Shown piece by piece: positions 1 through 45,797 of a DNA stretch of 45,797 nt (the stretch's first letter is position 1; every line of letters begins with the position of its first letter). The DNA comes from Myxococcales bacterium (GTDB lineage: Bacteria > Myxococcota > Polyangia > HGW-17 > SLPX01): positions 1 through 45,797 of the forward strand of contig SLPX01000246.1 of assembly GCA_007131745.1 (NCBI GenBank). Reading direction: 5' to 3'. Under the pieces are notes generated by a model that did not search any database, had not been told where the DNA came from, and was given only the letters and a program-made list of their open reading frames with translations. Position numbers and translations under genes: made by a program.

Positions 1-44
1 ACGTTATTGAAAGCGAAGAAGGAACCATAAGAATTCGCAGATAA
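1..44 (+). CDS. 3' end of an upstream gene (partial)
   Basis: In the frame starting at position 3 the first bases translate to 13 residues (VIESEEGTIRIRR) followed by TAA at 42-44. The mix of charged residues looks like a protein C-terminus, and the next gene starts 60 bases later on the same strand. Nothing can be said about function from so little sequence, and a chance open frame at the window edge cannot be excluded. Confidence 0.3.
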   Translation, partial: VIESEEGTIRIRR

Positions 45-104
45 GGCTGTGTTTCCAACTCGCGGTTGCCGATTCGAGATGAATTTTATTCAGGAGAAAT
101 AAAG

Positions 105-1241
105 ATGAAGAGATCTGAAATTATGCTGATTTGCGTGTCGGTCGTTGGTATTGCGCTTCTTGCGGCCGGGTGCCCGAGAGAAGAGAGAAGAACCGCTCCT
201 ACGACATCAGGGGAAGAACAACCGTTCGTGGATCCTTCCGGAGGACCCGGCGGTGATCCGCCCGGGTTGTCAAAGGGCAAGGAGCTTTTTTCCCAAAAGA
301 GTTTTACCGCAGCGTTGAGCGAGTTCGACGAGTATGTGCAGATGAATCCGGAGGATTCGCGCGGACATTATTACAGGTCCATCTGCCTGCAGGCGCTCGA
401 TCGAAACGACGAGGCTGTGAAAGCCCTTGAAAAAGCAGTGGAAAGACAACCGGATTTTCCCGAAAAACACAACAATCTTGCAGGGCTTTATATGATGCAG
501 AATGATTTTGAGGGAGGTATCCGGGTCCTCGAAACAGCGATCAAGGCGTTTCCGGCCGACGGGAGTCTCTGGTACAATCTGGGTTTGGCAAGACTGTATA
601 ACAACAGGGCAGCGTCCGCGGCACAGGCTCTTGACAAGGCGGCAGGGTCGGGTGCGACGACTCCGGGGGTTTGGCTTGCAGCCGGAATAGCTTATTTGAA
701 AGCGGGAAGCCCGGTTGATGCTTTGAATCGTTTCTTGAAAGTGCTGGAAGGCGGCAATGTGAATGCTGGAGCGGAAGAAGGGGCGGCCAAGGCGCTTTTG
801 GCCTTGAAGAGACCGAAAGAAGCGCTGAAGCATGCCGAGAAAGCAGCCGCGCTTTCACCCCAAAATCCGGCGAGGCTCTACTTGTTGGGAGTAGCACATC
901 TTGCAGCGGGAAATCATGACAGTGCACTGGAAGCTCTTGACAAGGCGGCCGAAAGATCCCCCAAGAATTCGACGATTCAAATGCGACGTGCCGAGGTGCT
1001 TTTTCTCTCAGGAAAACACAAGAACGCCTTGAAAATGATAAAAACAGCTCTGTCTTTAGTGCAGGAAGAACGAGATGAATTGCGGGGTGAAATGCAGCTT
1101 TTACTGGGTGAGATCCAGGCAGCGATGAAAAACTGCCGGAGTGCTTTAAAAGCTTTTGATAACGCGAGAAATCTTGTCGGAGGCAACCCGGAGTTATTGG
1201 AAAGACTGGAAAAAGCGGTTGGTCGTTGTCGGAAAAAATGA
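105..1241 (+). CDS. TPR-repeat lipoprotein
   Basis: This is a 378-residue predicted lipoprotein. The ATG at 105 is chosen because an AGGAG stands at 92-96 and because it puts a classic signal peptide at the very N-terminus, ending in the lipobox LAAG-C with the lipidated Cys at residue 23. A TTG further upstream (66) would add 13 residues ahead of the signal and is less likely. After a short Pro/Gly-rich linker the rest is a run of about eight tetratricopeptide-like units (for example residues with the pattern WYNLGLARLYNNRAASAAQAL and LYLLGVAHLAAGNHDSALEA). TPR proteins of this kind act as periplasmic or outer-membrane scaffolds for complexes. The downstream neighbour is an OmpA-type envelope protein on the same strand, which fits an envelope role. 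The exact partner is unknown. Confidence 0.85.
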   Translation: MKRSEIMLICVSVVGIALLAAGCPREERRTAPTTSGEEQPFVDPSGGPGGDPPGLSKGKELFSQKSFTAALSEFDEYVQMNPEDSRGHYYRSICLQALDRNDEAVKALEKAVERQPDFPEKHNNLAGLYMMQNDFEGGIRVLETAIKAFPADGSLWYNLGLARLYNNRAASAAQALDKAAGSGATTPGVWLAAGIAYLKAGSPVDALNRFLKVLEGGNVNAGAEEGAAKALLALKRPKEALKHAEKAAALSPQNPARLYLLGVAHLAAGNHDSALEALDKAAERSPKNSTIQMRRAEVLFLSGKHKNALKMIKTALSLVQEERDELRGEMQLLLGEIQAAMKNCRSALKAFDNARNLVGGNPELLERLEKAVGRCRKK

Positions 1242-1280
1242 AGCCGTGGAAGGTTGAACCCTTGTTTTTCGAATCCTCAC

Positions 1281-1350
1281 GAAACAATAACTGAAATATT
1301 TTGTCAGTGAGGAAAATTACTGTTGTGTATCGGATTGTTTCAGTTATCAT
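1281..1350 (+). promoter_or_regulatory. inverted repeats and possible promoter ahead of the ompA-like gene
   Basis: ATAACTGAAA at 1287-1296 is repeated in inverse at 1338-1347 (TTTCAGTTAT). An overlapping second pair, GAAACAAT at 1281-1288 and ATTGTTTC at 1334-1341, can pair alternatively. A weak sigma-70-like pair, TTGTGT at 1323-1328 and TATCAT at 1345-1350 with 16 bases between, lies inside the same stretch. The arms could be two regulator half-sites or alternative stems in the leader; the sequence does not decide. Confidence 0.3.
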
Positions 1351-1381
1351 CGGGTATCTATACACACAGGAGGAGATATAC

Positions 1382-3280
1382 ATGAAACCGGCCGCTGTTC
1401 TTCGTGGTAATGGTTCAAGGCTGATAGCTTTAGTTTTATTTTCCGTAGTTTTTTGGAGAACAGGTCTGGCCGATGCGCAGCCTCAACTTGACAGATCTTT
1501 TGAAGTCCAAAATTACGATCCGGCAATAGGTCCTGGGCAGTTTATCACTGTGGAGAGTACTGCCATGCCGGGTCACCTGCAATACGGCTTGTCCCTCGAT
1601 TACACTTTTCAGCACAGGCCTTTATCCATTTTCCTGGTTGAAGATGGTGATCTCAAGACGGAAAATATTGTCATTGAACATCAAAACACTCTCTTTGCTC
1701 ACGGGTTTTTCGGGATCAATACAAGGGGTCTCGGAGGCAACTACCTGTTCAGGCAAATCCAATTTGGAATCTCTTTGCCGATTTACTTTCAATCCGGCGA
1801 ACTGGATGTAAGTGGTTACCCGATGCCGTCGAATACTCCGAGTCAGATAAGGGGTTTTGGAATCGGCGATATGAGAATTCACTTAAAAACGTCGCTGTGG
1901 CGTTTTTTGAATGAAAAGCTTCGGCTGGCTATGTCAACGACTGTAACGCTTCCATGGGTGGGGGATATTCCCAATTACCGGGCCGAGAACAATTTCATCG
2001 GTGAGAAGAACGTGACGGTGCGACCCCGGTTGATTGCCGAATTTGTTCACAGGGATCTCAGGATCGGTGCTAATGCCGGATTCATAGCAAGGGTGGAAGA
2101 ATCACAATTTTTTTCAACTACGGTGGGTCATCAATTCACCTATGGAGCCGCCGGTGAGTATGCCTTCTGGGAGGGAACCGGTCTTTTCGGCGTCAGACTC
2201 GCAGGCCTTGTTGAGATCGTGGGTCGGAACGGTTTGTCCATGGAGTTGGACGAGAATCCGCTTGAGGTCGATGCAGGGATCCGGGTCGGCTTCCCGTGGG
2301 GGTTGTCTTTTCTTGCCGGCGGAGGCGCCGGGCTCATAAAGGCGGTTGGAAGCCCGGTGTGGAGGACCTTTTTCAGGATAGAGTATTCGCCTGCTCTTGT
2401 AAAAGACTCGGACGGCGACGGCGTACCGGATTACAGGGATAAGTGTCCCTTTAAACCCGGCCCGGCAATGTATCATGGTTGTCCGCCTGAACTTGTTGAC
2501 AGTGACGGCGACGGCATACCCGATTATCTGGACAAATGTCCGCATGAACCTGAAGATTTGGATGGGTTCCAGGATGAGGACGGTTGCCCCGACCCGGACA
2601 ACGACGGAGATGGTATTTGTGATCCCAATGAGACTATTCAGGCGAACCTCGAAAAGTATAAGTACTATTGCGAGGGAAGGGACCTCTGTCCCATGCACTC
2701 CGGTCCGGCTAAATACAGCGGTTGCCCAAGGGAAATGCTTGACAGGGACGGTGACGGCATACCCGATTACCTGGACAAGTGCCCGGATGAAGCGGAAAAC
2801 GTGGACGGACATCATGACGAGGATGGATGTCCGGATCCCGGGCCTCCGCCTCCGGAACCGGAGCCCGTCAGGACTGAAGAGGATGTATGTCCTGCTCCTG
2901 ATGAAGATTCCGATGTGACCGTGGAAAAAGAACGCCTCGTTCTGAAAAGGCAGATAAGGTTCAGGGGAACATCTACCAGATTAGTGCCGCCCTCTGAAGA
3001 GATCTTGCAGCAGGTTGTGCCCCAATTGAAGTGCCGCCTGGAGTTTGTGCAAAACATTGTTGTTGTAGGGTTTGTGGAGCCGCTAATGCCGGAGGCCAAG
3101 GCCAAGAAAATTTCACAGGCATGGGCGGATGCGGTGAAGGAATACCTGGTAAAAGCCGGCATTCCCGCTGACAAGATAGTTGCAAGGGGCCTCGGGGGAA
3201 TCAGGCCAATATATGAGGGTACATCACGAACCCAAAACAGGGAAATCAATCGGCGGGTCGAGTTTTACTTCGCCAGATGA
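1382..3280 (+). CDS. OmpA-family outer-membrane protein with thrombospondin type 3 repeats
   Basis: The protein has 632 residues. The ATG at 1382 follows an AGGAGG at 1368-1373 and starts a signal peptide that ends near ADA-QP at residue 32-33. Residues about 35-335 look like an outer-membrane beta-barrel: alternating aromatic and polar residues and many short strands. Residues about 340-490 hold calcium-binding thrombospondin type 3 repeats, for example DSDGDGVPDYRDKCP and DSDGDGIPDYLDKCP, with paired Cys. After a Pro-rich linker the last 100 residues are an OmpA peptidoglycan-binding domain, with the typical ending KIVARGLGG and NREINRRVEFYF. The family links the outer membrane to peptidoglycan. 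Its stop codon lies four bases from that of the opposite-strand M50 gene, so the two converge without room for a separate terminator. Confidence 0.9.
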   Translation: MKPAAVLRGNGSRLIALVLFSVVFWRTGLADAQPQLDRSFEVQNYDPAIGPGQFITVESTAMPGHLQYGLSLDYTFQHRPLSIFLVEDGDLKTENIVIEHQNTLFAHGFFGINTRGLGGNYLFRQIQFGISLPIYFQSGELDVSGYPMPSNTPSQIRGFGIGDMRIHLKTSLWRFLNEKLRLAMSTTVTLPWVGDIPNYRAENNFIGEKNVTVRPRLIAEFVHRDLRIGANAGFIARVEESQFFSTTVGHQFTYGAAGEYAFWEGTGLFGVRLAGLVEIVGRNGLSMELDENPLEVDAGIRVGFPWGLSFLAGGGAGLIKAVGSPVWRTFFRIEYSPALVKDSDGDGVPDYRDKCPFKPGPAMYHGCPPELVDSDGDGIPDYLDKCPHEPEDLDGFQDEDGCPDPDNDGDGICDPNETIQANLEKYKYYCEGRDLCPMHSGPAKYSGCPREMLDRDGDGIPDYLDKCPDEAENVDGHHDEDGCPDPGPPPPEPEPVRTEEDVCPAPDEDSDVTVEKERLVLKRQIRFRGTSTRLVPPSEEILQQVVPQLKCRLEFVQNIVVVGFVEPLMPEAKAKKISQAWADAVKEYLVKAGIPADKIVARGLGGIRPIYEGTSRTQNREINRRVEFYFAR

Positions 3281-3284
3281 TGTC

Positions 3285-4112
3285 TTACCACTGGATCTTT
3301 TTGACTACCACAAAGGTCCCGTCGTTTGTTCGATAGATCCTCTGTTCATGATTTCCATTGCTATATGGTGCTTTTGAATGGAGAGGCCCCGAATTGTTCG
3401 ACGGCCTTCCGTTAGGATCGAACCAGCCTTGTGAATCTCCGTTTCTTCCCAACACTTCAATTTGCGGCTCTTCCCCGTCGTAGTGCCAGTAGCGGGCTAT
3501 TCTTTCCTCTCGTGTTCCCATCATCCATATCACGATCGCAACCGCTACTAGGTGCCAGTTGCGGGTCGATGCTGCTGCCAGACCCAGGAGAACAGCCGCT
3601 CCGTGTGTGATTTTTACTGCTATTTGCGTGGCTCGAAGTCTGCCGAGTTTCTTTGACAAAGCGGCGCGAAATATTCTTCCTCCGTCCATCGGCAGGGCGG
3701 GTAGGAGGTTGAAAACGCCCAGAACCGTGTTTACCCCGGCGAAGAGCCGAATGGTGGGGAACGGAAACAGTATTGCCCCTATCAGGCCAACGCCTGCCAA
3801 GGCGAAAGACACGGCCGGTCCGGCTGCGGCAATGATAATTTCATCCCGCGGCGAGCGTGGATTCCGGGTCATTTTGGCCACTCCTCCGAAAAAATGGAGT
3901 TCGATTCCCGCTATTGGAACACCCCGTCTTCTGGCGGCGATTGAATGACCCAGTTCATGTAAAAGGACGGATCCGAATACAACCACCGCTATGGTCAATC
4001 CTGCCCCGATTCCTTGGAACATGATCACCAACCCGAGCAGGATCAAGAAGCTCGTATTGACTTCAATGTCGAATCCCGCGATTCGTCCTATCTTCAAACT
4101 TCTAAACAACAT
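3285..4112 (-). CDS. M50-family (site-2 protease type) membrane metalloprotease
   Basis: This 275-residue multi-pass protein has the zinc-site motif HELGH at residues 52-56 and the second M50 signature NLLPALPMDGGR at 135-146, whose Asp143 is the third zinc ligand. Both catalytic elements are intact, so an active intramembrane protease is expected. Members of this family without PDZ or CBS domains cleave within membranes; their substrates are usually regulators such as anti-sigma factors, but none can be named here. The C-terminal 75 residues are a soluble tail. The ATG at 4112 is preceded by GGGAG about ten bases upstream. It is the last gene of a minus-strand run and follows the symporter gene after 131 bases. 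Confidence 0.88.
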   Translation of the reverse strand: MLFRSLKIGRIAGFDIEVNTSFLILLGLVIMFQGIGAGLTIAVVVFGSVLLHELGHSIAARRRGVPIAGIELHFFGGVAKMTRNPRSPRDEIIIAAAGPAVSFALAGVGLIGAILFPFPTIRLFAGVNTVLGVFNLLPALPMDGGRIFRAALSKKLGRLRATQIAVKITHGAAVLLGLAAASTRNWHLVAVAIVIWMMGTREERIARYWHYDGEEPQIEVLGRNGDSQGWFDPNGRPSNNSGPLHSKAPYSNGNHEQRIYRTNDGTFVVVKKIQW

Positions 4113-4145
4113 TTTCTTTGACTCCCGTCATCTCTGAAACCTTCC

Positions 4146-4191
4146 GTCACCGGGTGACTGTCGGCATTCAGGCATTAGTTAACATAATGCC
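4146..4191. repeat. two short palindromes between the symporter and M50 genes
   Basis: GTCACC-G-GGTGAC forms a perfect inverted repeat at 4146-4158. GGCATTA (4171-4177) and TAATGCC (4185-4191) form a second one around a 7-base centre that itself contains GTTAAC. Neither is followed by a T-run on either strand, so they do not look like intrinsic terminators. They lie just upstream of the M50 start codon and could be binding sites or mRNA stems. Confidence 0.35.
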
Positions 4192-4243
4192 CGATAAGCC
4201 GTGAATCAAGCCCCCCGATTCAACGAACCGCTGCAAAGGGAAC

Positions 4244-6136
4244 CTACATCAGTTTTTCAATTTTAAAAACCCGTGAGTCGCGTTCCTTCTTCCAACCGAG
4301 AAGGGACAACGCCTTGGAGGGAAGCTCGATATGTTCGCCCGAAGCTCTTTCGGGCAGAATGCGGGCGTGAATTGATCGCAATCCTCCTGTGTACCATCTC
4401 TTGTCGGTTACAAAAAGCAGGTCCCCGGTTTTGGCGGCCAGGGTGCCGAGAGCTTTCTTCGGTAGACGGACTCCAAAACGACCGGTGTCTTCATCATACG
4501 CTTCCATGTCGAGAGTGGCGGCTTTCAGGAAAACAGGTTTGCCTTTCGCCGTGTTCAGAGTGCCGCCCTTGTACCCCTCCTGGGCTTCTTTGAGGGTACC
4601 CCAGACGAGGCCGGTCAATTCCTCTACAGGCCTGGCCTGAGTGAGGTAAGCCGTTACTATGCCGATGGTGCCGCAGATTACAAACCCGTAAAGAGCTCGA
4701 ACGAAAAAATATGATTGTAAATGCCCATCCAGCCCCGAACCTCCGGCCTTTTCGATACCAAAGGCGAAAGGAGCGAGGACGTCAGGGAAAACAACTGAAA
4801 GCGCCATGGCTGCAATGCCGAGCGTGATGGTTAGAAAAGCGGCTCTGGTTGTAAACCTTCGCCAGAAGGCTCCGAACATCAAGGCCACTGCCAGAGGTGG
4901 GGAGACCATGGCCGTAAATGCTGCATGGGCTGCGTATATGGATTGAAAACTAGCGTAAACCGGAACAATTATGACTCCGATAAACGCAGCGCCCAGGGAA
5001 ACATACCTGGCCATTCTGAGAGACTGCTTATCCGTTGCTTTCGGTTTTACGTAGACTTTCCAGATGTCGTTCACCGCAACCGCTGATGTAGCGTTGATCA
5101 GAGTGTCGGCGGTTGACATGAGAGCCGCGGTCAACGCTGCCATGATTAATCCGAACAGCCCGGGATGACAAAGAATAGAGGCTACCAGGACAAAAACCGT
5201 GTTAGGGTCGGAGTCGCTCGGGATCAAACCCCTCGCTTCCATCACTTTGCCCAGCCATCCCGCTCCCGCAACGGCGACGACCGCAATCACCTGGAGAACG
5301 ATCAAAACAGCGGTGATGGCCTTGCGTCCTTCTTTGACGCTCTTTGCAGAGAGGTATCGCATCATGATACCTTGGTTCAAGAACAGGACGAAACACCCCT
5401 GGCTCAAACCGTCTTGCCATAGGATTCCCACCATGTTGAAATCGGGTGGATGGTTTGTGTATCCCAGGGCAAGGCGATGTCGATAAGGCATGAAACCCCA
5501 GAAAACATCAATTCCTCCGATGTAATAAAGGCCAAGACCGAAGAGCAGAAATCCCGCCGCCAGAAGCAAAACTCCCTGGAGGAGATCCGTCATGATTACC
5601 GATGTCTGTCCTCCGGCGGTTACGTATATCGCCGATATGACCGCGATGACCACCACGGCCAACATGAGGTCCCAGCCCAGCATTGCGTTTAGTGCGACAC
5701 CGAGGGTGTAAAAATTAATTCCTATGTTCCCTACAAGATAGGTCAACATCAGGATGGTCGCCATCAACCTGGTCCGCCTGTCGAACCGTTTCTCGAAATA
5801 CTCGGGAATGGAGGTGATACGGCTATAGTAGATAATCGGCAACCAGCCGAACATGAACAGGGGCATCCAGTACCAGTCGTTCCAGTAAGTGTGGGTGGAA
5901 CTCATCCCGTAAGAATAAGCGACTGCCGAATACTTGATGAAACTGTAGGAGCCGACAATGGTGGCGACCATGGAAAAAGCGATGAGCCACCATGGAAAAC
6001 GTTGGCCGCTGAAAAAGAAATCTTTGGTGCTTTTTGTATAGCGACTGAATATGGCTCCGAAACCGAGGATTACAACGAAATAGCCTATGATGATGCCGTA
6101 ATCCAGTGAAGTTCCTATAATGTGGGTTCCTTGCAT
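4244..6136 (-). CDS. sodium:solute symporter (SSS family) with a C-terminal soluble domain
   Basis: The protein has 630 residues. The first 500 or so carry about 13-14 membrane helices of the SSS (LeuT-fold) type. Diagnostic stretches include FFFSGQRFPWW after the first helix, ITSIPEYFEKRFDRR, and the sodium-site helix AALMSTADTLINATSAV with its Ser-Thr-Ala-Asp. The transported solute cannot be read from sequence. The last 120 residues are hydrophilic and look like a small beta-rich domain (VRLPKKALGTLAAKTGDLLFV), an unusual addition for the family. The ATG at 6136 has AGAGGAAAC directly upstream. It belongs to a minus-strand run with the genes on both sides. A sodium gradient for it could come from the nearby NQR complex. 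Confidence 0.85.
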   Translation of the reverse strand: MQGTHIIGTSLDYGIIIGYFVVILGFGAIFSRYTKSTKDFFFSGQRFPWWLIAFSMVATIVGSYSFIKYSAVAYSYGMSSTHTYWNDWYWMPLFMFGWLPIIYYSRITSIPEYFEKRFDRRTRLMATILMLTYLVGNIGINFYTLGVALNAMLGWDLMLAVVVIAVISAIYVTAGGQTSVIMTDLLQGVLLLAAGFLLFGLGLYYIGGIDVFWGFMPYRHRLALGYTNHPPDFNMVGILWQDGLSQGCFVLFLNQGIMMRYLSAKSVKEGRKAITAVLIVLQVIAVVAVAGAGWLGKVMEARGLIPSDSDPNTVFVLVASILCHPGLFGLIMAALTAALMSTADTLINATSAVAVNDIWKVYVKPKATDKQSLRMARYVSLGAAFIGVIIVPVYASFQSIYAAHAAFTAMVSPPLAVALMFGAFWRRFTTRAAFLTITLGIAAMALSVVFPDVLAPFAFGIEKAGGSGLDGHLQSYFFVRALYGFVICGTIGIVTAYLTQARPVEELTGLVWGTLKEAQEGYKGGTLNTAKGKPVFLKAATLDMEAYDEDTGRFGVRLPKKALGTLAAKTGDLLFVTDKRWYTGGLRSIHARILPERASGEHIELPSKALSLLGWKKERDSRVFKIEKLM

Positions 6137-6175
6137 GTTTCCTCTGTAAAGCCTTTAGAGTCCGGTGTTTCAGTC

Positions 6176-7327
6176 TCAAAAAAGCCGGGCGAAATAGAAC
6201 TGAAAGCTTCCTATCAATACCGCGTAGAAAAGCAAACCGCCGACCATCCAAACCAGGTTAAGTCGTTGTTTCTTGCTTTCAAACCCCACGTCACCCTGTC
6301 GCCAGGCCATGATCATGCCCAGCAGGAAAACCGTTCCCATTACGCCGAAATATATCAGGTAGTTCAAAAGACTTTCAGGAATACCTTCTTCGGGCGGGAG
6401 TACGGTGACCTTGTTGTCTGTGTCGAGCTGATGACCCCTGTGAGTGGTTGTGGAAACTTGAACCGTGTAACGCCCCGGGGGCAGATGACGGCCCACTGAG
6501 GCGCTCACGCGTGCACTGTTTTCATTCGAGATGTTGTGCATGAATCGTTTCCGGATGTCTTGCAACGGCCATCCGACCGAATAACCCATCCTTCTAAGTC
6601 GTACGAGAGGAGCTTGCCGTTCCGGCAGGGGACCTTCAAGTGCAATGCGGATCGTATCCGCAAGGTCTGAACCCATGAAGCTGAGCCGCGCCGGATCGCC
6701 CGAGCGGATGGTTGAAGGTGTTATCCGGTGCAACCTGGGAGCATCCCTGTTTTCAGGGCGGTCCGTGACAATGTAGCGGAGATTTGTGAACTTCATCCTT
6801 CTGCCTCGCCGCACTACAAGGGTGTAGGTTCCGGGGTATACACCCGGCGGCACTGTTGCGGAGAGATGGTTGGGGTCGGCCAGGGAAAGATCTTCCAGGG
6901 AAAATCCCCGACCAAGCTGTTTCGCAGAACCGGTCCACATTTCCAGCCGGTAATCGTGTCTTTTTTCTGCTTCTCCTGAGGCGGAAGGATCTTCGAAAAC
7001 GTGGAGATTGGTTCCCCTGATCCTGAGCTTATATGGAGAAAAATTCCCTCCGCTGTTTGGATGGATTGACTCAAATGTCAGATCAGTTGAGGTTTTCCCG
7101 GTGTCGGAAGATTCTTTTCGAGAACAGGAAAGAGCGGGCAAAAAGAAAAGAAAAACAAAGGTCGGAATGCGGAGATGCATCACGAATCTGAATTTCTTCA
7201 CAACGTTTTCATTATTGCGCGAGCAATATGTTTCTACTTTTCCGGCGCATTCTTTCTCGACCTTCACGTTCCGACTCTCCGGCAGGTAGTCAATGAATGA
7301 GATTTTCCTATCTTGTTCCATGTTCAT
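6176..7327 (-). CDS. IPT/TIG-like envelope protein with two C-terminal membrane helices
   Basis: I do not recognise a named family. The reading frame allows 383 residues. From about residue 42 there is a signal-like stretch (RIPTFVFLFFLPALSC), then two beta-sandwich-like segments with the pattern of IPT/TIG domains: IHPNSGGNFSPYKLRIRGTN and ITPSTIRSGDPARLSFMGSD, each ending in a PPG-Y-V-V strand. Two membrane helices close the protein, at about 323-346 and 357-380. The start is uncertain. The ATG at 7327 has a weak GAGAA; a GTG at 7201 would place the signal peptide right at the N-terminus and could make this a lipoprotein, although the Cys context (ALS-C) is not ideal. It lies between the symporter and an aspartic-protease-like lipoprotein on the same strand. 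Confidence 0.6.
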   Translation of the reverse strand: MNMEQDRKISFIDYLPESRNVKVEKECAGKVETYCSRNNENVVKKFRFVMHLRIPTFVFLFFLPALSCSRKESSDTGKTSTDLTFESIHPNSGGNFSPYKLRIRGTNLHVFEDPSASGEAEKRHDYRLEMWTGSAKQLGRGFSLEDLSLADPNHLSATVPPGVYPGTYTLVVRRGRRMKFTNLRYIVTDRPENRDAPRLHRITPSTIRSGDPARLSFMGSDLADTIRIALEGPLPERQAPLVRLRRMGYSVGWPLQDIRKRFMHNISNENSARVSASVGRHLPPGRYTVQVSTTTHRGHQLDTDNKVTVLPPEEGIPESLLNYLIYFGVMGTVFLLGMIMAWRQGDVGFESKKQRLNLVWMVGGLLFYAVLIGSFQFYFARLF

Positions 7328-7433
7328 TTCTCACGGGGCAAATGATTGACAATAGAAAACACTGCCTTAAGCCGGGTTTATATAAGCCGGTCAATCGGGT
7401 CAGGTCAAGTCAACAAGGACTTTGTCTTTCGTA

Positions 7434-8948
7434 TCAGGGTCTTCTTGTCTGTGTGTACTGGCAGCAGGGTTGGAGAGAGGGACAACTGCATCGACCAATC
7501 CGGTCGCAGCATGTTGAAGTTTCAAGATCTTCAGAAGAGCCGCATGTAGAATTCTCAGGGGGCTTGTATGCTAGACACCTGAACAAAAGCCTTTGGCCCG
7601 GGTAGTCGATGATCAATTCGAAGTTTTTCAAAAATTCGTGCCCCACGATTCCATCAATTGAAGGGATTTGTTCCGTTGTTTCAAATCTCAAACCTTCCAA
7701 GAGCTTCGTGTTGTCTGAAACAACGTACGCGGCCAGGGAAGGGTGAGGTGTTTCAGGGTTTCGTTGAGCGTCGTATTCAGCTACCGGAGCGCCGATCTTG
7801 TTGATCCGAAACTCTCCTTCCGTCCATTCCGATTGCGGCAGCCAATGACGCACCCATGCTATGCGTCTTCGCAATGCCAGTTCTCTGCAGGGACTCAAGT
7901 CACCGGAAACGCTGCCCAAAAGAGCCACACGGTTCAATGACACTGCTCGAGCCGTAACCCGTCCTTCCATGAGACTCATCGTGGTGTCGGTTGATGGGTA
8001 GTTTACGGGTGGGTCCTGATTGCTTCCGGCTGCTTCGACAGCAGCGAAAAAGCTTTCACCCAGCACGAGAGGTGTTGTGCCGGTAGAGACAAGGAGCATG
8101 GCGTCCCGGCCGGTGACGGGAATTTTCTCCTCAAGCGTGGACATGGAATAAATGGATTCGGAATCGGGATCCATGTCTTCCGCGGAAAAAGGAGCGGGTT
8201 CAACGCATGCTCCGGCAGTAACCCTGGTAGCACCGAAGCTGATTCTCTTGTTGTTGAAAAGCATCCGCCCTCCGCCGGCAAGGGTGAACTTCATGACAGC
8301 GAATCCGTCCCTGGCCAACTCCCTGTCATTGTCGGAATATTCCTGCATGAATGTTATTGTCGGAAAACGAGACTCAGGATTCCATGGAAGAACGCATTCC
8401 GGATCTGAGCCGTAATGCAGACGAACGGCGTACCGACGCAGGAGATCCCCGCCGAGAATGCCCATGTGTTGACTAAAATTTCCTTCGGGTCCGAGCGGTG
8501 GAATTCCGGTTATTAGAGCGGGAAAGTTTTCGAATATGGCACGTCCCATCACTCTTGAGTCTGATTCACCGTTGCTTCCAGACCTGTTATCAACGACAGC
8601 GAGGTTCATGGACTCCAGAAAGCTGCCGCTCTCCGTGAACCCGTTGCCCATGATTCGTGCATAGGTTGATGCGTCAATGGTTGTAAAGGGATACTCTGTT
8701 CCGATTAACAGGTCCAAAACTTCGTCGCCGGGCGGAGGCGCGGGTCCTGGGTTGATTACCGCAGCCGCGTGCGGCAAGAAACCGCCTTCGGCATCATCGA
8801 TAGCAGCGAGAGGTGTGCAGAATTCGATGACACGGCTGGTAATACCATCTTTTTTGCAGCCGGGTATCAAAAGGGCGGAAACCAGCGCAGCTACAGCCCA
8901 TCCGAAAAAAAGGTCAAAAACCGGTGTATGCTTGAAGTATCCGCTCAT
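7434..8948 (-). CDS. lipoprotein resembling a two-lobed aspartic protease lacking catalytic Asp
   Basis: The 504-residue product starts with a signal peptide and the lipobox IPG-C31. Two halves each resemble a retropepsin/pepsin lobe. The first runs from VLDLLIGTEYPFTTIDAS (about 77-94) to MGILGGDLLRRYAVRLHYG (162-180). The second runs from AMLLVSTGTTPLVLGESFF (283-301) to IDGIVGHEFLKNFELIIDYP (431-450), a typical closing element of retropepsin-like domains. The catalytic Asp-Thr-Gly is not intact in either lobe: the positions read IGTE and STG. I therefore infer a non-catalytic binding protein or a very divergent enzyme. The tail after residue 465 is rich in Cys (nine within about 30 residues). 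No clear ribosome site precedes the ATG at 8948. Confidence 0.55.
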   Translation of the reverse strand: MSGYFKHTPVFDLFFGWAVAALVSALLIPGCKKDGITSRVIEFCTPLAAIDDAEGGFLPHAAAVINPGPAPPPGDEVLDLLIGTEYPFTTIDASTYARIMGNGFTESGSFLESMNLAVVDNRSGSNGESDSRVMGRAIFENFPALITGIPPLGPEGNFSQHMGILGGDLLRRYAVRLHYGSDPECVLPWNPESRFPTITFMQEYSDNDRELARDGFAVMKFTLAGGGRMLFNNKRISFGATRVTAGACVEPAPFSAEDMDPDSESIYSMSTLEEKIPVTGRDAMLLVSTGTTPLVLGESFFAAVEAAGSNQDPPVNYPSTDTTMSLMEGRVTARAVSLNRVALLGSVSGDLSPCRELALRRRIAWVRHWLPQSEWTEGEFRINKIGAPVAEYDAQRNPETPHPSLAAYVVSDNTKLLEGLRFETTEQIPSIDGIVGHEFLKNFELIIDYPGQRLLFRCLAYKPPENSTCGSSEDLETSTCCDRIGRCSCPSLQPCCQYTQTRRP

Positions 8949-8990
8949 AGGTTGATGGTTTTGTAGTATCCCATGATATTTGACTGCATT

Positions 8991-9608
8991 TTATCGCAGT
9001 TTTTCTATTCTGCGTCTCATTGTGTTAAGCAGCGAATCAAAACCGTCTCGGCGCATTATCCGTCCGAAAGACCTCCTGTAGTTGTCCGCGAGACTTACGT
9101 TGTTTGTTATCACGTCGTATACAAGCCAGCTTCCGCCGGTTCGTCTCAACAGGTACTCTATTTCGGTTTCGTCCTTTCTGCCCATTCGCATTCTCTCTAC
9201 TGTTGTCGGAACTCGGGCTGTATCGCCCTTGAGGACGGTTTTTCCGTATATAACCTTGAAGTCCAGATCCCCGCGCAACCGGCGGATATAATTGGATTCT
9301 ATGAGTTCGCGGAAAAGATCGATGAATTCCTTTTTTTGGTCGGGCTGAAGTCGCTCCCAATGACTTGACATCGCAGCCACTCCAAGCGAGTTGAAGTCAA
9401 GAAAGCGGTTTATGACCTTTTTCATCTCATCTTCAAGATTTCCCCCTCGTTTGCCGGTTTTTTCTTTTCTCAACAGCTGGTTGATTTTTTCGTGAGAAGA
9501 CTCCACGACCCTGCGCGGTTTGCCCGCTGTAGCCGGAACGGGGAAGGAAGAGATGAATAAAAAGCACAGAAAGGGAAGAAAAAAGTGATGGAATTTGCGG
9601 AAATACAT
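8991..9608 (-). CDS. mlaC: MlaC-family periplasmic phospholipid-binding protein
   Basis: The protein has 205 residues if started at the ATG at 9608, which has GAAGGTG upstream and begins a signal peptide (YFRKFHHFFLPFLCFLFISS) cleaved near residue 27-30. The mature part matches the MlaC/Ttg2D pattern: DEMKKVINRFLDFNSLGVAAMSSHWERLQPDQKKEFIDLFRELIESNYIRRL is its helical entry region and the second half (IEYLLRR-GGSWLVYDVITNNVSLADNYRRSF) is the characteristic closing part. MlaC carries phospholipids between the outer membrane and the MlaFEDB transporter in the inner membrane to keep the outer leaflet asymmetric. The other mla genes are not in this window. Length is normal for the family. A longer reading frame reaches 9800 but would overlap the upstream gene and bury the signal peptide. 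Confidence 0.85.
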   Translation of the reverse strand: MYFRKFHHFFLPFLCFLFISSFPVPATAGKPRRVVESSHEKINQLLRKEKTGKRGGNLEDEMKKVINRFLDFNSLGVAAMSSHWERLQPDQKKEFIDLFRELIESNYIRRLRGDLDFKVIYGKTVLKGDTARVPTTVERMRMGRKDETEIEYLLRRTGGSWLVYDVITNNVSLADNYRRSFGRIMRRDGFDSLLNTMRRRIEKLR

Positions 9609-9700
9609 AAGCACACCTTCTTTCGCACCGGGTGCTTCAGCGAATAACTGAATCAGAATGTTAAGCAATCTTGAGACAAGGGTAAAGAGTCGAGCTTCAT

Positions 9701-10270
9701 CTAAGGATCGTATTTTGTTTGTTCGAGGCAGAAAGGGCAGGTGATTACGGTGGCGTGCCCGGGAAGAAGCACCGGAAGCTCCCGATCGCACTTGGCGCAA
9801 TTCACCTTGTTGGGAGCAAGACCTTTGCGTTTCTTTTTCTTCTTTTTTTCTTCCGCCTCGACGGTTTCTTGCCGCTTCTCTTCGGCCGGCGCGGGTTCCC
9901 GCTTCGCCTCATCATCAGCGGGTCCATCATCCCCAGCCGGCGCAGGATATTCTTCTTCTTCGGGTTGGGCTTCAACCTCCAAGCTCAGCTCTTCATCCGG
10001 TTCATAAGAACCCGACACAGCACCACCATCAAGTTCATCACCCAACACTCCAGAGGCAGATTTGTTCACTTCCTTTTTGGCCGGGGAGGATTTTGCGCCC
10101 CCGATTTCGCCTGAAGCCGATGATGCTGAAGGATCTGAACCCTTGGAATCCGTTTTAGATTCTTTGCGCACCGCCTCCTCGCGCTCTTCAGTCTCCTGCT
10201 CGACTGCTGAGTGTTCTTGTTCTTCTTTTTCCTTGTCTTTTTTTCCAAATAATTTTCCGAATAACCCCAA
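9701..10270 (-). CDS. acidic/Lys-rich low-complexity protein with C-terminal zinc ribbon
   Basis: This 189-residue protein opens with GLFGKLFGKKDKEKEE, an amphipathic basic start, followed by about 130 residues dominated by Glu, Asp, Pro, Ala and Ser that should be disordered. A run of Lys (EEKKKKKKRKG) precedes a zinc ribbon with Cys158, Cys161, Cys178 and Cys181 (C-x2-C, 16 residues, C-x2-C). I do not recognise a named family. The start is a TTG at 10270, chosen because a perfect AAGGAGGT lies six bases upstream; no ATG is available nearby. It is the first gene of the minus-strand run leading into mlaC and stands divergently to the zinc-ribbon/nqr cluster. A binding or assembly role is possible but not shown. 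Confidence 0.7.
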   Translation of the reverse strand: MGLFGKLFGKKDKEKEEQEHSAVEQETEEREEAVRKESKTDSKGSDPSASSASGEIGGAKSSPAKKEVNKSASGVLGDELDGGAVSGSYEPDEELSLEVEAQPEEEEYPAPAGDDGPADDEAKREPAPAEEKRQETVEAEEKKKKKKRKGLAPNKVNCAKCDRELPVLLPGHATVITCPFCLEQTKYDP

Positions 10271-10416
10271 ACCGGTACCTCCTTAGATGCACTGAACTGA
10301 TATTTATCTCCTATGACTCCCAAAAGAAAGTATTTTTTTCAGATTGTTTGCCATGTTCCTTTCATTCCTCTCATTCCTCGCTACATAACAATGATCACGG
10401 GTTTTTTTCGGATGTA

Positions 10417-10445
10417 TTGCCAAATGCGGAGTTTCCATGTAAAAA
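10417..10445 (+). promoter_or_regulatory. candidate sigma-70 promoter of the zinc-ribbon/nqr cluster
   Basis: TTGCCA at 10417-10422 (five of six consensus bases) and TAAAAA at 10440-10445 (four of six) are separated by exactly 17 bases. Transcription would start near 10452, about 100 bases ahead of the zinc-ribbon gene. The site lies in the 285-base divergent gap and is the best match I see there. It is a motif call only. Confidence 0.35.
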
Positions 10446-10555
10446 CTGGTTCTCCTTTTCTCCCGTCGGCTGAGTGGAAACCCATCGAGCGCAGGGACGG
10501 CGAAGAGGAAATGGAGAGGACATTATTCTGGTAATCAGAAGAATCGGAGTCCGGC

Positions 10556-10969
10556 ATGGAAGAAGCGCCGCTGATAATATGTACGAAGTGCAACAACGTG
10601 ATGGACAGGTCCGAGGTGCGAGGGGTTGAAATAGATGTCTGCTCCGGGTGCGGGGGAATATGGCTGGATCGGGGCGAGTTGATAAAACTCAAGTTAAAGG
10701 CCGGAAAGAGAACGATAAAGAGCCTTCAACCGGACGATGTTGAAGTGCTGAAGGTGCCGCCTACGTCGGGACGTGTGAAATTGCCCTGCCCGGTCTGCGA
10801 TGGGAAGTTGGCGGCCTTGCAAGTTGAAAGAATTGCGGTGGAGATTTGCGAAAAATGCGGCGGATTGTTTTTGGATCACGGGGAATTGGATCCCGTGCTT
10901 ACCGCTTTGGGTGGCGGGGTGGACATGGCTACCCTGGATGCGTTGATCGGATTGGAAAAAGATCGTTGA
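10556..10969 (+). CDS. double zinc-ribbon (zf-TFIIB type) protein
   Basis: The 137-residue protein consists of two copies of the same ribbon. The first has Cys9, Cys12, Cys29 and Cys32 followed by GGIWLDRGEL; the second has Cys78, Cys81, Cys98 and Cys101 followed by GGLFLDHGEL. The CGG-[IL]-[WF]-LD-GEL ending is the signature of the bacterial zf-TFIIB family, small proteins of mostly unknown function. There are no membrane helices. The ATG at 10556 has CGGAG upstream. The gene ends 37 bases before nqrB on the same strand, so it occupies the place where nqrA normally stands and is probably cotranscribed with the nqr genes. It does not resemble NqrA. A role in assembly or regulation of the complex is only a guess from position. 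Confidence 0.8.
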   Translation: MEEAPLIICTKCNNVMDRSEVRGVEIDVCSGCGGIWLDRGELIKLKLKAGKRTIKSLQPDDVEVLKVPPTSGRVKLPCPVCDGKLAALQVERIAVEICEKCGGLFLDHGELDPVLTALGGGVDMATLDALIGLEKDR

Positions 10970-11006
10970 ACAGGGCGTCTTTGAAACGCTGCCTTGGTTG
11001 AACAAA

Positions 11007-12113
11007 ATGGCGAACAAGAGGGAAGAAAAGCCGGTTCGGAAGAAAAAACCTTTTTTTCTGAAGCAGCCCATGATGTTGAAGGTGATCTACGCGCTTGCGC
11101 CGATCTCTCTTGCGGGGGTTTATTTTTTCGGATGGCGGGTTCTGGCCCTGCTCCTGGTTGTGAATGTCGTCGGTTTGTCTGTTGAGTACATCATGGCAAA
11201 AAAGAGGGGGCAGCCGGTGTCGATGGCTGTTTTTGTCACGTGTTGGCTTTTTGCGCTTTCACTGCCGCCGACAGTACCGTTCTGGATGGCGGGAGTCGGA
11301 ATCGTGGTGGGTGTTTTGTTCGGTAAAGAGGTTTTCGGAGGATTCGGGCGCAACTTTGCCAATCCAGCGATAGTCGGGCGCGCTTTTGTATACGTTTGTT
11401 TTCCCCTGGAATTGACGGGCCGTTTCGTGCCTGCTTTCAGGGAATGGCCCGGGGGGTTCGTGCATTGGTCTTTTGAGACCTTGGACAAGCTTCCCGCGTA
11501 CCTGGCTGATACCGGAAAGAGCTTGGTAGACGCTGTGAGTTCTGCAAGCCCGATGATGGCGTTTCGCGACCTTGGGTACACAGCGCCCATAAGCGATCTT
11601 TTTCTGGGTACAATCGGCGGTTCCTTTGACGGGGAGTACGGGATCCAGATACTGACAGCAGGATCCATAGGGGAGGGAAGCGCCGTGCTCATATTGCTTG
11701 CGGGTATTTACTTGCTTGCTACAAAGACCGCGGACTGGAGACTAATGGCGGGTACGATCATCGGCGGCGCGGGAATGGGTTTTCTGCTTTCCGCGCTTGC
11801 AGGTCCCGAGGTTCAACCCGTGCATTTCAGATTCCTGGCCGGAGCGTTTCTCTTCGTGACCGTGTTCATGGTCACCGACCCCGTATCAGCTCCCAAGCGA
11901 AAAACCGCCAAGCTTGTCTACGGTGGTTTCATCGGCGTGATGATCATGATTCTTTCTTGGAAAAGCCAGTTCGTTGCAGCCGCGAGTTTTGCTATTCTAT
12001 TGGGAAATATCGTCAGTCCACTGTTGGATACGGCCGATAAAAGCTGGGCGGGAAAAATGAAGGAGTTGAAAGCGCGCAAAGAGGAGAAAAATGAAAAGGC
12101 GGGAGAGTCGTGA
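11007..12113 (+). CDS. nqrB: Na+-translocating NADH:quinone oxidoreductase subunit B
   Basis: NqrB is the large membrane subunit that holds covalent FMN and riboflavin and forms the sodium path. The product has about 368 residues and about ten helices. GGFGRNFANPAIVGRAF is the NqrB form of this conserved loop; the GRAF ending separates it from RnfD. The covalent-flavin site reads DAVSSAS at 11529-11549. The family usually has S-G-A-T here, so both the Gly and the acceptor Thr differ, and a Ser would take the flavin. The start is uncertain: an ATG at 11007 or a TTG at 10998, neither with a clear ribosome site, which suggests translational coupling to the zinc-ribbon gene. The stop overlaps the nqrC start (GTGA). 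At about 370 residues it is somewhat shorter than the roughly 410 of well-known homologues. Confidence 0.92.
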   Translation: MANKREEKPVRKKKPFFLKQPMMLKVIYALAPISLAGVYFFGWRVLALLLVVNVVGLSVEYIMAKKRGQPVSMAVFVTCWLFALSLPPTVPFWMAGVGIVVGVLFGKEVFGGFGRNFANPAIVGRAFVYVCFPLELTGRFVPAFREWPGGFVHWSFETLDKLPAYLADTGKSLVDAVSSASPMMAFRDLGYTAPISDLFLGTIGGSFDGEYGIQILTAGSIGEGSAVLILLAGIYLLATKTADWRLMAGTIIGGAGMGFLLSALAGPEVQPVHFRFLAGAFLFVTVFMVTDPVSAPKRKTAKLVYGGFIGVMIMILSWKSQFVAAASFAILLGNIVSPLLDTADKSWAGKMKELKARKEEKNEKAGES

Positions 12114-12856
12114 GAGTTGATACTAAAAATCCTGTCTACGTCATTTGTTTTGTCGCCGCGGTCAGCCTGGTTTTTACGGCAGGCATAACAGTGCTTCAGA
12201 TCGCAACCGCCGCCCGAGTGGAGCGAAACGAGAACATGAGACGTTACCGCGCTCTTGCCGGGTTATTTGCGCCCTCTTGGGGTGTGCGAGATATTTCCGA
12301 CCTTTCGGATGAAGAGGTTGTAAGGCTTGTGGACGAGCGCGTGGATTCTTCTTACGTGCTTGTCGATGGTTCGCAAAAGCCTCCGGTGGAACTGCGGTTG
12401 CACCGGGCTTATGCAACAGGAAAAAGGGAGAAAGAGGTCGGCATTGCATTTCCGTTTGTGGGCAACGGGTTTTGGGCGCCCATACACGGCTATATCGCGA
12501 TGGATCCTGAAAGAAAGATTTCTCTTGGCATTGTTTTCACGGATCAGAAGGAAACTCCGGGGTTGGGCGCCAGGATAACTGAGAGGTTTTTCACCGATCA
12601 GTTTGCAAAGATCGAGCGGGAGAAAAAGGGGGACGAACCCTTGAGAGTCGGACCTCCTGAAAGCGAGGGAGCGGTTTTCCTTTATATCGGCAAGGGTGAA
12701 CCTTCCGGCCCGAACGATCCAAGGTATGCCCGGTCCGTGGACGCTGTGACCGGGGCGACACAGACATCCATGGCCTTGGAAAGATTTCTGAATGAGAGCT
12801 TGCGGAGGTTTCACAAGGCCTTTGATTCGGGAGAGATTGTAAAGAAGGATAAATAA
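12110..12856 (+). CDS. nqrC: Na+-translocating NADH:quinone oxidoreductase subunit C
   Basis: The 248-residue subunit has one N-terminal membrane helix (about 9-32) and a periplasmic FMN-binding domain. The flavinylation motif DAVTGAT at 211-217 is intact, so Thr217 should carry FMN through a phosphodiester bond. Attachment needs an ApbE flavin transferase, which is not in this window. KETPGLGARIT at about 147-157 is the second conserved FMN-domain stretch. Translation starts at a GTG that overlaps the nqrB stop codon, a sign of tight coupling. NqrC passes electrons from the 2Fe-2S centre of NqrD/E to the FMN of NqrB. Confidence 0.93.
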   Translation: MRVDTKNPVYVICFVAAVSLVFTAGITVLQIATAARVERNENMRRYRALAGLFAPSWGVRDISDLSDEEVVRLVDERVDSSYVLVDGSQKPPVELRLHRAYATGKREKEVGIAFPFVGNGFWAPIHGYIAMDPERKISLGIVFTDQKETPGLGARITERFFTDQFAKIEREKKGDEPLRVGPPESEGAVFLYIGKGEPSGPNDPRYARSVDAVTGATQTSMALERFLNESLRRFHKAFDSGEIVKKDK

Positions 12857-12909
12857 AAGCAATTGTTTTGCGGATAACGGTTTTATCGGGTTAAGAGAGG
12901 AATGCAGAC

Positions 12910-13569
12910 GTGCCGGCACAAGGCGGAAACATCACCGGAACCCAGGCTTTTCTGAAACAGCTCTGGGAAGAAAACCCCATTTTCAGGCAGGTGCTGGGAA
13001 TATGTTCCGCGCTTGCGGTTACAAACCTGATGTTTAACACCTTGTTGATGTGTATCGGGTTGATATGGGCGGTGACCTTATCCGGGCTCACCATCAGCTT
13101 GTTGAGGGATTACATCCCGTCGCGTGTCCGGATGATGGTCCAGGTTTTGATAATCGCGGTCTACGTTATCATGGTCGACATTGCATTGCGCGCGTACTAC
13201 CCCGAAATTCACAGGGTCATCGGACCTTACGTCGGATTGATCATAACCAATTGTATAGTCATGGGAAGGCTGGAGGCGTTTTCATCCAAAAATCCGGTCT
13301 GGCCCTCTGTCTGCGATGCAGTCGGCGCGGGGCTGGGTTATTCCCTGATTCTGATGTCGGTGGCCCTGGTGAGGGAGAGCATGGGGTTCGGAACCGTTTT
13401 CGGTTACGCTCTTCCCGCGCTCGACTTGTGGTGGCATAGCTGGACCATAATGGTGATGCCTTCGGGAGCGTTTTTTGTCCTGGCCGTGGCCGTGTGGGTA
13501 GCAAGGGGATATGCATTGAAGAGAGAGACGGCTGCTGCGACCGGAGCAGAAGGAGGAGGAGGAAAATGA
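12910..13569 (+). CDS. nqrD: Na+-translocating NADH:quinone oxidoreductase subunit D
   Basis: This 219-residue integral membrane protein has about six helices. The two Cys that help bind the intramembrane 2Fe-2S cluster of NqrD/NqrE are present: Cys32 in GICSALAVTN and Cys115 in ITNCIVMGR. The C-terminal half keeps the family stretch WPSVCDAVGAGLGY. The only in-frame start is a GTG at 12910; AGAGAGGA lies about ten bases upstream. The gap of 53 bases after nqrC is the largest inside the cluster. The last bases overlap the start of nqrE (ATGA). Confidence 0.92.
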   Translation: MPAQGGNITGTQAFLKQLWEENPIFRQVLGICSALAVTNLMFNTLLMCIGLIWAVTLSGLTISLLRDYIPSRVRMMVQVLIIAVYVIMVDIALRAYYPEIHRVIGPYVGLIITNCIVMGRLEAFSSKNPVWPSVCDAVGAGLGYSLILMSVALVRESMGFGTVFGYALPALDLWWHSWTIMVMPSGAFFVLAVAVWVARGYALKRETAAATGAEGGGGK

Positions 13570-14198
13570 GCGGAGCCGAAACCGGGACGATTACAACGGG
13601 ATACCTTTTCCTGCTTCTGCTGTCCGCGGCTTTTACGGACAACATCCTCTTGACGCGCTTTTTGGGGATGTGTCCATTCCTATCGGTGAGCAAGCAACTC
13701 AAATCAGCAGCCGGCCTTGGCGCGGCCGTTGTTTTTGTCACAACGTTTACATCCGGGATCAACGCGGCCCTGTACCATTATGCCCTTGTGCCGGCCAATG
13801 AGCACTATGGGGTTCCGCTTGGTTTGCAATACATCCTTTTTATCGTGGTGATTGCCGCGTTCGTGCAACTCATGGAAATGATCATAGAGAGGGTGAGCCT
13901 CACTCTCTACAACTCGCTGGGGATATTTCTTCCCCTTATCACTGTGAATTGCGCAATCCTGGGAACGAGTCTTTTTCTCGTTAACCTTGAACTCGGAGTC
14001 ATGGATGGGATGGTTTTCGGGTTGGGTTCCGGGCTTGGTTGGACCGCTGCCATAATAGCGATGGCGGGAATAAGAGAAAAACTGAAGAACGCGAAGATCC
14101 CCGCTGGTCTTGAAGGACCGGGCATCAGCCTGATCATTACCGGCATCATGGCGCTGGCGTTTGTAGGGTTCAGCGGCATGGTGCAGTTGGGAAAGTAA
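13566..14198 (+). CDS. nqrE: Na+-translocating NADH:quinone oxidoreductase subunit E
   Basis: NqrE is the inverted-topology partner of NqrD. The 210-residue protein starts at the ATG at 13566, which overlaps the nqrD stop and has a GGAGGAGGA stretch just upstream. Cys36 in LGMCPFLSVS and Cys129 in VNCAILG are the two cluster ligands, and DNILLTRFLG at 25-34 is typical of the family. Six helices are expected. A longer frame reaching back to 13494 would add an Arg-rich, non-membrane stretch inside nqrD and is rejected. Confidence 0.93.
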   Translation: MSGAETGTITTGYLFLLLLSAAFTDNILLTRFLGMCPFLSVSKQLKSAAGLGAAVVFVTTFTSGINAALYHYALVPANEHYGVPLGLQYILFIVVIAAFVQLMEMIIERVSLTLYNSLGIFLPLITVNCAILGTSLFLVNLELGVMDGMVFGLGSGLGWTAAIIAMAGIREKLKNAKIPAGLEGPGISLIITGIMALAFVGFSGMVQLGK

Positions 14199-14201
14199 AT
14201 C

Positions 14202-15308
14202 GTGACTACGGTACTGGTGGCTTCGGCTCTTATTGGTTTTGTTTCCCTGGTTTCAGCCGTCTTTCTGCTCATTGCAGAGAGGAAGCTCTTAAACTACGGG
14301 ATTTGCAAGCTGGACATCAATGACGGAGAAAAATTGTTGGAGGTCGAGGGTGGCGACACGTTGTTAAACGGGCTGCGTTCCCAAAACATTTTCATCCCCT
14401 CGGCGTGCGGTGGAAGAGGAACCTGTGCATACTGCAAGGTGAAGATCCTCGAGGGAGGAGGACCCCTCCTTCCGACCGAGGAGCCGTTGCTGGAACCGGC
14501 AGAAATCAAGGATGACATCAGGATTTCATGCCAGTGCAAGATACGCAACAACATGAAAATTGCGATTCCCGCCGAGCTTCTTTCGGTCAAGGAATATAGG
14601 GGGAAAGTCCAGTCAATGCTGGATCTGACTCATGACATAAAACTGGTCAGGATAAAGCTGATTGACCCATCCCTGATTGAATTCACTCCGGGGCAGTACG
14701 TGCAGTTGAAAGCCCCCCCATACAAGGGTGTAACTGAAACCGTCTACCGGGCGTACAGTATTGCATCTTCTCCCAATGAGAAAAACGCGCTGGAATTGAT
14801 CATCCGTAAGGTGCCTGACGGCATTTGTACGACCTATGTGTTCGAGCATTTGAAAGAGGGTGATGAAGTTTTTCTGAATGGGCCCTATGGTGATTTCCGG
14901 TTGAGCGATGAAACCGAAAGGGAAATGGTCTGGATTGCCGGCGGATCCGGAATGGCGCCTTTTTGGTCGATGCTCCGCTACATGGACGAAGAGGGGATTT
15001 CGAGGAAATGCACATATTTTTTCGGAGCCGTGGAAATAAAGGACATGTTTTACCTGGAAGAATTGGCAACCATGGCGAAAAAACACGATTGGTTCACTTT
15101 CATGCCGGCTCTTTCGGGAGCGGATCCCGGCCCGGATTGGCAGGGAGAGCAGGGTCTGATAACCGAAGTCGTGGCGAAACACATCGGTGACGGCGGGGAA
15201 AAGGAAGGGTATCTTTGCGGCAGTCCCGGAATGATCGACGCATCGATAGCAGTCCTGACGGAGCACGGTGTTTCCAATGACAGGATCTACTATGACAAGT
15301 TCGCGTAG
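14202..15308 (+). CDS. nqrF: Na+-translocating NADH:quinone oxidoreductase subunit F
   Basis: NqrF is the NADH-oxidising entry subunit. The 368-residue product has one N-terminal membrane helix (about 4-24), then a plant-type 2Fe-2S ferredoxin domain with Cys69, Cys75, Cys78 and Cys110, then an FAD domain with RAYSIAS at 183-189, and an NADH-binding domain with GGSGMAPFWSMLR and a C-terminal YLCGSPGMID. All cofactor residues are in place. It starts with GTG at 14202, three bases after the nqrE stop. The protein is about 40 residues shorter than the Vibrio form, mainly in the loops. It ends the recognisable nqr genes. Confidence 0.94.
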   Translation: MTTVLVASALIGFVSLVSAVFLLIAERKLLNYGICKLDINDGEKLLEVEGGDTLLNGLRSQNIFIPSACGGRGTCAYCKVKILEGGGPLLPTEEPLLEPAEIKDDIRISCQCKIRNNMKIAIPAELLSVKEYRGKVQSMLDLTHDIKLVRIKLIDPSLIEFTPGQYVQLKAPPYKGVTETVYRAYSIASSPNEKNALELIIRKVPDGICTTYVFEHLKEGDEVFLNGPYGDFRLSDETEREMVWIAGGSGMAPFWSMLRYMDEEGISRKCTYFFGAVEIKDMFYLEELATMAKKHDWFTFMPALSGADPGPDWQGEQGLITEVVAKHIGDGGEKEGYLCGSPGMIDASIAVLTEHGVSNDRIYYDKFA

Positions 15309-15336
15309 CTCAATCGACCGATGGTGAGGTAGTGAC

Positions 15337-15813
15337 ATGAAGCGCATACCGTCTGAAAAAAAAGTTATCGAACGAATGGCGCCCGGTGTTTTATCCCGGG
15401 ACGGGTTTTTAGGGGCGGATACAAGGGAACTTGATGAGATCATCGCTTCGGACGAAGCAATGCTCGACAGCATGGGCGTCACTCCGAATGACCTGGCGGA
15501 TCGCATGCAAGAGGTTTTCAACAACGCTCTGAAGAATTTGGGCAGGCCGGTGACAATAGAGGGAAGGCTTGAGGCGGTTTACCGGGAATCAATGGGCAGG
15601 ATACCCTCTCCCTGGCCGGGGGAAGGCGTTTTTCAAAAGGGGGAAGTCGAAGTCAAAAACATCCAATCGGGCGAATCAATCCGGTTTTCCCCCCTTGCCA
15701 TACACTTGATCCGGAAGCATTCTTTTTTCCAGGGCCGCGGTTCGGTTTACCGGTTGGAACCGAAAGACCTCTGCAAAATTCTGGGGCTTGTAAAGGCACC
15801 GGCTGTAAAATGA
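15337..15813 (+). CDS. unknown 158-residue protein at the end of the nqr cluster
   Basis: I do not recognise a family. The protein is soluble, with no signal peptide, membrane helix or Cys ligand set. Residues about 25-70 are helical and acidic. A central stretch (ESMGRIPSPWPGEGVFQKGE) is followed by a hydrophobic/basic segment (FSPLAIHLIRKHSFFQGRGS) and a short helical end. The Pro/Gly-rich middle and regular secondary-structure pattern suggest a real, folded protein rather than a chance frame. GAGG stands about nine bases before the ATG at 15337. It follows nqrF after 28 bases on the same strand and is probably cotranscribed, so a link to the NQR complex is possible but inferred only from position. 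Confidence 0.65.
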   Translation: MKRIPSEKKVIERMAPGVLSRDGFLGADTRELDEIIASDEAMLDSMGVTPNDLADRMQEVFNNALKNLGRPVTIEGRLEAVYRESMGRIPSPWPGEGVFQKGEVEVKNIQSGESIRFSPLAIHLIRKHSFFQGRGSVYRLEPKDLCKILGLVKAPAVK

Positions 15814-15964
15814 TACTCGTCACTGATCCTGGTAGACATCCCGTTTTTGCCGGAGTTTTTCACTCACAAAAGAAAGGCGCGCTTGACCGTTCTTTTCGCC
15901 GCGTGGGTGCCGGTCCGCTCCGGCCGAAAAATCGACGCCGACACAATAGGCAACAACTTATCTC

Positions 15965-16672
15965 ATGAACGAGTCACGTATTCCAAACGCAAAGCACCTC
16001 GTTGACGTTGCCCTAGGCTGGGGAGCCGATCTAGCGGCTGTGGCAGATACTTCTCGTCTGGCCGGGATTGAAACCGATCCTTCGTCCTTGTTGCAAGGCT
16101 ATCCCCGAGCGGTCTCCCTGGCCGTTCGCCTGGCCGACGGGATCATGGATCCGATCATTGATCGGCCCACCGCGCTGTATGCCCTCCATTATCGAGAAGT
16201 TAACGCCCTGCTGGATCACATTGCCATCCGGGTCTCCGGCCTTCTCCAGTCCTGGGGCGGAAAGGCTCTGCCCATCCCGGCGAGCCATATCCTGGATGAA
16301 GAGCGTTTCGTGGCCTCCCTGTCCCACAAAGCCGTGGCTTTGCATGCCGGGCTCGGCTGGCAGGGTAAATCCCTCCTTCTGGTCACCCCGCAGTTCGGTC
16401 CCAGGGTCCGCCTGGCCACTGTGCTCACTGATCTGGCCTTGCCCGCAGGTGCTCCCATTAAGAACCGGTGCTGCAAATGCACTCTCTGCGTGGATGGATG
16501 TCCGGCCGGGGCGATCAAAAACGCCTCTACTGAGCTGCATTATTCCTCGCGCTCCGAGGCCGTGGATCTGGATGGTTGTGTCCAACAGTTGCGCCGAAAT
16601 GAGCAAATAGTTCATATTCCTCCGTACATTTGCGGCGTCTGTGTCTCGGCCTGCCCATGGGGCCGAACCTAA
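15965..16672 (+). CDS. QueG-like double [4Fe-4S] cluster protein
   Basis: This 235-residue protein belongs to the broad epoxyqueuosine-reductase-like group. The SHKAVALHAGLGWQGKSLLL stretch and GPRVRLATVLTDLAL are conserved core elements. The first iron-sulfur motif is CCKCTLCVDGCP, read as C-x2-C-x2-C-x3-CP; the second is CGVCVSACPWGR with an earlier Cys in DLDGCV. True QueG enzymes are longer, about 350 residues, and carry HEAT-like repeats at the end; those are absent, and the catalytic Asp region of QueG is not evident. Its substrate is therefore unknown. Codon use differs from its neighbours: many GCC, CTG, ATC and TCC codons and almost no AGA or AGG, which suggests acquisition from another genome. 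Spacers of about 150 and 225 bases flank it. Confidence 0.75.
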   Translation: MNESRIPNAKHLVDVALGWGADLAAVADTSRLAGIETDPSSLLQGYPRAVSLAVRLADGIMDPIIDRPTALYALHYREVNALLDHIAIRVSGLLQSWGGKALPIPASHILDEERFVASLSHKAVALHAGLGWQGKSLLLVTPQFGPRVRLATVLTDLALPAGAPIKNRCCKCTLCVDGCPAGAIKNASTELHYSSRSEAVDLDGCVQQLRRNEQIVHIPPYICGVCVSACPWGRT

Positions 16673-16897
16673 ACAGGGTCTTAGGGCTGACTCAAAAATT
16701 TAAAGGACCTGCCCGGCGGGAATATTCAAAAAGTTGAAAAAGTTAAAAGAGTGAAACATTGAGCAGGAGCTTCAACCCACCCCATCTTTGCGGCCGGGTT
16801 GGTTGAGGCGTGTTCCGCAACGATGAAATCTAAAAGCGGAAAAGGCGGCATAAGCTGTGAATTTGATACCTGGTGTAATACCAAGGAGGTGATAATC

Positions 16898-18454
16898 ATG
16901 ACTCAAGGACGCCGAACAAAATGGTCTTACCTTTTGGCCGGGCTTTTGGCGGGAGCGGTTTTTTCCGGATTTATGTTGGCAACATGCTCTCATGGATCCA
17001 AGACGCCGATTCCGACTGTGGCGCCTGATGTGAAGACTGCCGATGCAGCAGGTCAACATCCGGGCGACCGGCAGGCGCAGAGAAGAATGCAGGCGGGGAA
17101 TGTTTGTAGGGACAGCTTTGCGGACGTGGCTGAAAAGGTTGTTCCGAGCGTTGTCAACGTGCATCCCACGAGAGTTGTAAAAGGAGCCGGCGGGTTGAGC
17201 CCGTTTTCCATGGATCCTTTCTTCAGAAGGTTTTTCGAACACGGCGTTCCGCGAGACAGGGTGCCGGAAAGAAGGATGCAGGGGCTCGGGTCGGGAGTGA
17301 TTGTTTCGCAGGACGGCTACATAGTAACAAATTATCACGTTGTGGCCAAAGCTGCCGACATAAGGGTCAGCCTTCATGATAAGCGGGAATTGAAAGCAGA
17401 AGTTGTGGGAAAGGATCCGAGGACGGACTTGGCCCTTTTGAAAGTGGATGCCGATGATCTGAAGCCGGCAAAGTTGGGAAGATCGGGATCTCTCAGGGTC
17501 GGGGATGTCGTACTTGCCGTGGGTAATCCTTTCGGCGTGGGTGAAACAGTCACAATGGGGATAGTGTCCGCGGTCGGGCGGACCGGCATGGGAATCACCG
17601 ATTATGAAGACTTCATACAGACCGATGCCGCGATAAACCCGGGGAATTCAGGTGGGGCGTTGGTCAACATTAACGGTGAAGTCGTGGGCATTCCCACTGC
17701 AATCGTTTCGAGGACAGGAGGTTACCAGGGTGTCGGGTTCGCCATTCCTTCCGATATGGTGGGACCAATAGTGGAAAGTCTCAGAAAAGACGGCAAGGTG
17801 AGCAGGAGTTACTTGGGGGTTATGATTCAGAAGATCAATCCGTCTATGGCCGATGCTCTCGGGCTCAAGGCCGGACACGGAGTCCTGGTCAGTGAAGTGC
17901 AGGCTGGTACACCGGCCGAAAAGGCGGGTTTGAAAAGCGGTGATGTAATATTGGAACTTGACGGTAAGCCGGTTAGGTCATTCCACCATTTCAGAAACAG
18001 GATATCCGTGTTGGGAGCCGGAACGACGGTGCGGTTGAGGGTCAAAAGGGAGGACAAGACTTTCAATGTCTCGGTCAAACTGGAAGAATTGCCCGATGAG
18101 GTCGCGGATGTCGGCAAGAAACCTCAACTTAGGGATGATGCGCCGGGCGGATCCTTCGAGGGACCTGAAAACACGCCTCTGGAAGGGGTCAAGGTTGGGG
18201 GGCTTACCCCGACGCTTCGTAAGAGGTTGAATGTTCCCAGGAATATCAACGGCGTGGTTGTGGAATCGGTTTCCTCGAAAAGTCCGGCGGTATTCGCGGG
18301 GCTTCAATCCGGAGACATCATCATGGCGGTCAACAGAAAGCCGACTCCCTCGTTGAAAGAATTTCGGAGCGTGGCGGAACGGGAGCGGAATCGAGTGTTC
18401 GTGCATGTCTGGAGGCGTGGCAGTACTTTGTATCTCGGTTGGACGACGAGATAG
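16898..18454 (+). CDS. degP: HtrA/DegP-type periplasmic serine protease
   Basis: The 518-residue protein is a trypsin-like protease with two PDZ domains that degrades or refolds damaged envelope proteins. The triad is complete: His147 in TNYHVV, Asp177 in RTDLALLKV and Ser251 in NPGNSGGALVN. PDZ1 covers about 300-395 and PDZ2 about 420-515. The N-terminus has a hydrophobic segment (YLLAGLLAGAVFSGFMLATC) that may be a membrane anchor or a signal ending at Cys30. The ATG at 16898 is fixed by an excellent AAGGAGGTGA upstream. In the linker after the signal there is a Cys in residue 70. It converges with the IgGFc-type lipoprotein gene, with only 25 bases between stops. The symbol is given for family membership; DegP, DegQ and DegS cannot be separated here. 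Confidence 0.92.
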   Translation: MTQGRRTKWSYLLAGLLAGAVFSGFMLATCSHGSKTPIPTVAPDVKTADAAGQHPGDRQAQRRMQAGNVCRDSFADVAEKVVPSVVNVHPTRVVKGAGGLSPFSMDPFFRRFFEHGVPRDRVPERRMQGLGSGVIVSQDGYIVTNYHVVAKAADIRVSLHDKRELKAEVVGKDPRTDLALLKVDADDLKPAKLGRSGSLRVGDVVLAVGNPFGVGETVTMGIVSAVGRTGMGITDYEDFIQTDAAINPGNSGGALVNINGEVVGIPTAIVSRTGGYQGVGFAIPSDMVGPIVESLRKDGKVSRSYLGVMIQKINPSMADALGLKAGHGVLVSEVQAGTPAEKAGLKSGDVILELDGKPVRSFHHFRNRISVLGAGTTVRLRVKREDKTFNVSVKLEELPDEVADVGKKPQLRDDAPGGSFEGPENTPLEGVKVGGLTPTLRKRLNVPRNINGVVVESVSSKSPAVFAGLQSGDIIMAVNRKPTPSLKEFRSVAERERNRVFVHVWRRGSTLYLGWTTR

Positions 18455-18479
18455 AAACGTAGCCTTTTACAGTGGTAGG

Positions 18480-20432
18480 TTAACGGGTCACGAGGTTTCT
18501 CAGGGCCAACCCTCCGGGGTAGGCATAGCTAGCGGCGAAAGCCTGGCCGCTGACCACTATTCCGAAAGGTTGAATCCCGGTTGCTTCGTTGACCCCCGTG
18601 GTGCAACCGTTTTCGCCCGGATTCATGTTTATGACGGCTGTCTGATAGCCGCTTTGCCCGACATCCGTCCAGCGATGATCCTCCACCGTGCCGAAACAAC
18701 CTATGGAAACTTCCGCGTCCGCGGAACGCACCAGCTTTACGAAATCTTCATCGTAAGAGTCATCTACAAGAAAGACGTAATCAGTCAGGTATTGTTCGAC
18801 CGGAATCATGTGCACCATGTATGGATCTCCCAGACGTTCAGGGTCGTCTGTGGCTGCCCAGCCGAGCATAAAACCCGTAACCAGTATCGGTCCGCCCACG
18901 GCCTCCACGAAGAAATCACCCATGTCTTGAAACCTGACGACTTCTCCTCTGTCAATGGTGATACTCGATCCAAGGGAAACGGGTGGATCGAAATTTACCG
19001 TGGTGTTGTCTTGTGATCCCAGGATGTGCCACTGCATAGCTTCTCCGCCCCTCGGCGGATTTCGCATCGCCACGTATCTTTTTCCCCATGTGTTGACAGG
19101 GAAGATTTGTTGTTCGACGTGATCACATGCCACGGTGTTGGTGTCGGGAACATTTGCGCATGTATGACCTCCGAAAACAGCGACCGGCGCATCCGCTTCG
19201 ATAATGGATCCTGAAAGATCCTGGTTGTTGGGGCCGGTAGTAAGCTGAATATAATCATAGCGGTCAATCAAAATATCAGTGGGTACACCCGCTGTCATCG
19301 CGGGCAGTCCGTTTTGTCCTGCTGTAGTGTTCACGGTGGGAGTGACGGTCACAACCGTATTGTCGTTTTCAGCGACTATGATCATGGTCGACCCGCCGCC
19401 GTGCCCTTGGTCAAAAGCCATGTGGATATAATCATTGCCGATAGTATGCCGCGGAAGCAGCAAAGAAGCGTCTGTGGAGTGGCCGGATGCTCCCCCTATG
19501 GGGTTGAACTGGACAGCGACAACCGGGTAATCGGATTCAATCCGGAAAGCTCTCCCCAAGGCGATGCCGTTCCCGCTCAATCCCGCGTCGCCTGGATAGA
19601 ACCCTTGTTGGCCGTTGCTCGTGCCTGCAAGCATGAACACGGATACATCGCGGGGCGCCACGGAACCGCTTGCAACTAACTGTTCTGTTCCGCCGTTTTT
19701 ATCAAAAATCTGAATGTTGGTTGTTTGATCATGGGATGTGTTGGAGATAGATACAGCGAAAACCAAGTCAGGAATCAGGTTCGGCATGTCCACAGCCCAG
19801 AAATGGCAACCCAGATTTGACATCGTTCCCTCCACCATATCGCAGGGACTTACACAATGACCGTGTTGACACCTGGTTGCCGGGGAAACGCAATCCACCG
19901 CATCGCCCCATTCCATCCCGTCTTCGTCGCACTCCCGGTATCTGTGTTCATCCACACATTCCCGGCTGCCCGGAGTGCAAACAAGATCCACGCATTCATC
20001 AACTTCGCAATGCCGGTTGAAGCCGCAAGGAGTAACATCGTAGCCTGAACAGTCTTCCCTGCATACCTGGAGGTTTTCCGTATCAACGCATACGGGTGTT
20101 TCAGCAGGGTTGCAAACGCAGGGCTCGCAATCGCCGTTTGCACTGTTGCAGTATTCGCCTTCATCGCACGGGAATCCAATATATTCGCCGTCCGAGCAGA
20201 TCAGCCTTTCGTTTTCAACGCAAACAATTTCGCCTTCGATGCACCCATTTCCGTTGTGGTTTCCGTTGTGGTTTCCATTAATGTTTTCGTTGTTGTTATT
20301 GTTGGTGTTGTTGTCGCCGGGATCTTCGCCACCCGGCGCGGACGGACCACATCCAACCCCGGCCGTGAATCCCACCGCAAAAATTATCGTGAACATGTTC
20401 CTGACGATGGTGATGATGAATCCTCTGTTCAT
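18480..20432 (-). CDS. Cys-rich surface lipoprotein with IgGFc-binding-type domain
   Basis: The 650-residue product starts at the ATG at 20432, with GGGAGAAG upstream, and has a signal ending in the lipobox GVG-C28. A low-complexity linker of Asn, Gly and His follows (NNTNNNNN, then NGNHNGNHNG). Next come about 150 residues with some 25 Cys in EGF-like spacing, for example CDEGEYCNSANGDC. From about residue 205 to the end the sequence matches the IgGFc-binding N-terminal type domain: LVFAVSISNTS, YPVVAVQFNP, GGSTMIIVAENDNTVVTVTP, DAPVAVFGGHTC, PVNTWGKRYVA, and VTGFMLG. Such proteins are numerous in Myxococcota-like genomes and are thought to be surface adhesins. A longer frame to 20549 would overlap the promoter and is rejected. 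Confidence 0.85.
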   Translation of the reverse strand: MNRGFIITIVRNMFTIIFAVGFTAGVGCGPSAPGGEDPGDNNTNNNNNENINGNHNGNHNGNGCIEGEIVCVENERLICSDGEYIGFPCDEGEYCNSANGDCEPCVCNPAETPVCVDTENLQVCREDCSGYDVTPCGFNRHCEVDECVDLVCTPGSRECVDEHRYRECDEDGMEWGDAVDCVSPATRCQHGHCVSPCDMVEGTMSNLGCHFWAVDMPNLIPDLVFAVSISNTSHDQTTNIQIFDKNGGTEQLVASGSVAPRDVSVFMLAGTSNGQQGFYPGDAGLSGNGIALGRAFRIESDYPVVAVQFNPIGGASGHSTDASLLLPRHTIGNDYIHMAFDQGHGGGSTMIIVAENDNTVVTVTPTVNTTAGQNGLPAMTAGVPTDILIDRYDYIQLTTGPNNQDLSGSIIEADAPVAVFGGHTCANVPDTNTVACDHVEQQIFPVNTWGKRYVAMRNPPRGGEAMQWHILGSQDNTTVNFDPPVSLGSSITIDRGEVVRFQDMGDFFVEAVGGPILVTGFMLGWAATDDPERLGDPYMVHMIPVEQYLTDYVFLVDDSYDEDFVKLVRSADAEVSIGCFGTVEDHRWTDVGQSGYQTAVINMNPGENGCTTGVNEATGIQPFGIVVSGQAFAASYAYPGGLALRNLVTR

Positions 20433-20520
20433 TTTTCTTCTCCCTGCAGGATTCCGTACACTTTGCCGAGCCGGGCCGAAAACACTGCGATTAAGTTGAT
20501 TAAGTCCAATTTTCGTTCTG

Positions 20521-20549
20521 ATTATAAAACTTTTTCTGTTTGCCAGCAA
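20521..20549 (-). promoter_or_regulatory. candidate sigma-70 promoter of the IgGFc-type lipoprotein gene
   Basis: On the minus strand a perfect TATAAT (20521-20526) stands 17 bases after TTGCTG (20544-20549). Transcription would begin near 20514 and give a leader of about 80 bases. The -10 box is ideal and the spacing exact, but the -35 box matches only in TTG. The rest of the 349-base divergent gap (20433-20781) holds a possible short frame described separately and no other recognisable feature, apart from a weaker plus-strand pair TTGCAT (20682-20687) and TATCAT (20704-20709) that could serve the oxidoreductase operon. Confidence 0.55.
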
Positions 20550-20676
20550 TTCAAACGAAAGGGCTTAGTTTCTTTTGCGGCAGTGCCCGAGTTGCGGGAA
20601 ACGGCGATGGAGAGGCCATCTGTTTTGCGGGCTCCGGAAGAGTCGGGTGTCGCCTTTTGAATGCAGGTGAGAAACC

Positions 20677-20763
20677 ATGTTTTGCATTGCGCCGAAACCG
20701 GAGTATCATGACGAATCGCATTGTATGCTTATGCCGGTCGTGGTTGTAAACACAATCCGGTGA
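20677..20763 (+). CDS. possible 28-residue leader peptide ahead of the 2-oxoacid oxidoreductase
   Basis: A short frame starts at an ATG six bases after AGGTGA and stops at 20761-20763, 18 bases before the GTG of the downstream gene. It begins MFCIAPKPEYHDESH and ends VVVVNTIR. It matches no leader peptide I know and has no run of a single amino acid that would point to attenuation. It overlaps the possible promoter at 20682-20709, so both cannot be right. Conservation is needed to accept it. Confidence 0.25.
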   Translation: MFCIAPKPEYHDESHCMLMPVVVVNTIR

Positions 20764-20781
20764 ACGAAACAGGAGGTTTTT

Positions 20782-22539
20782 GTGGATATCAATATCAGGA
20801 TAACGGGTGAAGCCGGCCAGGGAATAGCGGGAGCGGCGGCGGTGTTGGGTAAGGTGATCACGCGGAGCGGGTGTTTTGCGTTTTCATACAACGACGCGGA
20901 ATCCAGGGTTCGCGGCGGGTTGAACTTCAACCATATCAGGGTTTCGACCGGGGTGAAGAGGGGTGTGACCGACAGAGTGGATATTCTGCTGGCTTTTTCA
21001 CAAAGGGGATTTGAAACCTATGGATCTCTTTTAACTGAGAGGGGTGTTGTGTTTGCGGCCGAGGATTGGGGTGTAGACGGGGAACGCGTTTTGGTTGCGG
21101 ATCTGGAGCAGAAGGCGGTTAAGGCCGGTTCGCCCAAAGTAATGGGAACAGTTGGAATAGCGGTTGTCTGCGGGCTGTTGGGATTGAAAAGGGAGGTGCT
21201 TGAATCCGTTGTCGAGGAACAATACGGATCCAAACAAAACATTTTGGACGTTAACCTGAAAGGTGTGGATGCAGGGTATGATATTGGAGAGGGGATAAAA
21301 AATGGGGATTTGAAGAAACGAGGCTGGGATGAAAACTGCTTGAGCAAGGGAGATGGGGTCGAAGAGAGTACGTCTAAAAGAATGTGGATGCGCGGCGCGC
21401 AGGTTGTCGCAGGTGGGGCGCTTGCGGGCGGGGTTGGTTTCATGGCGGCTTACCCGATGAGCCCTTCCACTGGGATCATTACGACCCTTGCGGGGTGGGC
21501 GGAAGAATTCGGCGTGACCGTGGTGCAGGCTGAAGATGAAATAGCTGCTATCAACATGGTTGCGGGCGCTGCTTATGGAGGAGCGAGGTCAATGACCGCT
21601 ACATCAGGAGGAGGGTTTGCATTGATGGAGGAGGGAGTGTCGTTGCTCGGCATGATCGAATACCCCGCGGTGATCGTGGTGGCGCAGAGGCCGGGGCCGG
21701 CCACCGGTATGCCTACCCGACAAGCGCAGGGGGATCTTCACATGGTGCTCAACGCGGGTCACGGACATTTTCCCAGGGTTGTAGTGGCGCCTCGTGATTT
21801 TGAGGAAGGTTTTGTCGCTGTGGCCCGGGCGTTTGATTTGGCGGAACGCTTCCAGGTGCCGGTTTTTGTTTTGACCGACCAGCATTTGCAGGATGGCCAG
21901 GGAACTATTGAAACGTTCTCATCAGGGGATCTGGAAGCGGTTCGGCATTTTCTTCGGGGATCGGAACTGGAAAAAATGAAGTGCTATCGAAGATACGAGC
22001 TGACTTCTACCGGTATTTCTCCCATGGCTCCACCCGGTGGATCCGAACATTTGGTTGTAGCGGACAGTGATGAGCATGACGAAGAAGGACATCTCACCGA
22101 GTCTGCTGAAACAGCTCAAGCCATGATGGAAAAGAGGCTCAAAAAGGAGGCGCACCTGGCAAAAGAAATGGAAGAGTTTGGGTTTGAACCGTTTTGTGAA
22201 GGGGATGCCGAAGAAAACAATCTTGTGCTTTCATGGGGGTCGACGTGGTGGAGCGTCAGGGAGGCGCTGGATGTCTTGAAAACGAAAGAGGGGGGGACAG
22301 GTTCTTCTTTGGCACATGTACACCTGAGTTGGCTTTGGCCTCCGCCGCGTAGGACTTTGAATAAGATGATCCAGGCAGCTTCCAGGGTTGTGGTGGTGGA
22401 AAACAACACGGATGGGCAGTTGGTGAAGTATATCCGTATGGTGACGGGTCGCGAGGCCGATGCTCAGATCAAACGCATGGATGGGCGACCGTTTACGGTT
22501 GAAGAGCTGGTTGAAAAAATTGGAAAGGAGGCGGCGTGA
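20782..22539 (+). CDS. 2-oxoacid:ferredoxin oxidoreductase, fused gamma-alpha subunit
   Basis: The 585-residue subunit oxidatively decarboxylates a 2-oxoacid to an acyl-CoA together with the beta subunit encoded next. Residues 1-180 are the gamma domain, opening with ITGEAGQGIAGAA, and residues about 200-585 are the alpha domain with the substrate loop YPMSPST at 224-230. The YP-x-[ST]-P-[ST] form is that of the two-subunit enzymes with fused gamma and alpha, as in archaeal and some bacterial 2-oxoglutarate or broad-specificity enzymes. The preferred 2-oxoacid cannot be fixed by eye. It starts with GTG at 20782 behind AGGAGG. The stop overlaps the beta gene start. No ferredoxin-like delta subunit lies nearby. 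Confidence 0.9.
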   Translation: MDINIRITGEAGQGIAGAAAVLGKVITRSGCFAFSYNDAESRVRGGLNFNHIRVSTGVKRGVTDRVDILLAFSQRGFETYGSLLTERGVVFAAEDWGVDGERVLVADLEQKAVKAGSPKVMGTVGIAVVCGLLGLKREVLESVVEEQYGSKQNILDVNLKGVDAGYDIGEGIKNGDLKKRGWDENCLSKGDGVEESTSKRMWMRGAQVVAGGALAGGVGFMAAYPMSPSTGIITTLAGWAEEFGVTVVQAEDEIAAINMVAGAAYGGARSMTATSGGGFALMEEGVSLLGMIEYPAVIVVAQRPGPATGMPTRQAQGDLHMVLNAGHGHFPRVVVAPRDFEEGFVAVARAFDLAERFQVPVFVLTDQHLQDGQGTIETFSSGDLEAVRHFLRGSELEKMKCYRRYELTSTGISPMAPPGGSEHLVVADSDEHDEEGHLTESAETAQAMMEKRLKKEAHLAKEMEEFGFEPFCEGDAEENNLVLSWGSTWWSVREALDVLKTKEGGTGSSLAHVHLSWLWPPPRRTLNKMIQAASRVVVVENNTDGQLVKYIRMVTGREADAQIKRMDGRPFTVEELVEKIGKEAA

Positions 22540-23447
22540 TGACCGTGACATTGCAGGATTATGAAAGCAAAGTGGAGAATGCATGGTGTCCGGGATGTGG
22601 AAATTTCGGGATCTTGAATGCAGTGAAAAAAACTCTTGTGGAACTTCAGCTTGCGCCGCACGAAGTGTTGATTTGTTCCGGGATCGGGCAGGCGCCGAAG
22701 TTGCCCCATTACATGAGAGTCAACACTTTCAACGGCCTTCACGGCAGGGAAGTGGCCCATGCTGTGGGAGCCAAGCTTGCCGCTCCGCACCTCACGGTTT
22801 TGGTTCACGGAGGCGACGGAGGGATCTATGGAGAGGGTGGCAATCATCTGCTTCATAATATCCGGCGGAATCCGGATATGACGGTGTGTGTTCACGACAA
22901 CAGGGTTTACGGACTCACAAAGGGTCAGGCTTCTCCGACTACGCCTCGGGGCACCCCTGGTCCGATTGACCGCAAGGGTGTTTCGTCGTCACCATTGAAT
23001 CCGCTCGCCTTGGCGATATCCCAGAGATGCAGTTTTGTTGCACAAGGTTATTCATCTCTGCAGGATCACCTGATTGAGATTCTACGAAGGGCTATAGCTC
23101 ACAAGGGGTTTTCACTCGTCAACATCCTGCAACCCTGCGTATCTTGGGACAAGATACACACGTACGCGTACTTCAAAGAGCATTGTTACATCATCCGGGA
23201 AAAGGGGAAAGAGGATTGCGTTGAAAAAGGATTGGAAGGAGAGGCCGGCTGCCATGATCCCGGGGATCTTCAGGCTGCATTCAGGCTGGCAGTCGATGAT
23301 AGCGAAAAAATTCCGCTGGGCGTATTCTACGAAGAGAAACGCCCGGTTTTCGAGGGATCCCTTTCATTCGAAACCGGTTTGTCCCGCTATGAAAAAGTCC
23401 CGGATCCTGAAGGAATCTTGAGTTTTTTGGCCGAAAAGTTCAGTTGA
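22539..23447 (+). CDS. 2-oxoacid:ferredoxin oxidoreductase, beta subunit
   Basis: The beta subunit has 302 residues and binds thiamine diphosphate and one [4Fe-4S] cluster. The four cluster Cys are visible: Cys17 and Cys20 in AWCPGCGNFG, Cys46 in LICSGIG and Cys200 in LQPCVSWD. The thiamine-diphosphate motif is HGGDGGIYGEGGNHLLHNIRR at about 90-110, followed by VHDNRVYGLTKGQ. The ATG at 22539 overlaps the stop of the alpha subunit (TGATG) and has GGAGG seven bases upstream; a GTG three bases earlier is an alternative. Both subunits should be made together. Exonuclease III follows after ten bases. Confidence 0.93.
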   Translation: MTVTLQDYESKVENAWCPGCGNFGILNAVKKTLVELQLAPHEVLICSGIGQAPKLPHYMRVNTFNGLHGREVAHAVGAKLAAPHLTVLVHGGDGGIYGEGGNHLLHNIRRNPDMTVCVHDNRVYGLTKGQASPTTPRGTPGPIDRKGVSSSPLNPLALAISQRCSFVAQGYSSLQDHLIEILRRAIAHKGFSLVNILQPCVSWDKIHTYAYFKEHCYIIREKGKEDCVEKGLEGEAGCHDPGDLQAAFRLAVDDSEKIPLGVFYEEKRPVFEGSLSFETGLSRYEKVPDPEGILSFLAEKFS

Positions 23448-23457
23448 GGGCAGGGTA

Positions 23458-24276
23458 ATGAAAATTATCACGTGGAATGTCAATTCCGTCCGTACCAGGC
23501 TGGAGCGAATATCTGGATTGTTGGCGAGAGAAGCGCCGGATGCTCTTTGTCTTCAGGAAATCAAAGTCACTGAAGATGATTTTCCCCGCGAACCTTTCGA
23601 GGAGGCCGGTTACACTTGTTTTGTAAACGGGCAAAAGACATACAACGGAGTTGCCATCCTCCTTAGGGCGGAAACATTGGCAAGGATTCCGGGGGGAGAA
23701 GATAAAGCGAGAGCGGGTTTGCAGAGAGGGTTTCCGGGGGATCCCGCTCAGCACCAGGCAAGGGTGTTGTCCCTTATGTTGGGCGATTTGCGGTTGATAA
23801 ACGTATACGTGGTCAACGGCAAGGAGGTGGGACACGAATACTATGATTTGAAGTTGCGGTGGCTGGATGCGCTTCGTTCATGGATTGCAGGGTTGTTGGA
23901 TTCGGATGAAGAATTGGTTCTTTGCGGGGATTTCAATATCGCACCGGAAAAACGCGATGTTCATGATCCTGAAAAATGGAGTGACCGGGTGCTCTGCAGC
24001 GAACCCGAACGAGAAAGGTTTACCGCCATACAGGAATTGGGTCTGTTAGATCTTCACCGGGTTTGTACCCGGGATGATGGGGTTTTTACTTGGTGGGATT
24101 ATCGGCAGGGGTCTTTTGCCAGGAACTGGGGTTTGAGAATCGACCTGTTCTTGGGAAATCCTTCAGTCGCAAACCGCGTCGAATCCGTGAGGGTGGATCG
24201 AGATGAAAGAAAGAAAACCTCGGGGCCGGGAAAACCAAGTGATCATGCTCCCGTGATTCTCAAGCTTTGTAAATAG
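23458..24276 (+). CDS. xth: exodeoxyribonuclease III / AP endonuclease
   Basis: The 272-residue enzyme of the endonuclease-exonuclease-phosphatase fold repairs abasic sites and degrades duplex DNA from 3' ends. Catalytic positions are conserved: Asn7 in ITWNVNSVR, Glu34 in LQEIKV, Asp158 and Asn160 in CGDFNIAP, and Asp262-His263 in PSDHAP. RDVHDPEKW is also typical of the ExoIII branch. One change is in the active-site strand, which reads YVVNG where many homologues have Y-x-P-N-G. Length is normal. The gene begins ten bases after the oxidoreductase beta gene and so probably shares its transcript, which would couple a DNA-repair enzyme to an oxygen-sensitive central enzyme. Confidence 0.93.
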   Translation: MKIITWNVNSVRTRLERISGLLAREAPDALCLQEIKVTEDDFPREPFEEAGYTCFVNGQKTYNGVAILLRAETLARIPGGEDKARAGLQRGFPGDPAQHQARVLSLMLGDLRLINVYVVNGKEVGHEYYDLKLRWLDALRSWIAGLLDSDEELVLCGDFNIAPEKRDVHDPEKWSDRVLCSEPERERFTAIQELGLLDLHRVCTRDDGVFTWWDYRQGSFARNWGLRIDLFLGNPSVANRVESVRVDRDERKKTSGPGKPSDHAPVILKLCK

Positions 24277-24293
24277 CCGGTGGTGTGAGCTGG

Positions 24294-24779
24294 TTACTGT
24301 TTGGAACAGTGTTTTTTTATGAGTTCTTCGTACTTCGGATAGTAGGCTTCAGCCGCGTCGGCTACTTTCTTTTCAATTTTTCCTCCTACCAGAGGGATTT
24401 TTACGTCTACATGAAAGTGTCCAATCAACTTGCTCCCCGAGTCGGTGGGGAGTATTTCTATTTCGCCTTTTACGTTTACTCTTTTTCCGTGAGGGCTGTC
24501 GTATGTCCACTTGGCGTTATGTGTTTTCAAGTTCCATGTAAAGGTGGTGACGGTTTTTTCAATGCGGCTCTTATCGATTCCCGTCACTCCTTTTGCATAT
24601 TCTTCTACATCGGCTCTGAGCACGAGTTCATTTTCAGTCCGGCTCACCTCCTTCACTTCGGCAGCCGGGTTTCCTTGAGCCAGGAAGTTGGCTTTCTGAA
24701 ATTCGGGGGACGTGAGTACTTTCATGACGGTTTCGGGTTTATACTCGAGATTTATCGTGTTGGTTGATTTCAATGCCAT
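24294..24779 (-). CDS. SRPBCC-like small protein (DUF2505 type)
   Basis: This 161-residue soluble protein has no signal or membrane segment. Its order of elements, a short strand, a helix (KPETVMKVLTSPEFQ), a curved set of strands and a long C-terminal helix (VGGKIEKKVADAAEAYYPKYEELIKKH), is that of the START/SRPBCC lipid-binding-like fold, and the details fit the uncharacterised DUF2505 group. Ligand and role are unknown. The ATG at 24779 has AGGAGG ten bases upstream. It converges with exonuclease III (17 bases between stops) and lies downstream of the Cys-cluster gene on the same strand. Confidence 0.7.
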   Translation of the reverse strand: MALKSTNTINLEYKPETVMKVLTSPEFQKANFLAQGNPAAEVKEVSRTENELVLRADVEEYAKGVTGIDKSRIEKTVTTFTWNLKTHNAKWTYDSPHGKRVNVKGEIEILPTDSGSKLIGHFHVDVKIPLVGGKIEKKVADAAEAYYPKYEELIKKHCSKQ

Positions 24780-24851
24780 GATTAATAACCTCCTGAATCA
24801 GGGTTCACTCGGTAAAAATTTAGGACCGGCCTCTTGAGCCTGGTTCTGTTT

Positions 24852-25667
24852 TTATTGTAATCTCTTTTTTGCAAGGGCTTTATCCAGTTTGCGCCATACA
24901 GTTTCTCCGAACATATAGATAAGAGTGTTTTTCATTTCTTTGTAAAGGGGTTTTAAAGCAAGGCTGTTGGGTGAACAGCAAGGAAGGTCAAGGAATCCGT
25001 CGTCGTCGCCTATGGTTGATACTTCTTGACAGTGCTTGGAAATGAGCATGACTGACCTATCCTCATCCACGTCAAGCAAAACCAACGGAAACATAAGGCA
25101 AGCAGAAGGCTTGTAGTCGAGTGGTTGAAGACCGTTTTCAATGCAATAAACGTGCAACATGCATCCATGAAATCCCGAGTTTTCTCGATTCTTCGACAGG
25201 AATATGCACCAGTCCTCGGTAGGACGCACGAGAACCCGGTCGTAGTCCTCATCCCATTCGTAAAACCCTCCCCCATCTTCGATTAGCTTGTTAAGCTCGG
25301 GGAAGCGTTCTATTAGACCGGGCAGGATATTTTCTATCATCCTTTTTTCCGCAGTCGAGATTCTGGGAGTGTATCCACCACAACACGTCTTGTATTGCTT
25401 CAGCCCGGTAGCCGTGAGTCCGTTTTCGCCTGGAATACAAAGCCTTGTGTCACATACAAAAGGTTCAAGCATTGCGGTTGCATCAAAATAAATGTTTTCA
25501 ATTTTCAGCAGGCGACCGTTTTCTTCGAGATAATCCGTATACTTCTCAAGAGCATCCTGGTGATAGGAGTCGGTGTCTTCCCGCAAACGCTTTCTGAGTC
25601 TATGTTTCATCTTCAGTAAGGGCGTTGTGAAAAAAAAGACGGGTTTGGGAGGATCCTCTTTTTCCAA
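24852..25667 (-). CDS. Cys-cluster protein, probably YkgJ/DUF3109-like
   Basis: The 271-residue protein has about a dozen Cys, among them FVCDTRLCIPGE, KTCCGGYTPR, WCIFLSK, FHGCMLHVYC, SACLMFP and LPCCSP. The block GCMLHVYCIENGLQPLDYKPSACLMFPL follows the C-x-x-H-then-KP-x-x-C-x-x-FP pattern of YkgJ and DUF3109 proteins, which are thought to bind a metal or an iron-sulfur cluster; their function is not established. The start is uncertain: a TTG at 25667 gives the full length, and an ATG at 25610 would remove 19 residues. Neither has a strong ribosome site. It lies between the SRPBCC-like gene and the divergent VanZ-like gene. Confidence 0.6.
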   Translation of the reverse strand: MEKEDPPKPVFFFTTPLLKMKHRLRKRLREDTDSYHQDALEKYTDYLEENGRLLKIENIYFDATAMLEPFVCDTRLCIPGENGLTATGLKQYKTCCGGYTPRISTAEKRMIENILPGLIERFPELNKLIEDGGGFYEWDEDYDRVLVRPTEDWCIFLSKNRENSGFHGCMLHVYCIENGLQPLDYKPSACLMFPLVLLDVDEDRSVMLISKHCQEVSTIGDDDGFLDLPCCSPNSLALKPLYKEMKNTLIYMFGETVWRKLDKALAKKRLQ

Positions 25668-25872
25668 CGTTTTCCATGGTTTTTGGTTTAATTTCGTCGC
25701 TTTTCAGTTTCAGGCTAGAATATGTGCAAGAATCGGTTTGTCAATTCGATTGTTATTCAATCCGTTGTGTTTGGCCGATGATGTGGAGAAGAAGCTTGCG
25801 GATCCGAGTTCAAAAGAGGTATTTATTTGGAGACTGGCGGAGGGGTGGAAACGAGATGGTTCCTTGTATGAA

Positions 25873-26295
25873 ATGAAAGAATGGATGCAAAAACGAGGCC
25901 GCCGTGTGGTGAGGGTGTTGATCTGGTTTGCGGCTGTCGGAGCCACCCTTCTGTTGGCATTTGGATGTCTTGTGCCGGGAAACAAGCTTCCTTCCATGGG
26001 TCCGCAGGGGATTGATAAATGGATGCATTTTATCGCTTTCTTTGTGTGGGCTGCTGCTTGGGCTGCTGCGCTGGATGCTGATTGGCGAACTGCGTTTATG
26101 GTTTGGCTTGCCGGGGCATTGTTCGGAGCAGCCCTGGAATTGGCGCAGGCTATGCTGCCTTGGAAGCGTTCTGCCGAGTTGTGGGACTGGATTGCCGATG
26201 TGCTAGGCGCCGGCTCGGCCTGCTTGTTGTGGTTGTCGGTTCGCCGTTTGGACTGGATGTCTTTTATTCGTCCCCGCGTCGAAGATAAGCCCTGA
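25873..26295 (+). CDS. VanZ-like membrane protein
   Basis: The 140-residue protein has four membrane helices: about 13-33, 50-68, 73-92 and 106-122. The VanZ-family positions are present: DKWMHFIAFF with His52 before helix 2, ELAQAMLPWKRSAELWDWIAD with Glu89, Gln92, Arg99 and Asp105, and a small-residue last helix. VanZ-like proteins are widespread and mostly of unknown function; VanZ itself lowers teicoplanin binding. The ATG at 25873 places basic residues directly before helix 1. The reading frame is open further upstream, but that part overlaps the start of the divergent gene and lacks membrane-protein character. Confidence 0.7.
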   Translation: MKEWMQKRGRRVVRVLIWFAAVGATLLLAFGCLVPGNKLPSMGPQGIDKWMHFIAFFVWAAAWAAALDADWRTAFMVWLAGALFGAALELAQAMLPWKRSAELWDWIADVLGAGSACLLWLSVRRLDWMSFIRPRVEDKP

Positions 26296-26362
26296 AAGAG
26301 CATTGTTTAGAGGTCAAATCATTGGTAGCGGGTCGATGCGGACAAAAGCTCATCAGGTGAAA

Positions 26363-27697
26363 TCAGCGGCGGTCTCCAATAACAAAAGTCAGGGTTATCC
26401 GCTGGTTGTTTTGCCTGAATTCGGGAAACCGGACTTTTCGTAATTCGAGCAGCATGCACGTTGCAACCGGAGCTCCCCGGTAGTTGCCCAACACCTCGGC
26501 TGAGATCACTTCACCGGTAGATCCCCTGACCACCAAGCGGGTTTGGATTTTTTGGTGGAACAAACCGAATTTTCTAAGGCATTGGTTTACTCGTGAGTTG
26601 TGTCTGCCCATGGTCCGGGAAATGCCGGCACGATCCAATTGCTGAGGTGTTTTCGTGTCTGTTCTCGATTCCCGCCTTTCGCTTGATTGCCGGGATCCCG
26701 ATGACTTATCCGGACCGATTCCATCCAACATATGGTCTACAAGTTCCTTGGATGCTGGTTTTTTCACGGGTGGTGGTTCCTGGAAGGTTTCTTTTGAAAC
26801 GGGTTCCGCTTCGTCCCGTTTTTCCACTGCAGGTTTGGCAACAGCTGCAGCAGGAACAGCAGCCGGCGCGGGTCCGGACTTGAGAGCGAGCGTTACGATA
26901 TCAAGCTTGTCGTCGGGGTCTTCCTCTTCGGAGCCTTCACGACGGTTTCTTCTTCTTCGGCGGGAACGCGGGTCAGCATCTTGATCCTCATCATGTTCCA
27001 CGAGCAGGCCTTCATTGTCATCCAAGGGAGGTTCCGAATCGGAGTCAATAATCGGTTTAGAGTGGTTGCCGGTGTCTTGCATCGAAGCAGCTTCCTGATT
27101 AGCTATGGACTCTTGCTGTTTCGCTGATTCTTTTTCCCGCGAATCGTGTTCGACCTGAGCGAGCACCGTATTTGAAACATCCGCGGATCTTTCGGTTTGA
27201 GCTTGTCTGGGTGGAGCGGTTTCGTTTCTTATCCTATGGTGAATCGAAAGGCCCAGTGACGCGGACAAAAGAACTCCGGAGAGAAATCCAATAGTCGCTG
27301 CAGCGCCCACGATAAGCGGCATTCGCCTGGATTTCGGGCTTTCATCGACTACAGGCAGAATCGTAGCCGGAATCTGGACCTCAGTGGAAATATCCTCCCT
27401 TTCGCGGACAGCCTTGTCATGTTCTTCGTGGAGTGTTTCCGAGATTCCCTGAAGTTCATGAAGCCCGGAAGTCTCAACGCGATGGTCCATTTTTGTTTGG
27501 GGACAGCCTGACTGTTTTCCTGAATCGAGACCGATCCACCATTCACCGCTGTTAAAAGTTGTCAACCGAGCTTTGGATGGGGATTTCACGCGGTCATCTT
27601 CATCCGAGCCAATAAGGGGTTTTTTGAAGACGGTAGGTAGATCTTTATTCGAGATCAGGAAATCACCATCGTTGTATATTGTGGTTGATTTTTTCAC
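26363..27697 (-). CDS. AgmX/PglI-type single-span protein
   Basis: The 444-residue product has an acidic, mostly disordered cytoplasmic part of about 125 residues, one membrane helix (about 127-150, PLIVGAAATIGFLSGVLLSA), a long charged periplasmic stretch with RSRRRRRNRREGSEEEDPDD, and a C-terminal domain of about 90 residues. That domain (MGRHNSRVNQCLRKFG, then GSTGEVISAEVLGNYRGAPVATCMLLELRKVRFPEF) matches the AgmX/PglI C-terminal pattern with its two conserved Cys, related to TonB-like ends. Myxococcal homologues are linked to gliding motility. The start is a GTG at 27697 behind GGGAGGGGGT. A longer frame to 27754 would run into the leader hairpin and is rejected. A sigma-54-like promoter lies upstream. 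Confidence 0.7.
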   Translation of the reverse strand: MKKSTTIYNDGDFLISNKDLPTVFKKPLIGSDEDDRVKSPSKARLTTFNSGEWWIGLDSGKQSGCPQTKMDHRVETSGLHELQGISETLHEEHDKAVREREDISTEVQIPATILPVVDESPKSRRMPLIVGAAATIGFLSGVLLSASLGLSIHHRIRNETAPPRQAQTERSADVSNTVLAQVEHDSREKESAKQQESIANQEAASMQDTGNHSKPIIDSDSEPPLDDNEGLLVEHDEDQDADPRSRRRRRNRREGSEEEDPDDKLDIVTLALKSGPAPAAVPAAAVAKPAVEKRDEAEPVSKETFQEPPPVKKPASKELVDHMLDGIGPDKSSGSRQSSERRESRTDTKTPQQLDRAGISRTMGRHNSRVNQCLRKFGLFHQKIQTRLVVRGSTGEVISAEVLGNYRGAPVATCMLLELRKVRFPEFRQNNQRITLTFVIGDRR

Positions 27698-27736
27698 TTT
27701 AACACCCCCTCCCAAGCAAATAGGGCCATTTCCAGG

Positions 27737-27766
27737 ACGCGGCCCCGAACCCATTCGGGGCCGCGT
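27737..27766 (-). repeat. perfect 13-bp inverted repeat in the leader of the AgmX-type gene
   Basis: ACGCGGCCCCGAA at 27737-27749 and its exact inverse TTCGGGGCCGCGT at 27754-27766 enclose a 4-base loop. The stem is very GC-rich and lies about 40 bases before the GTG start and some 20 bases after the inferred sigma-54 start site. No T-run follows on either strand, so a normal intrinsic terminator is unlikely. It may stabilise the mRNA 5' end, act as a regulator site, or end a convergent transcript by another route. Confidence 0.6.
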
Positions 27767-27792
27767 TCGTCTCGTTCTATATAGACTATAGA

Positions 27793-27808
27793 GGCAAATA
27801 TTGTGCCA
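27793..27808 (-). promoter_or_regulatory. sigma-54 (RpoN) type promoter
   Basis: On the minus strand the bases read TGGCACAATATTTGCC. This matches the -24/-12 consensus TGGCAC-N5-TTGC at every conserved base and with exact spacing; GG falls at 27807-27806 and GC at 27795-27794. Transcription would start near 27783 and pass through the leader hairpin into the AgmX-type gene. Such promoters need an AAA+ activator bound upstream; no activator gene lies in the window. Confidence 0.6.
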
Positions 27809-28032
27809 TCAGTTTTTCGCCCGGTCTTTTAACTGTTCGAGTTTTTTTGTATTTAAGATAACCATTTGAATTGAAAACGCAATTTTTTTTGTTTTCCGGT
27901 AGGAACATGTCCGGCCTTGTTGGTTGTTGAAAAAAGTAATCGGCAACTATTCTTGCCATTTTGGCAACTGTATTAGCCACGCCTCCGAGTGTTATTACAC
28001 TTACGATTTTTTTCAAAGAAAAGAAGTTGGTT

Positions 28033-30603
28033 TCAATGTTGCTTTTTTATGCTCCATTTTCTGGAGTGAACTTGATAGGTTATGTTCCATCCAGGCCATT
28101 TTGGAAGTTGGGTCACCGAGGGAGGTGGGGATTGCCGCCCGGATTTGTGAAAGAGAACGATTTCACGCTTATCAAAATCATATTCAACTCTGATGGTCCG
28201 GTCTATAAGATTTAGGGATAACGGGTGGTTTTCCTTAAATATTTTCATTTCCGCGGGATCTGCCAGGTTGGGAATGAGATCTTGAGGACAAAGGAGATCT
28301 AGATCCTCAATTTTCTGTAAACCAATTTCTTTCAAGTGGGTTTTGAGCCATTTGTCAGGATCCGGAAGGCTGGGTGTAGACTGAGAGCGTGAGCGAAGAA
28401 AAAGATTTGTTTGATGTATGTTTTCAACGATCAAGTCATATGCTCCATCCAAGACTTTGCCCTGTTGAATAAGGAGAGTTGCTGCTTCAAGGGTGTCTTC
28501 ATGAGTCAGGGGCTTTTCTTCCGAGTAAATTTCACGGCCTGCGTAAGTATAGGACCACAAGCCCATGAGACTTTGCAAGCGAATGGAGTTGCGTCGGTCG
28601 GTGCGCTTGTTTCGATTCGAAGAAGAATCTTTTCGTGATATGGCAACAAGAATCCTTTCACCCAGACCAAGGGCTGCCAGGTCACGCATTGAAAGTGGAA
28701 TGCAACAAGTTGCAGTGTGGGTGACCTTGAACCCCCTGCTGCGTGCTGAGTGCATGTCGAGGATTGCAATGGCGGGTGTATCGGGGGCGACAAAAGAATC
28801 CGAGGACAGTCCGACTTCCATGGACGGGGCTGCGAATTTTGCTCCTTTCCTTATGTAGGCGCAGTGCGGCAATGCTGTCAAAGTAGTTTTCAAAAGTCTA
28901 CTTTGATCAAGTGATTCGAGGGTTTTTTCGCTACGTTCGACCGTTTCGTTGAGACCGAGCAGGGAGAGCAGTTGCTTTTTTATTCGACGCGCTTCGTTCA
29001 GCGTGGTTTTGCGAGCCAGTCTCTCCAGTAGTGGATGGCCCCGCATGGCCAAGATCCTAGCGGTGGCATCGCATTTTATGGATCTCAGTAGTGTTGATTC
29101 TTCAAGTGAAAACCCTTTCAAGGGCCCTGTCTTTCGGATCTCTTGTGTTCCGCTTCTCTGAGACCTTCTTCTATTGCTAATGGCACCTTCAAATTCCGTG
29201 TACGGTCCGTGTTTGAAAAAAGTCGCTTGGGCGCTAAGAGATGCGACAAGATTCACCATGTCCACCAGAAAGCCCCGGTCACCCGGTTCTCCTTTTTGCG
29301 CTGTTACAAGTAGGACCGAGTATATGGGATCCACTGGTAAGCGAACCGCGCTTTGTCCAGTTTCCGTCAGGCAACTCTTTTCATCCAGTAGATTCATGTC
29401 GACCAACCGTTTCGCCGCGGCTTTGCAAGCTGCGGGATCCGGGGGATCAGGAAAGTTGAGCGATTCAAATGATCTGCCGAGAGCGGATGCTTTTAACACC
29501 AGAGAATCCAGATCCTCTCTCAGTATTTCCGGGGGGGTTGAAGACCGTAAAACTCCTTTCCTGCTCCAGAGCCTGATCGCCGCGCCCGGACCCAGCCGAC
29601 CAGCTCTTCCGGCTCTTTGTTCGGCTGATTCCCGGGAAATAGCCATGAGCGACAGGACCGATCTTGTGTGACGGTAGGTTGTGCGTCTTTCGAGTCCGGA
29701 GTCCACCACTGCTCTCACTCCGGGAAGGGTCACTGAACTCTCGGCTACGTTGGTGGATAATATTGCACGGCGTTCGGCGGCCGGCTGGAAAGCAAGATCT
29801 TGTTCTTCGGGTGGGAGAGTTCCGTGGAGTTTCAGTGTAGGGATTGCGAGCGAACAGGACAAGAACCGACGACATTTTTCGATTTCGGATTTGCCGGGCA
29901 AAAAAACCAGGATGTCACCTTCTTCCACCGCTGTAAGAGCTTTTTCCACACCGGCAAGGACCCGTTCTTCCAATCCTCTCGAAGTCGGGATATCAGGTAT
30001 ATTCCGTTCTTCAAGGTGGTGGATACTCACCTCGTGTCCGCGACCCTCGGATGTGATGACCTTGGCGCCGAGCCATTGTGAAACGCGCTTGACGTCGATG
30101 GTCGCCGACATTACCACAACAGCCGGCTGTCGCGCATTGCTTGCGGATTCAGCGGCTGTTTTCAGCACAGCGAGCAGTAGATCGTTTTCCATGGGGCGTT
30201 CGTGGAATTCATCAATGATAACGGTTTCGAAATCATGGATTGCGGTAGCGTGGTTCGTGTTGTCGTTTGAAACCCCCGGGGGAAATGTTTCCAGCATTCT
30301 CAGTGCGACTCCGGGAGTGACGTAGAGTACGTCCGCTTTTTCCGCTGAGGATTGTTCATGCCGAACCATGTAGCCCGCACGGATCCCATGCGATTCGAAT
30401 TCGCTCTGGACGTAACGGCAGAGCGCACGGCATGCTGTTCTCCGGGGCTCGATCACCAGTGTGCGGGAACCTCGAGCTGCACACCATAATGGAACGCGGG
30501 TTGATTTTCCTGATGCCGTCGGAGCGGTAATGACGATGGGTGGGTTGCTTCCCATGAAATCGTCGCGTATTTCATCAATGGGCAAAGGCAAGGGTTCAAA
30601 CAT
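28033..30603 (-). CDS. hrpB: ATP-dependent DExH helicase HrpB
   Basis: The 856-residue protein is an SF2 DExH/RHA helicase of the HrpB branch. Motif I reads APTASGKST (about 27-35), motif II is DEFHERP (HrpB proteins have DEFH instead of DEAH), motif III is SATID and motif VI is QRAGRAGR. The HA2/ratchet and HrpB C-terminal domains fill the rest, ending PPPSVTQLPKWPGWNITYQVHSRKW. The family is widespread and its role, probably with RNA or in cell division and antibiotic response, is unsettled. I chose the ATG at 30603 because FEPLPLPID is the usual beginning of the family; a TTG at 30630 would add nine residues. It follows the HelD-like helicase gene after about 70 bases. Confidence 0.9.
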   Translation of the reverse strand: MFEPLPLPIDEIRDDFMGSNPPIVITAPTASGKSTRVPLWCAARGSRTLVIEPRRTACRALCRYVQSEFESHGIRAGYMVRHEQSSAEKADVLYVTPGVALRMLETFPPGVSNDNTNHATAIHDFETVIIDEFHERPMENDLLLAVLKTAAESASNARQPAVVVMSATIDVKRVSQWLGAKVITSEGRGHEVSIHHLEERNIPDIPTSRGLEERVLAGVEKALTAVEEGDILVFLPGKSEIEKCRRFLSCSLAIPTLKLHGTLPPEEQDLAFQPAAERRAILSTNVAESSVTLPGVRAVVDSGLERRTTYRHTRSVLSLMAISRESAEQRAGRAGRLGPGAAIRLWSRKGVLRSSTPPEILREDLDSLVLKASALGRSFESLNFPDPPDPAACKAAAKRLVDMNLLDEKSCLTETGQSAVRLPVDPIYSVLLVTAQKGEPGDRGFLVDMVNLVASLSAQATFFKHGPYTEFEGAISNRRRSQRSGTQEIRKTGPLKGFSLEESTLLRSIKCDATARILAMRGHPLLERLARKTTLNEARRIKKQLLSLLGLNETVERSEKTLESLDQSRLLKTTLTALPHCAYIRKGAKFAAPSMEVGLSSDSFVAPDTPAIAILDMHSARSRGFKVTHTATCCIPLSMRDLAALGLGERILVAISRKDSSSNRNKRTDRRNSIRLQSLMGLWSYTYAGREIYSEEKPLTHEDTLEAATLLIQQGKVLDGAYDLIVENIHQTNLFLRSRSQSTPSLPDPDKWLKTHLKEIGLQKIEDLDLLCPQDLIPNLADPAEMKIFKENHPLSLNLIDRTIRVEYDFDKREIVLFHKSGRQSPPPSVTQLPKWPGWNITYQVHSRKWSIKKQH

Positions 30604-30672
30604 TTGCGGTCCGGTGCGATGTTTTGTCAATCCAATTGTATTCCTGTACGCCGTGTGATTGCAATGTCCTTG

Positions 30673-33039
30673 TTATTTTGCTTTGATTTGAAGGGCGGAT
30701 ACTTCCCGGATGTAATCGGTATTGCTTTCCAAGAGGGGACTGATGATGGGCGAGGGGTTTCCGACGCAGATGACCCATAGTTGATGGATTGCTCGTGATG
30801 TTGCCACGTGAAGTCTTCGACGGGCCTCGGGTTTGTCAGGATAGACCTCTATTGATGCGTCCGGAATAATCACGTAATCGAACTCGAGTCCCTTGATTTG
30901 GTCTATGTGAGTTACATCGAGTCCCGGCGCGAATTCAAAGAGTCCGTCCAATACGAGGCGAGCCTCCATTCGTCTAATAATGACCTCGTGCAGCGCTTTG
31001 GCTGTTTCCTCTGTTGCAGCGATCACCGCGGCGTTGGCTTTTGGTTCCCGGTTGAAAAGGTCGGCAAGCGCTTCGGTAAGAAGAAGACCCCTTTGTCCAG
31101 AGGTTGCAAAACAGGAAAAAAGCACCGGCGCCCCGTCTTTCGGGGCGTTCATTTTTGTCACTGGTTTGAGTTGTCCCAGTATATCGAACGAGAATTCCGC
31201 TATCGGCCGAGTGCATCGATAACTCACGGTGAGTTCGACATTGTCATGGATTTTCTGCCCGAGTTCCTGCATGGTATCATCCCACGTGACAAAACAGGCA
31301 GCGGGATCAATCTGTTGTGAGTGATCTCCGGCAACTGTCATGTGTGAGTTCGTTCGGATGGTTCGGCCCAGAAGGTTCAATTCCACGGGTGCAAGATCCT
31401 GGGCTTCGTCCACTACCATGTGAACAGACTTCTTTGGTCTTCCCATCGGTGTTGAAAGCCGGCCGGTTTTTAGCCGGTGTAATTGAAAGAGCAGTGCAAG
31501 ATCCTCGACATCCATCGTACCGGCTGTTTCATCGGGGGTTCCTTCGTCCAAACTGCGCCCGTCGACCGTTTCCATGGCCGAGGCTTCTATATGGGAATAC
31601 TTCTTGTCGGCGGTGGCGCTGAATTGCGCTTTTGTGTGACGCAAAACACTTTTCACCATTGAATCCGTTAGAGTTCCATTTGAATTTCTTACAGCTTCCT
31701 GGAGTAGACCCTCGTCTCCGAAAACATCCAACCGGTCTTCATCAGGATTATTTAATCTCCGCCGTTCAGTTTTGAATGCGCTTCTGATCTGCTGAATGAA
31801 ATACCCGTTTTCTGCATCAAAAGCTGCGGGGCGCTCAGCTTCACTACGGTTGAAGTTTTCGATGACCTTTTTTTCGGTCGTGTCCAATCTTTGCAAAAGA
31901 TTGCTGCTTGCGCTTTCACGAAAAACTTTTCCCACATCCGAATAGAGCGGCAATTTGCGGTCCAATCGGGTTGCAACAGTTTCGACCAGGTCGTGTGCAT
32001 ATTTTTCCAAGACATCCCGCATTGCAGGGTGACGTTTGAAACGAACCACGGCCGGCGGAGTGTCTTTGTACAGCGTTTTTTTACGAAGGGAAGGAAAGAC
32101 CCTTCTTGCCTGTTTCCAGATCCAATCATCATAAGTATTTACCTCGATAGGATCCATGGAAAGCTCGTCGAGCAGGTGGCGAACCAAGCTTTTCAGGCCG
32201 GGTTCGGGAACGACCACGGCCATCCTGTTTGGATGGTATTTGTTTTCATCTGTATGGTTCAGATATGCCAAACGGTGAAGCGCAACGGTTGTCTTACCGC
32301 AACCCGCGCCTCCCTTTATCAGCAGGGCTTTGTCGTCTTCGCAGTGTATGGCTTCATGTTGCCTGGCGTCCAACAGAGCGGAAACCCTCGGTAGTTTTCG
32401 CCCCGACTGCCCGGTGCCGATAATCTGTTCGGCCAGGCTGCCGCCGGCGCCGCCTTCAAGGCTGGGCACGACCGACCCTGCTTGGTAGCGCCATGAGCCG
32501 TCTCTCTCGCGCCACGCGGTTCCTTTAGGAGTGATAACTTGAACAAGTGCCCCCTCCTGGAACGCCACAATCCGTCGATTCACCAAGCGTCCCGTTAATT
32601 CACGGTCCCCTGCTTCTTGTTCGTAAATCTCCCCTTCCTGGTACTCGAAAAAAACACCTGCCACCGGAGCATGTCGCCAGTCGATGATGGTTACTCCGTA
32701 TTTAGGTTCGATGAACGAATGGTAACCCAGAAGCACTTCACGCGATCGTCCATTACTTTCAAGGGTCATGTGCGCAAAATACGGTTCATCTCGGTTGGGA
32801 AGCATCCGTTGCTTGATTGCGCGGGCCTGGCTTTGCATGTTATGGAGTTGGTCGATCAGAGCCGGCAAATCACCCTCTGACGCTCCGGCTGCTTCTTCTC
32901 TGAGCGCTTGAAAATCTTCAACGTTCGAGCGGACGGGCTTTCTGCGGGAAGCTCCATCGATTGCAGATGCTACTTTCAAAGCCAGCAATCGTTCTTCTTC
33001 CACAACTTGTTGCCAGTATTGATTCAGACCTTCTTCCAT
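30673..33039 (-). CDS. UvrD-like superfamily 1 helicase of the HelD type
   Basis: The 788-residue protein starts with a helical region (about 1-85) that would form a coiled coil, then the HelD-type block PYFAHMTLESNGRSREVLLGY to IIDWRHAPVAGVFFEYQEGE, which precedes the helicase core. Motif I is GGAGCGKT at 243-250, motif II is VVDEAQDL with Asp544, motif III GDHSQQI, motif IV SYRCTRP, motif V IDQIKGLEFDYVIIPDA and motif VI RRLHVATSRA. HelD proteins in Gram-positives use the N-terminal coil to enter RNA polymerase and recycle stalled enzyme, while E. coli HelD is DNA helicase IV. Which applies here cannot be told. The ATG at 33039 lacks a strong ribosome site. Confidence 0.85.
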   Translation of the reverse strand: MEEGLNQYWQQVVEEERLLALKVASAIDGASRRKPVRSNVEDFQALREEAAGASEGDLPALIDQLHNMQSQARAIKQRMLPNRDEPYFAHMTLESNGRSREVLLGYHSFIEPKYGVTIIDWRHAPVAGVFFEYQEGEIYEQEAGDRELTGRLVNRRIVAFQEGALVQVITPKGTAWRERDGSWRYQAGSVVPSLEGGAGGSLAEQIIGTGQSGRKLPRVSALLDARQHEAIHCEDDKALLIKGGAGCGKTTVALHRLAYLNHTDENKYHPNRMAVVVPEPGLKSLVRHLLDELSMDPIEVNTYDDWIWKQARRVFPSLRKKTLYKDTPPAVVRFKRHPAMRDVLEKYAHDLVETVATRLDRKLPLYSDVGKVFRESASSNLLQRLDTTEKKVIENFNRSEAERPAAFDAENGYFIQQIRSAFKTERRRLNNPDEDRLDVFGDEGLLQEAVRNSNGTLTDSMVKSVLRHTKAQFSATADKKYSHIEASAMETVDGRSLDEGTPDETAGTMDVEDLALLFQLHRLKTGRLSTPMGRPKKSVHMVVDEAQDLAPVELNLLGRTIRTNSHMTVAGDHSQQIDPAACFVTWDDTMQELGQKIHDNVELTVSYRCTRPIAEFSFDILGQLKPVTKMNAPKDGAPVLFSCFATSGQRGLLLTEALADLFNREPKANAAVIAATEETAKALHEVIIRRMEARLVLDGLFEFAPGLDVTHIDQIKGLEFDYVIIPDASIEVYPDKPEARRRLHVATSRAIHQLWVICVGNPSPIISPLLESNTDYIREVSALQIKAK

Positions 33040-33192
33040 GTCTTTATCTTTTTTACCAAATTCGATTTCCGGCTGTCCGTGGAAACGTCCAACCAGGGAA
33101 CTCCAATTCTGCGGGTTCCAGATTTTCAGCCTGAACCCTGATATTAAATTAGAAACATTTAGAATCCGACATTAATTTGAGGAGGTCAAGCA

Positions 33193-33267
33193 ATGTGTTT
33201 TTGGAAAAGGCGGCTGGAAAAGCTTTGTGACAAAGGTTTTCTCCGGCACCTCAACGGTTCCACGTGA
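33193..33267 (+). CDS. possible 24-residue cationic peptide gene
   Basis: An ATG at 33193 is preceded by a near-perfect ribosome site, GAGGAGGT at 33179-33186, with six bases between. The frame encodes MCFWKRRLEKLCDKGFLRHL and four more residues, ending in TGA at 33265-33267. The peptide is basic with two Cys and could form an amphipathic helix. It lies in the 211-base gap between the HelD-like and TPR/PEGA genes and overlaps the last 17 bases of the latter on the opposite strand. The ribosome site is the main support; the coding claim is otherwise untested. Confidence 0.35.
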   Translation: MCFWKRRLEKLCDKGFLRHLNGST

Positions 33268-34261
33268 TGCTTAGCATTGCACCGCGTTCACCAGGGACGG
33301 CTGCAATGATGAGCGTTCTTTCCTCTTCTCTCCACCTGGTAAAAAAGGCCGTTACTGCAGTTCCGACAGCCAACAAGCCGGTAACGGCCCACATTACCTC
33401 AGCACTTCTCTTTGTTCTTATTCCACGTGCTCTCAAGTCAGCGTCACTGCGGTCGTTCATGAATTCGTCGCGAAGTTTTTTCGTCCGGACTGAAAGGGCG
33501 GTCGATGCAACGAGAGAAACCAGTGTTGCGCCACCACCTGCGGCAAAAAAACCCCAGTGCAGTTTTCCGAAAGTTCTTCGGGAAGGTGGAGGAGATTCAG
33601 GCAGAACGAGATCCCATGTTTGTACTCCACCGCCGATTACTTCGATCGTGTTTTGAGCCACTTCGCGGCCGTCCACCTTGATGACTACTTCCCTTGTTCC
33701 ACTTTGAACAATGTGTTCGGATCTTCCTGAGCCGACTAGATTTCCATCCACGTGGATCTCGGCTCTTGGGTTGTCGACCCGGATGATCATCATTCCCATT
33801 CTGCCCTGGAGTGACCTCAGTTCCTTTGGCAGATCCCGTTCGCTTTCGGTAGCATCCCTCAAGTATACCAGCAGGTGGCGGTACGCGTTTTCGTCATCTT
33901 TCATAAAAGTGTATGCCAAGGCGAGATTGTAGTGTATCACCCTGTAGGGCCAGTGTTTGTAAGCCTTGTTAAAAGATGCGACGGCTTTCTTGTATTCTTC
34001 GCGAAGAAAAAACTCCTGTCCTTGGGCGAACTCTCTTTTTGCCATGGCTTTTCTTGTCTCGTCGTTTTCATCTTCTTCGGCGAGGTCAACTTCTTCAGGC
34101 GTTTCAGCTTCATCGTATTCTTCAGTTTCATCGTCTGCTTTTGTTACATCGGATACATCGCCTGCTTCCTCGATGTTATCTCCCTGAGTATGAGCTTCGG
34201 CCAATCCCGTCGAAGCAAAAAACAGAGAAAAAACAATTGTGGACGCGGCGTTCATTATCAT
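33251..34261 (-). CDS. secreted TPR and PEGA-domain protein
   Basis: The 336-residue protein has a signal peptide (NAASTIVFSLFFASTGLAEA, cleaved near residue 23), an acidic linker (about 27-68) and a TPR-like pair (about 72-140, FAQGQEFFLREEYKKAVASF). A PEGA-like segment follows at about 158-217 (RVDNPRAEIHVDGNLVGSG and REVVIKVDGREV), then two membrane helices at about 233-253 and 286-306. The C-terminus ends in beta-strand-like residues. PEGA domains are surface-exposed beta modules found with signalling and surface-layer genes. The ATG at 34261 has AGGAG upstream. The kinase gene 65 bases upstream on the same strand also carries a PEGA-like ectodomain, so the two may act together. Confidence 0.75.
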   Translation of the reverse strand: MIMNAASTIVFSLFFASTGLAEAHTQGDNIEEAGDVSDVTKADDETEEYDEAETPEEVDLAEEDENDETRKAMAKREFAQGQEFFLREEYKKAVASFNKAYKHWPYRVIHYNLALAYTFMKDDENAYRHLLVYLRDATESERDLPKELRSLQGRMGMMIIRVDNPRAEIHVDGNLVGSGRSEHIVQSGTREVVIKVDGREVAQNTIEVIGGGVQTWDLVLPESPPPSRRTFGKLHWGFFAAGGGATLVSLVASTALSVRTKKLRDEFMNDRSDADLRARGIRTKRSAEVMWAVTGLLAVGTAVTAFFTRWREEERTLIIAAVPGERGAMLSITWNR

Positions 34262-34326
34262 TCGATTCTCCTGATGCCTGGGCTTTTCGTAAAAAACGGT
34301 GAAAAAGCTTTATGTGGGAACGCTAC

Positions 34327-36396
34327 TCAGTCTTCAATTCCTCGCAGCAAAGTACTCTTGGATTCTTTCTTTTTTTGACGCACTTTCCTGCGCCGTCTGC
34401 GTTTTGTTCGGTTCTTCTTCTCGGTGGTTTCATCGGGTTTCATTTCCGTGTGTTCAACTTTTTGTAGTGTAACCGGAATCTTTGTATCTACAACCGGAAC
34501 CACGACGATCGGTTGAGTTACATAGCCTTCAGCTTCTACGATAATCGTTTCCGGTTTGCTTGAAACGGGCACGGTTACATTCAACGGTGAACCCTCATAT
34601 CTATTGCCCCTGAAAGAAAACACAGCAAAAGAGTCCAGGGGTGAAACCGATATTTGTATTGAGGCTGTCTTAGCCGGTTTTTGTTCCGTTTCTTCTTTGG
34701 AGTCCGCCAATACTGATTCCGAACGATCATTTTTTCGATCATCATCGGAGTTGTACTGTTCGCGGGTTGTCGTGAGAGCCGGCTTTTCTCCTGATGTTTG
34801 ATGCGAATCGGCCATTTTGAAAAAGAGAAGAAACAGAAGGATGAGGATAGGGATCCCAACGGCCGCTGCAAGGGCGATCTTCTTTTTTGTGCTCAAGCTG
34901 GCGGTATGCGCCTTGTTAAGGGAAGGTTCCGACAAGCTTGTTTCGCGGCTCCCCACGATGTCCTTAAGCGCAGCGCCGGATGCGTTTTCAATGGCTGCCT
35001 TGATTTGCCTGTCTTTGATTCGGATCCTGTCATGGAACATCCGATCCATGAGTTGTGCGGTTTTTCTAGGGTTTACCGATTCTCCATGGGCGGCCAGGAG
35101 GTTTTCCAGGTCATCCGACAAATCGCCCGCTGTTTTGTACCGTTGGGCCGGATCTTTTGCCAGGGCTTTCAATATGATGCGCTCCAATTCCGCCGGAATA
35201 CTACTTCGCAACTTTCGAGGCTTGGGTATTCTCCCTTCGGCAATTCGCCTTATGGTTGCTGCTTGTGTTTTTTCCTTGAAAAGCCGTTGCATGCATACCG
35301 ATTCAAAAAGGACTATTCCCAGGGAAAAAATATCGGATCGGCAATCCGGCTCCAAGCCTTCCGTCTGTTCGGGAGACATGTAAGCTACTTTGCCTTTCAA
35401 TACATCGTGGGCTGTATGGGTAAGTCTTTCTTTTGCATAGGCGATGCCGAAATCAACGACTTTTACATGTCCTTCGTAACTAATCAGAATGTTGTGGGGG
35501 GATACATCACGATGAACGACTTCGAGGGATTTGCCGTCGGGGCTTACGAGTTTATGAGCTGCATCCAATCCGTTGGTGGCTTGGTTGACAATCCAGGCCG
35601 CGTATGACCAGGGCAAATCGTGTTTTTGCCGCAAACATGTCTTGATCAACTCGTTGAGGCTCTCTCCGTGAACATACTCCATGGCTATAAAATAGGAGTT
35701 TTCCACTTTTCCCATGTCAAAGATGGTGGCTACGTTGGGGTGGTGGATCAAGGCGGCTATTCGGGCCTCGTCGAGAAACATTTCAACGAACTTTGTTTGG
35801 GAGGCCAGATGATCATGGATTTTTTTGATAGCGAGGAGCTTTTCGAATTTTTCCGGTCCTTTGATCCTGGCGAGATACAGGGTCGCCATGCCGCCATGCG
35901 CCATTTCCACCAGGAACTCGAACCTGCCCATTGTCCTTCTGTTTCGCACCCGGCTTTCAGCTGAATCAGCCCATTTCCCTTCTTTGTATTCCTTTGTGAT
36001 TTCTTTTTGTTCTTCCTGGTCGACGGGTGGCGGTGGGTCGGGGAGGGGGCCCGCCGGCATGTGGGATTTTTCATTCTTTTTTGCCGGTTTGGCGTTGTCT
36101 CCCGCATTAATGGGCTGCAATGTGGGAGTTCCGGTTTCCTTGCGAAGGGGAATTTTTCCGGGTTTCCTATTAACGCCCGGTTGTGTTGAGTCCTTGTGTG
36201 GACCGGATACCGGGGGAGGGGATGTTTTGACATTTCTATTTATTGAGGAAACGGCTGATTTTTTCGCGATTTTTTCCGGGGCTATAGAAGAAGGATGTCC
36301 AGTCGTACCCATCCGAATAGTCTTTGCTCTTTTCATGCGAAAACCTTCGGATCTCAAGTTCTCCGGCTTTTTGGATGGTTTGTTTTCCTTATCCAT
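34327..36396 (-). CDS. transmembrane Ser/Thr protein kinase with PEGA-like ectodomain
   Basis: The 689-residue protein has a disordered Pro/Lys-rich N-terminus (1-155), then a Hanks-type kinase domain (157-435). Lys191 in LLAIKK binds ATP, Asp297 in HRDVSPHN is the catalytic base and DFG stands at 315-317. The catalytic loop has VSP where most kinases have LKP, a variant known in myxobacterial kinases. One membrane helix at about 507-526 leads to an extracytoplasmic part with a PEGA-like beta segment (about 580-645) and a strongly basic tail (TKRRRRRKVRQKKK). All catalytic residues except the Lys of the loop are present, so activity is likely. The ATG at 36396 has AAGGCGG upstream. Confidence 0.88.
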   Translation of the reverse strand: MDKENKPSKKPENLRSEGFRMKRAKTIRMGTTGHPSSIAPEKIAKKSAVSSINRNVKTSPPPVSGPHKDSTQPGVNRKPGKIPLRKETGTPTLQPINAGDNAKPAKKNEKSHMPAGPLPDPPPPVDQEEQKEITKEYKEGKWADSAESRVRNRRTMGRFEFLVEMAHGGMATLYLARIKGPEKFEKLLAIKKIHDHLASQTKFVEMFLDEARIAALIHHPNVATIFDMGKVENSYFIAMEYVHGESLNELIKTCLRQKHDLPWSYAAWIVNQATNGLDAAHKLVSPDGKSLEVVHRDVSPHNILISYEGHVKVVDFGIAYAKERLTHTAHDVLKGKVAYMSPEQTEGLEPDCRSDIFSLGIVLFESVCMQRLFKEKTQAATIRRIAEGRIPKPRKLRSSIPAELERIILKALAKDPAQRYKTAGDLSDDLENLLAAHGESVNPRKTAQLMDRMFHDRIRIKDRQIKAAIENASGAALKDIVGSRETSLSEPSLNKAHTASLSTKKKIALAAAVGIPILILLFLLFFKMADSHQTSGEKPALTTTREQYNSDDDRKNDRSESVLADSKEETEQKPAKTASIQISVSPLDSFAVFSFRGNRYEGSPLNVTVPVSSKPETIIVEAEGYVTQPIVVVPVVDTKIPVTLQKVEHTEMKPDETTEKKNRTKRRRRRKVRQKKKESKSTLLRGIED

Positions 36397-36452
36397 ACAA
36401 ACCGCCTTTTCGCTGAGCCGTAATATAGTCTTTCACGTAGTCCCAAAAAAAT

Positions 36453-37292
36453 CTACTTCAAAAAATAAATCGCAATCGCAAGATGTGTGAAACCGCCGGG
36501 ATTGGAGACGCACTCTCCCTTGGGAGCTTCCACCAGGATCATCTCTTTATCAGGGGGGCACGGTTTTGCCGATATCGAGTGATCCACGCTGCAAACCCAC
36601 AGGGTTTTCGTGTTCGTACGATTCGTAAGCATCATATCACTGGCGGCATAGTCGTTTACCTGCCCCGGATTGTCGCACCCGGTATAAGAAGGAGATGTCT
36701 CTCCGGGAGCATCTTTGAAGAACTCCACTCCCGCGTTCGCCAAAACGCCTTCGGTCCCGCCGTGGTCCGTTGCATCGAAGATTTGGTGGCCGTAGTCGGC
36801 TGTAGAGGCGGGGGTCAGTGTGGCGTCACCCAGGAGGATCCAGGGATCTTCGGAAGTATCCCAGTATCTGATGCGCAGAACCCGTTCAACTCCCAAGCAA
36901 TTGTTTTCCCAGTCGTGTCTGACATTGTCTTTTTGGGTATTGATGAATCCGGCGCACTGAATAAAACCTTCAGGCGGATCCTGGTCCACGAAAGCAGATT
37001 CGGGCGTAAGTGTTGAGCCGCTTGGATTACAGTCTTCAAGTGATTCATTCGAGCATCTCACCTGTTTTCCGTTCGTTCCGTCGTCAATCAATCCATCCCT
37101 TAGCTCTCCGTCGATTGGCTCTCCGTCCCGTTGTTCTTCTCCTCCGTCTGATATCACCGCCGGGAAATCGTACGGGCACCCTGTTGAAAACAAGATGATC
37201 AGCAAACTCGCTGCCGCTTGTCTCCATCCGGCCCGGCCGGGTTTTTTTCCCCACACAACTTTGGGGTGATATAAAACGCGTTTTAACTGCAT
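36453..37292 (-). CDS. putative lipoprotein of unknown function
   Basis: I do not recognise a family. The product of about 279 residues has a hydrophobic segment ending in the lipobox STG-C, an acidic linker (SDGGEEQRDGEPIDGEL), and a globular part with ten or so Cys, for example VRCSNESLEDC and YTGCDNP. The last residues (FTHLAIAIYFLK) look like the final strand of a beta fold. The start is uncertain among an ATG at 37331, an ATG at 37292 and a GTG near 37253; the latter would give the most normal signal peptide. A TTGACA promoter lies upstream. It is followed by the PEGA-type kinase gene after 56 bases on the same strand. Confidence 0.6.
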   Translation of the reverse strand: MQLKRVLYHPKVVWGKKPGRAGWRQAAASLLIILFSTGCPYDFPAVISDGGEEQRDGEPIDGELRDGLIDDGTNGKQVRCSNESLEDCNPSGSTLTPESAFVDQDPPEGFIQCAGFINTQKDNVRHDWENNCLGVERVLRIRYWDTSEDPWILLGDATLTPASTADYGHQIFDATDHGGTEGVLANAGVEFFKDAPGETSPSYTGCDNPGQVNDYAASDMMLTNRTNTKTLWVCSVDHSISAKPCPPDKEMILVEAPKGECVSNPGGFTHLAIAIYFLK

Positions 37293-37407
37293 TCTTTCAT
37301 AGCTTGTCAACGTAGCATATGGTTTGCTCATTCACATCCCGCTCGTTCAAAATGCGCTCAAAGATAAAGAGCAGCGAAAAGCGGCGTTTGCTATTTCGCC
37401 ACGGACA

Positions 37408-37436
37408 AGATTAACTTTTCGTGGATTCATTGTCAA
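37408..37436 (-). promoter_or_regulatory. candidate promoter of the putative lipoprotein/kinase run
   Basis: On the minus strand a perfect TTGACA (37431-37436) is followed after 17 bases by TAATCT (37408-37413), a poor -10 box. Transcription would start near 37401 and could read through the lipoprotein, kinase and TPR/PEGA genes. The gap of about 350 bases up to the opposite kinase gene also holds the plus-strand sites listed next. Confidence 0.4.
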
Positions 37437-37506
37437 TCGACGGGAATTCCTAAGGTTTCGCTAAATGGTCGGATTTATTGGGATCGGTTTGGGGCAATCC
37501 ATGAGA

Positions 37507-37550
37507 CCTCGATATCGAGGGTTGAAGAGTCGAGTTTGTTCAATTATAGT
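37507..37550 (+). promoter_or_regulatory. palindromic operator candidate and promoter of the kinase-PhnD gene
   Basis: A perfect 14-base palindrome CCTCGATATCGAGG (37507-37520) lies one base before TTGAAG (37522-37527), which is followed after exactly 17 bases by TATAGT (37545-37550). The pair matches sigma-70 boxes in four and five of six positions. Transcription would start near 37557, leaving a leader of about 125 bases. That leader contains an 11-codon frame (37596-37631) behind GGGAGGGG. The palindrome's position just upstream of the -35 box is typical of an activator or repressor site. Confidence 0.5.
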
Positions 37551-37681
37551 GGATAAATGGAGCGAGGAGCGGACTTCGGCATTACGGGAGGGGTTATGGT
37601 CGTGGGTGGTGTGGATCGTATTTTAGGATAAGGAGTTTTTTCCGAAGCTTCCGTCGCTCCAATCTATACCGGAGAAAACTT

Positions 37682-39829
37682 TTGTCTCGAAAATCCAGCG
37701 CAATCGGACATGAATGGGTCGGAAAGACCGTGGCCGGAAAATACCTCGTAAAGGGAGTTTTGGGCAGCGGCGGAATGGGCGTGGTTTTACATGCGGAAAA
37801 CAATACAATCAGTCTGCCGGTTGCGATCAAATTGCTTCATGGAAATCTTGTTTCCGACGAAAGCACGGTGGAGCGTTTTAGAAGGGAAGCTCAGGCTGCG
37901 GCGGGCACAGGACATCAGCACATAGTCGAAATTTATGACATGGGTGTCACGGACGACGGTATTCCGTTTATAGTGATGGAAATGCTGGAAGGGACGACCT
38001 TGCAAAAGGTGTTGAAGCGTGAAAAGGTGATGGAGCCGACAAGGGCGGGAAGGATTTGTATACAGGTGCTTTCAGCTCTATCCGCGGTTCATGCCAAGAG
38101 TATCGTGCACAGGGACCTCAAGCCGGCGAACGTTATTCTCACAGGCCGCGGCGGAAAATATGATTTTATAAAGCTGGTGGATTTCGGGATATCCAAGTTT
38201 CGCGAAGGCGGGAAGGACGCGGGGGGCTTGACAGCCACCGGCATGGTGCTGGGTACCCCCCATTACATGAGCCCCGAGCAGGCAAGAGGCGACAAGGGAA
38301 TCGACCATCATGCAGATATTTATGCCGTGGGAGCCATGCTCTACAGGTGTGTGAGCGGAAGGGTTCCATATCCCGGAAAAAACTACAATCAAATCATCGC
38401 GCAGATACTTACCGAGTTGCCTCCCCCGGTCAGGACAGTAAATCCATCAGTGTCTGCCCCCCTCGCAGCGGTGATAGAGAAGGCGATGGCCAGGAACCCG
38501 GTGGACAGGTATGATTCCGCTGCTTCGTTTGCTGCTGATATTGCGGACATTGTTCATGTCAGCATATCCATTTCAGATTCGCACAATGTCAGGTACGAGG
38601 AAACCTCCACCGGAGCTTCCCAAATTTCCCACCCTGCGGATTCTTTGGATTCATCGGTGTTTTTGTCGGATTCATACGTTTCTTCATCGCAAAGAGGTTC
38701 CGTAAAATCCATGAGCGGCACGGAGGACACCGTTTCGGAAAGCGTCGGCGAAGGTGATGATCGTAATTCGGGGATTTCCGGAATCGATTCATCCAAGAGT
38801 TTTATCAGGGGCTGGATGGGAATAGCGGGTTCATCGATAAGGTCTTGGGTAAAGCCGGGGGGGAACCCATTGAAGGTGTGGTGCGCGGCGGCAATCATTT
38901 TTCTGGTTTTGATAGGTTTCACCCTTTACTTTGTTCGAACCACGAGGAAAGAGAAAGAAACCGTGAAAGGAGCCGGCGCGGAAGTATCGGAACAGCGGGT
39001 CCTTAGAATCGGTGTGGCGCAGTATATGCCGCCACCAAAGCGCATAGAACTTCTTGGAAATCTTGCCGAATATCTTTCGACGAAACTGAACCGAAAAGTG
39101 GAGCTGGAGGTGCCCGAAGACTTGGGAGGCTTGGCGCAATCTCTCGTAAACGGGGAGATCGACGTCTTGTACATTTCCCCGCTGATGTATGTTCAGGCCA
39201 ATGAAAAGGAGCCTGCAATTCAAGCTGTGGCCGCGGTGCGTTGGCACGCCAGCAGTTCATACCAGGGGTATATCCTTGGCAGAATTGATCGGAAGATCTT
39301 TGAACTGAAAGATCTCGCGGGAACGCGGATTTGCTGGGTTTCCAAGAATTCAACATCAGGGTATTTGCTTCCCCGTCTCATGTTGAAGCGGGAGGGTTTG
39401 GATCCCGAAGGCATGTTCTTGGAGGAGATTTTCGCTCGTGATCATGCAAAAGCGCTTAGATGGTTGGATGAAGGTCGTTGCGATGTCGCTGCCGTGTATA
39501 ACGACCTGTATCACAAGGCTTTGGAACAGGGTGTGTTGAAATCAAACATGCGAATCCTTTCCGCCACCGGTCCCATTCCCCAGGACGCGGTCGCCGTGAG
39601 TCCCAAGATGACGCCGGATTTGAAGAAGCGATTTATGGAAGCGCTTTTGGAATATGACGGCGATGCCTATTTGTCGAGACATGGAGGAGATGAAGAAGAC
39701 GGTATTACAAGGGTCAGCTCGTTTATGAGAGTGGATGATTCCCACTATGACTTGGTCAGGGACGCAATGAAGAAGGGTGTAGGGAATGAGGGTGGAGTAG
39801 AGGCTGTGGATGAATCCAACGTGGAATAA
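37682..39829 (+). CDS. Ser/Thr protein kinase fused to an extracytoplasmic PhnD-like binding domain
   Basis: The 715-residue protein has a cytoplasmic kinase domain (20-290) with Gly-rich loop LGSGGMG at 27-33, Lys50, HRDLKPAN with Asp145, DFG at 167-169 and GTPHYMSPEQ at 191-200, so it should be active. A Ser-rich linker (about 300-390) leads to one membrane helix (398-418). Residues about 438-695 match the PhnD/phosphonate-binding-like periplasmic domain: LRIGVAQYMPP, GEIDVLYISPLMYV, TRICWVSKNSTSGYLLPRLM, CDVAAVYNDLY and TGPIPQDAVAVSPKM. I infer a one-protein receptor that binds a small anion-type ligand outside and controls phosphorylation inside. It starts with TTG at 37682 behind GGAG; no ATG fits. 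Confidence 0.88.
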   Translation: MSRKSSAIGHEWVGKTVAGKYLVKGVLGSGGMGVVLHAENNTISLPVAIKLLHGNLVSDESTVERFRREAQAAAGTGHQHIVEIYDMGVTDDGIPFIVMEMLEGTTLQKVLKREKVMEPTRAGRICIQVLSALSAVHAKSIVHRDLKPANVILTGRGGKYDFIKLVDFGISKFREGGKDAGGLTATGMVLGTPHYMSPEQARGDKGIDHHADIYAVGAMLYRCVSGRVPYPGKNYNQIIAQILTELPPPVRTVNPSVSAPLAAVIEKAMARNPVDRYDSAASFAADIADIVHVSISISDSHNVRYEETSTGASQISHPADSLDSSVFLSDSYVSSSQRGSVKSMSGTEDTVSESVGEGDDRNSGISGIDSSKSFIRGWMGIAGSSIRSWVKPGGNPLKVWCAAAIIFLVLIGFTLYFVRTTRKEKETVKGAGAEVSEQRVLRIGVAQYMPPPKRIELLGNLAEYLSTKLNRKVELEVPEDLGGLAQSLVNGEIDVLYISPLMYVQANEKEPAIQAVAAVRWHASSSYQGYILGRIDRKIFELKDLAGTRICWVSKNSTSGYLLPRLMLKREGLDPEGMFLEEIFARDHAKALRWLDEGRCDVAAVYNDLYHKALEQGVLKSNMRILSATGPIPQDAVAVSPKMTPDLKKRFMEALLEYDGDAYLSRHGGDEEDGITRVSSFMRVDDSHYDLVRDAMKKGVGNEGGVEAVDESNVE

Positions 39830-39892
39830 TCATGCAAGCCCTCAATGTGAAAAATCCTTCATGAACCCGAATCGTTGAAGAGCATTTCCCTC

Positions 39893-39921
39893 TTGCCATC
39901 GACTTCGGCTGTTGATAGAAG
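39893..39921 (+). promoter_or_regulatory. candidate promoter of the Rrf2-type regulator
   Basis: TTGCCA (39893-39898) and TAGAAG (39916-39921) are 17 bases apart, matching sigma-70 boxes in five and four of six positions. Transcription would start near 39928, about 70 bases before the regulator gene. It is the best match in the 171-base gap. Confidence 0.35.
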
Positions 39922-39956
39922 GCACGGAATCGTCTTTGCCGTGAGGAGATTTCATC

Positions 39957-40016
39957 ATGTCCGAGGATAGCGAAAGAAAGAATAAGAAAGGGGCTGTTCT
40001 ATGTCTATGGAAATGA
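39957..40016 (+). CDS. possible 19-residue frame overlapping the rrf2-type start
   Basis: An ATG at 39957 follows GAGGAG at 39943-39948 and opens a frame MSEDSERKNKKGAVLCLWK that ends in TGA at 40014-40016, 13 bases after the regulator's start codon and in a different frame. It could couple or limit translation of the regulator. No conservation data are available to me, and it may be chance. Confidence 0.25.
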   Translation: MSEDSERKNKKGAVLCLWK

Positions 40017-40423
40017 CGCGAGCTGCCGACTACGGGCTGCGGGCCATGGTCTACCTGAGCAGAAGGATAAACGAAGGAAGTGTTTTCATAGGTGATATTG
40101 CAGACGCTATGCAGATACCGGCGCAGTTTTTACATAAAGTCATGCCGAGGCTGGTGAAGGCAGGTTTTATTCACTCCCGCAGGGGAGCGGGTGGTGGGTA
40201 CAAAATGGCTAAACCGCTCGATCAAATAAACATTTTGGAGATTATTGAAGCAATTGACGGGCCGATTCTCATCAACAGATGCATGTCCGGCGCTTCTGAT
40301 TGCGGAAGAATAGGAAAGTGTTCGGTTGAAGTAATATGTAAGCTGGCTCAAAAGGCTGTCACCGACAAGTTCAGGGAGTTTTCCCTTGCGGATGTAGTGA
40401 GAATGGAAGATGATTGCGAATGA
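40001..40423 (+). CDS. Rrf2-family transcriptional regulator with Cys ligands
   Basis: The 140-residue protein has the winged helix-turn-helix of the Rrf2/IscR family: TRAADYGLRAMVYLS at the start, QIPAQFLHKVMPRLVKAGFI as recognition region and RRGAGGGYKMAKP as the wing. Cys94, Cys101 and Cys107 (C-x6-C-x5-C, with another at 113) are placed like the iron-sulfur ligands of IscR and NsrR, so sensing of iron-sulfur status, oxygen or nitric oxide is likely. Its targets are unknown; no isc or suf genes are near. The ATG at 40001 has AAAGGGG upstream. Its stop lies nine bases from that of the opposite permease gene. Confidence 0.85.
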   Translation: MSMEMTRAADYGLRAMVYLSRRINEGSVFIGDIADAMQIPAQFLHKVMPRLVKAGFIHSRRGAGGGYKMAKPLDQINILEIIEAIDGPILINRCMSGASDCGRIGKCSVEVICKLAQKAVTDKFREFSLADVVRMEDDCE

Positions 40424-40432
40424 TTTCAGAAT

Positions 40433-42313
40433 CTATTCGTACCTGAGACCCTCCACCGGATGAAATGATGATGCCTTGTGCGATGGGTAGAGCGTGGCAA
40501 GAAAGCAGAGAATCAATCCAGCGACCAGTACTGTCAGCATTTCCCCCCAATGGACAACAACCGGAAGACGGCTTATGAGATAAACTTTGGGGTCGAGCGG
40601 AAAGTTCAGCCCTGACAGAAAACGGCAGTTCAGAATTCCGAGCCCGACACCGCATCCTACACCCACCATTCCGACCATAACTCCGGCAAGCTGAAAAACC
40701 CTGGAAACACCGGATGCGCCGGCGCCCATTGCTTTCAAAACAGCGATTTCCCTTGTCTTGTTGATAACCATCATGCTAAGCGCAGCCAGGATGCCGAATC
40801 CCGCTACAAGAACCATGATAAAAGCTATCAGTGTCATGATCAGTTTCTGGGTGCGAAGCGCTTCGAAAAGCGGCCTATTGAGTTGGTCCCAGGTGATGAT
40901 CCTGTAGTCGCCCATGTCTGAAATTTTTCGTTCTATCGCGGATGCCACCCAACCGGCTTTATAAACGTTGTCGAGCCTTATTTCTACGCCGAGTACGGCA
41001 TTGTCTTCGCCCGGCAAGGCGTGTGGATTGACGAATCGCTGAGCCGCGTTCAAGTGAACAAACGCCATTTTTTGGTCGTATTCCTCGAAGCCGCAATAGA
41101 AAGTGGATGCAACTCTGAAATCCCTTGCAAGTGGCGGTGGCAGTCGCTCGTCATGGTTTCTTTCCTCAAACTGGCTGTATTCGGCGGTAGGCGACATTAG
41201 GCGGACTACATCGCCCCGTTCGACCCTTAGAGTTCTTGCCAGATCCCTTCCAAGTATGATGCCGGGTAACTCGCATCCTTCAATGATGCCGGGAATCGGA
41301 TCTCCGTCTTCGGTGAATTCCCGGCATTCGTCTTTTCTGCCTGGACCAACCAGCCCCTTGTCAAGATGCTCACCCATTTGCTTCATTATTGTATCCAGTT
41401 CTTTCTTTGAATCCGCCTGGACATAGGTGGTGAGATCCAGTACCTCCTCGACCCGTGCGGGGTCCACTCCTTTCATCAATACTGTTGTATGTCTTTTTTC
41501 ATGGGTGATGATCATTTCAGCGATTGTAAACGGCGCCGCTCCGGTCACGTGAGGGATTGATCGGATCTTGTTTATCACATCCGGATACTCGGTGAATCCG
41601 TACGTGTTCTTCATGATCAAAACATGGGCGTTGAAACCAAGCACCTTGTCCTGGAATTCTTGGCCGAACCCCCTGGTGACCGCTCTGACCATAACGAGAG
41701 AAGCTGCTCCCAGGATAACACCGGTTATGGAAATGGTCGTAAAAACCGAAAAGAAGCAGGCCAGGAAAAAAACAACTGCCAGCAGGGAACTTCCGGCCAC
41801 CATGAAAGCCCCCACATACTGAATGGAAAACTCGGAAACACTCCAATCAACGAACAGGACGGCCAACCCGGCGGCTGCAAGGCCGGACATTCTCTTTACC
41901 CATGTTGAAAACCTGTTTTCCTGCGGATTCATGTGCCAAATTGCTTGAGCAGCAACGACAGGGATAATTCCGATCAGGTAAAACCCCCATGAATACCATC
42001 GGCCCGCCAAGATCGACACCAGTAGAAGAAGCTGAAACGTTCCCACGGTTTGGCAAACCGACGAAAGCGAATCGGCCATGGCGCCGTCCCGGTCAATATC
42101 TTGCTTGCGCCGGAGCTTGATCCCTCCGGCAACCAATGCGACGAACCAAACAGGAACAGCGCTCCACAGGAGAGCAGCGACCGGTTTTGGAGTATAATAA
42201 AACAACAAGGTTCCAACGAGAGCCTGGACCAAGCACACGAAAAGCCAGGCCAAGATCTTGGGCTGCAAACGGGGATGGAACAGGTATTTCCAGGCTACAA
42301 GGGTTTCGAACAT
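40433..42313 (-). CDS. LolC/E-like ABC permease with an N-terminal membrane insertion
   Basis: The 626-residue protein carries the FtsX/MacB-type permease plan: helix at about 188-212 (FFSVFTTISITGVILGAAS), a large periplasmic domain (about 213-490) and three C-terminal helices with VAGFGILAALSMMVINKTREIAVLKAMGA at about 492-520, the coupling stretch typical of LolC and LolE. These normally have about 400 residues and begin directly with a short lead before helix 1. Here the lead (FETLVAWKYLFHPR) is followed by about 165 extra residues with several hydrophobic helices before the first canonical helix. The ATPase partner (LolD-like) is not in the window. It lies downstream of a small lipoprotein gene on the same strand, which may be a substrate or partner. 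Confidence 0.8.
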   Translation of the reverse strand: MFETLVAWKYLFHPRLQPKILAWLFVCLVQALVGTLLFYYTPKPVAALLWSAVPVWFVALVAGGIKLRRKQDIDRDGAMADSLSSVCQTVGTFQLLLLVSILAGRWYSWGFYLIGIIPVVAAQAIWHMNPQENRFSTWVKRMSGLAAAGLAVLFVDWSVSEFSIQYVGAFMVAGSSLLAVVFFLACFFSVFTTISITGVILGAASLVMVRAVTRGFGQEFQDKVLGFNAHVLIMKNTYGFTEYPDVINKIRSIPHVTGAAPFTIAEMIITHEKRHTTVLMKGVDPARVEEVLDLTTYVQADSKKELDTIMKQMGEHLDKGLVGPGRKDECREFTEDGDPIPGIIEGCELPGIILGRDLARTLRVERGDVVRLMSPTAEYSQFEERNHDERLPPPLARDFRVASTFYCGFEEYDQKMAFVHLNAAQRFVNPHALPGEDNAVLGVEIRLDNVYKAGWVASAIERKISDMGDYRIITWDQLNRPLFEALRTQKLIMTLIAFIMVLVAGFGILAALSMMVINKTREIAVLKAMGAGASGVSRVFQLAGVMVGMVGVGCGVGLGILNCRFLSGLNFPLDPKVYLISRLPVVVHWGEMLTVLVAGLILCFLATLYPSHKASSFHPVEGLRYE

Positions 42314-42370
42314 TTATCCGTTTATCTCCGGTGTTCGCTCCGTCAATCTAATGCATGTTTCGAAAAGCCG

Positions 42371-43006
42371 TCATTTTAACATCCACGCATCAGGTTCAAG
42401 AGCTTTCTCATCGTTGGGGGGGAACGCGGACACACGAATCCAGCGGATTTTTGATGGATCAATGGTGTGGGAAAAGTGAATGTTGCCGTCTACACGAAAA
42501 CTGCGTCTACCTTTTGTTCCTTCGAAAACCTTTTTTGTTTCCGTCTCGACTTTTGCCGGGGTGAAACGGTTTCCTTCCGAATCCCAGAGTTCCCAACGCC
42601 AGGATTCAAGTTCTAAAATGGGGTCTTCACCATGAAAGGTCAGTGGACGATCGATCGCATCAAGCCTGACCCGGAAACTGGTCTTCCCCTTAAGGAAGCT
42701 TTCAGTCCATTCATCGATCGCGGATTTCAGCCGTTCCTCGGTCCAGCTTTTTCGGGCGGCCCTTCTTTTTAAGAAACTTTCTATGAAAGCCCTGTCCCAC
42801 AGGGTCAGCGAAAGATGCAGATTGGATCTGCCCACACCCCTGTTAAATATCCGGGTGATCGCTTCCGGACTTTTTCCGGAAAGTTCCGGATTAACCCGAT
42901 CGTACTGCGACACCGGCACCTTGGGTGCGGAGCATGCTCCTGCGAAAGCCATGGCAGCGGCTAATGTCGTCATAACGATAAAATCCTTGCGATCGAAAAA
43001 TTCCAT
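42371..43006 (-). CDS. putative lipoprotein
   Basis: The 211-residue product has a signal peptide ending in the lipobox AGA-C25 and a mature part with many aromatic and charged residues (LESWRWELWDSEGNRF, RRSFRVDGNIHFSH). I do not recognise a family. The pattern of strands near the end (IRWIRVSAFPPNDEKAL) suggests a beta-rich domain. The ATG at 43006 has GGGATTA about seven bases upstream. It is 57 bases upstream of the LolC/E-like permease on the same strand, so the two are probably one transcription unit. Confidence 0.7.
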   Translation of the reverse strand: MEFFDRKDFIVMTTLAAAMAFAGACSAPKVPVSQYDRVNPELSGKSPEAITRIFNRGVGRSNLHLSLTLWDRAFIESFLKRRAARKSWTEERLKSAIDEWTESFLKGKTSFRVRLDAIDRPLTFHGEDPILELESWRWELWDSEGNRFTPAKVETETKKVFEGTKGRRSFRVDGNIHFSHTIDPSKIRWIRVSAFPPNDEKALEPDAWMLK

Positions 43007-43168
43007 TTTTTAATCCCGGCGGACCGTTAAACTCACAACGGTCGATATTGCGAAAACACACTATACCTTTACAACACCAAACCGGATCCAACCGATCCCA
43101 GGTATTATATTACAATGAATCGAGCGTCAAGCGACCTGACAACGGATCTCGATGATTGATGTGGGTTG

Positions 43169-44848
43169 TCAATTCCACACAACGCTGACGGGTGAATGCC
43201 GGTGAGAGGTCGTGTTGTCTCCCAGGCGGCCGCTGGAGTTGCGACCCCAACACATGGCTGATCCTTCTGAGGTGGAGGAACACGCGTGTTCGTAACCGGA
43301 CCCGATTCCGGACCCGTTGGATATATTATGCGTCTGAACCGGCGTGCGTCTTTCCGTGGTGGTGCCGTCACCCAGTTGTCCGTATATATTACGCCCCCAG
43401 CACCACACTGCACCGTTGCTTGTGGTAGCGCAAGTGTGAAATCTGCCTGCATCGATATCAGAAGCGTTTTGGAGGTCGGAAACCTGGATGGGGGTGCGCC
43501 GCTCGGACGTGGTTCCGTCCCCCAGCCGGCCGTGACCGTTAAACCCCCAACACCATGCCGTGCCGGAATTGCTTACTGCACATGAATGATAATCGTGGGC
43601 TGTGACCCGGCTGATCTCTGCAAGTCCGGAGACCTGGACGGGGGTGCGTCGCTCGGAGGTTGTGCCGTCGCCCAGCTTGCCATAGCTGTTGTTTCCCCAG
43701 CACCATGCCGTGCCGTCGCCTTTGGCCGCGCACGTGTGCGTCCAGGCTGATTTTATGTCGACGGCATTTTCCATGCCTGAGACCTGGATGGGGGTACGCC
43801 GCTCGGACGTGGTTCCGTCCCCCAGTCGGCCGTGACCGTTAAAACCCCAGCACCATGCCGTGCCGTCGCTTTTCACTGCACAGGTGTGTGCGTAGCCTGC
43901 AGTAATCTTTACCACGTTCGACAGGCCCGAGACCTGGACGGGGGTGCGGCGTTCGGTAGTTGTGCCGTCGCCTAGTCTTCCGAATGTGTTGTTTCCCCAG
44001 CACCACGCCGTGCCGTCGTTTTTCACAGCACATGTATGCAAGCGTCCTCCGCTGATATCCACCAACTCGGAAAGGCCCGAAACCCGGACAGGGGTGTGGC
44101 GGTTTGTGCTTGTTCCGTCCCCCAGTCGGCCGTTTCCGTTGTTTCCCCAACACCACGCAGTGCCGTCGCCCAGCAACGCGCATGAATGTTCGTAGCCGGT
44201 CGCTATATGAATAACTCCGCAGTCTTCAGGGCAGGTGCTCATGTCTTCACCCGCCTCGATGTCGCACACCCCGTCTCCGCATAAAAAACAACCGCTTAAA
44301 ACAAAATCATCGCAAGTGTCCGTGCACGCCAGCTTGCCTCCGGTGAAGCCCATGGATTGGCACGTTTCACCACCCAGGTCTTCTCCATCGCACTTTTCGC
44401 CGGTATCCTTTATGTTGTTTCCGCATTCAGTGCATTGTGAAACATCAAACTTACATTCCGAGGTGCAGGCGAGAACGCCTTCCGTGTAACCAAGGCTTTC
44501 ACATGTTTCACCACCCAGGTCGGTTCCATCGCACTCTTCACCCGGATCCTTTACGTTGTTTCCGCATTCGAGGGCGATACACAAAGAATCATCAAGCTCG
44601 CAGTCAGGAGTGCAGTTCAGCACGCCGTGGTAATAACCCAGGCTCATGCAGGTTTGGCCGCCCAGGTCGGTTCCATCGCACTCTTCACCCGGATCCTTTA
44701 CGTTGTCTCCGCAGAAAGGTTCATCAATCGCGTTGTTGTTATTGTTGTTGTTGTCACCCTGTGGAGGCCCGATGCCGGCCGGATCGAAAGAACAGGCTAC
44801 AAGAATCGGCAATGCAAACAAGATCAACAAGGAATAACGGAGAGGCAC
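43169..44848 (-). CDS. Cys-rich lipoprotein with a seven-bladed RCC1 propeller
   Basis: The 559-residue product has a signal peptide ending in the lipobox LVA-C19 and a linker with seven consecutive Asn. Three Cys-rich repeats of 47-49 residues follow (from Cys46, Cys95 and Cys142, each with the pattern DPGEECDGTDLGG), plus a shorter one near 190. Residues 211-559 are seven RCC1 repeats of exactly 50 residues, each with the core HTCAV, GTAWCWG and RLGDGT-T-RRTPVQVSGL. Each blade has a Cys pair about nine residues apart that should form a disulfide. RCC1 propellers bind proteins or carbohydrates; the ligand is unknown. The start is a GTG at 44848 behind GGAGG. Confidence 0.88.
   Translation of the reverse strand: MPLRYSLLILFALPILVACSFDPAGIGPPQGDNNNNNNNAIDEPFCGDNVKDPGEECDGTDLGGQTCMSLGYYHGVLNCTPDCELDDSLCIALECGNNVKDPGEECDGTDLGGETCESLGYTEGVLACTSECKFDVSQCTECGNNIKDTGEKCDGEDLGGETCQSMGFTGGKLACTDTCDDFVLSGCFLCGDGVCDIEAGEDMSTCPEDCGVIHIATGYEHSCALLGDGTAWCWGNNGNGRLGDGTSTNRHTPVRVSGLSELVDISGGRLHTCAVKNDGTAWCWGNNTFGRLGDGTTTERRTPVQVSGLSNVVKITAGYAHTCAVKSDGTAWCWGFNGHGRLGDGTTSERRTPIQVSGMENAVDIKSAWTHTCAAKGDGTAWCWGNNSYGKLGDGTTSERRTPVQVSGLAEISRVTAHDYHSCAVSNSGTAWCWGFNGHGRLGDGTTSERRTPIQVSDLQNASDIDAGRFHTCATTSNGAVWCWGRNIYGQLGDGTTTERRTPVQTHNISNGSGIGSGYEHACSSTSEGSAMCWGRNSSGRLGDNTTSHRHSPVSVVWN
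43172..44218 (-). repeat. seven tandem 150-bp repeats coding RCC1 blades
   Basis: Each blade is exactly 50 codons, so the DNA is a seven-fold 150-bp tandem repeat without insertions or deletions (the last unit is one codon short before the stop). The unit around 43491-43560 is almost identical to that around 43791-43860, 300 bp away, pointing to a recent copying event of a two-blade block. Further upstream, 44282-44713 codes the three Cys-rich repeats of roughly 145 bp. Confidence 0.85.
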
Positions 44849-44991
44849 AGTTTTTTTCCTCCAGCACGGTCCGTTTCGAATCTCTTCACTCGTAACCTAT
44901 TCAATCATAGTGATTTGCGGTTGGTTTTACAACTATCTATAGGCTTGGAGTCTTGCATCTTCCTCAAGAGCGCTCTCGGTTCGTCGATCCG

Positions 44992-45797
44992 TTATTTTGC
45001 AAAAGGCTGCATTTCGGAAAGGGCTTTTACGGCCTCTGTTGCAGTGTCAAAAAATTCCCGATGCTTTTCTACCCCAACGGACCGGTAACCAACCGCTTCG
45101 GCCGCGGCAATCGTGGAACCTGAACCCATGAAAGGATCCGCTACGATTCCTTTTCCCAGGGGAAGGGATGCATAAACGATCGATCGCATGAAAGCCTGGG
45201 GTTTCAGGCTTGGATGATTTGCAGCGGTTTTCTCCTGTTTCGGTGTTCTTTCGCTTTGAATAACGTCTTCAAAGGGGTTGCCGCACTGTTTGCGGCGAAG
45301 TCCCCCGGTTTCGAAAATTTTGAGGCAATCCGAAACTTTCATGGATTTCGGCATTGGTTTTCGAAAGAGGCCCCAGGGCTCCCAGCACCCACGGGGAAGC
45401 GAGCAAACATCTGAAAACTCCTTTTCCGCGTTTTTCGGCCGATCTCCACCCCTGAGGGTTCTTACGAGGCGGACGATGGTGCCTCTGTATTCCATCCCGC
45501 CGGCGGCGAGCCCGCTAAAGACGGTTTGAGAAAGAAACGTGTTGGAAGCAATGAAGACGTGGCCTCCCGGTCGGAGAGGGCGCAGCGCGGTTTTCGCCCA
45601 GTCGGAAAAAAAGGAGGACAATTTCTTGCGAGCTGAATCGTTGAGCGCGGTGAAACGGGGCACCGGCGAACGGAGACTTCCGTCAAAAGATGGGGGTATT
45701 CGCCAGATGCCGCCCCTGCCGGTCGCCCTTTTTCGCAAATTGACCGAATCGTATTCAATCAAGCCGTACGGTGGATCGGTAACAATCGCGTGCAGGC
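44992..45797 (-). CDS. DNA N6-adenine/N4-cytosine methyltransferase (incomplete at the window edge)
   Basis: The coding frame continues past the end of the window. The visible 268 residues begin with AIVTDPPYGLIEYD, holding the catalytic DPPY motif, and end with the AdoMet-binding motif DPFMGSGSTIAAAEAVGYRSVGVE. Catalytic motif before AdoMet motif is the beta-class order of site-specific DNA methyltransferases. The target sequence is not readable. The middle has LRPGGHVFIASNTF as a motif typical of this fold and a Cys-containing insertion (FETGGLRRKQCGNPFEDVIQ). No restriction endonuclease is seen in the window, so it is either orphan or its partner lies beyond the edge. A TTG inside the frame at 45762 should not be taken as the start. 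Confidence 0.8.
   Translation of the reverse strand, partial: LHAIVTDPPYGLIEYDSVNLRKRATGRGGIWRIPPSFDGSLRSPVPRFTALNDSARKKLSSFFSDWAKTALRPLRPGGHVFIASNTFLSQTVFSGLAAGGMEYRGTIVRLVRTLRGGDRPKNAEKEFSDVCSLPRGCWEPWGLFRKPMPKSMKVSDCLKIFETGGLRRKQCGNPFEDVIQSERTPKQEKTAANHPSLKPQAFMRSIVYASLPLGKGIVADPFMGSGSTIAAAEAVGYRSVGVEKHREFFDTATEAVKALSEMQPFAK

Follow-up and report, generated by a model that had tools for sequence, protein, structure and literature searches.

Positions 37682 to 39829 (+) of the window, the 45,797-nucleotide stretch of DNA analyzed here, hold an open frame of 715 codons without interruption, which was read from its Pfam matches as a receptor Ser/Thr kinase with a PhnD-like outer domain. A likely ribosome-binding site, GGAG (37671 to 37674, +; matched by eye), is located 7 nt upstream of a TTG start, so that the 715-residue version of the protein fits better than the recorded version of 699 residues (P0002). 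The N-terminal part is a complete Hanks-type kinase domain (residues 23-277; 37748 to 38512, +; Pkinase profile positions 3-252 of 263, E 1.1e-46). Its catalytic residues K50, H143-R144-D145, N150 and D167-F168-G169 were invariant in an alignment of four fusions including the window protein, so the intact kinase domain noted from the letters alone (Lys50, Asp145, DFG 167-169) is confirmed. The protein fell below the cut-off of the Stk1/PknB PASTA equivalog model NF033483 (293.4 bits versus 450). A Pfam scan of it gave no PASTA repeats, and the HisKA and HATPase_c domains of TtrS-type histidine kinases were absent from its Pfam matches.

The kinase domain is followed by a juxtamembrane linker (about residues 291-396; 38552 to 38869, +), which is mostly disordered in the AlphaFold2 model, where the blocks between residues 301 and 390 have pLDDT values of 25 to 41. 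A single membrane helix had been placed at residues 398-418 (38873 to 38935, +), in line with both the most hydrophobic 19-residue window (400-418, mean 2.44) and a helix at 396-420 in the model. Lysine and arginine residues flanking the helix averaged 3.4 before and 1.8 after it across the family, with more before than after in 33 of 55 proteins, fewer in 9 and equal numbers in 13; the window protein itself, with 3 before and 5 after (counted by eye), runs contrary to this mean. None of the 55 has a further hydrophobic stretch in its linker. These counts agree with a topology in which the kinase would lie inside and the sensor outside.

The outer part (residues 444-689; 39011 to 39748, +) matched Phosphonate-bd (PF12974) over profile positions 2-242 of 242 with an E-value of 5.1e-50 (170.5 bits versus a cut-off of 27), and had sequence and fold matches to PtxB, HtxB and ArrX. 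The sequence-only reading had placed both domains in one frame, and the Pfam search found them there. Among the NCBIfam models, the outer part passed TIGR01098 (131.4 bits versus 112.05) and remained below the cut-off of PhnD proper (105.7 versus 261.1). The AlphaFold2 model had pLDDT values of 75 to 94 in every 10-residue block from 461 to 660, and Foldseek matched it to PknB (E 1.6e-24) and to PtxB with methylphosphonate (5lq1; E 3.3e-22, TMt 0.81). The fold assignment of the outer domain rests on Foldseek, as the VIA-align rows lay mainly over the kinase; the PtxB match speaks against another fold. The sensor binding proteins ArrX and AioX were among the best PDB profile matches. The domain had been called complete; its fold is indeed whole, while its pocket is not wholly canonical (L481, see below). 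An artefact in which a sequencing error joins two genes was ruled out, since independent relatives share the order kinase, helix, PhnD-like domain.

Relatives were collected from proteins and from genomes. The first protein search (4354 candidates) returned three other fusions, and the second one fusion more (P0006) together with two binding proteins lacking a kinase. The third (7994 candidates) gave nothing new; both later searches scored only those candidates that shared most words (7996 and 7994). No relative was found in the viral contigs searched. Among genome contigs, 50 pattern matches led to a single locus (L001), from a Deltaproteobacteria MAG (G001) labelled Myxococcota from NCBI names. 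In genome searches confined to one phylum, and counting non-kinase proteins as well, PF12974 was matched in 4 of 13 genomes of the order centred on G001 (E ≤ 1e-10) and in 164 of 289 genomes of the class (E ≤ 1e-20), and the fused-domain profile in 135 of 377 genomes of the phylum (E ≤ 1e-30). Mainly long frames were fetched for the class-wide matches, so that this sample favours fusions.

Altogether, at least 53 distinct membrane fusions of kinase and PhnD-like domain were identified, 48 from loci in at least 40 genomes of the one phylum and five, the window's among them, from the protein database; nine fusions without a helix were also read. The window receptor is therefore one of a large family in myxobacteria and related bacteria. 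The impression of a near-unique architecture given by the first protein search was thus ruled out by the genome searches, which found the plan to be common in the phylum, and most members had been missed by the protein search. The membrane form is patchy (2 of 13 genomes in the nearest order), and some genomes hold several receptors, with at least five in G022. Rows with identical core stretches were collapsed, and some near-copies remain in these counts. The helix threshold was loose (1.2): L023 and L056 had weak scores (1.26 and 1.62) and were counted as membrane forms, and L070 passed and was placed in the helix-less set. L065 and L111 were unmatched by the HRD pattern and were assigned to the kinases by hand. 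HRD and DFG were present in 52 of 52 membrane fusions, of which 51 also had the VxK lysine motif; the 53rd, L111, has HRDMTPHN and DFG.

Other arrangements of the domain were seen as well. Several hydrophobic stretches follow the PhnD-like domain in L020, L022, L024-L026, L028, L031 and L033-L035, and the two of these that were scanned with Pfam (L020 and L024) carry a BPD_transp_1 permease in the same chain. In L007, a 663-residue frame on the minus strand has propeller-like repeats (by eye), followed by a diverged PhnD-like domain.

The binding pocket was compared with solved relatives. The ligand contacts of Ps_PtxB given in PMC5700983 are S124, T125, S126 and H155, plus Y49 and Y94; the cap is Tyr208 in Te_PtxB and Asp205 in E. 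coli PhnD (same source). Alignments gave S557, T558, S559, H588, Y527 and D635 as the equivalents in the window protein, with L481 at the position of Y49. The STS-H oxyanion motif is therefore present: S557-T558-S559 (39350 to 39358, +) forms the STS motif for anion binding, with S557 kept in 53 of 53 membrane fusions, and H588 (39443 to 39445, +) is its histidine, kept in 52. The cap position is held by D635 (39584 to 39586, +), again in 53 of 53, where the PtxB phosphite group has its capping Tyr (Y208 of Te_PtxB). A phosphite or hypophosphite sensor was rejected, as this Tyr is missing and the His, a Phe in HtxB, is kept. A general Tyr/Asp swap of a cap pair Y448/D635 was also dropped, since residue 448 is Tyr in only 16 of 53 members. 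The pocket varies at other positions, including T558 and Y527; residue 527, at the hinge, is Tyr in 28 of 53 receptors and Ser in 23. Residue 481 (39122 to 39124, +) is Tyr in 45 of 53 members and L, V, P, P and L in the five-member subclade of the window protein. Having lost the lobe-1 Tyr, this subclade may bind a different ligand, and L481 together with Ser at 527 in 23 of 53 suggests that ligands probably vary across the family. As predicted from these residues, the pocket is likely an oxyanion site with an altered wall.

The same variation could be read differently, with the outer domain serving as a docking or pairing module that binds no small ligand, the kinase then reporting protein contact or the state of the envelope. 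The replacement of the lobe-1 Tyr in the window's subclade, and by A and H in two pseudokinase receptors described below, would suit such a role, as would the variable T558 and Y527. The conservation of S557 and D635 in every receptor and of H588 in all but one is, however, more than a scaffold needs, and we consider this reading unlikely.

Of the 20 window ORFs scanned, none was a PhnC or PhnE, the partners expected beside the substrate-binding protein of an ABC transporter, which upholds the earlier remark that no transporter genes lie nearby. An FtsX/MacB-type permease at 40433-42313 is not of the PhnC/PhnE kind. The receptor could still sense phosphonate or phosphate for a PhnCE-like transporter encoded elsewhere in the genome. 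TIGR01098, a model of binding proteins of phosphate, phosphite and phosphonate transporters, is passed, and PtxB and HtxB are among the closest solved relatives. Such an uptake co-receptor is nevertheless improbable, given that PhnE scored above its cut-off in one of 16 genomes with relatives and that the receptor was the only PF12974 protein found in G190, G204 and G049, assemblies in both counts being possibly incomplete. Both PF12974 proteins of G013 and of G046 were likewise such receptors, one of those in G013 with a kinase relic.

Downstream of the receptor kinase lies an Rrf2-type regulator (40001 to 40423, +; PF02082, E 7.3e-35) with three spaced cysteines (by eye), which is 60% identical over 136 residues to its counterpart in L001 (7105-7512). 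Window 39829-43006 and L001 6888-10126 share the order receptor kinase, Rrf2 regulator (60%), FtsX-like permease (54%) and lipoprotein-like gene on the opposite strand (47%). As a fixed partner the Rrf2 regulator was rejected: it adjoins the receptor in these two loci, and no match was found in 15 kb around the receptor of G013. The latter receptor kinase is flanked by two sodium/solute-symporter-like genes (by eye; L077, 5727-7655 and 10078-11913); in the window an SSF gene (Pfam) is located at 4244-6136, far from the receptor kinase.

A pair of cysteines, C551 (39332 to 39334, +) and C600 (39479 to 39481, +), was present in all 53 membrane receptors in the family table, at positions adjoining the STS loop and following the His helix. 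Neither was found in the nine helix-less fusions or in 55 other kinase-less rows. Four kinase-less rows also have the pair; three of them (L029, L090 and L108) run off the contig end, and the fourth, L115, begins after an in-frame stop codon located 10 nt into its contig and could be either a truncated fusion or a genuine exception. A pair on the presumed periplasmic side and none on the presumed cytosolic side is what would be expected of a putative disulfide. As the pattern stems from one gain in a single clade, it does not amount to many independent tests. That the two cysteines instead serve as a site for a metal, metalloid or thiol-reactive signal, with redox or arsenic being sensed rather than an oxyanion alone, would fit their strict conservation, the kinship to AioX and ArrX and the cysteines of the Rrf2 regulator in the window and L001, but is very improbable, as Cys106 of the AioX pocket (PMC5908839) would by spacing correspond to S499 here, the family pair lies elsewhere, and no Rrf2 match was found in 15 kb around the G013 receptor.

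In a maximum-likelihood tree of 114 domains, from which four long-branch rows and the four kinase-less rows with the Cys pair were left out, the 53 membrane receptor sensors and two pseudokinase sensors formed one clade (support 100/99), which was joined by its 18 nearest non-kinase proteins with support of 98/88. A lipobox-like pattern was seen in 14 of 17 inspected proteins of this sister group. The GG[DE]EF motif occurred in 17 of 18 sister loci versus 1 of 34 other loci, in a comparison where the sister loci are longer (median 5801 versus 3726 bases) and thus had a greater chance of showing it. The motif was found in none of the 48 membrane-receptor loci, none of the nine helix-less kinase loci (median 5857 bases) and one of the two pseudokinase loci (L005). 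Pfam gave HAMP plus GGDEF in 7 of 10 scanned neighbours of sister proteins; the neighbour at L117 was a hybrid histidine kinase, and at L113 and L114 a protein of another kind had been picked. In five of the seven sister-cyclase pairs, the predicted reading frames share 4 to 11 bases. The kinase-less rows of L103-L131 are lipoprotein-like PhnD proteins, often with such a few-base overlap with HAMP-GGDEF cyclase genes, and are possibly a family of c-di-GMP sensors.

Since its nearest kin are lipoprotein-like and mostly encoded beside diguanylate cyclase genes, the sensor domain was probably a signalling protein before it was fused to the kinase. The lineage appears to have had a diguanylate cyclase, a histidine kinase or, through fusion, a Ser/Thr kinase as its output. 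The proposal that a PhnD fold had become the sensor of a Hanks-type kinase thus holds in that this domain forms the external portion of a Ser/Thr receptor kinase made of one protein; the single receptor clade and its nearest kin argue against an isolated conversion of a transport protein.

The helix-less kinase sensors formed a separate clade (99/95) with six kinase-less binding proteins whose domain is not preceded by a hydrophobic stretch. The fusions concerned are L006 / L080, L057, L062, L064-L067, L069 and L070, and their kin without a kinase or signal-like stretch are L071-L076; together these may represent a branch that senses anions in the cytosol.

The kinase domains of the membrane receptors were of two types in a kinase tree (L101 was excluded as truncated), and that of the window receptor is PknB-like. 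A second Ser/Thr kinase, with a kinase domain and no PhnD domain in Pfam, is located one predicted gene away (34327-36396, -). It grouped with the kinases of P0005-type receptors, with an unsure placement because the branch was flagged as long; such a grouping would point to an exchange of the kinase partner or to the sensor having been lost.

Two genomes, G001 and G013, each encode two such proteins, the catalytic receptor and another that has the sensor, both cysteines and an N-terminal kinase relic lacking HRD and DFG. Pfam gave no kinase match for the relic of G001 (P0010) and 27.2 bits for that of G013 (cut-off 31.7); the helix scores of the two pseudokinases were 1.75 and 2.57. Their loci (L078 3201-11479 and L079 8451-16821) are alike in five genes, which include an adenosine deaminase and an FHA-domain protein. 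The conserved locus also holds, besides the pseudokinase-PhnD receptor, a lipoprotein-like gene and, about 5 kb on, an ordinary kinase, which is complete in G001 (Pkinase E 7.3e-46) and represented in G013 by a tblastn match near the contig end. FHA domains read phosphothreonine, which makes a kinase relay at this locus plausible in the two genomes, and the conserved company of an FHA protein and another kinase suggests teams of kinase and pseudokinase. A bolder and rather less likely reading is a family of bacterial flytrap receptor kinases that would have arisen from a sensor lipoprotein of a c-di-GMP pathway and a kinase, in which the sensor would have been coupled to two kinase types and catalytic and pseudokinase receptors with sister sensors would team up, as in some animal receptor kinases.

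Accounting for the window gene itself, we hypothesize, with a probability of roughly 0.7, a one-protein receptor in which oxyanion sensing by a periplasmic PhnD-like domain drives a cytoplasmic kinase. The N-terminal Hanks kinase would be cytoplasmic, the single helix would cross the inner membrane, and the PhnD-like domain would be periplasmic, where a C551-C600 disulfide may stiffen the second lobe. A small oxyanion whose central atom carries three oxygens (a phosphonate, a phosphate ester or a comparable oxyanion of sulfur) would sit between the lobes, held by the STS-H motif, and Asp635 would lie close to the cap. Lobe closure would then alter the pairing of receptors such that the kinase domains trans-phosphorylate their activation loops, upon which cytoplasmic targets would be phosphorylated. 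The sensor would descend from a lipoprotein-type signalling lineage and not directly from a transport protein.

Several known systems resemble this receptor in part. Separate binding proteins are known to act on Ser/Thr kinases and other receptors (PMC9602780). In GlnH-GlnX-PknG of Corynebacterium and Mycobacterium, a periplasmic binding protein likewise controls a Ser/Thr kinase (PMC9769921), but through three proteins, an amino-acid ligand and a cytoplasmic kinase, instead of one polypeptide with a PhnD-type sensor. The histidine kinases TtrS and ThsS also carry a PF12974-type sensor domain (PMC5408782); unlike in the window receptor, it precedes the kinase, and the output is HisKA/HATPase with a response regulator. 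AioX and ArrX are PhnD-like proteins used for sensing and not for transport (PMC5908839), but are separate proteins working with a histidine kinase, and AioX has the pocket Cys106. The outer part of PknB/PASTA kinases and of other receptor Ser/Thr kinases such as PknS is PASTA or TPR, in contrast to the bilobed binding protein here. Also in myxobacteria, SpoIIE-like phosphatases of Sorangium combine a binding-protein domain with a phosphorylation enzyme (PMC2887360), although the output is a phosphatase and the binding domain comes from a different family (pfam00532). In invertebrates, Venus kinase receptors have a flytrap domain, one helix and a kinase in one chain (PMC2680970); these are animal tyrosine kinases with another flytrap family, and the likeness is functional, with no kinship claimed.

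A Ser/Thr kinase fused to PF12974 was not named in the literature matches listed, nor was the kinase-helix-PhnD plan in the available portions of a kinase classification (PMC2877116), the myxobacterial phosphatome (PMC2887360) or a Planctomycetota kinase survey (PMC11032199). The architecture may well be recorded in public databases. Streptomyces proteins annotated as a kinase plus an ABC-transporter binding protein in one chain probably belong to another binding-protein family. The window gene encodes a real receptor kinase on a plan known in outline, for which we found the sensor type, the diagnostic Cys pair and the origin not described.

To our knowledge, a small-molecule ligand is known for few of the receptor Ser/Thr kinases of bacteria. 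As the fold has many homologues with well-solved pocket chemistry, a defined ligand could be linked to a Hanks kinase within one protein. The kin encoded beside cyclase genes in turn raise the question of how a single lineage of sensors was put to use for c-di-GMP signalling in some proteins and for protein phosphorylation in others.
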